Shown piece after piece: positions 1 through 64,000 of a DNA stretch of 64,000 nt. Numbering within the stretch: the stretch's first letter is position 1; every line of letters starts with the position of its first letter. The stretch spans positions 26,729,501 through 26,793,500 of the forward strand of contig NC_088303.1 in NCBI RefSeq assembly GCF_032854445.1, given 5' to 3'. The DNA is from Liolophura sinensis. Taxonomy: Eukaryota > Mollusca > Polyplacophora > Chitonida > Chitonidae. A model generated the notes under the pieces. That model had not been told where the DNA came from. It saw only the letters and a list, made by a program, of their open reading frames with translations, and ran no database searches. The position numbers and the translations under genes are program-made.

Positions 1-1071
1 GAAATAACAGTGTAACCTGTGTGGTGTGCTTGAGGAATATGAATTTTATCGCAGATTACATGCCTTTGCCATGTCACATAGCCTAGAGCTTGCCCTGTTA
101 ACATGACTGTGTCACATGTAGGAAAGTTTGTTAGTTTACTTGCCAAATGCCAGTGGTTTAATCTAAGAACTCAAGTTTCCTCCACCCATGACACTAAGTG
201 CCAAAATGAAACATCCTTGAATGCAGCGTTGTCAGTCAATCAAACCATACCATTAAAAATACTGGTCAGAATACTGAATGTATCATCTGTCAAACTGTTT
301 TATGGCTCAATTAGTGTAGCTCTTAGATTTCTACTCTACTTGGTAACAAACAAACTCTAATCCCTCTCCTTTATATCTCTTTGTACATCAGTGATACAGT
401 ACATGTGGCTAGACTGTCTCTTGTTACCGTCTGTCCAATAACATGAATAGAAGCATGTCTTATTTATTTTGTTTTTGTTTTTTTTCTCTGTTTTTTCTTT
501 ACTACTCTGATGCATGCTGTTTTTGTTTTGTTTTCTTTTCTATTCTGATACATGCAAGCTTTATTTTGCCACTTAGATATCTTGCTTGTTTTCATTACTT
601 GCATGCTTATATTTACCATTTTTTATGGATGTTGTAGTATATACATGCACATGTATGTGTAGCATGTACAGTATAATGCTTTTATTTAAATATTATTTTA
701 TATGATAAAAAACGACTTTGAATTAGTTTGTGAGTATATGCTAAATATAGAAATTGACTAGTAAGAAAAGTATGTGAAAACTGTATTTATTTAATAGTGT
801 TTTGTGCTGTAGCAATAAATTTTGAAAGGTATATGTATACAGCTGTATTTACATGTAAGATGTAGTCAAGGATGTGTGGTGGTCTGCATAACATAAATAC
901 TGTGAGTCTGTTGTGAATCTGTTAATATGCAGTAAAATGCTATTATTTTTCAAGCCAGGTGACAGTTTTAGTTGTAGGGTGACGATTATATCGTGACTTT
1001 TTAAAAATTTAATGTTTAAGTTGAAATAAGTACATTTATAAGAGTCTAAACAAGTTGTGTCTTAATTCCAG
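1..1071. other. Intron (upstream part), no coding seen
   Basis: AT-rich DNA immediately before the acceptor at 1070-1071. Short open frames here lack splice context and sequence character. It is most likely intron of the coiled-coil gene. I see no repeat family in it. Confidence 0.5.
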
Positions 1072-4000
1072 TCTCAGAAGTCAGAATCAGGAAAGAGGTC
1101 ACTTGCTGCTCAGATTTCCAGATTGAGACGAGAAATTGAAACCCTTCAAAGGGAGCTGAGCATTGCACACGAAAAGCGAGATATTTGGGAGCATCGCTAT
1201 GAGGAGAGGAAAGTGCGGACAAAAGCCAAGCTCTTGAAAGCCAGGTATTTGAGGGCTTGTTTCAGTCTTAGACATTGTGGGATGTTCATTGAAGCACATG
1301 AATTACATGTAGCCATAAGATTGGCAATGAACAAGGTGTGAGGGAAGCTGTGGTGGCCTGCATGATTGGTGAAGGTGTAGAGTGATGATGATGGATATAA
1401 GCATGGATGATTGGCCATGAACAAGGTGTGAGGGAAGCTGTGGTGGCCTGTATGATTGGTGAAGGTGTAGAGTGATGATGATGGATATAAGCATGGATGA
1501 TTGGCAATGAACAAGGTGTGAGGGAAGCTGTGGTGGCCTGCATGATTGGTGAAGGTGTAGAGTGATGATGATGGATATAAGCATGGATGGTTGGCATTGA
1601 ACAAGGTGTGAGGGAAGCTGTGGTGGCCTGCATGATTGGTGAAGGTGTAGAGTGATGATGATGGATATAAGCATGGATGATTGGCATTGAACAAGGTGTG
1701 AGGGAAGCTGTGGTGGCCTGCATGATTGGTGAAGGTGTAGAGTGATGATGATGGATATAAGCATGGATGATTGGCAATGAACAAGGTGTGAGGGAAGCTG
1801 TGGTGGCCTGCATGATTGGTGAAGGTGTAGAGTGATGATGATGGATATAAGCATGGATGATTGGCATTGAACAAGGTGTGAGGGAAGCTGTGGTGGCCTG
1901 CATGATTGGTGAAGGTGTAGAGTGATGATGATGGATATAAGCATGGATGATTGGCAATGAACAAGGTGTGAGGGAAGCTGTGGTGGCCTGCATGATTGGT
2001 GAAGGTGTAGAGTGATGATGATGGATATAAGCATGGATGATTGGCCATGAACAAGGTGTGAGGGAAGCTGTGGTGGCCTGCATGATTGGTGAAGGTGTAG
2101 AGTGATGATGATGGATATAAGCATGGATGATTGGCATTGAACAAGGTGTGAGGGAAGCTGTGGTGGCCTGCATGATTGGTGAAGGTGTAGAGTGATGATG
2201 ATGGATATAAGCATGGATGATTGGCAATGAACAAGGTGTGAGGGAAGCTGTGGTGGCCTGCATGATTGGTGAAGTTGTAGTGGGATGATGATGGATATAA
2301 ACATGGATGATTGGCAATGAACAGGGTGTGAGGGAAGCTGTGGTGGCCTACATGATTGGTGGAGGTGTAGAGTGATGATGATGGATATAAGCATGGATGA
2401 TTGGCCATGAACAAGGTGTGAGGGAAGCTGTGATGGCCTGGTGATTGGTGAAGTTGTACTGGGATGATGATGGATATAAGCATGGATGATTGGCAATGAA
2501 CAGGGTGTGAGGGAAGCTGTGGTGGCCTGCCTGATTGGTGAAGGTGTAGAGTGATGATGATGGATATAAGCATGGATGATTGGCAATGAACAGGGTGTGA
2601 GGGAAGCTGTGGTGGCCTGCCTGATTGGTGAAGGTGTAGAGTGATGATGATGGATATAAGCATGGATGATTGGCAATGAACAAGGTGTGAGGGAAGCTGT
2701 GGTGGCCTGCATGATTGGTGAAGGCGTAGTGGGATGATGATGGATATAAGCATGGATGATTGGCAATGAACAAGGTGTGAGGGAAGCTGTGATGGCCTGC
2801 ATGATTGGTGAAGGTGTAGAGTGATGATGATGGATATAAGCATGGATGATTGGCCATGAACAAGGTGTGAGGGAAGCTGTGATGGCCTGCTGATTGGGGA
2901 AGTTGTAGTGGGATGATGATGGATATAAGCATGGATGATTGGCCATGAACAAGGTGTGAGGGAAGCTGTGATGGCCTGGTGATTGGTGAAGTTGTACTGG
3001 GATGATGATGGATATAAGCATGGATGATTGGCAATGAACAGGGTGTGAGGGAAGCTGTGGTGGCCTGCCTGATTGGTGAAGGTGTAGAGTGATGATGATG
3101 GATATAAGCATGGATGATTGGCAATGAACAAGGTGTGAGGGAAGCTGTGGTGGCCTGCATGATTGGTGAAGGCGTAGTGGGATGATGATGGATATAAGCA
3201 TGGATGATTGGCAATGAACAAGGTGTGAGGGAAGCTGTGATGGCCTGCATGATTGGTGAAGGTGTAGAGTGATGATGATGGATATAAGCATGGATGATTG
3301 GCCATGAACAAGGTGTGAGGGAAGCTGTGGTGGCCTGCTGATTGGTGAAGTTGTAGTGAGATGATAATGGATATAAGCATGGATGATTGGCAATGAACAA
3401 GGTGTGAGGAAAGCTGTGGTGGCCTGCATGATTGGTGAAGGTGTAGCGGGATAATGATGGATATAAGCATGGATGATTGGCAGTGAACAAGGTGTGAGGA
3501 AAGCTGTGATGGCCTACATGATTGGTGAAGGTGTAGTTGGATAATGATGGATGTAAGCATGGATGATTGGCAATGAACAAGGCATCAGGGAAGCTGTAAT
3601 AGACTGCATGATTGGTGAAGGTGTAGTGGGATAATGATGGATATAAGCATGGATGATTGGCAATAAGTAATGCTGATATAGTCATGTCAAGGCATTCATG
3701 TTTAAACACACATTGCAAACACATTTGTATGTTTCAAATTACATTCTACAGCCAGATTTTACTGAATGTTTCTGATTTTAAACCCAGACAGGGGTCAGCC
3801 CCTTGAAGACTCCCTTGTTGTCAGAGTGAATAAATGGAACTTTCTGACCATCATGACTTTCCGTTATATTACACAAATGTGACCAGATTTCTATATGTAG
3901 TTACAACACCTATAGCATATTCAGTCCTACATGGTAGCAGCCATTGTAACACACATAAATGTGGCTGTGATACAAACTGTCATGCGATACCATCAGTTGC

Positions 4001-6197
4001 AGTCACTAACATGGTAATTCCTTCATATTTCACAGGGAGTTCTACTCCAATGAACATAACAAGCTGAAAGACCAACTGGGGAAGATCGGAGATGACTTGG
4101 AAATGACCCGCTCAACACTCAACAAGGAGTTAGAATGGCGAACCAAGATAGATGAAAGTCACAAACGGCTGCTGAGTGAAAAACGTGATCTGCTGACACA
4201 GTGAGTACCGTACAGCATTTTTTATGTTTAAAGACATCCAAAGCATTTGTTGCTTGACCTTGACAGCATTTTACATTTGACCTTGGTATTTTGGACATCT
4301 GCCATAGACAGCTACATGTATTAACAAATAATCTTAACAGCAGTTTTCCCATGATCTTTTAGGAACAAATTCTACTGCAGTTAATATAACCTTGACATCT
4401 AACACACGACCTTGACATGTGGTTTGCAAGCTAACAGTATTCATCTCATTATATTGACTTTCATCTTTACAATAAACTGACCTTCTCTGCTCTGTATTTA
4501 TATGTTGTACCTTGGAAGCATTTTGGACATGACCAGTTAATACACACATTCCAGAGACGACCTGATAGTGATATGTTGTGTTTAGGAATCATTCTGCATG
4601 TTTATTATGAACTGGACGATAACTGATTTAGTCTCACCAACATTCAAAGGCATTTTTAAGTATGAAAAGAACATTTAACCTAATTACAGTTTTCAAAAAA
4701 TTTACCCATGAAATATGATCTTTTTATGGAGGTTGTTCTGCAGAAAGAAGCCAGTCATCCTAATAGAGTTTAGTGTTGTGAATATGAATCAAAGATACAG
4801 TGTGTTTACAAGCAAAAGGTTAGGAAAAAGTGGGTGCTTGAGTACCACAGAGGATGTCACAGGATAACAGGTTCATCATCTTAAGATTACTTCTTTTGAC
4901 ACTTTGCAACATGAAAGATTATCATCTACTTTGTAGACACCTAATATATGGAAGCAAGACTGATGATTTATCATACAATGTCAGTTCATAACTATTTTTT
5001 TTTTCTGGGGGAAAACTGTAAAATCTAGAGCAAGATGACAGGCCTTGTTACTATTTGTTTCACCTAAAATTGTGTCATTCTTAGGAGATTTCCACATGTG
5101 CCGAATGCTGCCTTATCTTGTAATTTTATTTATTTATCTTATGGCATGCAAACAAAAAGTGTCAACTACTGGTAGGTACTATAACCTCCACAGCTTGCCC
5201 GATTTGTTGCAGACTAGCGGAGAGGGAGGAATCGTGTCGCGACCTGGCTCGCCAGCTCTCTTTGACCGGGACACGCCTCTCTTACCAGGAAGGCGAGAAC
5301 ACACGTCTTCAGGAGAAGCTAGAAACTCTAACCCAGCAGAAACATATCCTCGATAAAAGTGTCAAGGAGTATCAGATGGAGAAACATCAGCAGGTAAGAC
5401 CATTCTGTGATGCACAGGTACATTGTAAACTATGATGCAGCTAAGCTAATTGTCAAGCAGGGAAAGTCTGTTTCTGAGGTATATATGCTGTAGTTCTTTT
5501 TTCACAGAAGATTCATTTGCATCAGTCCTGAAAACACTGGGATTTAGACAATGAAGATATTTTCTTAGTCAGAAATTATAACTCTCACTCAAGTTGATCT
5601 ATACCTATAAGTACCTTATGTTAAATTGTGCTAAACACATTTTTGACACCTGTTCGTAATGTACATCATCATTTGAAGTGGTGTTCTAGAGATTGTTTTG
5701 CATGTGTATTGCATCGGCATTCTAAGTGTACTCGTACTTTTCTTCATATTCAGAGAGTTTACAAAAGAAATGTGACAAATGAATGTAGGCCGTAAGAATT
5801 GGCTGCAGGATACGTTTGATATCACAGAGACCTAATGTAGCAGATATAGTGCAGTATTTGTGGAGTTGACAAAAAACATACAGACAGATTCATCACTTGT
5901 TTTTACACGACACAGATAATTCAGATTGATTAAGTCCAGTGCATTGTTGTTTTTGTGCAGATCCTGGCCCGGGCATTTTCCCCTGACCCTCACTTACAGA
6001 GTCTGACGGCTGCTACCAGTGGCATCGGGAACAGTATGGACTCCAGCTGGGACCCTGATCACCTGGCCGAGTCCGTGGCACGCCTTCCCAGCATGCCTCA
6101 GGAACAACACATAAATGGCTTCTTCGGTCATCATCTAGGAATTGAATTCAGCGGGAGTGAACGATCGTACGATTTCAATCATGAATTCGAAGCATGA
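1072..6197 (+). CDS. Coiled-coil protein, 3' part (last four exons)
   Basis: Exons 1072-1244, 4036-4200, 5213-5393 and 5961-6197 join in frame with AG acceptors and GT donors to give 251 residues ending at TGA 6195-6197. Phases (2, 2, 0) agree at every junction. The first 175 or so residues are highly charged and heptad-rich (for example LRREIETLQRELSIAHEKR and LQEKLETLTQQKHILDKSVK), typical of a long parallel coiled coil. The C-terminal exon turns to a Pro/Ser/Gly-containing, acidic, probably disordered tail ending FNHEFEA. The 5' end lies outside the window, since the first visible exon starts at an acceptor. I do not recognise the family; cytoskeletal or centrosomal coiled-coil proteins look like this, but that is only a guess. 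The first intron seen holds a 90-bp satellite. An AATAAA at 6740-6745 is a candidate poly(A) signal. Confidence 0.72.
1319..3665. repeat. 90-bp tandem satellite, about 26 units
   Basis: A 90-bp unit (it contains AGGGAAGCTGTGGTGGCCTG and GATGATGATGGATATAAGCA) repeats head to tail. The first twelve or so units are exactly 90 bp apart; later units are 88-90 bp. The array begins about 75 bp after the donor at 1245 and ends about 370 bp before the next exon, so it is intronic. Because 90 is divisible by three and the unit has no stop in several minus-strand frames, very long antisense open frames run through it (30-residue period). Units differ at recurring diagnostic sites: TTGGCAATGA, TTGGCCATGA or TTGGCATTGA, and GAAGGTGTAGAGTG versus GAAGTTGTAGTGGG. 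Confidence 0.97.
4201..5212. other. Intron of coiled-coil gene, nothing recognised
   Basis: AT-rich intron between exons ending 4200 (donor GTGAGT) and starting 5213 (acceptor TTGCAG). No repeat family or RNA gene recognised. Confidence 0.6.
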
Positions 6198-6739
6198 TTG
6201 ATTCTGTAAGTCTCTCAAAGCAAATGTGACTGCCAGTCTTAGTAAACACAGAAGTGTATAGGAAGTAAACATCTATGGACTTCACTCACAATTTCCTGTG
6301 CAGTCTCATAGCAGGTTTCAACTGAATAGTTTACACTTGACAAATCAAGGCTTTTTTTTGAAAAACTAACTTTATTCATGCAGGTTTAGATGTTAGACCT
6401 GACCTGTGAGGGAAGTTGGTAGATGTTTATTCACTGCAAGCATGTACATTTACTAAGACTAATAACACTACATGCCTGAGGTTAGGATCTTGTGCTGATT
6501 GCATTGTTCATGCCACATTTATAAGCCAAAAAAACATTTCCCTGCATATCTGGTTATGATTTCATGCTAGAAATCGAGGAGAAAATCAAAACTAATCATT
6601 GTTGATGAAGCCATTGGTCTCATAAGTGAAGTTTGTTTTGCAGGACCTTAAGATGCAAAACGGAACAAGCCATCCTTTTCATGTTCATTTGAAGTACTAT
6701 GGAAATTGTTTTGTTTGACACAAACTGTTGTTTGATATT

Positions 6740-6745
6740 AATAAA
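6740..6745 (+). terminator. Candidate poly(A) signal AATAAA
   Basis: An AATAAA hexamer about 540 nt after the coiled-coil stop codon. This is a plausible 3'UTR length, but AATAAA is common in AT-rich DNA. Confidence 0.3.
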
Positions 6746-9700
6746 TCAAAATGATAGCCATTATAGTATACAGTTTGAGTCAGAAAGTACTCAGGCGCCA
6801 TTTAAACTTTTATACCCACCCACCTAAATACCTACCTACCTGTATTAATTATGTATTCATGTATATACATATGTCTCCTTATTTATGTATAGATTTTTGT
6901 ACATTTAGATTTGTGCTCTTACATATATTTTCACACATTTATTCATCCAGATACATTGGTGTATATAGTTGGCATATATACATGAGCATCTACATTTATT
7001 TCTAGGTTTTAATTTTTACACAGTACATTCCATATCATTGTTTTCATATTAACGTCCAGACAAATGTCATTTACCATTTTGATACAAAGTTTATTTTTGT
7101 ACTTACATGTTAGAGATACATGATTACCAAATCATGTCTTCATTCTTTTCATTTGTCTTTTGTTTGGTTTTTTTCATCTGGCGCAGAGTGCAAGATGATC
7201 TTAGCTCATTGGTCTTTTTTTTTCTGAACATAAAAGTTTTGTATTTTCAGATTTTTGTTATAAATTTAGATGCTCTGTAAATGTTTTCAGTTTGGCAAAA
7301 ACCATAATTATCATAGTAACTATTTGGAAACTTCCATTTTAGAAAAACAAATGTCTTTATCAGTAAGCATTTATTTTTTTATTATTTTATATTTATAAAT
7401 TTTAAATTTGAAAAGTAATACATGTATTTGCCCACCATCCACTGAATGCCTGATATCTGGTTATTGGTTAAGAGTGGTTTTATTGTTGTTTGTTTGGTTA
7501 GATTTATGTTTTACGTCGCCAACTCAGTACCTTTCCAACTGTGATAGACGAAACAGCGAGCAGCAAACAGATATAACATGTAATGCCATTGGTCTGACTG
7601 TAATGAGGGGACTAATCACTTAATATAAAGTCCAGTGTTCTCCTTTCCTCAGGTAATTGCCTTGGAAACAGTTATACTGTATTTCACCTTAAATTTGGCA
7701 TGTAAAAGCGCACTGTCAAAACCACTTAGAGGCCTTAACATTCTTCTTTTGATGCAAGGATTTAAGTTTGTCTGATAACAAATCAATCAAACTTCTCAAT
7801 AAACTGTTACATGCACAATTTAATGAACTTATAAGGTGGACGAATCAAGGAAAATGTGTCATTTGAATAATACTACTAGACTTAAGGTGAATACAGTATT
7901 CTGACTTACGTTTATTATCCAGATGTGAAGTGTTAGGTTTTGGGGACGGAAAACTTGGTTGTATTGTGTAATGACGTTATTAGTCTTGATTTTCATGGGG
8001 GAAAAATGTACTGATACTGACAGATCATGTACATCTCTGTTTCTTCCTCATCTGTTTTACCTTAACATTGTGACCATTTTTGAGAATCTTTGCTATTAAG
8101 GTAGGCAGTCTAGCCTTCGGTTATACCTAGCTCTCTGCCATGGGTTTAAGCGCATAATATGATCTCTGTTATGTTATCAGAGTAGACATTTATTATCATA
8201 AAGTTTTGGTCATATCATCCAAACAATGACCTAGATTCAGATGACCTCATAGTAATATATACAGAATTCTCAAAGGCAGTATTAGGCTAGCCTTAGTGAT
8301 GTCATCATCAGCAATTCTCATAATACTCTCGACCCTGTTATTCTTCCATATGTCTAGATTCATGTACGCTTTGACTTTTTCGATTGCTTTTTACAAAGTT
8401 TGCATTTTCTACTATAGTAGCTATTAAGCGTCTTTCTTTTACTTGTTTCTCTGTAATAGCACTTTCTAGTAGAATGAACATCTAGGCTTACAAGTGGGGA
8501 ACAAACAAGGAACTTGTAATTCACCTCTGTATTCAAGATGAAACCTGAAAATTCAACAGTACCTATAAAATATCTACAGGTATATTTCTCACTTCTCTTT
8601 TTCTTTTAATTTATCTCGTTCAAATATGTAAATCTGTATGAATAGTTGACTTATATCAAAAAAGTATTTCTAGCACAGCATTGCTTGCTCAGAGGTTACC
8701 TTATTTTGAGAATATGTACTTAGAACAGGAAAGGTTCCCATTACTTTGTATAAAGCTGAACAGATGTGTTGAATAATATATTCTTTTGCTTTGGCCTGTC
8801 AGTGGGTTATGTACACTGCACATTTAAAATTAGACATAAACTTCAAGAATGATTTATAGTGACTAAAAAATTAAACATTGTTTAATAAACAGTACATACA
8901 AATCATCCTGAAATGTCATTTGATGATAAGGCATTTTGAAAATACATGTATAATACCCATCACACAAACTTTTCCCATAAACACAAAACAATGGTTTTCC
9001 AAACAAACTACTTGAATGCCCCTCGCATTCCAAATATGGTATGGCAACAGATTTTTGCTTCCATTAGAAAACACATGAAAATTTTCTGTATTTGTTAATA
9101 TGTATTTTTATTGCTGCATCTGGCGTAGATCTACACAGATGTTTGAAACAGTGTTGTATTTATGTGCGTGTTCATTCCTATATTGTACATGTACCTAGGC
9201 TTCCTAACCGTCCAGTATGTATATATTTGTATGCATGTATTATCATTATACACTGAAGATCTGTGCTTATAAACTATTTTGTACGGTATTTTGTACATCA
9301 CACCCTGTTTGTATAATTCGTCCTCAATCTGTCTCGTATGTTATGAATGTACATCATAATGAAAGAAAACATTACCATCTCTGTGAGTCAAGGTAAAAAT
9401 TGTATTTAAGGAGCTAGTCGAGTGAAATAGCCTTTGAGTTTTTGGAGAAAACTACCTAATAAGGATTGAATATTTGTAATATCCATTTTTTTTTTAAACA
9501 TTATAAATGATTATCCTTCGTAAACTACTTTGTGAGAATTTCTCGTGAATTTGTACCTTACAGATTTATGATTGAATACACGTCAGCTTACCCTCCCCTC
9601 CCCTTGCTCTTTAAAGAGTAGAAAGGGGGTAGGGTATGTGAATGTACAGGTGTTTTACATGTAAGGCAAAAGTAGTAATAAATGAGAATAATATGTTTGG

Positions 9701-10034
9701 TCACCGATTGACATGGAGCATTTCTGTTCAGCAAGGCTGATATTATTCAAGGCTGATTATCTGGTATATATTATATCTTAAACCTATTCTTTCTTTGTCT
9801 CTTTTAAAGCAGGGTTTAATTACACAAACAATTTGGCTTTATTATTAAGATGAAATATGGCAACACATGTATGTCAACATTGTACGGAGTTTTGACAGAA
9901 ACCTGCCCTTCTGAATACATTCATTAAACAGATGTATGTCCCAGATGGACGTTCCATACTTGCGTGGCCTTTTCCATTCATATTGTTTGTGATAAGTTAC
10001 ATGTTTATGGATTTATGTGGGCCAAGTTACATTA

Positions 10035-10267
10035 GCTTTATTTACTTATTTGGCTGAAGTTTTACGCCATCTCTAATGTAATTACGAATATTTCACTCAT
10101 ACATGCCCGAGGGCGACCCACAGTCATCCGCAGTTTGGTATTAAACGTTCCCATGTACGACCGGCGAGGTCGCCAGCATGAACTGGACTTACAACGACTG
10201 GTTTGGTTAGAGGCTGCTGGATCATTGCGCCGCACTGGCACGCTGACCACTAGGCCAGGGAGGCCAC
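10035..10267 (-). mobile_element. SINE-A copy (tRNA-derived)
   Basis: On the minus strand the copy starts with a tRNA-like head (GTGGCCTCCCTGGCCTAGTG, a good box A) and continues through the family's TCCAGTTCATGCTGGC region to the GGCGTAAAACttCAgc tail near 10040. It is diverged, with an AATAAA-type 3' end. It matches the full-length copy at 38224-38499 in reverse orientation. Confidence 0.8.
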
Positions 10268-10317
10268 TTCTTACACTATAAGTGTATGGATATAAACGTG
10301 ACCTGCACCAGTGAGTG

Positions 10318-10780
10318 TTGTGTGACTTCCACTGATATCCGGCTGCTGTTGAGATGAGAAGGTTGTGAGCTCAGATCTGACGTCCAGCTGCCCTGAGACG
10401 AGAAGGTCGTGATCTCTGGCCCCGGGATCTTAGACAAATTTCAAAATCACTTTAAAATGTTGCTTGACAATGTAAATTCTGGGTAAGTTATGTAAAATAA
10501 ATTTCAGCTAAAATAACGGAAAGGACCATACAAAATTTAATGATTGAAATTCTGACTTAAGTCTAGCATCGCTTCGTTATCCCATGGCTAGATCTGACGT
10601 CAGCTAGTATCCCATTGTTTGAGACAAGAAAGTTTTGAGTTCAGATCTGACCTCCATTTGTATCCTTTCTCCGAGACAAGAAGGTTGTACATGTAAGCTC
10701 AGATCTGACCTCTGCTGATATCCCTCTGCCGTGAGACGAGAAGGTTGTGAGCTCAGATCTGACCTCCACTGGTACAGTGT
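10318..10780. repeat. Degenerate ~54-bp tandem repeat with box-B-like core
   Basis: Five to six diverged units, each carrying GAGACGAGAAGGTTGTGAGC followed by TCAGATCTGACC. Units are clear at 10330-10440 and 10600-10770 and unclear between. The core resembles a tRNA T-arm (compare GGTTTCGAATCTAACC at 10820-10837, just after the array), so the array may have grown from a tRNA-like or SINE head. That origin is inference. Confidence 0.6.
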
Positions 10781-11325
10781 ATCTCCCTAGTGTCGTCGGT
10801 TTTAAGCGATATGGTCATGGTTTCGAATCTAACCACTTGTATGCCTCTTCTTGCGTCAGGTCATAAAAGTTCAGTTGACCATGGAACTTTCACTGACACT
10901 TCCGTGTTTTTGATAATGACTAAAGTTTATTGTTTGGAGTAATCACACTTCAAAACTCCATGTTTCTGGAAAATCGGAATTCAAAAGGATCAGCTGACAT
11001 CACTCTGCCAAACTGTAAAAAAAAATCCACAAGATCAATACCCAATCATCAATCCATCTGTAGACAAACACTTTCGACTCCACATTTGCCAGCGTGTGTA
11101 AATCCACGGGAAGGTAGCCACGTTGTAAGTCGCGAACAAAGGACATGCATGACTTTACATTCACGAGTAAGGTTATTGTCCCACTGTCCGGGCTTACAAG
11201 GAGCAGTCGCCGGCTGAGCGAGTAAGCATCGCTCCAGCTGCCGCCCGCTGTGATCGACCGTCTTCTCTGCGGTGATCTGTAACCCCTTGTCTGTTGATCA
11301 ATCCGGTATCGTCACCCCCACCAGT

Positions 11326-14300
11326 ATGGCGTCTACCTCATACCCACCAGTGTATCTGATTCTTACAAGTATACTGGTGATTTGTAAACTATGGCAGGCA
11401 TCAGCTGATCGTAAGTACTAGCAGGCAAAGGGTTTTCCAACATCTGCTTCTTGCTACAAGTAAATATATTATTTTTACCTGTCTCGAATTTTAAAGGGTG
11501 TCTTCAGTTTGACCAGGAAACATTTGCTAAGTTACAGAATTTTACCCCAAAAAGCATAGTCGTGTTCATAACTACACTATTTTCTTGGACATAAACCTAA
11601 TTATGAAATAAGATAGTGAAATGTATAATGCGTGATTTTAGTTGATGACAAGCTGTTCATTGATTACAAATCTCGAGCAGTTAGCTATAACTCATGTCTG
11701 TTTCGCCTGTTTCATGAGTGAAACAGGCGAAACAGACATAGCTTTAGACTAAACAAAGCTGGAGGTCTGAAAATTTGCTACCACATTTGCTGAATGTGGT
11801 ACCAAACGTTTTTGAACAGAACATAAACCAGTCGGCGGATGAACATGAGAACAAAATGTTTTCTTATAAGGAAAAAGCCTCGTATCGTAATGTATACTAT
11901 TGAGAGGGATTGAATATACATTATGCTAAAAGATTAATAATTGAAATAAACATCAATATTTTCAGAACGTTTAAAGTAAATGGCATAGCTGGTGTAAATA
12001 CTTTCTGTGTTGTATGTCATTTAATTGCAAGATTGGTGATGTATGCCGTACTCAAAGTTTCACGTATATAACGATTGTCAGGTATATATGATTGGGAGAA
12101 TCAGGACAGAGGCCGGAGGACTGCGCTGCATCTTGTCAGGTACCTAACAAACTGCCTGATTGAAAGCCTCAGGTGAACCAGCGGGAGTTTGATTCGAACG
12201 CTCAACGGTGTAAAGCGCTCTGTCAGCAAGGCCCTGCCAAGGTGTAATTGCCAACATAAAAGACTACCGTATATGGAGTAAATCCTGAAGAGCTTTTACT
12301 CCGATCTTTTGTAAACTTATTTCGGTTATGGCTTTATCCTAACTCAGAACTGTCGGAATTATGGCCTAAATCACGTTGACCTGTTGAACTGAAACATGTA
12401 CAGTTGGCGTTGTCATGACGTGCAATAGATATTACATTGTGTGTGCTTCAAATGACAAGATCTATGAAATGACAAGATCTACACACACGTGTGTCTAGAT
12501 ACGGAAGCTGTATCAATGTCAGATGATGTATTATCCTGTTGTTTTCTTGTTTTCATTGAGCAGTAATCGATATGGAGATGTTAACGTTTGATGGAGGATT
12601 CTTCGTTATGGGGTCAAATGACAAGAATTCCAAAACAGGGGAGTATCCGGAAAGACGAAAGGAGGTGCTCCCGTTCAGAATAGACAAATATCCCGTACAG
12701 ATGAGACATTACAGGTGACTTATATATTAATTTACCCATTAGGAAAATACACGTACAAAAGATATCAGTAAACAAAAAACAGTCATAGTAGGGTCATATC
12801 CTAGTGCTACAGTCATATTCCAAGTGCTGAAGTCATATTTCCAGTGCTGAAGTCATATTCCTAGTGTTGAAGTCAAATTCCTAGTGCTGGAGTCTTATTC
12901 CTAGCGCTAGAGTCATATTCCTAGTGCTTTTAGGAAGTCGTATTCATAGTGCTTGGAGTCATATTAAGTCTGTTGAACACAGTGGTGAAGTCATATTCAT
13001 AAAGCTGAAGCCATAGTTATAACTTCCACGACCTTCTTCCACGAGACAGCAGAATCTGATCGAAATTCCATTTAAATGAAGAAGTCTAGAATAACACGTA
13101 ACCTTTAAAAAAATCAATAGAAAAGGCGACATAATTTCAGGAGCTTCATGGAACACCGTCGCCAGCGCACTCGTGCTGAACAGTTAGGCTGGAGTTACGT
13201 GTTTGAAGACCTGGTGACGGAGCAGGGCCGAATCAACGCTTCTCGGACACTGCCTGACCAGCCCTGGCTGTTGGCAGTCAAGAAAGCCAACTGGCTAGTG
13301 GTAAGATCATATAAATTTGTTGATTACAATGGGTTGAATGTTTAATTATTTCTAAGGACGTATTCAGCATCATATATAATACCGTAGTCGTGTCCTCTTT
13401 TAACACGACAGTCTCACTGTCATAGTTATTTAAGGTAATGCTGCCTCACTAACATAACATGCATGAGACAGATAACACCACACCACTCAACACTTCCTTG
13501 AAATTATGTTGTCGGTGATTTCCGCGATGTTTAACAAGCGGTGTCCTCATGATTATAGTCTTTTTTCATCACAACCCTTTCTCATTTCACCATTTAACTT
13601 GACGGTTCTGAAATAATTCCAGAAACGAAAGTTTCTTCATCACCGCTTCCTTGAGTTGTTTGAGTTTTTAGCATTCCATCATGTAACCCGAGAACCCGAG
13701 AGTAATTCCATCATAAATTTATACAGCATAGTTTTTCTTCACCACTACTCTAGCCGGGAGACCTCGGATCAAACTCGGGCCGGGCCATACAAAAAAATGG
13801 CGCTTGTTGCTGCCTCGCTTGGAGCTCAGTATTGAGAGGTTAGAGCAAGAAAACACGATAGGTTGGCACGGTGTCAGTATAATGAGACTAGGTGGAGTGT
13901 AATGTCTGGTGTCTTCGGCATGATACTTCGGTGGCGGCAACACTTTGGCAACTTGGCAGCCAGGCCACCAGAAGATACTATATATGTACACACATCTAAT
14001 GGCCCCTCGTCTTGATATGACTGAAAAATTGTTAATCTGTGCATCGGAACAGATATTCGTATACCAGCCGTCAACCAATAAGAACGTTCCAGATCAATAA
14101 TCCCAGGGCAAATTTCCCAAAACGACGTATAACACAAACCACCAAAGAACTCAGAAAAGATATAAATGGAATCATGCAATGAGAAGCAGTGAACAGTTTT
14201 CAGTAATGTAGGATCACAATTTGTACCCATCGGAATATCTATACACTGCTGATATATGATTTTCCCGAATTTCACATAGATGTTATTAATGAGAAATTCA

Positions 14301-17130
14301 AGCAACTATTTTAAGTACGAAGTTAAACCCCAAGCATTCATTTTCAGTACGACGTAAAACCCCAAGCACTGATTCATTCATTCTTCATACTCCCGTTATT
14401 CATTCCATCCTGTAACCTGACAATCTGGCAGTAATTCCATAATACATGTATCATTATACTTTTCGTCGCCACTACTTTAACTTTTCCTCATTTTATCATG
14501 CAACCTTCAACAGCAGTTCCCCAGATGTGGTTTCTTCCCCATTACTCTTTCTCATTTCATCATGTGACCTGACGATCGGAGAGTAATTCCACAATAGATG
14601 TATTATCATAGCTTTCTTCACCACTGCTCTAGCAGTCATTCCACCATGTAAGCAAACGTTTCTGAAGTAATTCCATTGATATAGTTTCTTCATCAATGCT
14701 CTGTCTCATTTCATCATGCAAACTGGCGGCTCAGGAGTAATTCAAAGGTTGTATTCTTCACCATTGCTCCTGTTTTCTCTCCTCAGCCAGAAGGCCCTGG
14801 AAGTAACATCACAGGCAGGGACTTCATCCCCGTCGTTCACGTTAGCTACCAGGATGCCCAGTATTACTGTAAGTGGGCCAACAAACGACTGCCCACCGAG
14901 GCAGAGTGGGAGTTCTCCGCCAGAGCAGGGCTTAAAGGTCAGTGACAGACAGGTAACTTTTTTATTTGGGTTGTGGTCAAAATAAAGTGACCCTACAACA
15001 GCTATAAGCAGAGACCAATCTCATAAAAACATATATATTTATGCATAGTCTTTTTGGCGATGTTGACAATTGCCTAAGCCTCCTCCTTCGGAATAAAAGT
15101 GGAATTTTCTTACTGTTATTGACCAGGAATGTCAGTGCAATGTTTGCCAAGTAGGACATGACACAAAGACTCAGTAATTTAGTCAGCTACTGAATTTACA
15201 CAAACATCGAATCATTATAATCATTGCTAAGCCACAACTGACTTGTCTCAGGAACTTGACTGGGTGATGCATGTAGCTATATAGCCATTGAGGTTGCTGA
15301 ATGTGAGGGTCGGGCAGTGAATATTCGCACAGTGTGCCAGTATATTAATCAGGTTTTTAGTCAATGAATTGGTCAGTTTGTCAAAACAGTCAGTAAGTAA
15401 AAATGTCATCCATTCAGTCGGTTCGTGAACGAACATGATTCAAACACTAACATTTTCTAGCACTTTGTTTTCATGGACTCGCCCAGTCACAAGACACGGT
15501 ATATAAACTACCAGGCAAAAGAAACGTATAACCTTGTTCAGCACCACAAGAAAGAGAAAAAAAGACAGACAGTATCAACATGATAAGCATTATATTGCAA
15601 TAAACCATTTTCCAAGTTCTGTTCAAAAATTCAAAGCCATATGGATATTACACTTGCTGTCAGGCCGAGCAAAGAAGGCATGGGGTAAATCTGAAAAATT
15701 ACACAAATGTATGTAAAGGGACTCCCTTAAAAAGGTGTACCTGATGTCCTATAATGTCATAAGACAGATCGTTAGTAGCGTGTGTGAGCACCCAATGCAT
15801 CAATTAAAGCCAAAATACGTCTCCTCATGGAAGTCGTCAGCCGCCGGATGACGTCATCAGGAATTATGTCCCACTCCTCAAATAAAGCCTGTTCGAGCTG
15901 TTGCCTGTTTTGTGGGGGAGGGACGCGTTGTCTCAGACGTCGATCAAGATGATCCCACAGATGCTCTAAGGGATTCATGTCTGGCGATCGTGATGGCCAA
16001 GGCAGTACGTTGACATCAACGGTGTCCAGATAATTTAGTACAACTCTGGCGGTATGAGGTCGTGCATTGTCCTGCTGCAAAAGGATACCCCTTTGCTGTT
16101 GATGCACGAATGGCACCACAACAGGTTCCAATATTTCATCTCGGTATCTTTGGCCAGTCAGATTTCCCTGGATGATGACCAATCTCGTTCTCACCTGTCC
16201 ACAAATTCCGCCCCATACAAGCACCCCACAAGCACCAAAAGGGTGGACATTCTGAATGCAGTTTGGTGCCAATCGCTCTCCCGTGCGTCGATACACACGA
16301 ATTCGACCATCATTTCTGAAGAGGTTATATCGGCTTTCATCAGTGAACAGCACCCTTTCCTAGTCTCGTCGCTGCCATCGACGTACAACTCTTGCCCAAC
16401 GCAGCCTGTTTTGACGGTGTAGAGGAGTCAATGCCATTCCACGGAAGGGGCGATAGGCTCTGATACCACTCACGCGGAGTCGTCGTAAGACTGTGCGTCT
16501 GCTGATGGGGTGTCCCAGTGCCGTTTCCGCCGTTGACGTCGCCGTCACAAACCAGGTGGATTGTGCGGATGTACCGGTCTTCGCCAGGCGTTGTAACACT
16601 TGGCCTGCCCGATCTTGGAAGATCTTGTGTCCTGCCTGTTAGGCGGTAACGACCCAACAGTCTGCTGATTGTGGCTTGACTGCAATTGAATGTTCTGGCA
16701 ATGTGGTGTTGGCTGGCCCCCATGTCGGCCATACCAGTGGCTCTATCACGTTCTGCTTGTGTGAGTCTCGGCATCTCTTAGATGTTTTTTTTATGGTATT
16801 GCACCCTTACCATGTGCTACATCGGTATTTATACGGCGGTCATTATCGAGAATTTTCAACAGGGCCCGAAACTCTGTTTTTTCCGATTTTTCATGATGTA
16901 TTACACCATTTTCAATGAATCTCGTTAAAAAGTGACGTGTACACAGGGTGCTTATGTGCAAACGTATTCGCACAACGTTCAAACTTATTCAACTTATTTT
17001 TCCATAGAAAAAACTGCATTTAAAAGTTATACGTTTCTTTTGCCCGGTAGTTATATACACACACACACACCTAATGACTCCTCATCGACATATGACTGAA
17101 AAATGGTTGAGTACGACATAAAACTTCAAG

Positions 17131-17193
<63 letters not shown>

Positions 17194-19462
17194 TGAAATT
17201 TTCTTGATGGTAAGTAGAGAGTCAACGCAACAGAGAAACATATTTAATCTAAAGAAAATATTTATTTTTACCTCACGTATTTGTCTGCAAAGTATATAGA
17301 TCATAAGCTGTAATCTGTTTTCCAGGCTCAGAATATCCATGGGGAAAGGAGATGTTACCGAATAGGATGAATTTCTGGAAGGTGAGTTTCGCGTTTTTCC
17401 TATACAGGTGCTTTCTGCACCACTGGGTGATTTGTCTATAATTTGTCTCGTCTGTGATGACCTGTCCGTAATAAATGTGGCATTTAGTCCGGTGCTTCAG
17501 AAAGTTTTTGCCCCTGTCTGCTTTCCTCCCCGTGTTATCTAACGTCTACCATGAGTTCCTCTGTACTTCTCATGTACTTCTCATGTATATGCGACTAGTC
17601 AGTCAGTAAGTAAACGTGTCCTATTTTTCAGGGTCGTTTTCCTGATGAGAACTTGTTATGGAAACATAGAAAAGGGTTGACAGTGGTGAACCAGTTCCCA
17701 GCTCAGAACCATGTCGGTAAGCTATACACGTTTGGATTCTGTTCTCAAAGCCATGTCGATAAGTAATAAACATTTGGGATTCTGTTCTCAAAACCATGCG
17801 GGTAAGCAAGGAGCGTTTGGGATTCTGTTCTCAAAACCATGTCGGTAGCAACAAACGTTTGGGATTCTGTTCTCATAGTCATGTCAGTAAGCAACAAGCG
17901 TTTGGAATTCTGCTCTCGCAACCATGTCGGTAAGCAATGAACATTTGGGATTCTGTTCTCAAAGTCATGTCGGTAAGCAACAAGCGTTTAGGATTCTGTT
18001 TTCAAAACCATGTCGGTTAGCAAAAAATGTTTGGGATTCTGTTCTCCTAACCGTGTCGGTAATGAACAAACATTTGGGATTCTGTTCTCAAAGTCATGTC
18101 GGTAAGCAACAAACGTTTAGGATTCTGTTTTCAAAACCATGTCGGTTAGCAAAAAATGTTTGGGATTCTGTTCTCATAACCGTGTCGGTTAGCAGTAAAC
18201 ATTTGGGATTCTGTTCTTAAAACCCTGTCGGTAAACGACGAACGTTCGGGATTCTGTTCTCGGAACCAAAGTCATGCAAAAGCATGTCGATAAGCTCTTA
18301 AATCATATTTCCAATATTGACTTAAATCAGAAATTGCTTTGTTGAATCGGCTTAAGGACATTGAACCAGAAACTGTGCTTGGAGTAGTACAAAGAAAGGC
18401 ACCAATGATTTTGATCTTAATGTACAATGGTTTTCGGTTAGTGTTAACTTTATTGCGGCCTACCACTTCATATTCATATTTTGTAGGCATGTACGATCTA
18501 TTGGGCAACGTTTGGGAATGGACATCAACCCCGGCTATTAAACATGAAGATGAAAAAAAGATGACGACAACCAATGCAAAAATAGCAAAAGGCGGGTCCT
18601 ATTTGGAACTGGCGGGACCTGGCATTACTACGGGATATCAACTACGTATAAGCCAAAGGTAAGCGTTCAGTCGCCATTTACCATCGGGCATTGTATTTGT
18701 CTTACAACTATTACCATGTCCACAAGCGTGACTTTCGTGTCGTCAGTGTCTTCACCAAACTGAGATGTCAAGCTCATTGTGTTCACTGTTGTTTCTCAAC
18801 ACCGTAATTTCGTCCTTATAGTCACTAACAAAATCATAATTGTGTGAAGTTTACCTTCCTGCTTCTGTGCACTTCTCTTTTTGTCTTGTCACACCTATCT
18901 AATGTTACCGTCGTCAAAATCACGACTATTTTTCATTCACATGATTTAGGTTATTATCCTTGGCCTTATCTCATTGTCTTATCTCACATTTCACTTATAC
19001 GACGGCGGCCAGCATTATGGTGGGAGGAAACCGGGGAGAGCCCGGAGGAAACCCACGACCATCCGCAGGATGCTAACAGACCTTCTGACTTACTTTTGTG
19101 ATGTATAACTTCTCACCTTAAAATAACAAAACTGAAAATTTTTAATGTGGACAACATTTTGGTAAAAACACCACGTTTTCACTGGAGTAAACTAATGGGT
19201 TGGATATCCAATATGTATATGTACTTGGTACGGTTTCAGAAAAGCTATAGATCCTCGTTTCACGGCCCACCATGTTGGATTCCGATGTGCACGTGACGCC
19301 AAGCACGGCAAGGCTGGGACTGCGGCTAAAAGCAAGCTCCCACCCCCTCCCCGACCCTCCGTCAAGCCGAAACCCAGAAAGAAGGCCAGGACCTTAGACA
19401 ATCCCTCACCCAAGAGGCGAGGGGCCAAAAAAATCAGAAAAAGAAAACATATTGAATTATAA
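11326..19462 (+). CDS. SUMF2: SUMF2-like FGE-domain protein, tandem copy 1 (ends HIEL)
   Basis: Eight exons (11326-11410, 12564-12714, 13141-13300, 14787-14937, 17326-17381, 17632-17716, 18487-18658, 19240-19462) join in frame to 360 residues. Residues 1-28 are a signal peptide with hydrophobic core [11 protein letters not shown]. About 30-305 form the formylglycine-generating-enzyme fold: [11 protein letters not shown] near the start, [19 protein letters not shown] (165-183), [11 protein letters not shown] (232-242), KGGSYL (264-269) and VGFRCA (299-304). The two catalytic cysteines of SUMF1 (human C336 and C341) are replaced by Glu270 and Gly275, so formylglycine synthesis is not expected. 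Human SUMF2/pFGE, an ER regulator of SUMF1, likewise lacks them. A Lys/Arg/Pro-rich tail (308-356) ends in HIEL, a known KDEL-type ER-retrieval variant. Sequon NIT is at 139-141. It is a paralogue of the gene at 22460. AATAAA at 19636-19641 may be the poly(A) signal. Orthology to vertebrate SUMF2 rather than an independent cysteine loss is not proven. Confidence 0.9.
11411..12563 (+). other. Intron 1 of SUMF-like gene 1
   Basis: Donor GTAAGT, acceptor TTGAGCAG. It contains a perfect 21-bp hairpin (11694-11739) and, at about 12180-12240 on the minus strand, a tRNA-like box B (GCGTTCGAATC) that may be a SINE-head remnant. No exon seen. Confidence 0.7.
11694..11739. repeat. Perfect inverted repeat, 21-bp arms, 4-nt loop
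   Basis: The left arm 11694-11714 (starts ATGTCTGTTTCGCC) is the exact reverse complement of the right arm 11719-11739. The arms are separated by TGAG. It lies inside intron 1 of SUMF-like gene 1. No TA duplication or longer terminal repeat is visible, so I do not assign it to a transposon family. Confidence 0.95.
12781..13010. repeat. ~20-bp minisatellite in intron 2 of SUMF-like gene 1
   Basis: About ten imperfect units of the type AGTCATATTCCTAGTGCTGA, decaying toward the 3' side. It sits in the short intron 12715-13140. Confidence 0.85.
13749..14036 (+). mobile_element. SINE-B copy (tRNA-derived)
   Basis: Head GGGAGACCTCGGATCAAACTCGGGC has a box-B-like GATCAAACTC. The body AATGTCTGGTGTCTTCGGCATGATA is shared with the copy at 45780-46137, and the end is ATATGACTGAAAAATTGTTA. 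The usual tail is lost at the junction with the RT remnant. Confidence 0.7.
14037..14310 (-). pseudogene. Reverse-transcriptase remnant (Penelope-like or related)
   Basis: The minus strand encodes [24 protein letters not shown]-like sequence. I.PMGTNC is a reverse-transcriptase core motif commonly seen in Penelope-like and related retroelements of invertebrates. Downstream of that motif the frame no longer resembles RT, and no intact element flanks it. It is a short dead fragment within intron 3 of SUMF-like gene 1. The family assignment rests on one motif. Confidence 0.45.
15511..17047 (-). mobile_element. Tc1/mariner-type DNA transposon
   Basis: Terminal inverted repeats CCAGGCAAAAGAAACGTATA.. 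(15511-15532) and its reverse complement at 17026-17047 match at 21 of 22 positions. They are flanked by TA at 15509-15510 and 17048-17049, the duplication expected for Tc1/mariner. At 1537 bp it has normal size for the family. It is inserted antisense in intron 4 of SUMF-like gene 1. The transposase inside is broken, so it could move only if helped in trans. Confidence 0.93.
15772..16774 (-). pseudogene. Tc1-family transposase, frameshifted
   Basis: The N-terminal part (16774 downward) carries the paired-type helix-turn-helix: [15 protein letters not shown], then [21 protein letters not shown] and [10 protein letters not shown]. The reading frame shifts near 16545, where [21 protein letters not shown] continues. 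An in-frame TAG near 16357 follows RWQRRD, and the catalytic part resumes as [10 protein letters not shown]. The DDE triad is visible: [18 protein letters not shown] and [11 protein letters not shown], with 34 residues between the second D and the E (DD34E, Tc1 family). One frameshift plus one stop make it a recent but dead copy. Confidence 0.92.
17066..17134 (+). mobile_element. SINE-B 3' end fragment
   Basis: CATATGACTGAAAAATGGTTGAGTACGACATAAAAC..CAAGCATAC matches the 3' end of the SINE-B copy at 45780-46137 and runs straight into a TA microsatellite. Confidence 0.65.
17135..17192. repeat. (TA)n microsatellite
   Basis: Uninterrupted TA/AT dinucleotides of about 58 bp, directly after the CATAC tail of a SINE-B fragment. 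Confidence 0.98.
17717..18290 (+). repeat. 43-bp minisatellite of exon/5'-splice-site copies
   Basis: Thirteen units of 42-43 bp (the last irregular) of the type GTAAGCAACAAACG, then TTTGGGATTCTGTTCTCAAA, then ACCATGTCG. The unit boundary coincides with the real donor of the exon ending 17716 (AGAACCATGTCG|GTAAGC). Each unit therefore repeats the last bases of the exon plus the donor. GTAAGC is retained at units starting 17802, 17887, 17930, 17973 and 18102. Units 6-8 and 9-11 are near-identical triples (129-bp higher-order repeat). Confidence 0.95.
18985..19080 (-). mobile_element. SINE-A fragment
   Basis: CACTTATACGACGGCGGCCA and GCATTATGGTGGGAGGAAAC followed by GACCATCCGCAGGATGCT match the 3' half of SINE-A in minus orientation. 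It lies in the last intron of SUMF-like gene 1. Confidence 0.75.
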
Positions 19463-20628
19463 CATAAACGACTGTGAATAGGTATAGTTTGCAACAAGTG
19501 ACAAATGCTCTTTCGTGCGAGAATGTCAAATGGAGATGTAAATATAATGATGTGAACATTAGTGTATCATTTTTATGAGAGGCTATGAAAAGACCACGAT
19601 CTTCTTATATGAATTGGCATCATTGTGTAAATATAAATAAAAGTTATGCATGTTTACATCTGTATATAGACTTACATTTCCTCTGGCTTGAAACAGTTTA
19701 TCCCACACTGTAGGTATTTCTATATATGTTTGACATCGCAAAGTTTCTTTATGCATAACAACTTCTGATTTATTTTTTACCTTTTTTACATAAAGAAACT
19801 TTGTGATGTTACTCAACTTCTATATGCCTCTTAAAGGACTTCTATATGTATGGTAAACATTCACAGTGATTCAGATACTGTATTCTGTATTCCTAACTGA
19901 TGGATTAATCTGTTTTAGAATTTTATCGTGAAATGTATGTATGTATGTTGTTAGGGTGTGTCTAGAGACATCGGCATATATACCGTTCATGTATTTGTTA
20001 TTTTAAAAACAATTTCGTCATTTAATATGGTTATGCCTTGTACATGTTCTGATCAGTAAAAGTTTCAGTTCTTTCAGACAAAAGTTTTTAAATGCCTTGT
20101 TTATATTTCGCACGTAAAATCCCTTTGGACTATAGACACTGTGCAAGCATCGCGAATATTCGAGAATTTTTTACCATGGCCCTAACATTTGCTCAACGGC
20201 ACATAACAAGACTTGCTGTACGGATTTGTATCTGATGTAGACGATATAAAGAGAGCTCTCAGAGAAGCATCGTTTAGGATATGCTACTCTCCAAAAGCAA
20301 TTTTGTACAAAAACTACACAAGGTGTGTACCAAAGGCACACATTAAGTTTAGCAAATGTGCACAGGAACATTAATGTGTACCTTGCATACATCATTGTTA
20401 CCTACCTACATGTAGACTTTTAATGTGTACCAAATTGTGTACCTGTGATACACGTCTTGTTTACATCGCTAGCTACACATACGCATGTGCACGAAACGGT
20501 AGGCTACTCATGTGTTCTTTGAGAGTACGTCATCACTAAACATGAAACTGTTGTCTGTTATGTAGAGTTTGAGCCAGATAGAGAGGCAAGAACGATGCTT
20601 TGATTTTTTTATTTTGATTGCATGGTGT

Positions 20629-20697
20629 ACTCGAGAATATTTCATTTATACGCCAGCATTATGGTGGGAGGAAACCGAACAGAGCCCCGAGGAAAAA
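20629..20697 (-). mobile_element. SINE-A fragment
   Basis: CTCGAGAATATTTCATTTAT and CCAGCATTATGGTGGGAGGA, followed by an AAATAAATAAAT stretch. A short 3' piece of SINE-A in minus orientation. Confidence 0.6.
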
Positions 20698-20791
20698 TGA
20701 AATAAATAAATCATACGTTGAAAAAGAGATGTTTGATGAAATGTTGTTAATGCCAATGGATGCATAGTTTGGCTTAAACGTTACAGGCTTA

Positions 20792-21142
20792 GGAGTGAGT
20801 GAGTGAGTGCTTGGGGTTTAACGTCGTACTCAACAATTTTTCAGTCATATGACGACGAAGGAATCATTAGGATGCATGCACGTGTAATGTGCCTCCTAGT
20901 TGCAGGACGGATTTTCACCGCTCTTTTATTTAGTGCTGCATCACTGAGACGACTTACCGAAGGCAAGTAAGCCGCCCCGCCCGAGCCATTATACTGATAC
21001 GGGTCAACCAGTCGTTGCACTATCCCCTTCATGCTGAACGCCAAGCGAGGAAGTTACAACTTCCTCTTTTAAAGTCTTAGGTGTGACTCGACCAAGGATT
21101 GATCCTGGATCTACCGGTCCCGAAGCGGACGCTCTATACAGG
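20792..21142 (-). mobile_element. SINE-B copy, near full length
   Basis: On the minus strand it runs from a tRNA-like head (TAGAGCGTCCGCTTCGGGAC, box-B-like GGATCAATCC) through CCGTATCAGTATAATGGCTC to CATATGACTGAAAAATTGTT and GAGTACGACGTTAAACCCCA, with an (ACTC)n tail at 20792. The copy at 55624-55869 is highly similar over the 3' 240 bp. Confidence 0.82.
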
Positions 21143-21461
21143 CTTAGAAAGAAGTTAAAAGGAAATAACCGTCGGGATTGACAGAATGTTTTAGCAGCAC
21201 TGAAGTAAAGAATCCTTGCTGGACAATAGAGATCGAAACGATTTCACAACATGTATGATGCACCCTGAAGAATTAATGAACTGCCGCGACTTTGGCAACA
21301 TAGCCCTCATATCGCGGTGACCCTATATAACTTAACCTCCAACATACCTAACATCTAAGGAGTATCCTTAATACTGTGTGATGAAGGGTGTCATGATGAG
21401 GTATCTGTACTGAACACCGCTCTTATGTGGTCCTGCAGAGTTGTTTTACAAACGTCGATAT

Positions 21462-21703
21462 GGAGGGTGACTCTGTGGCCTAAGCGGTTAATATAATTGT
21501 GACCACAATGATCCAGGAGCCTCACATTAATGCGGTCGCTCATGCTGCCTTCCTCTACGGTCGTATAAGTGGGAAGGTCCGGCAACAACATGCGAATGGT
21601 CGAGGGTTCCCCCCCCCCACTATATAATGTTGGCCGTCGTTGTATGAGTGAAATATTCTTGAGTATGGCATAAAACAATAATCAAATTAATGAATAAATA
21701 ATT
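21462..21703 (+). mobile_element. SINE-A copy
   Basis: Head GTGACTCTGTGGCCTAAGCG (box A) and the AATGATCCAGGAGCCTCAC region, a C-rich run, then GAAATATTCTTGAGTATGGC and an AT-rich tail with AATAAATAA. Diverged but essentially full length. Confidence 0.78.
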
Positions 21704-21759
21704 TCACGAGAAACAAGATCAGATAAACTTTTCCTGAGGAATGGTTGTCTCACTGTATA

Positions 21760-21979
21760 TACTAAAAAAATTAACCTTTTAATTTTAACAGAAAGTTGAA
21801 GTTCTCTGAGTGATACTAGACCGTATTCTGCTATTGCGGCAGATTATTCTGTTAAATATAACACACATATTCTAATATAACACTAATATAACACAAATAT
21901 AACACACATATATTGCGTTGAAATAACAGAATCACTCGGGAACAGACTTTCTGTTATTAACAGGTCAATTTTTTTAGTG
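21760..21979. mobile_element. MITE-1 copy with TA target duplication
   Basis: The left end TACTAAAAAAATTAACC..AACAGAAAGTT and the reverse complement of the right end (CACTAAAAAAATTGACCTGT) form terminal inverted repeats of several tens of bp. TA flanks both sides (21758-21759 and 21980-21981). At 220 bp it has no coding capacity. The subterminal GAGTGATACTAG is shared with the copies at 25465, 31085 and 47995. Confidence 0.8.
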
Positions 21980-22459
21980 TAGATACCTGGTAAATTCCAC
22001 GTGGACATCTTATCATACATGATGTTTGTGTCTTAAGATTTTCAAAAGAAATATCGTAAGAAACTTTATTTCAAATATGTACCCGTGGATATCTTAACTT
22101 GTCTCAATCCACGCTGCAAATTTTACGTTAATAGTACTGCATCGGAGAATGATCGTAGTTCAATAGCTCATGATACTACACAGGTGAAAAGCTAGCTGGT
22201 GTTGATATTTAAACTGCCACGTATAGCATGTGCCTCTGATCCGTCCGCTGCCCACCCGCTATTATATCGGAAATGTCAACAGATGTTTAGTGCAAGACGC
22301 TACACAAGAGTTAGAGATCATTCTAAAGGGCCGAGTCGACGACCGCTCAGCTGTCACCTGTGATCGATTCCGCTACATCGGAGCACGTCAGCAGACGGCA
22401 GAGCCGGCGAGTGGCAGCCAAATCACCGTGGTCACACACCGAACCGTCCGTCACGGAAC

Positions 22460-25400
22460 ATGGCGGGCATTACCTTTATCCTGTTGAAATGGATGCTATG
22501 TATTTCTTTTTGTATTATCACTTTCACAACGGCGAGTATCAAACTGAAACCAGCGGCCAACTTGGAAAGAAGTGAGTATAACTGTTCAAAACAATGCAAT
22601 ATATGGTTTCATTACACAAAGAGTACATACAAATTACTTGAAAAGTTGCTCTAATTATAACAACGTTATGATGTCTATATTTATTATCAAAGTAAGCAAA
22701 TTGTACCAACTGTTCTAACCTCTACTGGGTTAAATTTGCCTAAACCTTTTTTTTATCTATAAAAATTTAGCTTTTTTTGGTATGTGAACCTTTTGTGAAC
22801 CTGGTGCATGTTTACATATCTATGGAAGGTCTATATTCTCCCCTTTATCGCTTTCATTATTTGAATTGGTATACTCATTGGCCAGCAGATGTACAGTATT
22901 TAGTATCTGTAAAGTCGCGGTTTATATTCGTGTGAAAATACGTGTTCAGTATTCAGGCTTATTTTGGCCTCTGATAGTAGTTTCCTCTGACATATTTTAA
23001 TGACTATCGGTCAAGAAATATTGATTCTGCATTGACTAAACTTATATCAAGTTTGGGGTACTTTGCAGCCTGATTGTTAGCGTGCTAGCACAGCTTAATG
23101 AGCCAGGAGCCGCTCACCAGTGCGGTTGCCGTGAATTGAAGCCCAGCTCATGCTGGCTTCTTCTCCGGTCGTGTGTGTAGAAAGGACTGCCAGCAAGCTG
23201 AGAATGATCATGAGTTCCCCCCAAACCCTAATCAATTCCCTCTCATCGTTAAATGCTGACCGCCGTCGTATATGTGGAATCTTGAGTACGGCGTGAAACA
23301 CCGATCAAATAAATAAATCAACTGAGTTCAAATCATTAAACGTTAGATAGGCCTATATACAGGCTTATGTTCCACCGGTGATAAGTGGGCGAAGTATTGA
23401 ACAGGCCGCGATTTACACATACACATCTTAACTTTGGATGTATTTTAAACTTCCTCGAAATAGTGTATGGTGAGACCACGTGTTACAGACAGATTGTTTG
23501 TAAATGACCACACAGTGTGAAGTGTGTATGGAGTACTATTGTATCGATTCCATTCAACACGCCCGTTGTGCCACCACACAGTGACAGTCAATCTGCAAAG
23601 ACTCCATAGGAGACTGGACTTCCTGCTAAATTTATGCGAAAGAAATCGGGGGAAAAGGGTTGTCTCCCTTGTAACATGTTGTTTGTCAGCCATACAGAAC
23701 TGTCAACGATAATCGAAAATAAGGCATTTTGTGGATGTAGTTTTTTTTTTCGAAATGTTTACATGTGGATCGTTTCTACTACCTAACGGTCAACATGGAC
23801 TGACCATTCACGGTCTGACATCAAGCCTTGTCTAGTATGTCATTACCTTAACCTGGGGTAGGTAGCGGTAGTAGGCCTATATGGTATGCCGGTAGAAAAC
23901 ATATTACTAAGGCACTTAATATGTTGTTAACGTCTCTTGTTTTGAAAGCTAGAAATGAATTCTTGCTCCGCCTCCATATCTTCTGTGACTCTGAGGTATT
24001 TAAAGATGCCCTCATACGTCTTTCTGTCATGTGCTGACTTGCTTATTATCAATGTATTAAGTGAAATTCTACCCGAATTTGACGACAAGATCTTGTTCCA
24101 TGAAGTCGAGCGCTGGATCAAAATCTCGCGGGATCGACGGTTTACCCCGGGTTTTAACCTTTTGCTCAAATTGTATATCCGACCGCCATCATGCATGTAA
24201 AGAGAACGCTTTGAAGAACCTCATGATACATGCACCAGAGAAAAAAAAAATGATGAACAGTAAACATAAGTAATCTATGCGTCGAAGCAGAAATTCTTAT
24301 ACCAGCAGTCAACCATTCAAGACGTTTCAGGCCAAGAATCGCAAGACTACTCCGTCAGCTGGTGTGATCCTGCTACACCTTTCCTTGATTGCAGACTGTA
24401 CCTTTTGTATTTACTTTCTTTGCTCATCAGTCAAAGCGCTGGATGATCCCTATGCCTCTATGAGAGAAATCCAAGGCGGGAAATTCAAACTCGGCGTGAA
24501 TGACCCGCGCTCCAAAACAGGGGAATACCCTCCTCGTGAGGTCAAGGTCAGGGATTTTTACATTGACCTTTATCCTGTCACCGTATCTCAGTTCAGGTGA
24601 GTGGTTATTTCTCCGTATAGTTTCATTCTTTAATGGCCAAGCATGATTATCGTACAGATATCACTACCTTGATTCAGACCCCTTTTTCATGATCTGTTTT
24701 GACAGAAAATCCTAAAGTGAAGCAAAATCGCAGAGGAAGACAATAAATGTACTTGTACTTAGATATGTTGAGTTTTAACTGAAAGCTGCATAGCAAAGCC
24801 AATTTGAAATCATTTGCAAGAGCACGATTAGTTTTATTACGTTATAGTTTTAAAATTAATAATCATTCAGTCTTATTAGTGATTTTAAAACCAGTCTCTA
24901 GAGGTTTTATCAAATAGGTAGATAAGTAATATGTACTAATCTTAGTGAATTACGAGGTTTTATTTTAATGTCACGATATTATTGAATAGGCCAGACCGTA
25001 GAATGGGTTAGTCCACAGCAAAATCAACAAAATCAGTTCAGTGAAAAAGTCAAAAACAAAAAATCTCTGGCAGGAGATTCACCCATATGTTTTAACGATT
25101 TAGGGTAATCATCTATTAATGAATGTCTATACATATTCCTCTTGTAATATACATACACATAAAATGTGACATCTGATTTATATTGTCGATTACAGGAAGT
25201 TTAAACAGAATAAGACGAAGTTCAGGACGACGGCGGAGATCCGTGGATGGAGTTACATCTTTGAGGACGCTCTCACGCCAGAGGTGCGGGAGGTCAGCGA
25301 ACGGCCATTCCTGGACCAGCCGTACATGTTGAAGGTGGCCAACGCCACGTGGAATAGGGTGAGTGATAAACTACCTAATCAGTCAGTCACTTCATTGTCT

Positions 25401-28400
25401 GCAGAGATCAACGTCATAACATTCTGCTTGGCAAATTCATTCATTTTGAATGACAAACTATATACTCTCAAAAAACAGAAAGTGTGTTGTCTGAGTGATA
25501 CGAGAATGTGTTCTTTTATTACAACATACTACTGTGTCATGTACAACATAGTATCCTGTTAGTTTTGTACAATGTTTATACTGATTTAATAAAATAATCT
25601 ACTGCCACAACAGAATACTTTCTAGCCTCACTCAGACAACAGATTTCCTGTTAAATTTAACAGATTATATTTTTGAGAGTACCTTACGTTATACAACAAT
25701 TTTCAGTTATTTTTATCTACAATATGCGTTTGTCTACTGTTTACAGTACTGGTAATGTAAGCTCACCAGTGTCACCAGATACTATTTACATATGTAACAG
25801 ATTTGTGTTCGTACAAGTTAAGCATCTAGGCCAAAAACTGGTTGGTCTGGTGTCATTGTACTGAGTTTGGTGTCAATCCAGGTGTGCTTGGTGTGGAGTT
25901 CCTGGGAGAGGGATATGTTTATGCATTTTTTATTTCTTTATTTGACTGGTGTTTTACACGGTACTCCCGAATATTTCACCTATGCGACGGCGATCAGCAT
26001 TATGGTGGGAGGAAAGTGGGAAGAGCCCGAGGGAAGCCCACAACCATTCACAGTCTGCTGGCAGTCATTGCGCTGCACGCAAAAACACATGTGTTGTTTT
26101 CATTCAACACAAAAATGTGTTACCCCAACGCAAACATGTGTTAAATAAATGTAAAGTACAAATGTTTGTGTTACAAAATAATAAAACGCAAACTTGTGTT
26201 GAACCAAAATGAGGTAATTTATGCAATACAACAAAACCTTGTGTGCTAGCATTTTGCAACAAGTATTGTGTACAACATCCAAGACATCTTGTGTTTAATT
26301 CATTCAACACAAGACCTTGTTTTCGTTCAACACAACAAAGAGTTGTTAAAATATGGCACAAGACTTTTATTGGGAAGAACACAGGAACAACTTTGTGTTC
26401 ATATAACACAAGTGTTTTTGTGTGCGCGCTGGCATGTTTAAAACTCGCAAACAGAGGTCCCCTGAGGCAGATATGTGGCATTGGGAACGACATACAACAC
26501 ACCATCTGTCATGATATGAACAGAATAAAGTGGAAAGATGCGTTCACGCAACAGTATTGTTGACAATGTGTTTAGTGATGTAATAACAATTTTGTTTTAT
26601 TCAGCCCGAAGGTCCAGGCTCGACGACCAAAAACCGCATGAATTACCCACTGGTCCACGTGACGTTCCATGACGCACACACCTATTGCCAATGGGCTGGA
26701 AAACGTCTACCAACAGAGAATGAGTGGGAATATGCCGCTAGAGGGGGACTCAAGGGTAGGTAATGGACGAATAGCAAAATGAGCCCAATCAAGAAATAGC
26801 ACTAGTCATCATCCAGATAATAGATCTATACCGTTTGTCGGCGTTTATAATAGAGGTCGTTGATAGTTATATGTCAGTGCAAAAGGCGTTTTATTCCAGT
26901 CATAATGTATGGTCTAAAATCACGTTGAAGTGGTGGTCATCGAAACATGGTCCATTTATTCCTTTGCTTTACCTTCTAGAGCAAAACTATCCATGGGGAG
27001 ATCGTTTCAAGAAAAGAAGAATGAATTACTGGCAGGTAGGAAAGGAAACAGTTTATTAATTACGACAAGAAGAGTGTAAGTCGCTTTCCCCGTCCGTCTG
27101 TCGTTGTGATTTTTCTGGGGTTTTTTTTGTTCCGAATTTTCGGCATTCTACCTTTAAATATAAGCCATTCACTTAACGTGTCCTGGGTGCAAAGCGACAC
27201 CAATATTTTGCGGGATGTCACAGTTACGGCAAAATTACGCGTGTTATAACAACATCAATAAAACAAATGTGCGTGTGAAGTTTCAGTTCAGTCATTTAGA
27301 AAATCACGAACTGCTCTTTTATGGATACATACTTTTTGACAAAGTCATATTTTAATAGTATAAACGATATAGTAATAACAATATGTACTCAAAGCTGTGC
27401 TGTCTTTACTTCTTAAATGCGTCTGTATATATTATAGGCTAAAAATGCAGTACGTGCTGATGGTGCCATGTATATAGTTCGGATGGTAAAATGGTTTTTA
27501 ACAGACCTGTTGGTTCATTAACAGGGTAAATTCCCGGATTTCAACAGAGTTTGGGACGAATGGGAGTTTCTGTCTCCTGTTGATGCCTTTCCTGCACAAA
27601 ATGAGTACGGTGAGTCTGATCATATTGACATCAATCAGTCATGTCATTGCTTATATCAAGTAGACAAATCAACGCAAAGACGCAACCCTGAGACAGCTAA
27701 AATACAAACCCTTGATCTTTTACCTCAATGAACGCATTTCTCGCACCATAACCCCATGTATTAGTTAAAAGTTTCGCTAAACATCTGTATTGCCTCGAAC
27801 GTTTTAGATTCTCCTATGAAATGTCACAAAAGGAGAGTACGACAAGAAGGAAAATTTACAATGTCAAAATTGAAACTTGGACATTAGTATACCGACGGAT
27901 TTTAATCAACGTCACAAGCCATTACTGCAAAAATTTGTGTGTTAAGGATATTCCACCAAACGCCTTCACTCCAAATTTCTTAACTTGTACAATGGGTATA
28001 ATTCTCTTGTAAGTAAATATGGACAGATCGTCCTGAATCTCTGGGGCTCTGCTTCAAGAATGTGTCTAATTCCGTTGTATTCGGCCATACACTCATCGTG
28101 TTGAATTAGATCACCACGTTGGATATATTAACAGTTGCAATCGAAGAGCAACTGAGACATATTTTGTTATCGACAACTGATATTCTAGCATTATACACGA
28201 TTTGAATAATGATTTCACTCATTCATCGCCTAGAACATACCAAGCGTTTTTCCAACATTTTTGAAAACTGATAAAAAATATTGTGATGTTTATTTGCACT
28301 AAATCAGAAATCACTAAATTTACAGGAATGTTCGATCTAATGGGAAATGTGTGGGAATGGACAACCACGGAGTTCTATCAGCGAGGTGTTAACCGACACG

Positions 28401-29607
28401 AGCAGCCCAAACGATATGTGCTGAAGGGAGGCTCGTACCTTGACTCTAGAGAAAGCGATTACGGTAGCGGGAATTTCGTGGTGCGCTCATCTACTAGGTG
28501 AGTAAAAGTAGTCCGGCGTCAAAAAGCCTGTGTATGATCTGACAGTAACACGTTTATTTTTCACTTTTTTCTGTGTGAAGCTCGTTGGATGGGACATCTT
28601 TTGTAAAGGCCATATGTATGGCTCTACCCATTGCTCTGTGTTGCTTCTATGTGTTCCAAATCGACACTTTACTGATTCTTGGTTTAAACATGTTCACACC
28701 ACGGTATGCCTACATTTTAGCCGAAGTGGCTTTAAGCCACACCCATTCATTCATTCATTCATTCTTCTGTGCTAAGTTGTAGCAACCTTGGCTTCCGTGC
28801 GTTCTTTTTGAACACACAGGTTGTCAAGAACCTTGCGCGCATGACACAAAGGCTTTATTCGCTTCGTTTTTTTTTTTAAGATCGCCAAATAACAGTTAAT
28901 ATCTAAGTAGTGTTAACCATCAAATAAGTAAATAATGGAATAATTTAAAAAAATATCTTTCATAACATTTCTTTTAATCAGTCAAAGTCAGTCGTGTGGA
29001 AGGATCAGGTACTTTCATCTCGATCATATCATATCACATTGGATCCACCATGGACAGTCAACGGCTTCGATTCAATCAAGGGGAGACTACTCTAAGCGCA
29101 CAGTTCATCAAGGGGAGACTACTCTAAATGCATAGTTCATACTCAGCCTCTTCAGAAATCGAAGTCTTAGAACTTAGTGAAAATCATCATAATCCAGGTC
29201 TTTGAGTTCATGAAATTGGGGAAAAAGTGGGAAGGGGAGGGTGGTGGGGAGTGGTTGCTGGGGCGTTGAGGCATAACAATCCTTATCATCGACTATGTTA
29301 AGTACTTGTGAATGTTATCATAACTGTATAAATGAAATTTGATTCTCAATGTTCCAGACGTGGTCTTGAGCCTGATTACTCCGCCCATCATGTAGGCTTC
29401 CGCTGCGCCGTGACATCACCACACATCCCTGCAGCTGGGTCAAAAGTTAACAAGACAAAAGACCGGCCCAGACGGGTTCACAAAGTTCACGAAATGCATG
29501 ACCAAACAGGCGCTCGCCAGATGCTTCTGAAGAGAAAAGCGGAGCAAGCGCAGAAGAAACGATCCACTACGCGGACTGTAGTGCGCGTATTGAAGGATGA
29601 GTTGTAG
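22460..29607 (+). CDS. SUMF2: SUMF2-like FGE-domain protein, tandem copy 2 (ends KDEL)
   Basis: Eight exons (22460-22571, 24431-24596, 25196-25358, 26605-26755, 26980-27035, 27525-27609, 28326-28497, 29358-29607) give 384 residues. The signal peptide has the hydrophobic core [11 protein letters not shown]. The FGE fold follows: [40 protein letters not shown] (about 179-198), [11 protein letters not shown] (247-257), KGGSYL (278-283) and VGFRCA (314-319). Positions of the SUMF1 catalytic cysteines hold Asp284 and Asp289, so oxidase activity is not expected. A basic tail ends in canonical KDEL, which predicts ER-lumen retrieval. Sequon NAT is at 142-144. Intron phases match copy 1 at every junction, and four internal exons (151, 56, 85 and 172 nt) are identical in length, which shows tandem duplication. 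The start ATG (ACATGG) precedes the signal peptide. The 1.9-kb intron 1 is inferred from phase compatibility. Role by analogy with SUMF2/pFGE: modulator of sulfatase activation. Confidence 0.9.
22572..24430 (+). other. Intron 1 of SUMF-like gene 2
   Basis: Donor GTGAGT, acceptor TCATCAG. It contains a SINE-A (23067-23319). Just before the acceptor, 24285-24345 resembles 14055-14095 in intron 3 of copy 1 (ATTCTTATACCAGCAGTCAA versus ATTCGTATACCAGCCGTCAA). The open frame running into the exon is therefore repeat-derived, not an alternative N terminus. Confidence 0.65.
23067..23319 (+). mobile_element. SINE-A copy
   Basis: TTGTTAGCGTGCTAGCACAG, AATGAGCCAGGAGCCGCTCA, GCTCATGCTGGCTTCTTCTC, then CTTGAGTACGGCGTGAAACA and an AAATAAATAAAT tail. 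Only the first bases of the tRNA-like head are eroded. In intron 1 of SUMF-like gene 2, sense orientation. Confidence 0.85.
25465..25679. mobile_element. MITE-1 copy with TA target duplication
   Basis: CTCTCAAAAAACAGAAAGTG at the left and TTTTTGAGAG at the right are inverted, with TA on both sides (25463-25464, 25680-25681). GTTGTCTGAGTGATACGAGAATG near the left end is inverted as ..TCTAGCCTCACTCAGACAAC near the right end. 215 bp, in intron 3 of SUMF-like gene 2. Confidence 0.85.
25928..26080 (-). mobile_element. SINE-A copy, head missing
   Basis: TTTATTTGACTGGTGTTTTACACGGTACTC and CAGCATTATGGTGGGAGGAA place the 3' two-thirds of SINE-A on the minus strand. It stops at 26080, where the AACACAA-rich tract begins. 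In intron 3 of SUMF-like gene 2. Confidence 0.8.
26080..26425. repeat. Tract of short AACACAA / TTGTGTT words in both orientations
   Basis: AACACAA and its complement TTGTGTT recur every 15-40 bp in alternating orientation (for example TTCAACACAA, CTTGTGTTGAA, ATTCAACACAAGACCTTGT, TTTGTGTTC, AACACAAGTGTTTTTGTG). There is no fixed period. Intronic in SUMF-like gene 2. Confidence 0.7.
28747..28768. repeat. (ATTC)n microsatellite
   Basis: About five ATTC units in intron 7 of SUMF-like gene 2. Confidence 0.85.
29077..29141. repeat. 32-bp tandem duplication
   Basis: Two adjacent near-identical units starting ATCAAGGGGAGACTACTCTA, in intron 7 of SUMF-like gene 2. Confidence 0.85.
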
Positions 29608-29920
29608 CTCCGGGCGGAGGGATATGCCGCTATACACACAGAACCGAAAAGAACTATCATCTGTCATGGATTATTGCAAGTTCGCAAATTTTGTGTCAAG
29701 CGGGTAGAAAAAACCTATTGTGATTGGTTACCCAAATTTTTATTACGGCTAACACGTGGTTAACTGTGTTGAGAGAGAGAGGTGTCCAGACGAGAAGCAA
29801 ATCGTTTCATATTTTAGCAAAAATTGATGTGACTTAGGGGTTTAACCGGTGTGAGTCCAGAATTATTCTTTGTGTCTCAAACTATCCTGCATATATGCCA
29901 AACTACCAAGCGTATATTTC

Positions 29921-30130
29921 TTCAATTTATTGGTGTTTTACTCCAAACTCAAGAATATTTGACCCACGACGGTAGCCAGCATTATCTGGTAGGAGGAAAC
30001 GTGCAAACCCAAGGAACTTTTTACCATCCGCTTTGCTTCTTACGTACGTTTGGAAGCCAGCATGAGCGGAGAGGCTCCTGGTTCACTTTAGTGCGCCAAC
30101 CACTCGCCCATGAAGCTCACCCACTCCTCC
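29921..30130 (-). mobile_element. SINE-A copy, diverged
   Basis: ATTGGTGTTTTACTCCAAAC, CAAGAATATTTGACCCACGA and CAGCATTATCTGGTAGGAGG, then GAAGCCAGCATGAGCGGAGA, match SINE-A in minus orientation up to part of the tRNA-like head. Confidence 0.72.
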
Positions 30131-31084
30131 ACCCAAACCCCCGAGTGTTAAAAGGAAAACAAAAATAACATGAAATGTTCTCTGCTTGGACCTAGATTAA
30201 CAAAAGTTGGAGGCACTGGTCGATCAAAAGTTGGAAATGGTTTTGTTGTGGTGAACACGGTGTGAATAAATGTGGAAGCGCACTTTCTTGATAAGCTATG
30301 CATGTATTACCCGACTGTAGTAAGGATTGAGTTTGCGTTTTCGGCGACTGTTGGGTACCTTCCCAGAGCATTGTATACAACAGTTTATCTGCATAACAAC
30401 CTATAATAGACATTTTCTATAGATTTATATCGCTGTGGCGTGATATAAAATATCGTGACATATCATAAGTTGTAGTTTTTCTACATACCAGTGCCCAATA
30501 TTCTGCATAAGTGTCTTTTGCCCATAGTCTCTCCGTATAAAACGATGAAAGTTTATAGAGCCATAGAAATAAAAATAAAACAAATTTGTGTGATAAAATC
30601 TCAACTGGTCTGTATTAATTTACCGCTTGCTAGTTTTATTAGCTTTTGAGGTCATCTCCGGTCTCCTTGATCCATAAAACTGGGTAGGTTAGGTATTACA
30701 GAAGAGGTCGGGACTGTGGACTGGGTGTTATGAAAGTACAGTAAGTGAACGGGAAAGAAACATTTACTTTCATACAATCTAATAGGTCTGTAAGCAACCT
30801 GTATATGATATATGAACATAACAATAAATATTTTTACTCTTAACATGTAGACGAAAGTTGCAAGGCGACATTTTTCTAATATTTTTACATTGTGCATTGT
30901 GCTATGTGTCAGTCTTAGCTTGAGCAATACACCAGCATTAAGTGTGTAGTTAAATGGAACAGCATGAATCTTAATATTTTATAACGGTATGAAAACCATA
31001 TGTGTAATGGCAAAAAACACGAAGTGAAAAAAGAAAAATGCAATCTAATGCTAAATTTGTTACACAGACAAATTCTATTTCCAC

Positions 31085-31325
31085 AAAATTATCAGTTATC
31101 TGTTAAAAGAAAGTCTGTTGTTTGGGTGATACTAAAATGCATTTTGTTCTTGAAGCAGATTATTCTGTTAAATATGGCACTCATATTCCGTTAATTCAAG
31201 AAAAGGACTGAATTAGACTAACAGGATAGTATTTTGAATGTGACACAGTATTTGTCATAAAAACAGAATAGATTCTAGCATCACTAAACAACAAACCCTC
31301 TATTAAAATTAACCGATTATAACTG
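31085..31325. mobile_element. MITE-1 copy, diverged
   Basis: GTCTGTTGTTTGGGTGATAC near the left end and its inverted counterpart ATTCTAGCATCACTAAACAAC near the right end mark this as the same family as the copies at 21760 and 25465. The outer ends are eroded, so boundaries are approximate. Confidence 0.6.
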
Positions 31326-31633
31326 AGATACATACATTTACATACATTGCATATAAGCAACTAAAAGAGAAGATAACCATAAAGAAGGTCAACTATAAGC
31401 TAAGTCAGTTATAAGGAACATCAGCAATACACGAAGAAAACTGTAAACGAATTCAACTAAAAGCGATGGACCTTATTGGTATGTAACTTTAAGCCACATA
31501 CCAGAAAAGTATTGGCACACCAGCACGTTTAGGTCAGAGGTATAATCCAGCTTCGGACTGAAATTCCCGGATCTCGTTTTCTAGTTCAACATGTATTTAC
31601 ACTAGACGAACCTTAAAACATGAATACACATTA

Positions 31634-32416
31634 GTATGGAAGCCGATTAAGGCATCGTCCGACGATGGTAGGAAGCCATGAGACAGTAACATCGTCTCAT
31701 CGCTTCATATCGTCGTCTCATCACTTCCGCGTATCATCGTCTCATTGATTCGTATCATCGTCACATCGCTTCGTGCCATTGTGTGATCACATCGTGCCAT
31801 CGCCTCATCGATTCGTGTCATGGACACGTCTCTTCGTACCATCGTCTCATCACTTCGTCTCATGGTCACATCGCTTCGTGCCATTGTCTGATCACTTCGT
31901 GCCATCGCCCCATCGATTCGTGTCATGGACACGTCTCTTCGTACCATCGTCTCATCACTTCGTATCATCGTCACATCGCGTAGTATCATCGGGTAATCAC
32001 TTTCATCGTATAATGCCATGGCACGAAGTGATGGCACGATGGTCTTGGTACGTGTCATGTTCGTGTCATCGTTACATCTCTTCATACCATTATACCATAT
32101 CGTTTCGTGTCATCGTTTCGTCTGATAATTGTGCAGTGACACACAGGAAACGGAACTATAAAAATATAATATCACAATGCATCAGTAAAGATATGCGATA
32201 TTACGATGGGGCGAATTCATATAGCATGATGGTGTGAAAAGATTGCCTGAAACGACACAAAGCGATGGGACGATGGCGCTAAGCATTGATACGAAAGCGA
32301 TGGTATGAAACCATCTTTTCGGGCCAATGTCCTTGTAAGCGCTACGCGCCCTTATTATTGACGGTCGAAAAATCGATGAAGGATGGTACGATGATGGCCT
32401 TCATTGGCTTCCATAC
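31634..32416. repeat. Fold-back-like element built of 21-bp repeats
   Basis: The ends GTATGGAAGCCGATTAAGGC (31634) and the reverse complement of 32397-32416 (GTATGGAAGCCAATGAAGGC) are inverted repeats. The left half is filled with about fifteen 21-bp units such as TCATCACTTCGTACCATCG, with a 105-bp higher-order period (five units) visible at 31790-31970. The right half carries scattered units in the opposite orientation (ACGAAGTGATGGCACGATGG near 32024). No clear target duplication, so transposon status is unproven. Confidence 0.6.
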
Positions 32417-32689
32417 AGAGAGCAAGATCACTCTTGTAGCTCTGTTAGATTTACTGGCCCATACGTCGTGGCTTGGGATGTGTGTCAGAAGTTCGATTCT
32501 CATTTCAGACAATTTGTTGCAACTATGTCTGAGATGTATCAATAAAATGCGGCATATCCCAAAAACATTATAGTATTTTCTTAGTAAATGGTTTTCATTC
32601 AGTGTGTACTTTGTAATAAACTTTTACCAGGCAGCCTATACAAGTCGCTTTGAATCCGACAATTAAGCTAAGCGTGTGATATGTGTGTG

Positions 32690-32895
32690 ACCCAGACAGC
32701 GCGAGCCTCGCCGAAATCAGGCTGGCGGTGAGGGGTCACATGACCGCAGTGTTTATCGACGAGCAGCTCCCGAGCGTCGGCCGCCGCGGAAGAAGAGGTG
32801 AGCGCGGCCTGCCCGGGGAGTGAAGGGCCAGGCTACTGGCAGTTAACGCATCTGGCCGCAGCTTGTCGGCTGTCCGACCACAAGCCGGGGTCAGG
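32690..32895 (+). promoter_or_regulatory. CpG-rich promoter/5'UTR of the zinc-finger gene
   Basis: An abrupt GC- and CpG-rich stretch (GCGTCGGCCGCCGCGGAAGA and similar) in otherwise AT-rich DNA, directly upstream of the ATG at 32896. It includes the E-box/M-box-like GGTCACATGACC at 32734-32745. An in-frame TGA lies upstream of the ATG with no intervening ATG, which supports the start. No TATA box is seen. Confidence 0.6.
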
Positions 32896-35800
32896 ATGGA
32901 CATGACAGGGGATAATCGGGATGGCTTCAGACCGACGGGATTCCCGCCTAGCATCACCGGACAGAAAATGGTGCGTAGAATAGGTTAACTCTATTCAAGT
33001 AGGAGACGCGAAGATCTATATCATCTAGGTACTATGTAGTTCTACTAGTAAACTGACGCAGATGTAGTGGCGTTTCTAGAATTGCTCTGATCTTTATCGT
33101 ACGTTCTCAGAAATTTCCCTCATGTTAGTTCAAAAGAATGACATTGGTCATTTCCTTGATGATAGATTTCATTGGCATTCATAGCACTGAATCTGCGCGT
33201 ATTGTCAACACCATAGTTATACATCAATATCATATCTGAATCTACAGTACACGGCGTATTCAGGTACTTGGTGGTAGTTGAGCGTAGTCACGTGACCAAA
33301 ATCCATATCTGCCATGCCAACGCTTGAAGCCAGCTGTTAGAGTAACGGTTATAATGAGTTCAGCTTAACGCGCCGTTATCGAATTCTTGCCGACAACGGA
33401 ATAGGTACGGTGGCTGGAACAAGCTGCCTGCAATCCTCATCAGGTTACCAGCGGAACAAAACGATTTTCCGGCCCTTCTTGAAATTCCCATAGCAAGGTT
33501 GCTAACACTAGACAGCTAGTACTCTAGCCTTAGACCCTAGGCTACGGCTTGCAGGCATCTGTCCCTAATACCACATATTTCCTATGTCATTTCCCGAAAA
33601 AAGTGATATCCAGGTATATATTTCGATGAATGGGTTCTATTTAGTAAACTCATCCAACTGGTCAGCCGCCAACGTTTAGATCGGCCCCTATATAGCAGCC
33701 CTCAGCAAAATTCCACTAAATGTTCTCAGTTCAAACCAAAGGGCAGATATGCTGTCCGAAATGAGATAAGCTGGCATATTTAAAAAAAAAAAAAAAAAAA
33801 AAAAACACGATCGATTGTCTCAGGTTTCAGATTCCAAGTGCTCTGATCCGTTTCTAAAATAGGACCGAATCTGTTTGTGTCTGATTAATTCCAACGTTTA
33901 AGTCAGCTTCTTTTGGTCGAGTTTGTTTAGTTTCATTCATTTAAATCGTTTCGATCTGTTTAATTTGCATTCTTTTGCATACATTTCATTCCTTTTTCGT
34001 TTTTTCTGCTTAGTGTCAGATACATTCTGTCTCTTATCATCGGTTTCACGCTACATGGTGTTCATTCGTCCTAAATGTCTTTGCATTCAGTTGATATAGG
34101 TTTAACTCGGTCATAAGTCAGTCACGATTGTGTACGAAGTTATCAGCTGGATATATTTAAGCTACTTTCCATTTCTGTTTTGACTTCATTTAAGCAAACG
34201 TATACCTTTCGGTCATTTTTATTTCTGGCGGTATCGTATATGAAATCTAAGCTTCAAATCTAAGGAGAATTACGTTCGCCATCAATAAGTGCGAAGCCTG
34301 TTTTCGACGTAATCATAAAGCACTAATTATATCCATGAACATTGCCTACTAATGTCAGGAAGTTGATTAGCACGCTACTCAACTAAAAATGGCAACACTC
34401 AGTGAAAAAAGAGTGGCAATATCATACGTCCCAGTACACTTACGTCACTTGACGAGCTCTTTATTTTCTTAGGTGCAAAAACGTCAGGGGGTGATTGATT
34501 TATCAAGGTGATTGATTTAGACTAAATCCCATATGATTAAATGGTTATCGTTTTATTACACTTCTCATGCTGGCTTCCTCTCTGGCCGTAATTGGGAAGG
34601 TCTGCAGCAACCTGAGGATGGTCGTGGGTTTCCCCCCAAGCACTGCCTGGTTTCCTCCCACCATAATGCTGGCTGCCGCCGTATAAGTGAAATATTCTTT
34701 AGTACGGCGTAAAACACCAATAAAATAAATAAAGAAACCAATGTCAAGAGAGATTTCAAAAACGGGAGGTCTGAAGATATTGTTCAACATATTGTTCAGA
34801 TACAAAATAAATGCCAAATAAATGCAAAGACTCGCTTGATTCGAATATTTAAGCATACTGTCGTCACGATAAGACCGGAATATTATGGTGAACAGTTATA
34901 GTACTTCAGTCATTCTTTCCTTGCAATTGCAACTCTTCGCGTAAGTACCTCATGGATGTGGAAGAAGGGATGATAATGCAGGTCTTAGAGTAAAAGAACT
35001 TCATGGAACATTCTTGACAATTCTTGGCATTCTCATGGAACATTTAAAATGGAGAACAAGGCCTTTGGTGTAGTTGTACATGGTATCCCTAAAAGATGTA
35101 TTCGCAGTTTTTGTCACAAACAAAATTTATTACCATTCTTATATTATAAGCCAAAACATCGAATGCCAAGAATTACATTTCAGTGTGTAGCGAATTAAAC
35201 AAAATGAATACTATTGCAAACTAGTATATAAAGGGTAATTCCATGACGTAACAAATTAAGGATGTTACAGGTTTTTCTAAAGTTTAAGTAAAATAACCAG
35301 CAGTAGACAATATGTTGATTTCTGAAAAAAGAATAAATGCCATGTCAGTCTCCATTTATGTTGTTACAATTCTGAAGGATACCATCTTGAATCACCACCT
35401 TTTCCATTAGCTGCTGGTTTGATCCGAACTCAGTCTCAGCTGGGTGTAGTTCCTGCTATGTATCTGAATGTAGTTTGTTACCTTGAATACCACTCCAGAT
35501 ATTTGATCGGATGTATTTGTTACATTGAATGCCGCTCCTGATATGTATCCAGATATAGTTTGTTACGTTTAATACAGCTGCTGCTATACATATCTAGATA
35601 TAGTTTGTTACTTCGAATACCGCTGCTGCTATGTATCTGTAGGAATACACATATACCGCTACTCATCGCTGTGTATGTGTGGTACTTGCCCTACATTTTG
35701 CCGCCCCTAAACGAGGTCATGCAATTGCAATGCGACAGTTGCTGGCTGAAGACTGCACACATGCACACACTGTCAGTCTGCACCTGTGAGCTGTTTGAAC

Positions 35801-38800
35801 AGTCTTTTGACAACTCTGAGCGATGTGTTTGTTTTGGCGTTGCCAGTTCACTGGAAATAGAGCTGAAAAACGTATTCGTTCTCAAACTTTATATACAGTC
35901 AGTCCTGTGCTCCGAATATAGCGGCTTCAAGTACGTAAATTGCATTTTATATACCGGTGCAATGGAAATGAATCTGAAAGGAAACTGACATTTCCGACTT
36001 TAGTAATAAGGCACCCTTAAACATGTAGGTTAAAAATCTTAACACCTTTCCGAGGTGTGACAGTCACTAAACTACACCTGCGTGGTGTGCAGCTTTATGT
36101 GGATCTTGAAACTTGACACTATGATGATATGCCTGAGCGATTTTAACCTTTTCCGAAGTTTTGAGCATTTTTCTCTCCTTTTTGCATGGTAAGTGAGCAT
36201 TACACTGTTCAGTGGACTTATTTCCGAAACGGACAAGGGTTACTGCGGAAAGGGTTAAATGATTGTTTCTGAAAACATGAATGGACCCTGCATGCCTACC
36301 GATATGATGCACTGCGATATCAAGGATGAGGTTTGTAAGTGAAAATCACAAAATTTTCTTGTCTCAAGCTTTTGACCCCACTCTAGGGAGCCCCGATTAA
36401 TTGTGTTTAAAGTGCCTGGCCCGGTCGGGTTATCGCCATGGTTACGCCGCATTTGTATACACAGATAACGGGTGCATACAAAAGGCGAAGCGTGTTGACT
36501 ACGGTGACGGACTAGTTGGAAAGCTGTATGGTAACCTATGAGTATAGGAACGGGTGTACATGTCTCCTGGACTTGAGTCAGTGTCAGATTACTTTAGCAC
36601 AGGGCCTCTGCTCACACCATGTTTGTATAACTCAACAGACTACAGGAATGTATTTATTCTACTTCTCCAATCGATGGCTGAATATGCAGCCGCGCAGAAT
36701 GAACCGGGAAGAGTTCGAATCCAGTCTAACACCGAGTAACTTGTTTGGTTACGTTTACTTCTGTCATAGATATGTAGTATAGATGAGAATATGATTTCTA
36801 CGCCTGACGATATATGGGTAATGTACGGTCCAGAAGATACGGCCCATGTACACATCTAATAACTTTAAAAAGTACAGTCATTCCATAAATCAGTTTATCA
36901 GTTTGATAGAATTCTTTTTAGCTTTCAACAACTCAGTTTGCCGCGTGTGAAATGCCGAGCTGATGGACTGAGTCATGGTATATGCACTGTCCCATTTTGT
37001 CGAAAACACAAACGGATTAAAATAAAACAATATGGACATTATGTCATTTATACAAACATTATAGTCATGTAGGCCTACAGCTCTGGGTGTCAAAATAATC
37101 GCATGAATCTCATTTGAAGTCACAACGTTTCCCCGGTAATGATACATCCTAAATTTTATGCAGCTGACAGATTACATGGACTATTCATGAGATCTGTAAG
37201 CTATACATACACGCCAGGCAGTACACATGTTGCGACAGTCACACGCCTTTGTGCATGCAGATATATGACAGGTCCGTAGCCTTTTGTATGTGAGGGCTCG
37301 TTGTGCCGGGCTCTATGTAAAGTACCCTGTTATTCTAGATATTTTTGCAGACTTTTGGCATATTTGTAACAACTAATTGTGGAGGAAAGTAATTGCGGGA
37401 CGAAATTAACTGTCGTATAATTATACTGTTATTATGTGATATTTGAGTGTCAGTTAACGCTTACGTGCCATGGACAGCATATAGGGTAAACACAATTTCA
37501 CTGAAGTCAGATTTACACTAACTTGTCGCTTACAAGTCGTTGAAGTAACACCTAGTCTCAGACTCATACTCCTTATAGCGCATGTGTCGCTCTCTACCTT
37601 CCGCTTTACATCATAGCCACTAGAAAAGATTGTCCCTTGGAGTCAGTGAGATGTACGTAGGCTTGTTTAGGCTTAGCCTCATCGCCTCTGTCCACCCGCG
37701 AACTATTTAATCAGCATTCAGTAAAATTGTTTTAGGTTTTGTTGAGAATCATGTTTGTCTTTTCTCATATTACATCCTGTCTCATCACTGTGACCCCATT
37801 CACCTCGGCGTTGTTCAAGTTTTCTGCACAAAATTTGTTATAGGTGACAGTGATGTAAAGCGAACGGTAGAAAGTGACGCATGTGCTGCAATGACCATGG
37901 TCTTAGACTTTCTGCTATCTGTTCACTGGAATTCTCGCTTCTGTAATTTGAGAAATTAAGTCAGCTCTTCCGTTTATGTCATCATCACGGATTTGTGTTT
38001 TTAGACGATGATAATGTTGGCTTCTAAAAGGTGTGACTTCATGACTGAGTCTAATTCAGCTTTATAATTCTCGTGTAAGTAAAATGGTCAGAATGTCCAG
38101 AGTCTCTGGCACTCTACTTCATGTCTAATTCCTAGAACTTGCCGTGGAGCTATCCGACATTACAGAAAATTGTTCCCTTTGCACGATTCGGTTCTAATGT
38201 CGCACTTTATATTCCTTCTTTTTGGGACCTCCCTGGCTCAATTGGTTAGCGCGCTAGAGCAGCATAATGACCCAGAAACCTCTCACCAATGCGGTCGCTG
38301 TGAGTTCAAGTCCAGCTCATACTGGCTTCTTCTCCGGCCGTAATTGGGAAGGTCTCTCAGCAACCCGCGGATGGTCGTGGGTTTCCCCCTGGCTCTGCCC
38401 GGTTTCCTCCCACAATAATGCTGACCGCTGTCGTATAAGTGAAATATTCTTGAGTACGGCGTAAAACACCAATCAAATAAATAAATAAATAAATAAATAT
38501 ATACCTTTTTAGATTTTTACTGGTTCGTCGTTTTGGGAATTGTAATTATTAACCTGGAACTTCCATATTGGTTGACGGCTGCTATATAATTGTCTGTTCG
38601 AACCAATAAATTCTCCATTTGTAAATGAATCCTTTGACGGACTGTTATCAGTATAGAAACCATTTTCTAGATTAGCAGTGGATGGCATACACGTGAACCC
38701 CTATGCTGATCACTTTCTGATCGCATACTTTCTGATAGCTTTTCTGTTGGTGTACGATGTTATAGTTTTGTGTGCACGCCAAAGAAGAGAAATACATTTA

Positions 38801-41800
38801 AATATGCGGCCTTAAAATGACAAGAAAAGTACCTTTTATTCTGTGCAGTAACTTGGTGTAACAACGACGTGAAAACAGATTGCAATGAACTAATCCGGTG
38901 TGAAACAAGACCGTGGCTTAGTGGTTGAGGCACTTGAGGTCTTTCAATCGCTACGACACATAAAGTGGGTGTTCAATACCGGTCTTGGACAGGGAATTTG
39001 TGGCTTCCTGACGCGCTTTCCCCCCCATTCATAAAGCCTTATACGCAGTCGACGAAACTCGTGTGCCAATTTGCGGAGTTTAACATTCGTTGAGGAACAT
39101 TTCTCCCCCAATATGGTGCGCATATCCGTAAGTCACATGTGGGAAAGTTAATCAATAACGAAAGAATAAACGAGGTTTTCCTCCGGCATGCTGGTTTCCA
39201 AAACCCGTAAAGCCGGGGACAAACCAGACGTATTTTTTCGGTCGTACAGGCGTATTTTGTGAATTCTAAAAATCCGCCTAATGTATCCGCTCTGGAGACG
39301 GCGTATTTCGCAGGCGATCTTGTCCGCTCCACTTGTTTCAAAGATGTCAGATACTAGTGGAGAACTTGAATGCAATGGCGATTTCACTCTTTCCGCGTGG
39401 TGTGCCCGCTCCAGCAAATTTCAACGATCGAGACGATCGAACTGACCAATGAAACAACACGGAATTGTGTTGAACTGTGAAACTCTGCTTGTGTGATATA
39501 GATTACTGGGTCACATGACATAAACCTACTGACCACGATCAACGGCAAAATTGGCGTAGTGCGTCTACAGCTATGCTGGGAATATTGTCAGCGTGTTTCG
39601 CGGGCGTTTAAATTCGCACCTACAAGCGAAAAAAATCCGCCTATTGTGTACCCTCTCTTTTCAAGGGAAAAGATCTTGAGTGTGACTTTAAAAACATTCC
39701 ATGAGATAAGTAAATACATGTGGTTGGAATGACATGAAATTGAGTTCTTTGCAAGGTCATGATATGGAAATAATATGTCGAAAAGGGGAATTAACAATTG
39801 GGAGCAAATTCTGTACGGATGGTTCCTGACATACATGAAGCTAATTTGTACGAGGTCAGTGCACAAGGGAGGTAACTCTCCTAAGCGGAGTTTTAGACGT
39901 GAAATCAGGGTGTCTCCCTTGTTAGCGGAAAAACAAGATTCAAATCTAAGTCGCTTCATTTTTAACATTTTGTGTTTGGTAATCATGGCATTTTCGTTGC
40001 TTGACGTTTTTCATAATGATTAGTAATTATTCTGCACAGGCGGGAACGCTGCATTTTCTTATTGGATAATCCAATAATTATCATGAAATCACTGATTCAA
40101 AAAAGTTCCCATTCCCATATTTGGAAGAACCAAACGCTGGCTTTCAACTTACAAAATCTAGCCTTCAGTCCGCAATTTCTAGTCTTCAGTCGACAAAACT
40201 GACCTTCAATCTGCAAACGCTGACTTTCAATTTGCAAACGCTAGCTTTTATTTGCAAACGCCGGCCTTCAGTCCGCAAATGCTAGTCTTCAGTCGACAAA
40301 TGCTGGCCTTCAATTTACAAACGCTGGTCTTCAAACGGCAAATGCTGGTCTTCAGTTTACAAACGCCTGCCTTCAATCTGCAAATGCTGACCTGCAATCG
40401 GCAAACGCTTGCCTTGGATGCACAAACGCTACTCTTTAATCTGCAAGCCGTCTATAAATCAGGTTTAAAAGATCTAAATCGAGGACCGCAACTACATATA
40501 TTTTGAATCAAGAAACAACTTGATCAATTTATTTATTTGATTGGTGTTTCACGCAAGAATATTTCACTTACACGACAGCGGCGGGAGGAAACCGGACAGA
40601 GACCGGGGGAAATCCACGTCCATCCGCATGTTGCTGGAAGACCTTCCCACGTACCATGAATAGATATAATTTTTATATATCAGAATTCTTCATTTATTGT
40701 CAGAGAAGCAAAAGATAAAAGGTTCTTGTTTTACTTTCCCATGCAAGTGCACTCCAGTACATGTACTGATGATTGAGTTGCGATCTGATGTTGAACAATG
40801 GAAATTCTGACAGGCACATCTATAATCCATCTAGGTATAGCAGTTTTGTTAGGTGCTATTATATAAATCAATAAACGCTTCGAGTTATAGTAGCGAACCT
40901 CATTGTAAACAGCACGTTGTGTAGTTGCTGAGAGGATAACGTAGTATTGCACTCGTACAAAATTACATGTTGTTTGGTCCTACATCTTTGTCGTTGACTC
41001 CTTGTCGTTCTATGACTGAACAATTGCTAAGAACATGCAACTCCAAGTATACACATAAACATATCTTTCTTGCTCAAGCGTAAATAAATTTTCTTCCTAC
41101 ATTACATAAATCTGTACTTTTGTTAATTGATGTACGTGAGTACTAACTTGAGTTTATGTATTTGACAGGAAGTGGAGGAGGCGTATGCTCTGATCTCATC
41201 CTTGGAGAGGCCGGATTACGAGAAAGTCGGAGATAACTATGTCTGTGCTCTATGTGAAAAGACGTTCGGCTACAAGAATGGACTTATTCGCCATCTTCGG
41301 ATTACTCACGTCAAGGAGAAACCGTTCGAATGTAACATTTGTCACCGCCGTTTCGGATACAAGAACATTTTGCTGGAGCACCAGAACATACACTTTGGAA
41401 TCAAGCCGTACGCATGTACAATGTGTGACAAGCGGTTTGCTGCCCGCTCTAACTTAATCCAGCACAGAATGACACACCGAAAACCTTACGGTTGTTATCT
41501 TTGTCACAAGAAGTTTGACAGAGATGATCAACTACAGCGCCATCTGTTGGCCCATCCCAGAGGCTTACTGCAGTGTAGTACGTGCGGATTTACCGCCCCT
41601 TCCCAGGAGGAGCTGAGCCGTCATATTGTGGACACTCATCCGCCACAGGTGATGGACACACGCGACAGAAACCGACCCTCTTTCGATGACACTCCTGCCG
41701 AGAGCATCGACCTGAGGATGTCGACCAATCAGGGACCACTTCCATCCATAGATACCTTCCAAACAAAGCGGCAAGCGACAACGACTTCCGGTATGTCGTC

Positions 41801-42671
41801 ACACTTCCAGCCACCCTCGTTGTACAGCAGCGGCCACGAAGCCGGAAAGCGTCTGGAGAACCTCTGCCATCAACTTGCTCACCGAACAGGCACACCCAGC
41901 AGTGAGTTCGGTACAGTGATTGTCAAACAGGAACACCCCTCTCCCGGGAGCGTGCCCATGTCACAACCCCACGGGCTCTATCCGCTGTCCTTAACACACG
42001 GATCCCCCGCGGAGGGACCGAAGAACGTGTCCATGTCAAGCATCCCCAGACTGAGTCACTCCGACTCTTCTCTCAGCGACCCGGCCACACCCACAACCCC
42101 ACGGCCGGGGAGTGACTATAGTTTTACACCCCCCGCTCGCCGGGACTCGTCCAGTTTCAATGCGTTGGTGGATCTCGCTTCCCGACGCCTGAGCGACACT
42201 ATGACGCCCATGGACTCGACCTCCCAGGGCTACTCCCCCGGCCGCACAGTGGACTCGTCCAACACGGGTGCCGACTCAACGACAAACGTCACTGAATTGT
42301 TGACCACCCTGCAGAGCCTAGTGAACAAATCTCAGGAGACGGGCGGTACGTTCACGATTGGGGCGGGTCGGACTTCTCCCCAGATCTCCATCACCGTGGG
42401 TCCACGACCCCCCATGAGATCTGCCTCGGTCCAGCACACTAGCCCTCTGCCGGGATTTCCCGACCTGGATGACGTCATATCGTACTACGCCTCACAGGGT
42501 CGTCTGTTCGAGTGTAAGCACTGCGGGATCCTATTCCGTGAACGTGGTCTGTATTTTCTGCACAGTTCTCTCCATGACTCCAACAATCCATGGGAATGTC
42601 GTATCTGTCATGCTCTCTGCAAGGACAAAAACGACTTCAACCTCCATTTTGTAAATCAGCAACATAATTAA
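32896..42671 (+). CDS. C2H2 zinc-finger transcription factor (Kruppel-like plus Ikaros/hunchback-like fingers)
   Basis: Exon 1 (32896-32970, 25 codons, donor GTGCGT) and exon 2 (41169-42671, acceptor TTTGACAG) are both phase 0 and give 525 residues. Five N-terminal fingers: C51/C54-H67/H72, C80/C83-H96/H100, C108/C111-H124/H128, C134/C137-H150/H154 and a weaker C161/C164-H177/H182. Fingers 1 and 2 share FGYKN, as in the first Kruppel finger. A long Ser/Pro/Thr-rich middle holds VKQEHPSP (277-284), a phosphorylation-dependent SUMO consensus. The C-terminal pair (FECKHCGILF.. at about 472 and WECRICHAL.. ending at 525) has the spacing and terminal position of the Ikaros/hunchback dimerisation fingers. 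This predicts a nuclear, DNA-binding, possibly dimerising regulator. The exon 1-exon 2 join across an 8.2-kb intron is inferred from phase and splice sites; a missed small exon is possible. No precise orthologue recognised. Confidence 0.83.
33782..33805. repeat. Poly(A) tract
   Basis: About 24 consecutive A. No SINE body or target duplication recognised beside it. Confidence 0.95.
34565..34733 (+). mobile_element. SINE-A copy, 5' truncated
   Basis: CTCATGCTGGCTTCCTCTCT, then GATGGTCGTGGGTTTCCCCC, ATAATGCTGGCTGCCGCCGT and AGTACGGCGTAAAACACCAA with an AAATAAATAAA tail. Body nearly identical to the family, but the tRNA-like head is absent. Confidence 0.9.
35452..35639. repeat. ~44-bp tandem repeat, about four units
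   Basis: Units of the type TATGTATCTAGATATAGTTT then GTTACTTCGAATACCGCTGC. Intronic in the zinc-finger gene. Confidence 0.85.
38224..38499 (+). mobile_element. SINE-A, full-length reference copy
   Basis: The complete tRNA-derived SINE: box A TGGCTCAATTGGTTAGCGCG, box B GTGAGTTCAAGTCCAG, a conserved body (GGTCGTGGGTTTCCCCCTGG, ATAATGCTGACCGCTGTCGT), the 3' end GAGTACGGCGTAAAACACCA and an (AATA)n tail. A weak target duplication may be present (ATATTCCTTCTTTTT before the head, ATATACCTTTTTA after the tail). It is transcribable by Pol III in principle. Other copies are read against this one. Confidence 0.95.
38905..38990 (+). mobile_element. tRNA-like SINE head (other family)
   Basis: CGTGGCTTAGTGGTTGAGGC is an excellent box A, and GGGTGTTCAATACCGG resembles box B 40 bp later. 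The acceptor and T stems do not pair well, so I call it a SINE head or tRNA pseudogene, not a tRNA gene. Confidence 0.45.
40131..40448. repeat. 21-bp minisatellite, about 15 units
   Basis: Units such as AAACGCTGGCCTTCAATTTGC, 20-21 bp each, alternating TTCAGTCNGC/TTCAATCTGC variants. The open frame across it (7-residue period) is a by-product of the period. In the zinc-finger gene intron. Confidence 0.93.
40527..40656 (-). mobile_element. SINE-A 3' part
   Basis: TTTATTTATTTGATTGGTGT, AAGAATATTTCACTTACACG and GAAACCGGACAGAGACCGGG match SINE-A on the minus strand, truncated toward the head. Confidence 0.85.
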
Positions 42672-45600
42672 CTTTAGCAGAGGTGAATAGAATAATGTCC
42701 CATCTTTAAATGTCTACAAGATTTAGAGTTACCCCACATATAATTAGTGGATCATTCCAGGTAACGCATTTAGATACTTAATATACCAGTACTTTAAGTT
42801 TACTTGAAATATCATAAAACGGAAAGTGAGTCTATGTAATTTTCAGTAATTTTAGGAAAACCAACCCAAACCAAAGAGCACTGTTCATGTTATTGTGTAT
42901 TGCATAACCATACTATATTCGCGCCATAATCTTGGAGGCAATTGAGCATACCCCTATAGTTTCTCTTGCATATATTAGGACACGGTTTATGTTTATCGTT
43001 TTTAACATTTCCTGTTGATGGAAACAAATTACATACTGTCATCTCTATGGTATATATTTAACACTATTGCTAAATTAAAATGTTGACAACTCTTTAGAGC
43101 GGAACCTCACATATTATATGAGTATGCCACAAAAAGCTTTTAGGCCATTATAATCGCATCTGTATCTGCGTTTAGCAATAATAAGAAGGCCAGTAAACTG
43201 GTATACATGCATGTAGTCCACTTTCACAACAGTTTGTTTAGTTACCTACAGTGTTTAGTCTGCGGTAATTATTCCCGACAAAGTACTCATTAGATTAGAT
43301 CATTGCCAACATCGCATCGGGAATATTAGACCGTCCCTATAACACACTGTAAATTCAGGACCAGATATTATCTCTGGTGGATCCCCAGCAATGTGTTATT
43401 TAAGTAACACACGTAATGTGGCATCTGCGTTTGGCTCTGTGATATAGAGTGAACCTTTGTGGCATAATGTTAGGCACACAGTATTTAGCCATTCATCTCT
43501 CTATACCACTTCTATACTCAAAGAGAGCTCTGTCTGTGTCGCTTATTATCAATTTCAAAAGAACCATTATTACCAATACCCAAAATAAGGAGATTAACAT
43601 ACTGAAGATTTAGATAAGGACATAGTTACACGCAAGAGATAGGTAGTGACCTGTTTTCACCGATGTCACCAAGGCGTAGGGCGATTTTCATGGCAGGCAC
43701 GGAATTAAAATTAATTGACACCGGATTTCGTGTTTATTTACTATATATGACGTTTACTTGTAATGAAATCGGTCTCCACAGGCTCAAGGGCTTGGAAATT
43801 AGAACCATCAAAAGGTGTGGACAATCTCATCACGATGGCCACCATAACTGCAAAAGCGCATGTGCAGCTACCTCGATCTGGCACCAGAAACCCTGCGCAG
43901 TGGCCACAAATGCCCTGGCAGCTTGATGGCGATCACAGGAATGCGGATGCACAGTGTTACTTTAGGAGTGAATGATGCGTACGGGAATTGTGCAACTGGT
44001 CAGTAGTTATCGATGATCTATGTCACATGCTCTTCCTAGGGCTGAAATCACACGCGATGCAAGTTTTTCTTTTTGTTTATTTCTGAATCAGTTGACCACG
44101 ATGAAACCCGACTACTCCAAAGATACTAGCTGTCAAAGCCATATTGTGCAAATTTCAGTACAGTTATAAAAGGACGCATAGTAATCTATGTTTTATTCTT
44201 GTGTACACTTTTTCAAAGTGTCTTTTCTAGGTGGCTGTTAGATTTTTAAAGGTTTTATGTATGGAAAGATTCATAATGAGAATTACAGTTAAGATTTAGT
44301 TGTAATTCTGTGTGGCCAAGGTACAACATGGCATTTATGTGATTCATTTTAAGCTTTAAAACTGAATATATTTTTAGAGATCTACTTTTAATGTTTTTAA
44401 TCATAGAATGTTAGTTTGATTGCAGTTTGTCATCTAGATAGAAGTTTATAGATCTGAAGTTAATGTGGATATGATTGTTATCTTACGTCATCTGTTATAT
44501 AACTATATACTTGGGGCGAGTAGGGCATGGCAAAGTAAGGTTATGACACGAGGTACAGGTTCAATTCCAGCCTTGGGCGGACCTTTTGAGAATTTCTCCG
44601 CTTTCGATGTTCGTGGAGTCTTAATGACAGTAATCGGAAGGTGCATGGCATTCGTGAGAGATAAACAAATCAGATGAACAAATTAAATACAAACCTAAGT
44701 CTTCTAAGGATGTGCGAGCTGATACGTTCACATTACGTGTAACGCACGCATTTGTACAGGGTTTGAGACTAAGGGAAATGTGATTTTTAAATGACAATTA
44801 TTTCTGTAAGTTATACATATTTAGTCAAAAAATCTTGTTTTCGTTAGCAGTAATTTTGTAGAATTCATTTTTTATATTAGGTTCATTTCATGCATGTATA
44901 CTTTTTAATGGCATATTGCATCAAACTTAATTCTTTATTGTTAGTTCCATTTTATGTAGCACACTTTGCATACTTTAACACTGTTTTATTTTCTAAATGT
45001 TAGCAATATCTATGGTCCCAATAATGTTGAATCCTTGGCCAAAGATGCATTTTGTTTCATAAATTGTTTTCAGTTCGCACTCCTCGCACACCTTTGCCAG
45101 AAAGAGTGTCTACTATGTACTTAAAAGATATGTTGTGTTCTAAGCAATACATTTGATATAGTTATTCGTTAGTGGTGTGTAGAGACTTGTTTGGCATAAA
45201 TACACTATCTATTGGCCGCCCACGGGTAAGACATGCACTCAGAAGAGCATGTTCAAATGTATGTTATTATGAGCAATTTTAGTGCAGTTTGATTTTGCAC
45301 TTAGTAGGCTAATACACAATGACGCCATTATTTGATAGGCCTTATACAGTCACTTACACCAGTAAATTTCACGCAGATGATCTGGTCAGCTTTGGATCTT
45401 TTTTTGTCGCCATTAGAGTTTTGTTAAATAAGATTGGATGACATCAAATACGACTCATTTATGACTCTATTATACACCATTGTTCATGTACAGGGTTCGT
45501 CTCAAAATGTCAAGTAGCAGTAGCATTTGTCATGCATTTATATACAACACTGATAGTTGATCTAAGGACGACCCCTTCATCATAATGAACCAATAAAATA

Positions 45601-45779
45601 TGAGTTTTGTTCTGCTTACGTCACATATTCTGTTCAGTATATATCTCGTGTCCAATATAAGTATAGCTAGAATTGTATTTTCAGTTTTGTTTGATGAAAA
45701 ACTTAGTTTTTTACTTTACAGAGATGTTTTTATTTGCTTTGAATGCAGCTTGAACGTCATAAAAATTTTTCACTTATGT

Positions 45780-46137
45780 AGTGGTTACAGCGTCCGCGCC
45801 TGGACTTCAAGGCGCGGAAAGGATCAAACCCGGGCCGGGTCATACCACAGACTTTAAAAATATTACTTCTTGCGCTCCAGGCTTGGCGATCAGCACTGAG
45901 AAGTTAGAGCAAGAAGGCATGACTAGTTGACCCGGTGTCAGAATAATGTGACTGTTTGGGGCGTCATGTCTGGTGTCTTCGGCATGATAGTTCAGTAGCG
46001 GCAGCACTTTCGCGGCATGCCACAAAAAAGACACAATCCATTTATAAACACTTAGTGAATCATCGTAGGCCTACTCATATGACTGAAAAATTGTTACGTG
46101 CGACGTAAAACACCAAGCATACATACATACATACATA
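45780..46137 (+). mobile_element. SINE-B, full-length copy
   Basis: Head AGTGGTTACAGCGTCCGCGC with a GGATCAAACCCGGG box B, body ATGTCTGGTGTCTTCGGCAT, and 3' end CATATGACTGAAAAATTGTT plus TGCGACGTAAAACACCAAGC, followed by a (CATA)n tail. The 3' terminal GACGTAAAACaCCAAgc resembles the SINE-A end, which suggests related partner LINEs. Confidence 0.88.
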
Positions 46138-47994
46138 GGGGCCTACTTAGACAGTGACGGTCTGGCCTGAAACCAGACTTCATCTAGGTGTAGGCCTAAA
46201 CCCCCTGTAACGGCACCTCAAGCGTCAAACATGTCGTTAAGATCGCCATTAAGTTCAGGTCGTTCACCTCAGTACATATCTGAAGAACGTATCAAGCAAA
46301 TATCAAGGTTAATTCAGTGTCATACAGAAGTCTGTTTTATTATAGACCTATTCATTTTTATATTAAGTTCTCCTGCCAGTCGGACAGCCTAAGGTCAACA
46401 AGTGAGAGCGCCAAACATGGGAGATTACTCTAACAATGCAGCGGGTTGCTGTTACACCACCAGCGTCGAAAGTAACTGATGGACTCTCTCAGACGGGCAT
46501 AAAGCACAGATGTAACAGTGGTCGAAGAAAAGTAATTTCCGACGAAAAGGATCGTAGTAAGACAACATCATCGGCCTGCCGATCGTTTATGTCCACCACC
46601 TGAAACAGTAGCGCATGATGGAGTCAGACGAGTCCAAGAGAAGCACCTAAACCACAATACTATGATCCCCCCCGCCTTTTTCTTCTAAATAAGATATTTT
46701 AGCCGACCGTCATCTCGAACCTGTCACATTACCCTCATCTATAAAGGCCAACTATTCCTAACTATCTGTCAGAGATCACACTGTCATCATGCGTACAGGT
46801 AGTCTAAGTGAATATGTAGGAACAACTCTAACAAGGTGGCTTTATTTGTTTGGCCGACTCTGGATTCGAACTTTTGAGAATAACTACTTGTCTTTGATCT
46901 CAGACAGAGCCTCATTAGTCATATCTTCCTGGTTCGGTAAGATAATCAGCCATTTTACCTAATTCTGCTTAAAAGAAAAGACACCAAAATAATATAACCA
47001 CAGTTATTTAGAAATAATGGTCAAAAACAGACCTAAAAAACCCTAATAAACTGTGAGATACTTCATCAATGCATTTATACATTTGGTTTGGCATTGCCTT
47101 TTCTTTTAAGCTTTAGTGGCATTGGGCGGTGTCAGATGCACCTTTTTAAAGATTTGGATCAACAGTTAGAATAACTAACCATGTAGGTGGTTTTGGGAAA
47201 TTACCGTTACTTGGCCAAAGTACCTTATTTTATTATTAGAGCCCGTTGAATAATGGTAACTTAGTAACCCTCTGGAGTGTGTAAAAATTTAAATTATTAT
47301 TTAACAAAACGTAAAACATGCACTAAAATGAGTCATATATTTACCCAAAAATACACCAGACAAAGCTCATGAACTCTGCAGTTCAATACTTGCAAAGCAC
47401 CTTGTCTTTGAGTGAAACTACTGTTACAAACTGTCACAATGTCGTGATTAAATTCTAAACGTTAATGACACGCAGTATTTTCTTACTGCCAGAGTGTTGT
47501 TTATACACCTCACATTTGTTTCCGAGAGATCACTTTGCCAGTACTCTCACAGCATCAATGATATCATTTGTCAATTCATAATTTCAGGCAGGTGATGAAC
47601 TTTTTCTTTGGGACTATATTGACCGGCCGGTTGATCATGAAAGAAAGCTGAAAATGCATCCAAACAGTTACAATAACATGCATTCTGGTTTTTAACAACT
47701 ATTTTCTACATTTTCTCTATGCAGTGTATAATGTGTATAGGGGTATTGGCGGAGAAATTGGCCAGGCAGAAATTTGATTTGAGATTTGATATCGGATTTA
47801 GGGGCATGACTATCGTAGATTCTTTCTCAACATTCACTTATCGCCTAATAGCCCTTTTCACCACCCTCAAGTTAAGAGCCATTAGGCGAACTGAACACCA
47901 AATCCAAGAGCGTTTTTCTTGCTGAATTTAATAAATCTTACAAAGGCAGACAAAACTCTCTTGTTAAGTGACCTCTCAACCCATATCACACTGC

Positions 47995-48245
47995 AATCAA
48001 ACAATTAATCTGTACATTCTAGCAGAAATCCATTGTCTGAGTGATGCTAGAATGTATTGTTATTATAACACAATGTTCTGTCATATTCAACATAAAATCG
48101 TGTTACTCTAATAGAATCTTTATGCTGATTTAATAGAATATGTGTTTTATATTTAACAGAACAATCTGCTGCAATAACAGAATACATTCTAGCATCTTTC
48201 AAAGAACAGATTTTCCTGTTAAAATTAAGATTGATTTTTTGACTG
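47995..48245. mobile_element. MITE-1 copy, diverged
   Basis: CATTGTCTGAGTGATGCTAG near the left and TACATTCTAGCATCTTTCAA..CCTGTTAAAATTAAGA near the right are inverted. The interior repeats CTGTTA/TAACAG words. The ends are eroded on the left. Confidence 0.65.
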
Positions 48246-49477
48246 TAGCGCTGCTCTCGTATTACTCTCTGTGCATACTGTGTAGTCTTTTTATCCTGCT
48301 AACGCCATAAATATGAACTTGCGTTCTTGGCCGAACTGAAGAAGTTTGTATTAATAAGACTGGGGTTTGTCAACTTCAAGCGAACATTGAATAATTCAAG
48401 ACAAAAGTTTGTTGTCGATAACAGGTTTACATAAAAGTCAGATATACAGCAGTTAACATCAGAATTTCAATTACCTGATGGACGAGTAACTGTTGCATTG
48501 TCCTGGCGTACTTGTATATCGCACCACACTACACAAAAGAGTCTTGCAAGAATTAGCATCGTTTTGTACGTTTTTATTTCGACAACCTACGTACAGCTTT
48601 CTGGTTTATCACAGCTGGGGTACATTTCTCTGTTCCGAAGTAAATATTCCAAAGTCAGTCTCCACTAAAGGATAATACATTGTTTTAAACTTGATCGTCA
48701 GACTCTTACTTTATGTTGAGCAAGGTAAAGATAGCTGAGCATAAGAAAACAGGATGGTGAAGAATGCAAGGTAATATTTGTTTGGGTTGCACGATAGTGA
48801 GTCTCACTTCAATGGATGTAGCAACAGCGGTCAAGAACACACCTTTGCTTCCGCTATTGTATTGACAATTTGTATCACGTCATCCATTTATACAATTACT
48901 ACAGTTTGTTAGATGGTGCCTAATAATTCTATCAGTATCGTTAAAAAAAAAAAAACACGAGTTAGAATAAACAGAAAGTTCCCTCATTATAAATGCAGGC
49001 GTAACAACAGCATAGTGAATTCTCCCCTGCCGAGTATGGACATTATTTATTTCGATAATTGATAAGTCATTAGGAGAGAGATAAATAATACTGCCAACAG
49101 TTTTCAGGAAATTATTAATCTGTAATGCAGGTTTAGGGGCCTGAAGTCACCATTAAGGATTAAATGTCTGTCAGTTATAGGGACTGCATTACCTAACTAA
49201 GAATCGCCTAAAAACAAAATGAGGAATGAAATTTCCATTCTTTAAATGACTATTTTAAACAACTAATACTGCTCAGGTATATACTGGTACTGCTAGTAAA
49301 ATTCGAAATCTGGACATAATGAAAACTACAGATTAAATACGCAAATTAATTGGGCCTGATATATGTTAAATTGTGGCAAGAACAAAATAATAAATTCATC
49401 AAGTCTAGCTGGCAATCCTCATAACTAAACTAAATGCCATTATATTGATAAAAATTATTAGCCTTTTATTGATTTAT

Positions 49478-49555
49478 TTATTTATTAACTTGATTTACGC
49501 CGTACGCAAAAATATTTCACTTATATCAAGGCAACCAGCATTATGGCGGGAGGCA
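49478..49555 (-). mobile_element. SINE-A 3' fragment
   Basis: TTTATTTATTTATTAACTTG, TTTACGCCGTACGCAAAAAT and CAGCATTATGGCGGGAGG. A short piece of SINE-A in minus orientation. Confidence 0.8.
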
Positions 49556-49945
49556 TATAATTTAATAATTAATATGCATTTCAATGATAATATGTTGAAA
49601 TAAGTGTAATTTCAGAAGCATGAAACATTGAGATTCAGTAATGAGGCACCGCCTAAATCATCAAAGGGTGTTTGTCGGTGGCACATACTCTATAATTTGT
49701 CAAAAAGTTGAACACTTGCATTAGGTGGCAGTATTTACGTGCAAAAAGATAGACATGGGCCTGAACTGTGATCAGGCTTTGTGGAGATTTTGCACATTGA
49801 TTGTGGAAACAAACACACACACAGCAACTCAGCGTGTATTGTTACATCGGCTGTGAAAGGCAGGTAAAACATTGATCACACCACTCCCATCGCCTAAAAT
49901 GGAAGAAAAGTGAAGAGAAGAAATATCTAATATCCAGACCTTGGA

Positions 49946-50188
49946 TTTATTTATTTATTTGATTGGTGTTTTACGCCGTACTCAAGAATATTTCACTTAT
50001 ACGACGGCGGCCAGCATTATGGTGGGAGCCCGGACGAAAACCACGACCATCCTCAGGTTGCTGGCACGTACGGCCGGAGAGGAAGCCAGCACGAGCTGGA
50101 CTTGAACTCACAGCGACCACATTCATGAGAGGGTCCTGGGTTATTACGCTGCGCTTGCGCGCTAACCAACTAAGCCACGGAGCACCCC
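49946..50188 (-). mobile_element. SINE-A copy, near full length
   Basis: From the TTTATTTATTTATTTGATTG tail at 49946 to the tRNA-like head (CGCTAACCAACTAAGCCACG on the plus strand) at 50188. The GGAAACCGGGC..GAG segment is deleted after GGTGGGAG. Reads well against the copy at 38224. Confidence 0.92.
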
Positions 50189-50518
50189 ACCCCCTCCATT
50201 CCGACGACAGCTTCTATTTTGATGGTACAATAAATCGAACAACCTTATTTTAGTGATAAATATAGATGGTAACGCTGTAATAATTCTGTAAGACGTATGG
50301 TTCCTGGGCTTTTTCTTTCACTTTAAAGTCAACGATTACTGGCATGACAATAAGCCATTATTTGTTGGTAACATGTTGTTGGTAATGATTGTAAGTCTAC
50401 AATAACACTATTAACAGTATTGTTTTTCACGTCTGTACATATATATATAACAGGTGACCCTGGCACACACAGCTTGTCATCATTCGTAACACTGGTTTGC
50501 AACTTCCACTTTCTACAA

Positions 50519-50522
<4 letters not shown>

Positions 50523-50585
<63 letters not shown>

Positions 50586-50586
50586 T
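50523..50586. repeat. (TA)n microsatellite
   Basis: Near-perfect TA repeat with two interruptions, about 175 bp beyond the GRHPR stop codon. Confidence 0.97.
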
Positions 50587-50759
50587 TATATATTAAGAAT
50601 TGACACTTTACGCATTTTATCCATATATCCAGTAGCATATTTTTCGCACCGAAACTAATAAATTAAGCTGCTGAAGACCTACACAATGGAGATGTATATT
50701 GAGCAAAAAACATTGATTAAAACGAAAGCCTGACAAAGTTCGACAACTCTGTCCGTCTT

Positions 50760-53700
50760 TTAGACAACTTCCCCAACGAGGTCTTCACGATGGAATACAG
50801 CCAGGATGTTCTTGGCGGTAGTAGCTGACATCATGTTCCTAGACGGCCATGTGTTACTCCCCATGTGCGGCGCCACGATGCAGTTAGGAAGCTGCAGCAA
50901 TGGGCTGTCCTTCGGCAAAGGTTCCGGCTCTGTGACGTCAAGCGCAGCGCCCCCTATGACCTTATCTTTCAGCGCCTCGTAGAGATCGTCATGCTGTATG
51001 ACGCCGCCTCGCCCCGTGTTGATTAAGATGGCCGTGTTTTTCATCTTCTCGAACACTTTCTTGTTGAATTTGTGTTTTGTCTGGGGCGTCAGATTACAGC
51101 AAATACACACGAAGTCGGACTCTCGAACCATCTCGTCAAACGTGACGTATTCAGCGCCCAGGTCAGCGGCGTAGCCCATTGGCGTCACGTCACTGTAAAC
51201 AAGCCTGGCAACGCCGAATGGTTTAAGGCGTCGGGCGACGCCGTATCCGATCCGGCCAAACCCAAGGATGCCAACGACGGAGTTGTGAAGTTCCACTCCC
51301 AGCAGCCACATTGGCTTCCATTTCCCCCACTGCCCTTTCTTCACGGCGTCCACGCCTGCAACGATATATACAAAAATGCCAGCACTGAATATTATATTAC
51401 ACGAGCAGGTATCCATGTGATGAACATGTCACTGATTCGAGCTCGTATCAATCTGTTTTACAGTTTAGAAACGGATATTAATACAAAAAGCTCTAAAACA
51501 GTAACCTTCTCTGCCTGACCAAAACATGCGTCATTTATCCATTTCCCGAAAACGGTGAGGACACCTTGCTAACCAAAGTTCGTCGATGCAAAAGCCGTGG
51601 ACAGCACGTCACCACAATAAATCAGGATTCTGCTTCTTTTGAGGGATCTCTCTATAAAAACAAGGGAACCCCCGTCAAGACTCTTGTTGTTAAAATTTTG
51701 CAGGGTATAGAAAACTGTTACGGGCTGAAATTGATGCGACGCTTTATCCAGATATACTACAGCTGTGGCTTCTTTTCCGATGTTACATTAACAAACTGAA
51801 AGTTTAGACTTGTCTTAGGACATTTGTGATCGATCTGGGGCCCGTTTCACAAAGCGTGCGCAGCGCTGCGCACGCTTCACGAAAGACTGTCCAGTTCTAA
51901 CCAATTGCAAACAAGGGCCTAAACCAATATGGACGTTACTCCTAGTATAGAACACAATACCACATGTTGGTATAGTGTTCCGGATTTACGGCATTATCAT
52001 ATGGCAGGTAATACACTAAGATTATACCGGCTTTCTGTATACGTACCCTCGAGTAGCCTTCGGGAGCAAGCCAGCAACATGGTGACTGTGAACTCGGCGA
52101 CACTGTCTGTGGACACATTCGGGGTGTTGGCCACCTTTATCCCTCTTTTCTGACACTCCTGTATGTCGATGTGTTCAAACCCCACTGACATGGTAGCCAC
52201 GATCTTCAGGCTGGGGCCTACAACGACAACATCACTAGCTTCTTAGGTTTGGGTCTGCTTGGAGTGGCTTTTATTTTGGAAATATCTGTCCCTACTGGAC
52301 GAGAATATGTGAACAGAATGTGATGGCAATATTGTAACCCACTGTTGGGGTACATTGTATCACGATGTTGAAAACACCAAGGACAGGCTTATCACCTTCT
52401 TTAATAACCTAATCGTTTAGATATCACTTAGAGACTAAGCGAGAGATTAAGGAGATAAACTAAGGGCTTATAGCAGTGGTGGGAGAGGGAGAGGTATGGC
52501 AGCACATCTGTAGTCTCGGGCAGGATTTCAAAACCCCTTTAAAATAAGGTTCTCCCGGAGATGAACAAAACTTTTCCCGTTGATATTTAGAGACCGTGTT
52601 AACGCTCACAACGAACTGAAAACCAGGCTATAGTGGACTGTACCCATGCCCAACCTCATAAGTCAGATCGAGTAATAACCCAGCCAGTTGATTTTTTTTT
52701 TTTTTTTTTGATTGGTGTTTTACGCCGTCCCAGCCAGTTGAGACACTACGTACGATAACGGAGCGCCCAGCGACTGTCACACAGGCTTCCACGCGGACAA
52801 TTTCACTAAAAATAACAGCTCGAACCCAACATTACCCTTGGTATACACAGATTCACTGAGAGCATCGAAGTGTAGTCATGTCACAGCCAGCATCTGTAAA
52901 CCTTTTTTTATCTTTAATCCAAAACTTTTGAGTCGAAAAAAGGCCCGCCATGTTTTGAATTCGAACTTCCACCAAGTCCCGGAAAAGTATCTACCTATCT
53001 AGAATATATTGAACGCCTATACCAAATTTGAGTTTATAATCAGGTTGACCACAGCCATGCCTTATTACTTGTCATTTAGTCATAGTTGTAGATGGCAAAA
53101 GGAAACCTGGCTATTTCATCCTGCGAAAGAAATGCTCTCGTCGCACCCGACACACTTTGCTCTTGTGGTAAGGTTGCACGTACACATCCAGTTCGGGCTG
53201 GGCTCTCTATGCATGCAGAGAATTTTACCCAAAAATTTGACAGGTAATACGTGTATTAAGGCGTTAATAACCAATCAAATCTCAAATCTCTGCGTCATCA
53301 GAATATAGCTATGTCACAGTTCTCAACTGAACAAAATACAATTTTGTTGAAAATATACAAAGCCACCTATAGCTAGAATATAGTGAGTGACCTGGCCTGT
53401 ATAACTTGTCCCGGTGAAACAATTTATGAAGCTTCAATTTAAAATAACCAAGCAAGTCCGTAAAAGTGCTGTAATCCACTATAGGACAAAAAAACGGTGA
53501 TAATTTCTTGAAAATGGACAAAACGGCCGGAAGTATTAATTCAATACGATGTTCTGTTTTGAAAACAAGTCTAGAAAACTGATTAGTGTTGGACAGACGG
53601 AATCATGACAGACCAGATGTGAACCCTTAAACGACAATCCTTCAAAACTCTTGTCCTACCATTCCATTATCTACCTACCATTGGTCATGCATGTTTTAGT

Positions 53701-56700
53701 TTTTTACATATACCTGCGCAATTTCAGCTTAATCACTCAAAATTAGTCAATGTACGTAATTCTTCGCTTTAGGAGAGTAGCAACCGATAGAGCAAACTAT
53801 CTGTCCAGAGCTTGATCAATGAGCTCTCGACGTGGTAACGACCTTGCATATGACCTCAAACAAAAAAAACGTCAGTTACTGTATGGGAAGTCATACAGCA
53901 TTCTCACCGAATACTTGTAAAACTTGATGTCAAGGACTTTCAAGGACCACCTACTTTCAGTACAAACGTTTATATGGATAACAATGGATTTTATTTCGCT
54001 AGCATATTTACCAGTTCATTTCGTAACATTTAATAAAATATGATATTTGACATAGGCAAATCAAGCACTTATCCTAAAATATAATATTTTTCAATTACTT
54101 ATTAAAGCCTTGAAAACAAAACTGAAGCTCTTGCAAGGATTTAAGGGCCAGTGAAGGGATAGTGGGGGGCCAGTGTGTTAATTAAAAGTCACACCAATTT
54201 AACTGCACCCATGATGTGCTGTGGCTATCATATCATGGCAACTTGGCACGTGTTCACATGTTTCAGATCCTAACTTCCGCTGAAGAATGGTTGGCAACGC
54301 TGCTGATAATTTAGCTTGTTGAGCATGCGTAGGGCGTCAGACTACACACTTATCAATCAACAATGTTACATCCTAGGGCTGTTAAACCAAACTGCTGAGC
54401 CAGCAGAACTGACTAAAGGATCCACTATCACAGCTGAGTAAGGCATCATCATCGTCCTGGGGTCATTGGTAGGTGCAGGAAGCTTCAAGGTCTGAATGCG
54501 TTGTAGTCTTATGCCGTATCTATGATTATGTTTTATAGTTCTGACTTGACACGGGAGTCATATCTCCATGTTATTATTCCGAGACAAAAAATATCTATCT
54601 CTCAACAACAACAGTATGCGCCAAGGACACATTCCAAAGCATCATAAACTTCGTGCCTGGAGAAAGTCAAATAGTCAAGGCATCGATCTTAATCAGCCTT
54701 TCCTTCCGTCATGGAGAACTGCTGCTGTTTCAAATGGATTTCTGCGTTAGATTTCTTCAGTATATAGGCCTACATGAAGCTCAGTAAAATATGACGGTTG
54801 TCGGGCTTCCTGAATAGGGGTGGGGGACCGAAGGGTAAAAAAAACAACCCACCCAACCCGTGAGATACATTAAAACCTAAACTGACCTTAAATGAAAAAA
54901 GCGAGACCTGGAGTTGAACACGTGACTTCAATGGTGGAAGGCTAGTAGTCGTCTCCTGTCACAACGACTCCGCCCACGAAGGCCCTCTCGTTCGTTGGGC
55001 TAGCGAAGATATTGTACAAACTCAACGGTAAATTGTGCCGTACAGGGCGGAAGAATGCGTGACAGAACGAAAGCGCATCTTAGGCTACACGTCGGAATAT
55101 ATAGGTCACACGCGGACAGAGAGTGATGTCCGACACGTGGCGCTATTTTTGGTCATTGCATAACAAATCACGGAAGGTAGTCAAACGCCAAACCCACACA
55201 AAGTGAAAGCTCTCCACCTATCAGGTGTGTAGTGAATATAGTCACAGTTATTGGAACTATCGAGCCTTATATTTTAAATCATTTCAGAGTTGGCTGTAGG
55301 TAGGCCTATATCATGCTGCACGTACATGTACACCTGCTATAAAAGTGCAGAAAACGCCTTCTGGAATGTTAGAACCACCAGCTATTATTTTTTTGCATTT
55401 TTTCTTCTTCTAACTTTTATGTGTAATACGACCACACCAGATATTTTCACTTATACCACGGCAAACAGATCTACGATGAGTTCAACCAGCCGCAAACTCA
55501 AGAAGCCGACCAATGTCACAGTGTTAATTAGTACAAACACAGAAGTGCTGGTTCGCACGATTGTCTGCTGTATACCATTAAGATATTCTTGAGTATGGCG
55601 TAAAACACCAGTCAGATACCATTGTGAGTGAATGATTGGGGTTTAACGTCGTACTTAACAACAGTTCAGTCATATGACGACGAAGTCAACCCTTAGAGTG
55701 CTTGTAATGTGTCTCCTTGTTGCAGGACGGATTTCCACCGCTCTTTTATCTAGTGCTGCGTCACTGAGATGCCATACCGAAGGCAAGTAAGCTGCCCCGC
55801 CCAAGCCATTATACTGATACGGGTCAACCAGTCGTTGCACTATCCCCTTCATGCTGAACGCCAAGCGAGTATACCATTTAGAGGTATAGGTCTAGCTAAT
55901 ATTACACTAAATATATAGTCTTGTTACGTATGTATTACATCAGCTGTCAGATGTAATTCAATATGACCCACTCCCCCAGCACTGTAATACATCTTAACAA
56001 AAGAAACTTAAAGCTAGACTGTTAGCTGAATCCATCCAAATTTCATTCTGAACGAACACAAATGTAGGCTATCAGACATGTTGTGAACATATGAGTATAC
56101 AGTCGCATCATTTCTAATGCTAAGTACTAACGTTTCCACATGACTAGGCCTAATATTAGCTCACTTTTGAAAGGGACAAAAACTGTCATTTAGCTAAAGA
56201 AAAAAAAGAGAAAAAATACACCGGTAGGACTAAAATGTTAGCATGAAAAAAATACCGGTTGCTATAGAAGAATAAACACCGTGTTATAAAAGCACTCATT
56301 AAAATTAAGTAGCCTTATATACATGTAGGATCAAATAATTAATAATTCATAAAACAATGAGAGCCATATTTACTCCAATCCATTTAAATTTTTCTTCCTG
56401 CTTCGGCCTGTAATATACTGTATCGACGAATACCGCGGTCGCACAGACCGAGGCTGCACGTCCTGTTCACCATAACTTAGTCCCATGCAGTCATGTAGGC
56501 CCTACATAACAGGTAGTACCATAAGCCAGTGCACTGAGAGTAAGCCTACTAAAAGGCACATGTATCTATATGGCATGTGCAGCTAATACGAACCTGCAGC
56601 CTCAAGCACCTCTGTGTTGATATTGTCTGTGAGCATGCAGAACAGACCATCGATGCCACGAACATTTTCGAGGAGGACATCTTGTGGGATGGCCTCGTCG

Positions 56701-56810
56701 CTGTCCCAAAATGTCAGATCGCACTCCTTGGACAGCACATCTATGCCGGGCTGTGGTACCCTTCTCGTTACATACACACGGGGCCTCGGGGATTGCTCTC
56801 GTTCGCTCAT
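50760..56810 (-). CDS. GRHPR: Glyoxylate/hydroxypyruvate reductase, complete
   Basis: Three minus-strand exons (56810-56594, 52217-52047, 51355-50760) join in phase 1 to 327 residues; human GRHPR has 328. It reduces glyoxylate to glycolate and hydroxypyruvate to D-glycerate, removing the oxalate precursor. Substrate-binding region: RVYVTRRVPQPGIDVL at the N terminus and ATMSVGFEHID (80-90). NAD-binding domain: GFGRIG (161-166). Catalytic Arg245 (NTGRGG), Glu274 (EPEPLP) and His293 (APHMGS) are present, as is the QWGKWKPMW segment (138-146) that shapes the pocket in the human enzyme. After strand b2 it has YSD (Asp185) where human has TGRQPR, which hints at NADH preference. The start ATG at 56808-56810 is preceded in frame by TGA. 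No peroxisomal C-terminal signal, so probably cytosolic. The last exon is unusually long (198 codons with stop). Confidence 0.95.
51853..51876. repeat. 24-bp perfect palindrome
   Basis: AGCGTGCGCAGC joined directly to its reverse complement. It follows GGGGCCCGTTTCACAA, a word also found at the ends of the palindromic element at 62236. It includes two TGCGCA half-sites of the NRF1 type. In intron 2 of GRHPR. Confidence 0.95.
52679..52741 (-). mobile_element. 37-bp ultra-truncated SINE-A insertion with 13-bp TSD
   Basis: CCCAGCCAGTTGA occurs at 52679-52691 and again at 52729-52741. Between them lie 18 T and GATTGGTGTTTTACGCCGT, the complement of the SINE-A 3' end with a pure poly(A) tail. It is a 5'-truncated retroinsertion made by target-primed reverse transcription. 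The identical target duplications suggest it is young. Confidence 0.95.
55624..55869 (-). mobile_element. SINE-B copy, head missing
   Basis: From GTGAGTGAATGATTGGGGTT at the tail to the GTTGCACTATCCCCTTCATG region, very close to the copy at 20792-21142. It stops at CGCCAAGCGAG, where the other copy continues to its head. Confidence 0.88.
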
Positions 56811-57636
56811 CGTGGCTAGGAGTCACTCGCAGAATCTGGTGCTATCAGTGCGTCCGTCCTTAGAGCTCTTCCTCGGCTGACTCTCGCGGCTACAGATCGT
56901 TCGCCGAGTCACGTTTGACTATCACCTTCCGCGACCTTGAGATGCCTGGAGGTCAGCGCAAGGACGTATTGATTTTGATAGCGGTCTGCACACAAAAATT
57001 ATCTCCCCTTGCGGCGCGGTATTACAAACTCGGCTGTGTAGCGATATGTCCCGACTGTGCGCAAATAACAAAAGTTTTCGGCAAACGCAGATGAGACATA
57101 GCCAGACAAACAGGATTAGTCCGATTACTTGTGCATTGTGATTTTTTTTTTGGACAATGGGCCTATAGACATTATATACGACAAAAGAATCTGATTGATG
57201 TGCTGACATGAATCTTTAGTTAGCTTTACGCCTGTAGGCTATTTTGTGATAATATCACAGGCTTATAAGCCCACCGTGGTAAGATATATATATATTTTTT
57301 TGCCATTAAATTGGGTCTGTAGGTCTGTTTTATTGAATAATCTGCTTTTGGTATCTGTGATATTATATGATTGTAACATTAACTGTATATATTAATTAAT
57401 TATATCAATTAAGATATCTTAGTGTTCAGAATGCATTCAGCATCACTCAGACAACAACGACTTTGTGTTAAAATTAACAGATTATTTTTTTTTGAGTTTA
57501 GTGTAAGCCCATTATTATGTAATAACAAAGCTCATTACCACCCAATCGTGGTTTGCTGTGAACTGAATAATGATTTCCCAAGCACTATCTCTGAATATTA
57601 TCCGAATATTTGTTGTGTTCGGTCAAGCTTATTTAG
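56811..57636 (-). other. GRHPR upstream flank
   Basis: The first 150 bp or so upstream of the ATG (56811-56960) are GC-richer with several CpG and are the likely promoter/5'UTR. No TATA box identified. Further out it is AT-rich, with a MITE-1 right-end fragment at 57425-57500. Confidence 0.45.
57425..57500. mobile_element. MITE-1 right-end fragment
   Basis: CAGAATGCATTCAGCATCAC, TCAGACAACA and GTTAAAATTAACAGATTATT followed by TTTTTTGAG match the right end of the copy at 25465-25679. Confidence 0.7.
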
Positions 57637-57975
57637 GCTCAGTCCGGCCAGGAATCGACTCATGTCAGGCCAGCCAGGGATTCGGCTTCTGTCAGGTCAA
57701 GCGAGGATTCGACTAATGTCAGGTCAGGCGAGGATCAGACTCATATCGGGTCAGGCGAGGATACGACTCATATGTCAGTCGAGTTTTCGCCCTATGTCCG
57801 ATCAGCCGAGAATTCGACTCATATCAGGTCAAGTGAGGATTTGGCTCATGTCAGGGCAGGCGATGATTCGACTCGTGTCAGGTCAGGCGAGGGTTCGACT
57901 CATGTCGGGTCAGGCGAGTATACGACTCATGTCGGTCAGGCGAGGGTACGAGATGTCATGTCAGGTCAGGCAGGC
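57636..57975. repeat. 27-bp minisatellite, about 12 units
   Basis: Units of the type CTCATGTCAGGTCAGGCGAG followed by GATTCGA, with one 24-bp unit. The period is a multiple of three, so an open frame with a nine-residue period (RLMSGQARI) crosses it. I see no gene context for that frame. Confidence 0.93.
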
Positions 57976-59660
57976 ATTCAAGGAAAGTTTGGGTTAAGGT
58001 TCAAGATTTTATAGTCTGTTTCTGTGAACTGTCGCCTATATTCAGCTATGTTTTCAAAATCACTGATGGGCACCACGGAAATTGCCTTTCGCCAGTGCAT
58101 GACACGTGTAGACCAACATTGCAAGCTCTACACATCGATATGTTGGGTGTGCATATTATTGCAAAGAAAATACGGTTAGAATACCTTTTTCTAATTGTTT
58201 TTGAGACCAAGGCTTCTTTACCTCGCGTGACTTCAGAACCTATCGAAACAGAATTTCCTCACACCCGAAACCGTACACTGGTATTCCCATTATTATAAAT
58301 ATATATAAACCAAAGTCTTTATAAAAGGGTTCTCTTGCTCTGCGCAAAATATCATTTTGATTCACAGTTTGTAAATATCAATGAGAAAAACTGTCCATTG
58401 AGCATACGTATTATAATTATAATTGTTACAAAGTGGGTTGTAGAGAGGTAACAGTAGGCTCTGTCAAGTTGATTTGGGGTTTAAATTGATTATATTATAA
58501 TTTTATTATTTTTGTATCTCAACACGCACATTAAACTCACAAAATTTGCTTTCACAGTCACATTTTAAAAGGACCTGGTATGTTCATGCGGGAAATCGGC
58601 CCCAGTGCAAGAAACATGCGCACCTCAAGAAGCGACACCGACTATAGCTGTGATTGACAGCTCTGACACACTCGCAAGGCTATCTCATTTTTCAGTTATG
58701 TTTCACTTCCCTTTTCCGGTTATATATCAAGAATGCATTGAAGCAGTGTATTGGTCATAAAATCGAAAAATTAATAGTCGGCTCCAGTCACACACTGAAA
58801 AATCCTTTTTTTTGCATTAGACAATGTAGGATGCGGAAAATCACTGCACCACAAGTGCAACATTCTGACGAATTCCTGAGCACGCAGTTATGCACCAATC
58901 AATTAAATACACATATAACAAATGCTCAGCCTTATACTTCCCCATAACATGTTGATGTTAACGATAGCAAGAGGACCACGTGTGCTCTCTGCCAGGATTC
59001 ACGTATATGATTTCGCTATAGTTGCCACACGTTACGTATATACCATGGCTTAACAATTGCCAACTCTAATTCATGATAACACTTATTTAATGCATCCTAT
59101 ATCTTTACTAACAAAAAAGTATGTTGTTAGAGAAAAAAAAACTCACAAAGGTTCGAACTCTTCCTCGGGGAAATACATGTTCCATAGTGACTTCGTTAGT
59201 CTGTACCATGAAGGGCGCCCGACACACTATGGCAAAAATACGGATCTTAAAGTAGTCAAAGCATGACCAAACTGATCACATTATAAAGTTTATGTTTTAC
59301 ATATGAAGACAAAAGTTAACCAAAACGAAACTTTGAAAGCACGTAGAAATACACACAGGAAAGTTTCAGTAAAGATATTTTTCTGGTTAACGTTGATCTT
59401 CATACTGTAAATTAAAAACCCAGTGCCTCGTTTGAACAAAAAATTGGCGTTTTTGATCGAGAGTGCATTTTTGGAGGGTTATTACTAAACAACCATCTCT
59501 TTTATGGCATTATAACTTTAGTGAGTGCTTCGACGAAGTTTTATACTACTGATTTGGAAATTAACAGAATTGTGCTGGGATTTTGAAATTTGCATTTTCT
59601 TATCTTACCTCTCTGGGGCCTATTCTCCACTTTACCGTACCAGGTCCTTTGTACAAAGGT

Positions 59661-59664
59661 ATAC

Positions 59665-59749
<85 letters not shown>
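59661..59749. repeat. (TA)n microsatellite
   Basis: About 89 bp of TA with one AAA interruption near the start. A SINE-B 3' end in minus orientation follows about 35 bp later. Confidence 0.97.
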
Positions 59750-59751
<2 letters not shown>

Positions 59752-60065
59752 TGAAATTCTTACATGTATCCTGAGTATGTATGTATTCTTGGGATTTAAC
59801 ATATAAGTTTTCAGTCATATGAGGACGCGGGGAGTGGGGCGATATGTCCGCTGACGGCAATTTTAGAAAATGGTATCGTTCAACATGGGATGCAGTATTT
59901 GCATGATAAAACAGGTTTTCAGCGTTCATTATAACCTCCTTGAGTAACTACGGTTCATATGAACGGTGCCTTCAAAACGTAGTTCCTGCAAGTAGTTGTC
60001 AGCAAAAATTGACTTACATGTTTCCATTTCTAAATGCAATAGTGTTTTGATTGCTAATGTGTTTA

Positions 60066-60135
60066 TTTGTATATTTATTTCATTGGTATTTAACGCCATT
60101 CTCAAGTAGTTTCACTCACTTATGCGTGACGGTCG
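60066..60135 (-). mobile_element. SINE-A 3' fragment
   Basis: TTTATTTCATTGGTATTTAACGCCATTCTC followed by a TTTCACTCACTTATGCGTGACGG segment. A decayed 3' end of SINE-A. Confidence 0.55.
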
Positions 60136-60336
60136 TCACTTACATGGATGGATAAGAATCCTACCAGAACACGTCAGAAACCTTTCGACAGGCACATGAA
60201 TCTGACAACGATCTTCGCGTAAAACTGCGCCTTTGAATCGTTCAGTAGGAGAATTTGTTATTCAGATTAAATAATTATGTCACTCACACAATGTGTTATT
60301 TCTTCAATTTTGAAAGTAACCGTTTCCCTTTTACAG

Positions 60337-60522
60337 ACAGGTTATTTTGGTGAGGAAAGTAGAACGAAAGGTTCTGACAGAGCTGAGTATGGAGGAATGA
60401 CTGATGAACAATATCATGTTATTGTAGTGCTGTCAGTTTGGGCAAATATAATTATGGTATTTATAGAATACATTTGGCCAATGATAATGGGTAGAAATAA
60501 TCGTAACTTTTGTAGACAGTAA
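60337..60522 (+). CDS. Candidate terminal exon with one membrane segment
   Basis: After a good acceptor (CGTTTCCCTTTTACAG) an open frame of 61 residues runs to TAA at 60520-60522. It has a polar N-terminal part (GYFGEESRTKGSDRAEYGGM, then TDEQYH) followed by a hydrophobic span, VIVVLSVWANIIMVFIEYIW, and a short basic tail. The composition is less random than neighbouring frames. No partner exon, start codon or family is recognised, so it may be chance. Confidence 0.22.
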   Translation, partial: TGYFGEESRTKGSDRAEYGGMTDEQYHVIVVLSVWANIIMVFIEYIWPMIMGRNNRNFCRQ

Positions 60523-60884
60523 TTAATCTATCGACAATTCTCCCCTGTCACCTGAGGTCCCCATGAATCACATGGTTTTCTTTCGTCACAACTCAATTTA
60601 TAAACGAATCAATGGTTGTGATTTTATGCCATCCAAACAGTTTTTCAGCTGTATCATGGCGTGCAAGCCTTGATACAGATAACCGAAATGCATAACCGAA
60701 AAATTTTTTGATAAAAATGACAGAACTGTAAAATGAAACCACTAAACACGAAAAACTTCAAAACAGAATGATTTATAATGTATGATCTATTGTTATTCCA
60801 AGAACCTTTAAACCCCAGATAGCAAGACCGCCATCTATGATGTGAAGAGAAAGACAGTTCAAGGTTTAGAAACTATGTAAGGAA

Positions 60885-60974
60885 TATATAGTCGACTAGA
60901 TAATCGTCGTCAAATGACTGAAAAATTGTGAAGTACGACGTAAAACCCCAAGTACACACTCACTCAGTCATTCA
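60885..60974 (+). mobile_element. SINE-B 3' end fragment
   Basis: ATGACTGAAAAATTGTGAAG, TACGACGTAAAACCCCAAGT and an (ACTC)n tail match the end of SINE-B. Confidence 0.75.
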
Positions 60975-62235
60975 TATACATTAGGAGCAAGGTTGGTAGA
61001 GGCATAACTGTATAGTTACACGCCAAACGGCGACTTTTGCGACCAAAAATTGTTCTAGCGATGTTCTATTGATATAGCAATGCAAAAATATAGATTTATT
61101 CACTCAATATTTCATATATAATCAACCAATTATATACTGTTGGGGAAAAATCAGCTTTACGACTCATACTAGTGAATTTACAAACACAGAAGAACCAGCT
61201 GTCTCTTAGTTATATTAATCTCAGAGCAAAATTCATGTATTCGCTTGAAGATCTTCTTGTCAGCAAGGTTGATGTACATGCTATATGCTTATAGGGGCAT
61301 ATACAGTTAACCCATAAAAAAGTCTGGCGTTAAGCCATAATCATTCATTCATAAAAAAAGTCCGTCGGGTTCTGCAGTGCAACATGTGACAAGTTTCAGG
61401 GGGAGAAACTCTTGCTGGTTTATTGGTGAGTCTGAAGGAGGTTGATTAGTTGAGCTTTCGATGTGTGAAAATAATTACGACTGTTTTTATATGAGTTGGA
61501 AATTCTATATATCCGTTATTTTCACGATTACCTTAACACTGAATAACAAATGTAATAGTTTATATATTCCTAATTTTCTCCGTGTAACAAGTCAAACATG
61601 ACCAGGCCTACGTAAAGATCACTAATTTCCGGATGTGCTGTCTTCAATTTTTCATTCGAACTCCATCCTTGTCAATCAAAATCTGCTTCTCGGGGAATGT
61701 CGACGCCATCTGCTGACCACCAATAAACCCCTTGCAACGTCATTTAGGGAATTTTTTTTGTAACTTTTAACGTCCAGGGGTCTTTAACTTCTACTTATAG
61801 AGTAGTGCCTTTGTCCTTCAGTTTGATTGTCGTTGACCTACAGAATCATCCATCAAACACCATTTTCATTGACCTTTTACAACTAGTGAGAGAGTCCTCA
61901 ATACCAGTAGGAACTAATCCTGTTTGTTTTTATTCATTGTCGCGCATACTCCAGGGCGTGCCATTTACTCCCCCCATCCACGCAAATCTTCAAAAGGCGA
62001 AGCAAATTTCTCTCAAGTCATTCTATTATAAAAAATAAATTAATAAAAACTCAGATACAATGAAGTTTGCTTTCTGTAAGGATGTCATCTAAGCACAAGA
62101 GCTCATTTCAGAATCCTTTCTTGTAGAGCACTGGAAATGAAATGATAATCATTAAGGCGTATTTTACAAACAACGGTGTCGACGAGGATTAATTGGTGTT
62201 AACTATTAAACCAAAGTCTGGTTGAGGGTACATCT

Positions 62236-62425
62236 GGGCCCAGTTTCACAAAACTTCCTAAGTCCAGTAAATTGCTTAAGTCGGAGTTTTTTTTTCTTAA
62301 GCCCAGGATGAAATGCTTCCCGACAAAACTTAAATCAAACGCTTCATAAGTACTGTATTATGTTGCTTAAGCAAAACAGTCTTGCTTAAGTAAAATAACT
62401 TAAGAAGATTCGTGAAACCGGGCCC
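62236..62425. mobile_element. 190-bp palindromic element (MITE-like)
   Basis: The left end GGGCCCAGTTTCACAAAACT and the reverse complement of the right end (GGGCCCGGTTTCACGAATCT) are inverted repeats that continue as CTTAAGT-rich arms. The interior repeats GCTTAAG. No coding capacity and no clear target duplication, so the class is unknown. Confidence 0.7.
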
Positions 62426-64000
62426 TGCACTGTGCCCATCCCCACGCCATAAGGAACACATGGCATAGACCCCCCAGAAGCTTGGACAACAATAAGTACA
62501 TACAGAGGGGCAGAGCCGGATCAACATGTCATGTCGGTTTTATTGATCCTAGCTTGTATGGTTTTATGGAATTTTGTCTAAGGTATTTCAGACACCTTCA
62601 TGTTTTCTAAATGATGCAGCTCAATACATCGAAATCCAAGTAAGAGGAGGTCATAAACTAGGTGTTCAACCAACACTTAAATGTTTTAAAACCAAAAATA
62701 AGACATTCGGTAAACGGAATTTTAGCTTTTGCTTTTAGCTCGCTACAGTTAACAACACATACGCTTATAAAAATTCCCAATGAAATTCTCCAGTGAGGTC
62801 TTGATCAGTAATCCAAATGTTTTGTGACATTTTAAAACATAAGTTTCTGAATCTGATTGAAAGCAGGAACGTACTGAGGTGAATAAATCGTCTTCTTTAT
62901 CCGGTATTGCCTTTGTGACATAGTCATTCCTTCCTTCTTTATCTCTGCGTCATTGGATTGGGTGGCAGACGACAGCTATATTATTTCGTGTTGCTGCTGA
63001 CATACCATTTGCTCTTCTACTAAATAAACGTTTCGTGTTAAATATGGAGCAATGTATGTCTGTAACACATGTATTTCACATCAAGCTCCAGATATTCAGA
63101 TTTTAGTTCATGTAGCATCCGTAGATACATATAAACACTAATATTAATCAGTTTTTATAGTAATATATTTTACCATAACGTCTTTGTTCATTTTTCCTTC
63201 CATTTTGTCTTGACAATTTTACTCCTCAGTTCGTTGTTTCAAAATGTTGAGCGAAGTAGTAATGAAATGAAACACAAGGCTTAGTACACCATATCCCTTG
63301 ACTTGACCTATAATCCACCATAGGTTGTCTCCCTTAAGCAGACTGTGAAATCAGCCAACACTTGAGTCTCTCGTTTTGGGCTGGTCTATTTACTAGACTG
63401 AAGCCCGCCAATAAATATATACTGATCACTGCACCAGTATATCCGCGTACTTCAGCCTTACTATCTTACAGACCATAAAGTGTCTTTTTTTCTTATTTTG
63501 TGTAAATTGAGAACCACCTGTGGCAATTTTGGCACATTTATACTGCTGACTATCGACCATATGCCTATCATTGTGTGTGGTTCAGTATTACAATTAATAC
63601 GGCCTAATAATTAGTGTTATTCAATATAAATCTTCATGTTCAGTATGATAAAGGAATTTCCTTTCTTTTTCAGTCTATAAAGTGTTTCCTCAATGCTTTG
63701 AAAAAAACACTGAACAACTCAACCTTTTTTCTCTCGTCCTCCAGGCAATGCAAGACATTATTTTCAGACGCAGAAGAAAAATTCCAACATACCATCTATG
63801 CTTCAGTCTTTCTTACTGTGAGTATCATAGGAATTTGTTTAAGTTCAGCGCTCACGAGCAACATTTGTTGCCGAAAATAGGATTTTCTGATCCCGGTGGA
63901 AACAAGTGCTCTTGAATGAATTTTCATGAAAGACCACTGGAAATACCCTATATAAGAAGACTGACAGCACAGATAGTAAAATCAGAAGAGTGCCAATAGT

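Follow-up and report, generated by a model that had tools for sequence, protein, structure and literature searches.

Tandem repeats that lie across a splice site have been described before, and Zhuo et al. are said to have described, in 2007, introns arising from tandem arrays. In amphioxus, mirages are minisatellite-like tandem duplications of exon/intron boundaries, described in Adh3 and the globins BflGb6 and BflGb9 and reported not to interfere with regular splicing (PMC3087553).

Human genes carry such repeats as well. Lievers et al. reportedly linked reduced CBS activity to the CBS VNTR in 2001. The CBS repeat is a 31-bp VNTR whose name, c.1444_1467+7(16_21), indicates 24 exon and 7 intron bases per unit in 16-21 repeats (PMC2630376). 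The 25-bp VNTR of ABCA7 has a measured length polymorphism of 12 to ~427 units; as described, retention of one unit occurs independently of length, whereas with length exon 19 skipping goes up and expression goes down (PMC5954066).

Here we describe a 43-bp minisatellite in the chiton Liolophura sinensis that repeats the donor side of an exon/intron boundary in a SUMF2-like gene. As in the mirages described, the units lie across the boundary (here 13 units in register), splice signals are kept by many units and not by all, and there are signs of turnover; unlike them, the present array is lophotrochozoan and has 43-bp units, ~13 copies and a donor-side position, whereas BflGb6 repeats the acceptor side and in BflGb9 it is the 3' boundary of exon 2 that is duplicated (PMC3087553). 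Unit identity is 81-100% in BflGb6 against 70-100% pairwise among our 13 units, and haplotype length differences and RT-PCR are reported for amphioxus, whereas our array is known from one assembly (PMC3087553). In ABCA7, as here, the true donor (there of exon 18) is the first GT of the array, and a donor-like GT opens every unit there; splicing at the next GT keeps one unit in the mRNA and leads through a frameshift to a stop, and a stop is also brought in here. The ABCA7 array is described as starting at the donor and lying in the intron, whereas our unit includes 15 exon bases (PMC5954066). The CBS unit, to judge by its name, likewise joins an exon end to a donor, although that VNTR is human and polymorphic (PMC2630376). 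Tandem duplication of splice sites also multiplies splice signals, but there new introns or intron positions arise, while here an old intron stays and only grows (PMC2891723, PMC2812944). Among the matches listed for molluscs and oysters in the literature there is no such array, which is no proof of absence, and no donor-spanning unit appears in what the sources describe of earthworm metallothionein, LHX3, MIR137, C. elegans minisatellites or USH1C.

A minisatellite across the exon 6/intron 6 junction

The window, a 64,000-nucleotide stretch at positions 26729501-26793500 of its contig, comes from a 609-Mb assembly of 632 contigs. In this genome a Hox gene has KLTGP behind its homeodomain, a signature of lophotrochozoan Lox5; an amphioxus source, considered since mirages were named in that group, was rejected on this ground. 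All features below lie on its + strand. It holds two related genes, the SUMF2-like gene 1 (8 exons joined, 11326-19462, frame intact to the stop) and its sister gene 2 (7 exons joined, 24277-29607, frame likewise intact), whose exon models were built from open frames, splice words and homology rather than transcripts. PF03781 (FGE-sulfatase) matches the C-terminal parts of both, with 148.5 bits for gene 1 and 166 bits for gene 2 (cut-off 23.3). Among solved structures, gene 1 finds its best relative in human SUMF2 (1y4j; E 3.6e-45, 157.8 bits), where FPAQNNYG is aligned; the FGE/SUMF1 entries rank behind (2aft, 119.9 bits).

Exon 6 of gene 1 (17632..17716, 85 nt) ends after AQNHV, and the next glycine is split by a phase-1 intron. 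The equivalent exon of gene 2 (27525..27609) ends in AQNEY and its glycine is split identically. We place the end of exon 6 at 17716 because the joined frame is intact and the phase-1 intron position is common to both genes. Exon 7 (18487..18658) continues the joined frame and was matched as FGE-sulfatase in the genome search. Behind the equivalent exon of gene 2 there is no array, TRF giving no row over 27600-28300.

TRF reports the 43-bp minisatellite at 17702-18268 (13.2 copies, score 693). Unit parsing and alignment resolve it into 13 full units of 42 or 43 bp each (17702..18258) and a degenerate unit 14 (18259..~18299), which has ATAAGC at the donor position and, read from the letters by eye, looks interrupted by an internal insertion of ~15 bp. 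Unit 1 consists of CTCAGAACCATGTCG, the last 15 bases of exon 6, followed by GTAAGCTATACACGTTTGGATTCTGTT, the first 28 bases of intron 6. The first-pass annotation had already seen that the unit joins the end of exon 6 to the donor GTAAGC, and this is confirmed, with an exon share of 15 bases rather than the 10 quoted; the array also falls inside the span of 17632-18290 given for it, but 17632 is the start of exon 6 and the repeat begins at 17702.

A block of 107 nt (17940..18046) reappears 129 nt further along, differing at no more than 1 position, whereas the best block at 9 other offsets is at most 28 nt. This is a recent internal duplication and the array still turns over, which makes length instability plausible. 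Unit 10 lies in the recent copy of units 7-8, so not every intact donor arose on its own.

The donor ladder and its predicted products

The true donor of intron 6 is predicted at 17717..17722 (GTAAGC, U1 duplex -8.2). Among the 13 donors of both genes, which range from -5.2 to -11.7, it is a middling one: 8 of the 12 others pair better and 4 of the 12 worse. In the later full units 2-13, GT is kept in 11/12 and the whole GTAAGC in 5/12 (units 3, 5, 6, 7 and 10), confirming the earlier claim of at least five. That these share one donor context holds for units 6 (17930..17935), 7 (17973..17978) and 10 (18102..18107, a recent copy of unit 7), whose 9-mer TCG|GTAAGC is identical to that of the true donor (-8.2 in each), but not for unit 3 (CGG|GTAAGC, 17802..17807), which is stronger than the true donor at -10.3, nor for unit 5 (TCA|GTAAGC, 17887..17892), which is weak at -4.5. 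The nearest unit to the true donor, unit 2, reads ATAAGT at 17759..17764; its GT is lost and the site is dead. Four later units (3, 6, 7 and 10) thus equal or exceed the true donor in U1 pairing, and the seven later units that lack GTAAGC score -2.1 to -5.5. Donor strength here means U1 duplex energy only, and "decoy" denotes a prediction from U1 pairing alone.

Such sites in series are far denser than in the intron background. Strong U1 sites (<= -8.2) number 4 in the 581 nt of the array, a count that excludes the true donor, versus 2 in the 10,483 nt of remaining introns of both genes; on the opposite strand there are 0 in the array and 4 in the remaining introns. Under a Poisson model, 4 array sites have a probability of 5.8e-6 at the intron rate and of 4.5e-4 at the rate of the whole window. 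Dinucleotide shuffles of the array hold 0.43 strong sites on average and 3 at most, so that 0/400 reach 4, and across the window the maximum in any 582-nt stretch is 5 strong sites, namely the true donor and the four decoys. The ladder proposed by the first-pass annotation is real as a row of donor-like sites.

Reading through the true donor reaches a TAA at 17764..17766, 16 codons after QNHV, exactly as had been proposed. The further claim that any downstream donor brings in this stop stands from unit 3 on, since splicing units 3-13 to exon 7 includes the TAA in 11/11 cases; a splice at unit 2 would preserve the frame and miss the stop, but unit 2 has lost its GT. From the TAA to the resulting junction there are 35, 120, 163, 206 and 335 nt for units 3, 5, 6, 7 and 10, and the exon 7/8 junction follows another 172 nt downstream of the exon 7 junction. 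By vertebrate-type decay rules, mRNAs spliced at these later donors would thus likely be degraded.

These features could suggest a splicing rheostat, in which a regulated fraction of transcripts would end up, through the ladder, with exon extensions that hold the stop, and array length would set gene output. The extreme local density, the four decoys whose U1 pairing equals or exceeds that of the true donor, and the stop that every functional decoy brings in ahead of a further junction all agree with it, as do the fall in expression and the rise in exon 19 skipping with VNTR length described for ABCA7 (PMC5954066). On the other side, one-unit retention in ABCA7 is described as independent of length (PMC5954066), mirages are reported without disturbance of regular splicing (PMC3087553), the donor of the nearest unit is dead, and the donor columns are not conserved beyond the rest of the unit (see below). 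We consider a rheostat unlikely.

Drift and conservation within the unit

If the decoys were under selection as donors, their columns might be better kept than the others; in units 2-13, 9 of 72 donor cells are mismatched (12.5%) versus 56 of 516 (10.9%) in the whole unit, and 5 of 12 consensus donor 6-mers are intact versus ~6 expected from the mean rate. Column permutation found no selection on the donors (P(<=) 0.70, P(>=) 0.39). With a mismatch rate like that of the whole unit, the donors drift like the rest, and the earlier proposal that array length could tune splicing or dosage is not supported.

Mismatches are spread unevenly over the unit, with 22/180 in the exon-derived columns, 20/96 in the spacer (columns 22-29) and 5/168 in the tail. 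The spacer is the most changed region, and the changes at its CG column are mostly to CA or TG. The last 14 columns, TTTGGGATTCTGTT, with a G-run and a pyrimidine run, are the only part kept above expectation. Over 12 units the scan-corrected P is 0.045 at length 10, 0.048 at 12, 0.025 at 14 and 0.027 at 16; with recent copies dropped (9 units) the four values become 0.08, 0.06, 0.030 and 0.016. Conservation of the tail is thus only suggestive. The tail may bind splicing factors, or could be homogenised by copying tracts, and the analysis supports neither.

G-runs and extra U1 sites can act as enhancers. The array might accordingly serve as a landing strip for U1, its extra U1 sites and the UGGGA-type G-run found in nearly every unit enhancing the first donor. 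Strong U1 sites do lie close together directly after a true donor that is itself middling, and TTTGGGATTCTGTT is the best-kept part of the unit; yet the G-run of unit 1 is reduced to GG and the donor columns are not conserved. We think this reading quite improbable. We hold just as little to a combined form, a length-tunable switch in which each unit would add both a decoy donor and a copy of the kept 14-nt tail TTTGGGATTCTGTT that shields or recruits U1. Were it true, alleles of different length would yield different shares of stop-containing SUMF2-like mRNA, and the array would be a natural heritable ladder for donor choice among identical donors at fixed 43-nt steps.

RNA structure was rejected as an explanation of the array: the predicted fold of the 859-nt stretch does not surpass those of its shuffles (z +1.33, 19/20 shuffles at least as good), and no inverted repeats of at least 10 were found in 17600-18500. 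Hairpins within units occur in the predicted fold, and no compensating changes were seen.

Origin of the array and its probable place among mirages

The exon-derived part of the unit retains the coding sequence of the exon. In unit 4 the exon frame still reads AQNHVG without any change. The unit consensus departs from the exon at a single synonymous base, CAA for CAG, CAA also being the codon in gene 2. Two whole-genome DNA searches with the array, in which the best candidates were scored and common words skipped, gave one match, its own locus. The 16-mer around the donor occurs exactly twice in the genome, both times in the array; allowing one mismatch gives 12 genomic matches, of which 4 fall in the array and 8 elsewhere, and a reversed-pattern control gives 14. 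A dispersed repeat or satellite was rejected within the limits of these searches, given the single genomic match, although rarity is not proven thereby. From the shared intron position, the in-frame AQNHVG unit and the lack of a second copy in the searches, we conclude that the array most likely grew locally from the exon 6/intron 6 junction, and the earlier idea that it was seeded from the exon is well supported.

The HV codons, present in the end of the gene 1 exon and in the unit, differ from both relatives, which have EY (gene 2) and NY (SUMF2), so that the exon end may have been changed during array growth. A stronger version would have the array come first, or the exon end, CATGTCG, be overwritten from it by conversion, the array then having shaped the exon and not only the reverse. 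Both odd codons do lie in the unit core common to most units, but the unit has the AQN and G codons typical of the gene family, with frame and register correct, and unit 1 is about as far from the consensus as other units, without sign of recent overwriting. We regard this version as very doubtful. A third SUMF2-like copy, which could settle HV versus EY, was sought in the genome and none was found. A match on contig C7 is an FGE-domain gene whose equivalent exon was not located.

Published mirage and tandem-duplication models also allow for intron gain in progress (PMC3087553, PMC2891723, PMC2812944). Here, units with an AG after the pyrimidine run could serve as 8-nt exons with their own acceptor and donor, and units 2, 5, 7 and 10 carry the letters TTCTGTTCTCAAAG/CATAG. 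However, the acceptor-like AG is present in some units only, AAG acceptors are weak, 8-nt exons are rare, the spacing is short and the donor of unit 2 is dead, while the position of intron 6 is old and common with gene 2. This reading is extremely improbable.

The array is probably a mirage-type minisatellite, mostly neutral, with low-level leaky splicing. It would have started when a 43-bp piece, in which the last 15 nt of exon 6 adjoin the first 28 nt of intron 6, was duplicated in tandem. Later gains would have occurred in register and, since splicing kept to the first donor, every copy would have ended up as intron. These units would then have drifted as ordinary minisatellite units, with turnover ongoing. 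The intron now appears to present several near-equal donors to U1. The spliceosome would use mainly the first donor, giving an 85-nt exon and an intact frame, and occasional use of units 3, 6, 7 and 10 would extend the exon by 85, 213, 256 and 385 nt. Such extended mRNAs would carry the stop and be removed, or yield a truncated protein. The donor ladder would be a by-product, tolerated and not selected. Anatomy, gene structure, the stop, pairing strengths, the pattern of drift and, as far as the searches reach, the lack of a second copy are observed; the order of events, the donor usage and the mRNA fate we infer.

The mostly neutral reading has in its favour that the donor columns are no better kept than the unit and that regular splicing reportedly goes on undisturbed in amphioxus genes with mirages (PMC3087553). 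Conversely, the density of strong donors, a unit 3 above the true donor and the length effects described for ABCA7 (PMC5954066) mean that "tolerated" may be wrong, and plain drift does not explain the well-kept 14-column tail. On the evidence of the letters, a regulatory function of the array is neither shown nor favoured.

Repeats of this kind have been described before, in lancelets and in human genes, and the present array adds a lophotrochozoan. If spliced as predicted, it is a natural experiment within one intron, with three identical 9-mers at 213, 256 and 385 nt and a stronger one at 85 nt, and such a ladder tests how position, not sequence, decides donor choice. If it is neutral, which we hold to be the likeliest case, it warns that a row of donor-like sites should not be taken for regulation. 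An example from a lophotrochozoan, beside those from cephalochordates and humans, suggests that mirages come up wherever there are minisatellites.

The SUMF2-like gene pair and a further FGE-domain gene

Two SUMF2-like genes, gene 1 (11326-19462) and gene 2 (24277-29607), are both intact and are arranged in tandem in the same orientation. The residue preceding the glycine is V in gene 1, whereas it is Y in both gene 2 and human SUMF2. An additional FGE-domain gene is present on another contig of the same genome assembly (L007, G000:C7:3983303-3983437), and an equivalent of exon 6 was not located for this gene.

Transposon-like sequences and other tandem arrays

Intron 4 of gene 1 contains two open frames of 195 and 145 aa on the minus strand (15772-16777), which, by eye, we take to resemble a Tc1/mariner-type transposase split by frame. 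The sequence at 20793-21145 resembles a dispersed repeat, either tRNA-derived or of another type, of the sort that is frequent in molluscs. A 90-bp array spans 1319-3664 (26 copies, 94% matches), and its minus strand carries long open frames, the longest being 795 aa. Gene 1 also harbors a second array, located in intron 2, with a 20-bp unit (12793-12928; 6.8 copies). In contrast to the 43-bp array of the same gene, which touches an exon, this 20-bp array has no exon contact.

Conservation along the 43-bp unit

At the downstream edge of the 43-bp array, the final repeat unit (18259-18299) shows an apparent interruption of ~15 bp, followed by single-copy intron. The intron-derived tail TTTGGGATTCTGTT, corresponding to columns 30-43 of the unit (17731-18258), displays 5 mismatches in 168 cells across units 2-13. 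Between units, this tail is far more strongly conserved than either the donor or the exon-derived part.
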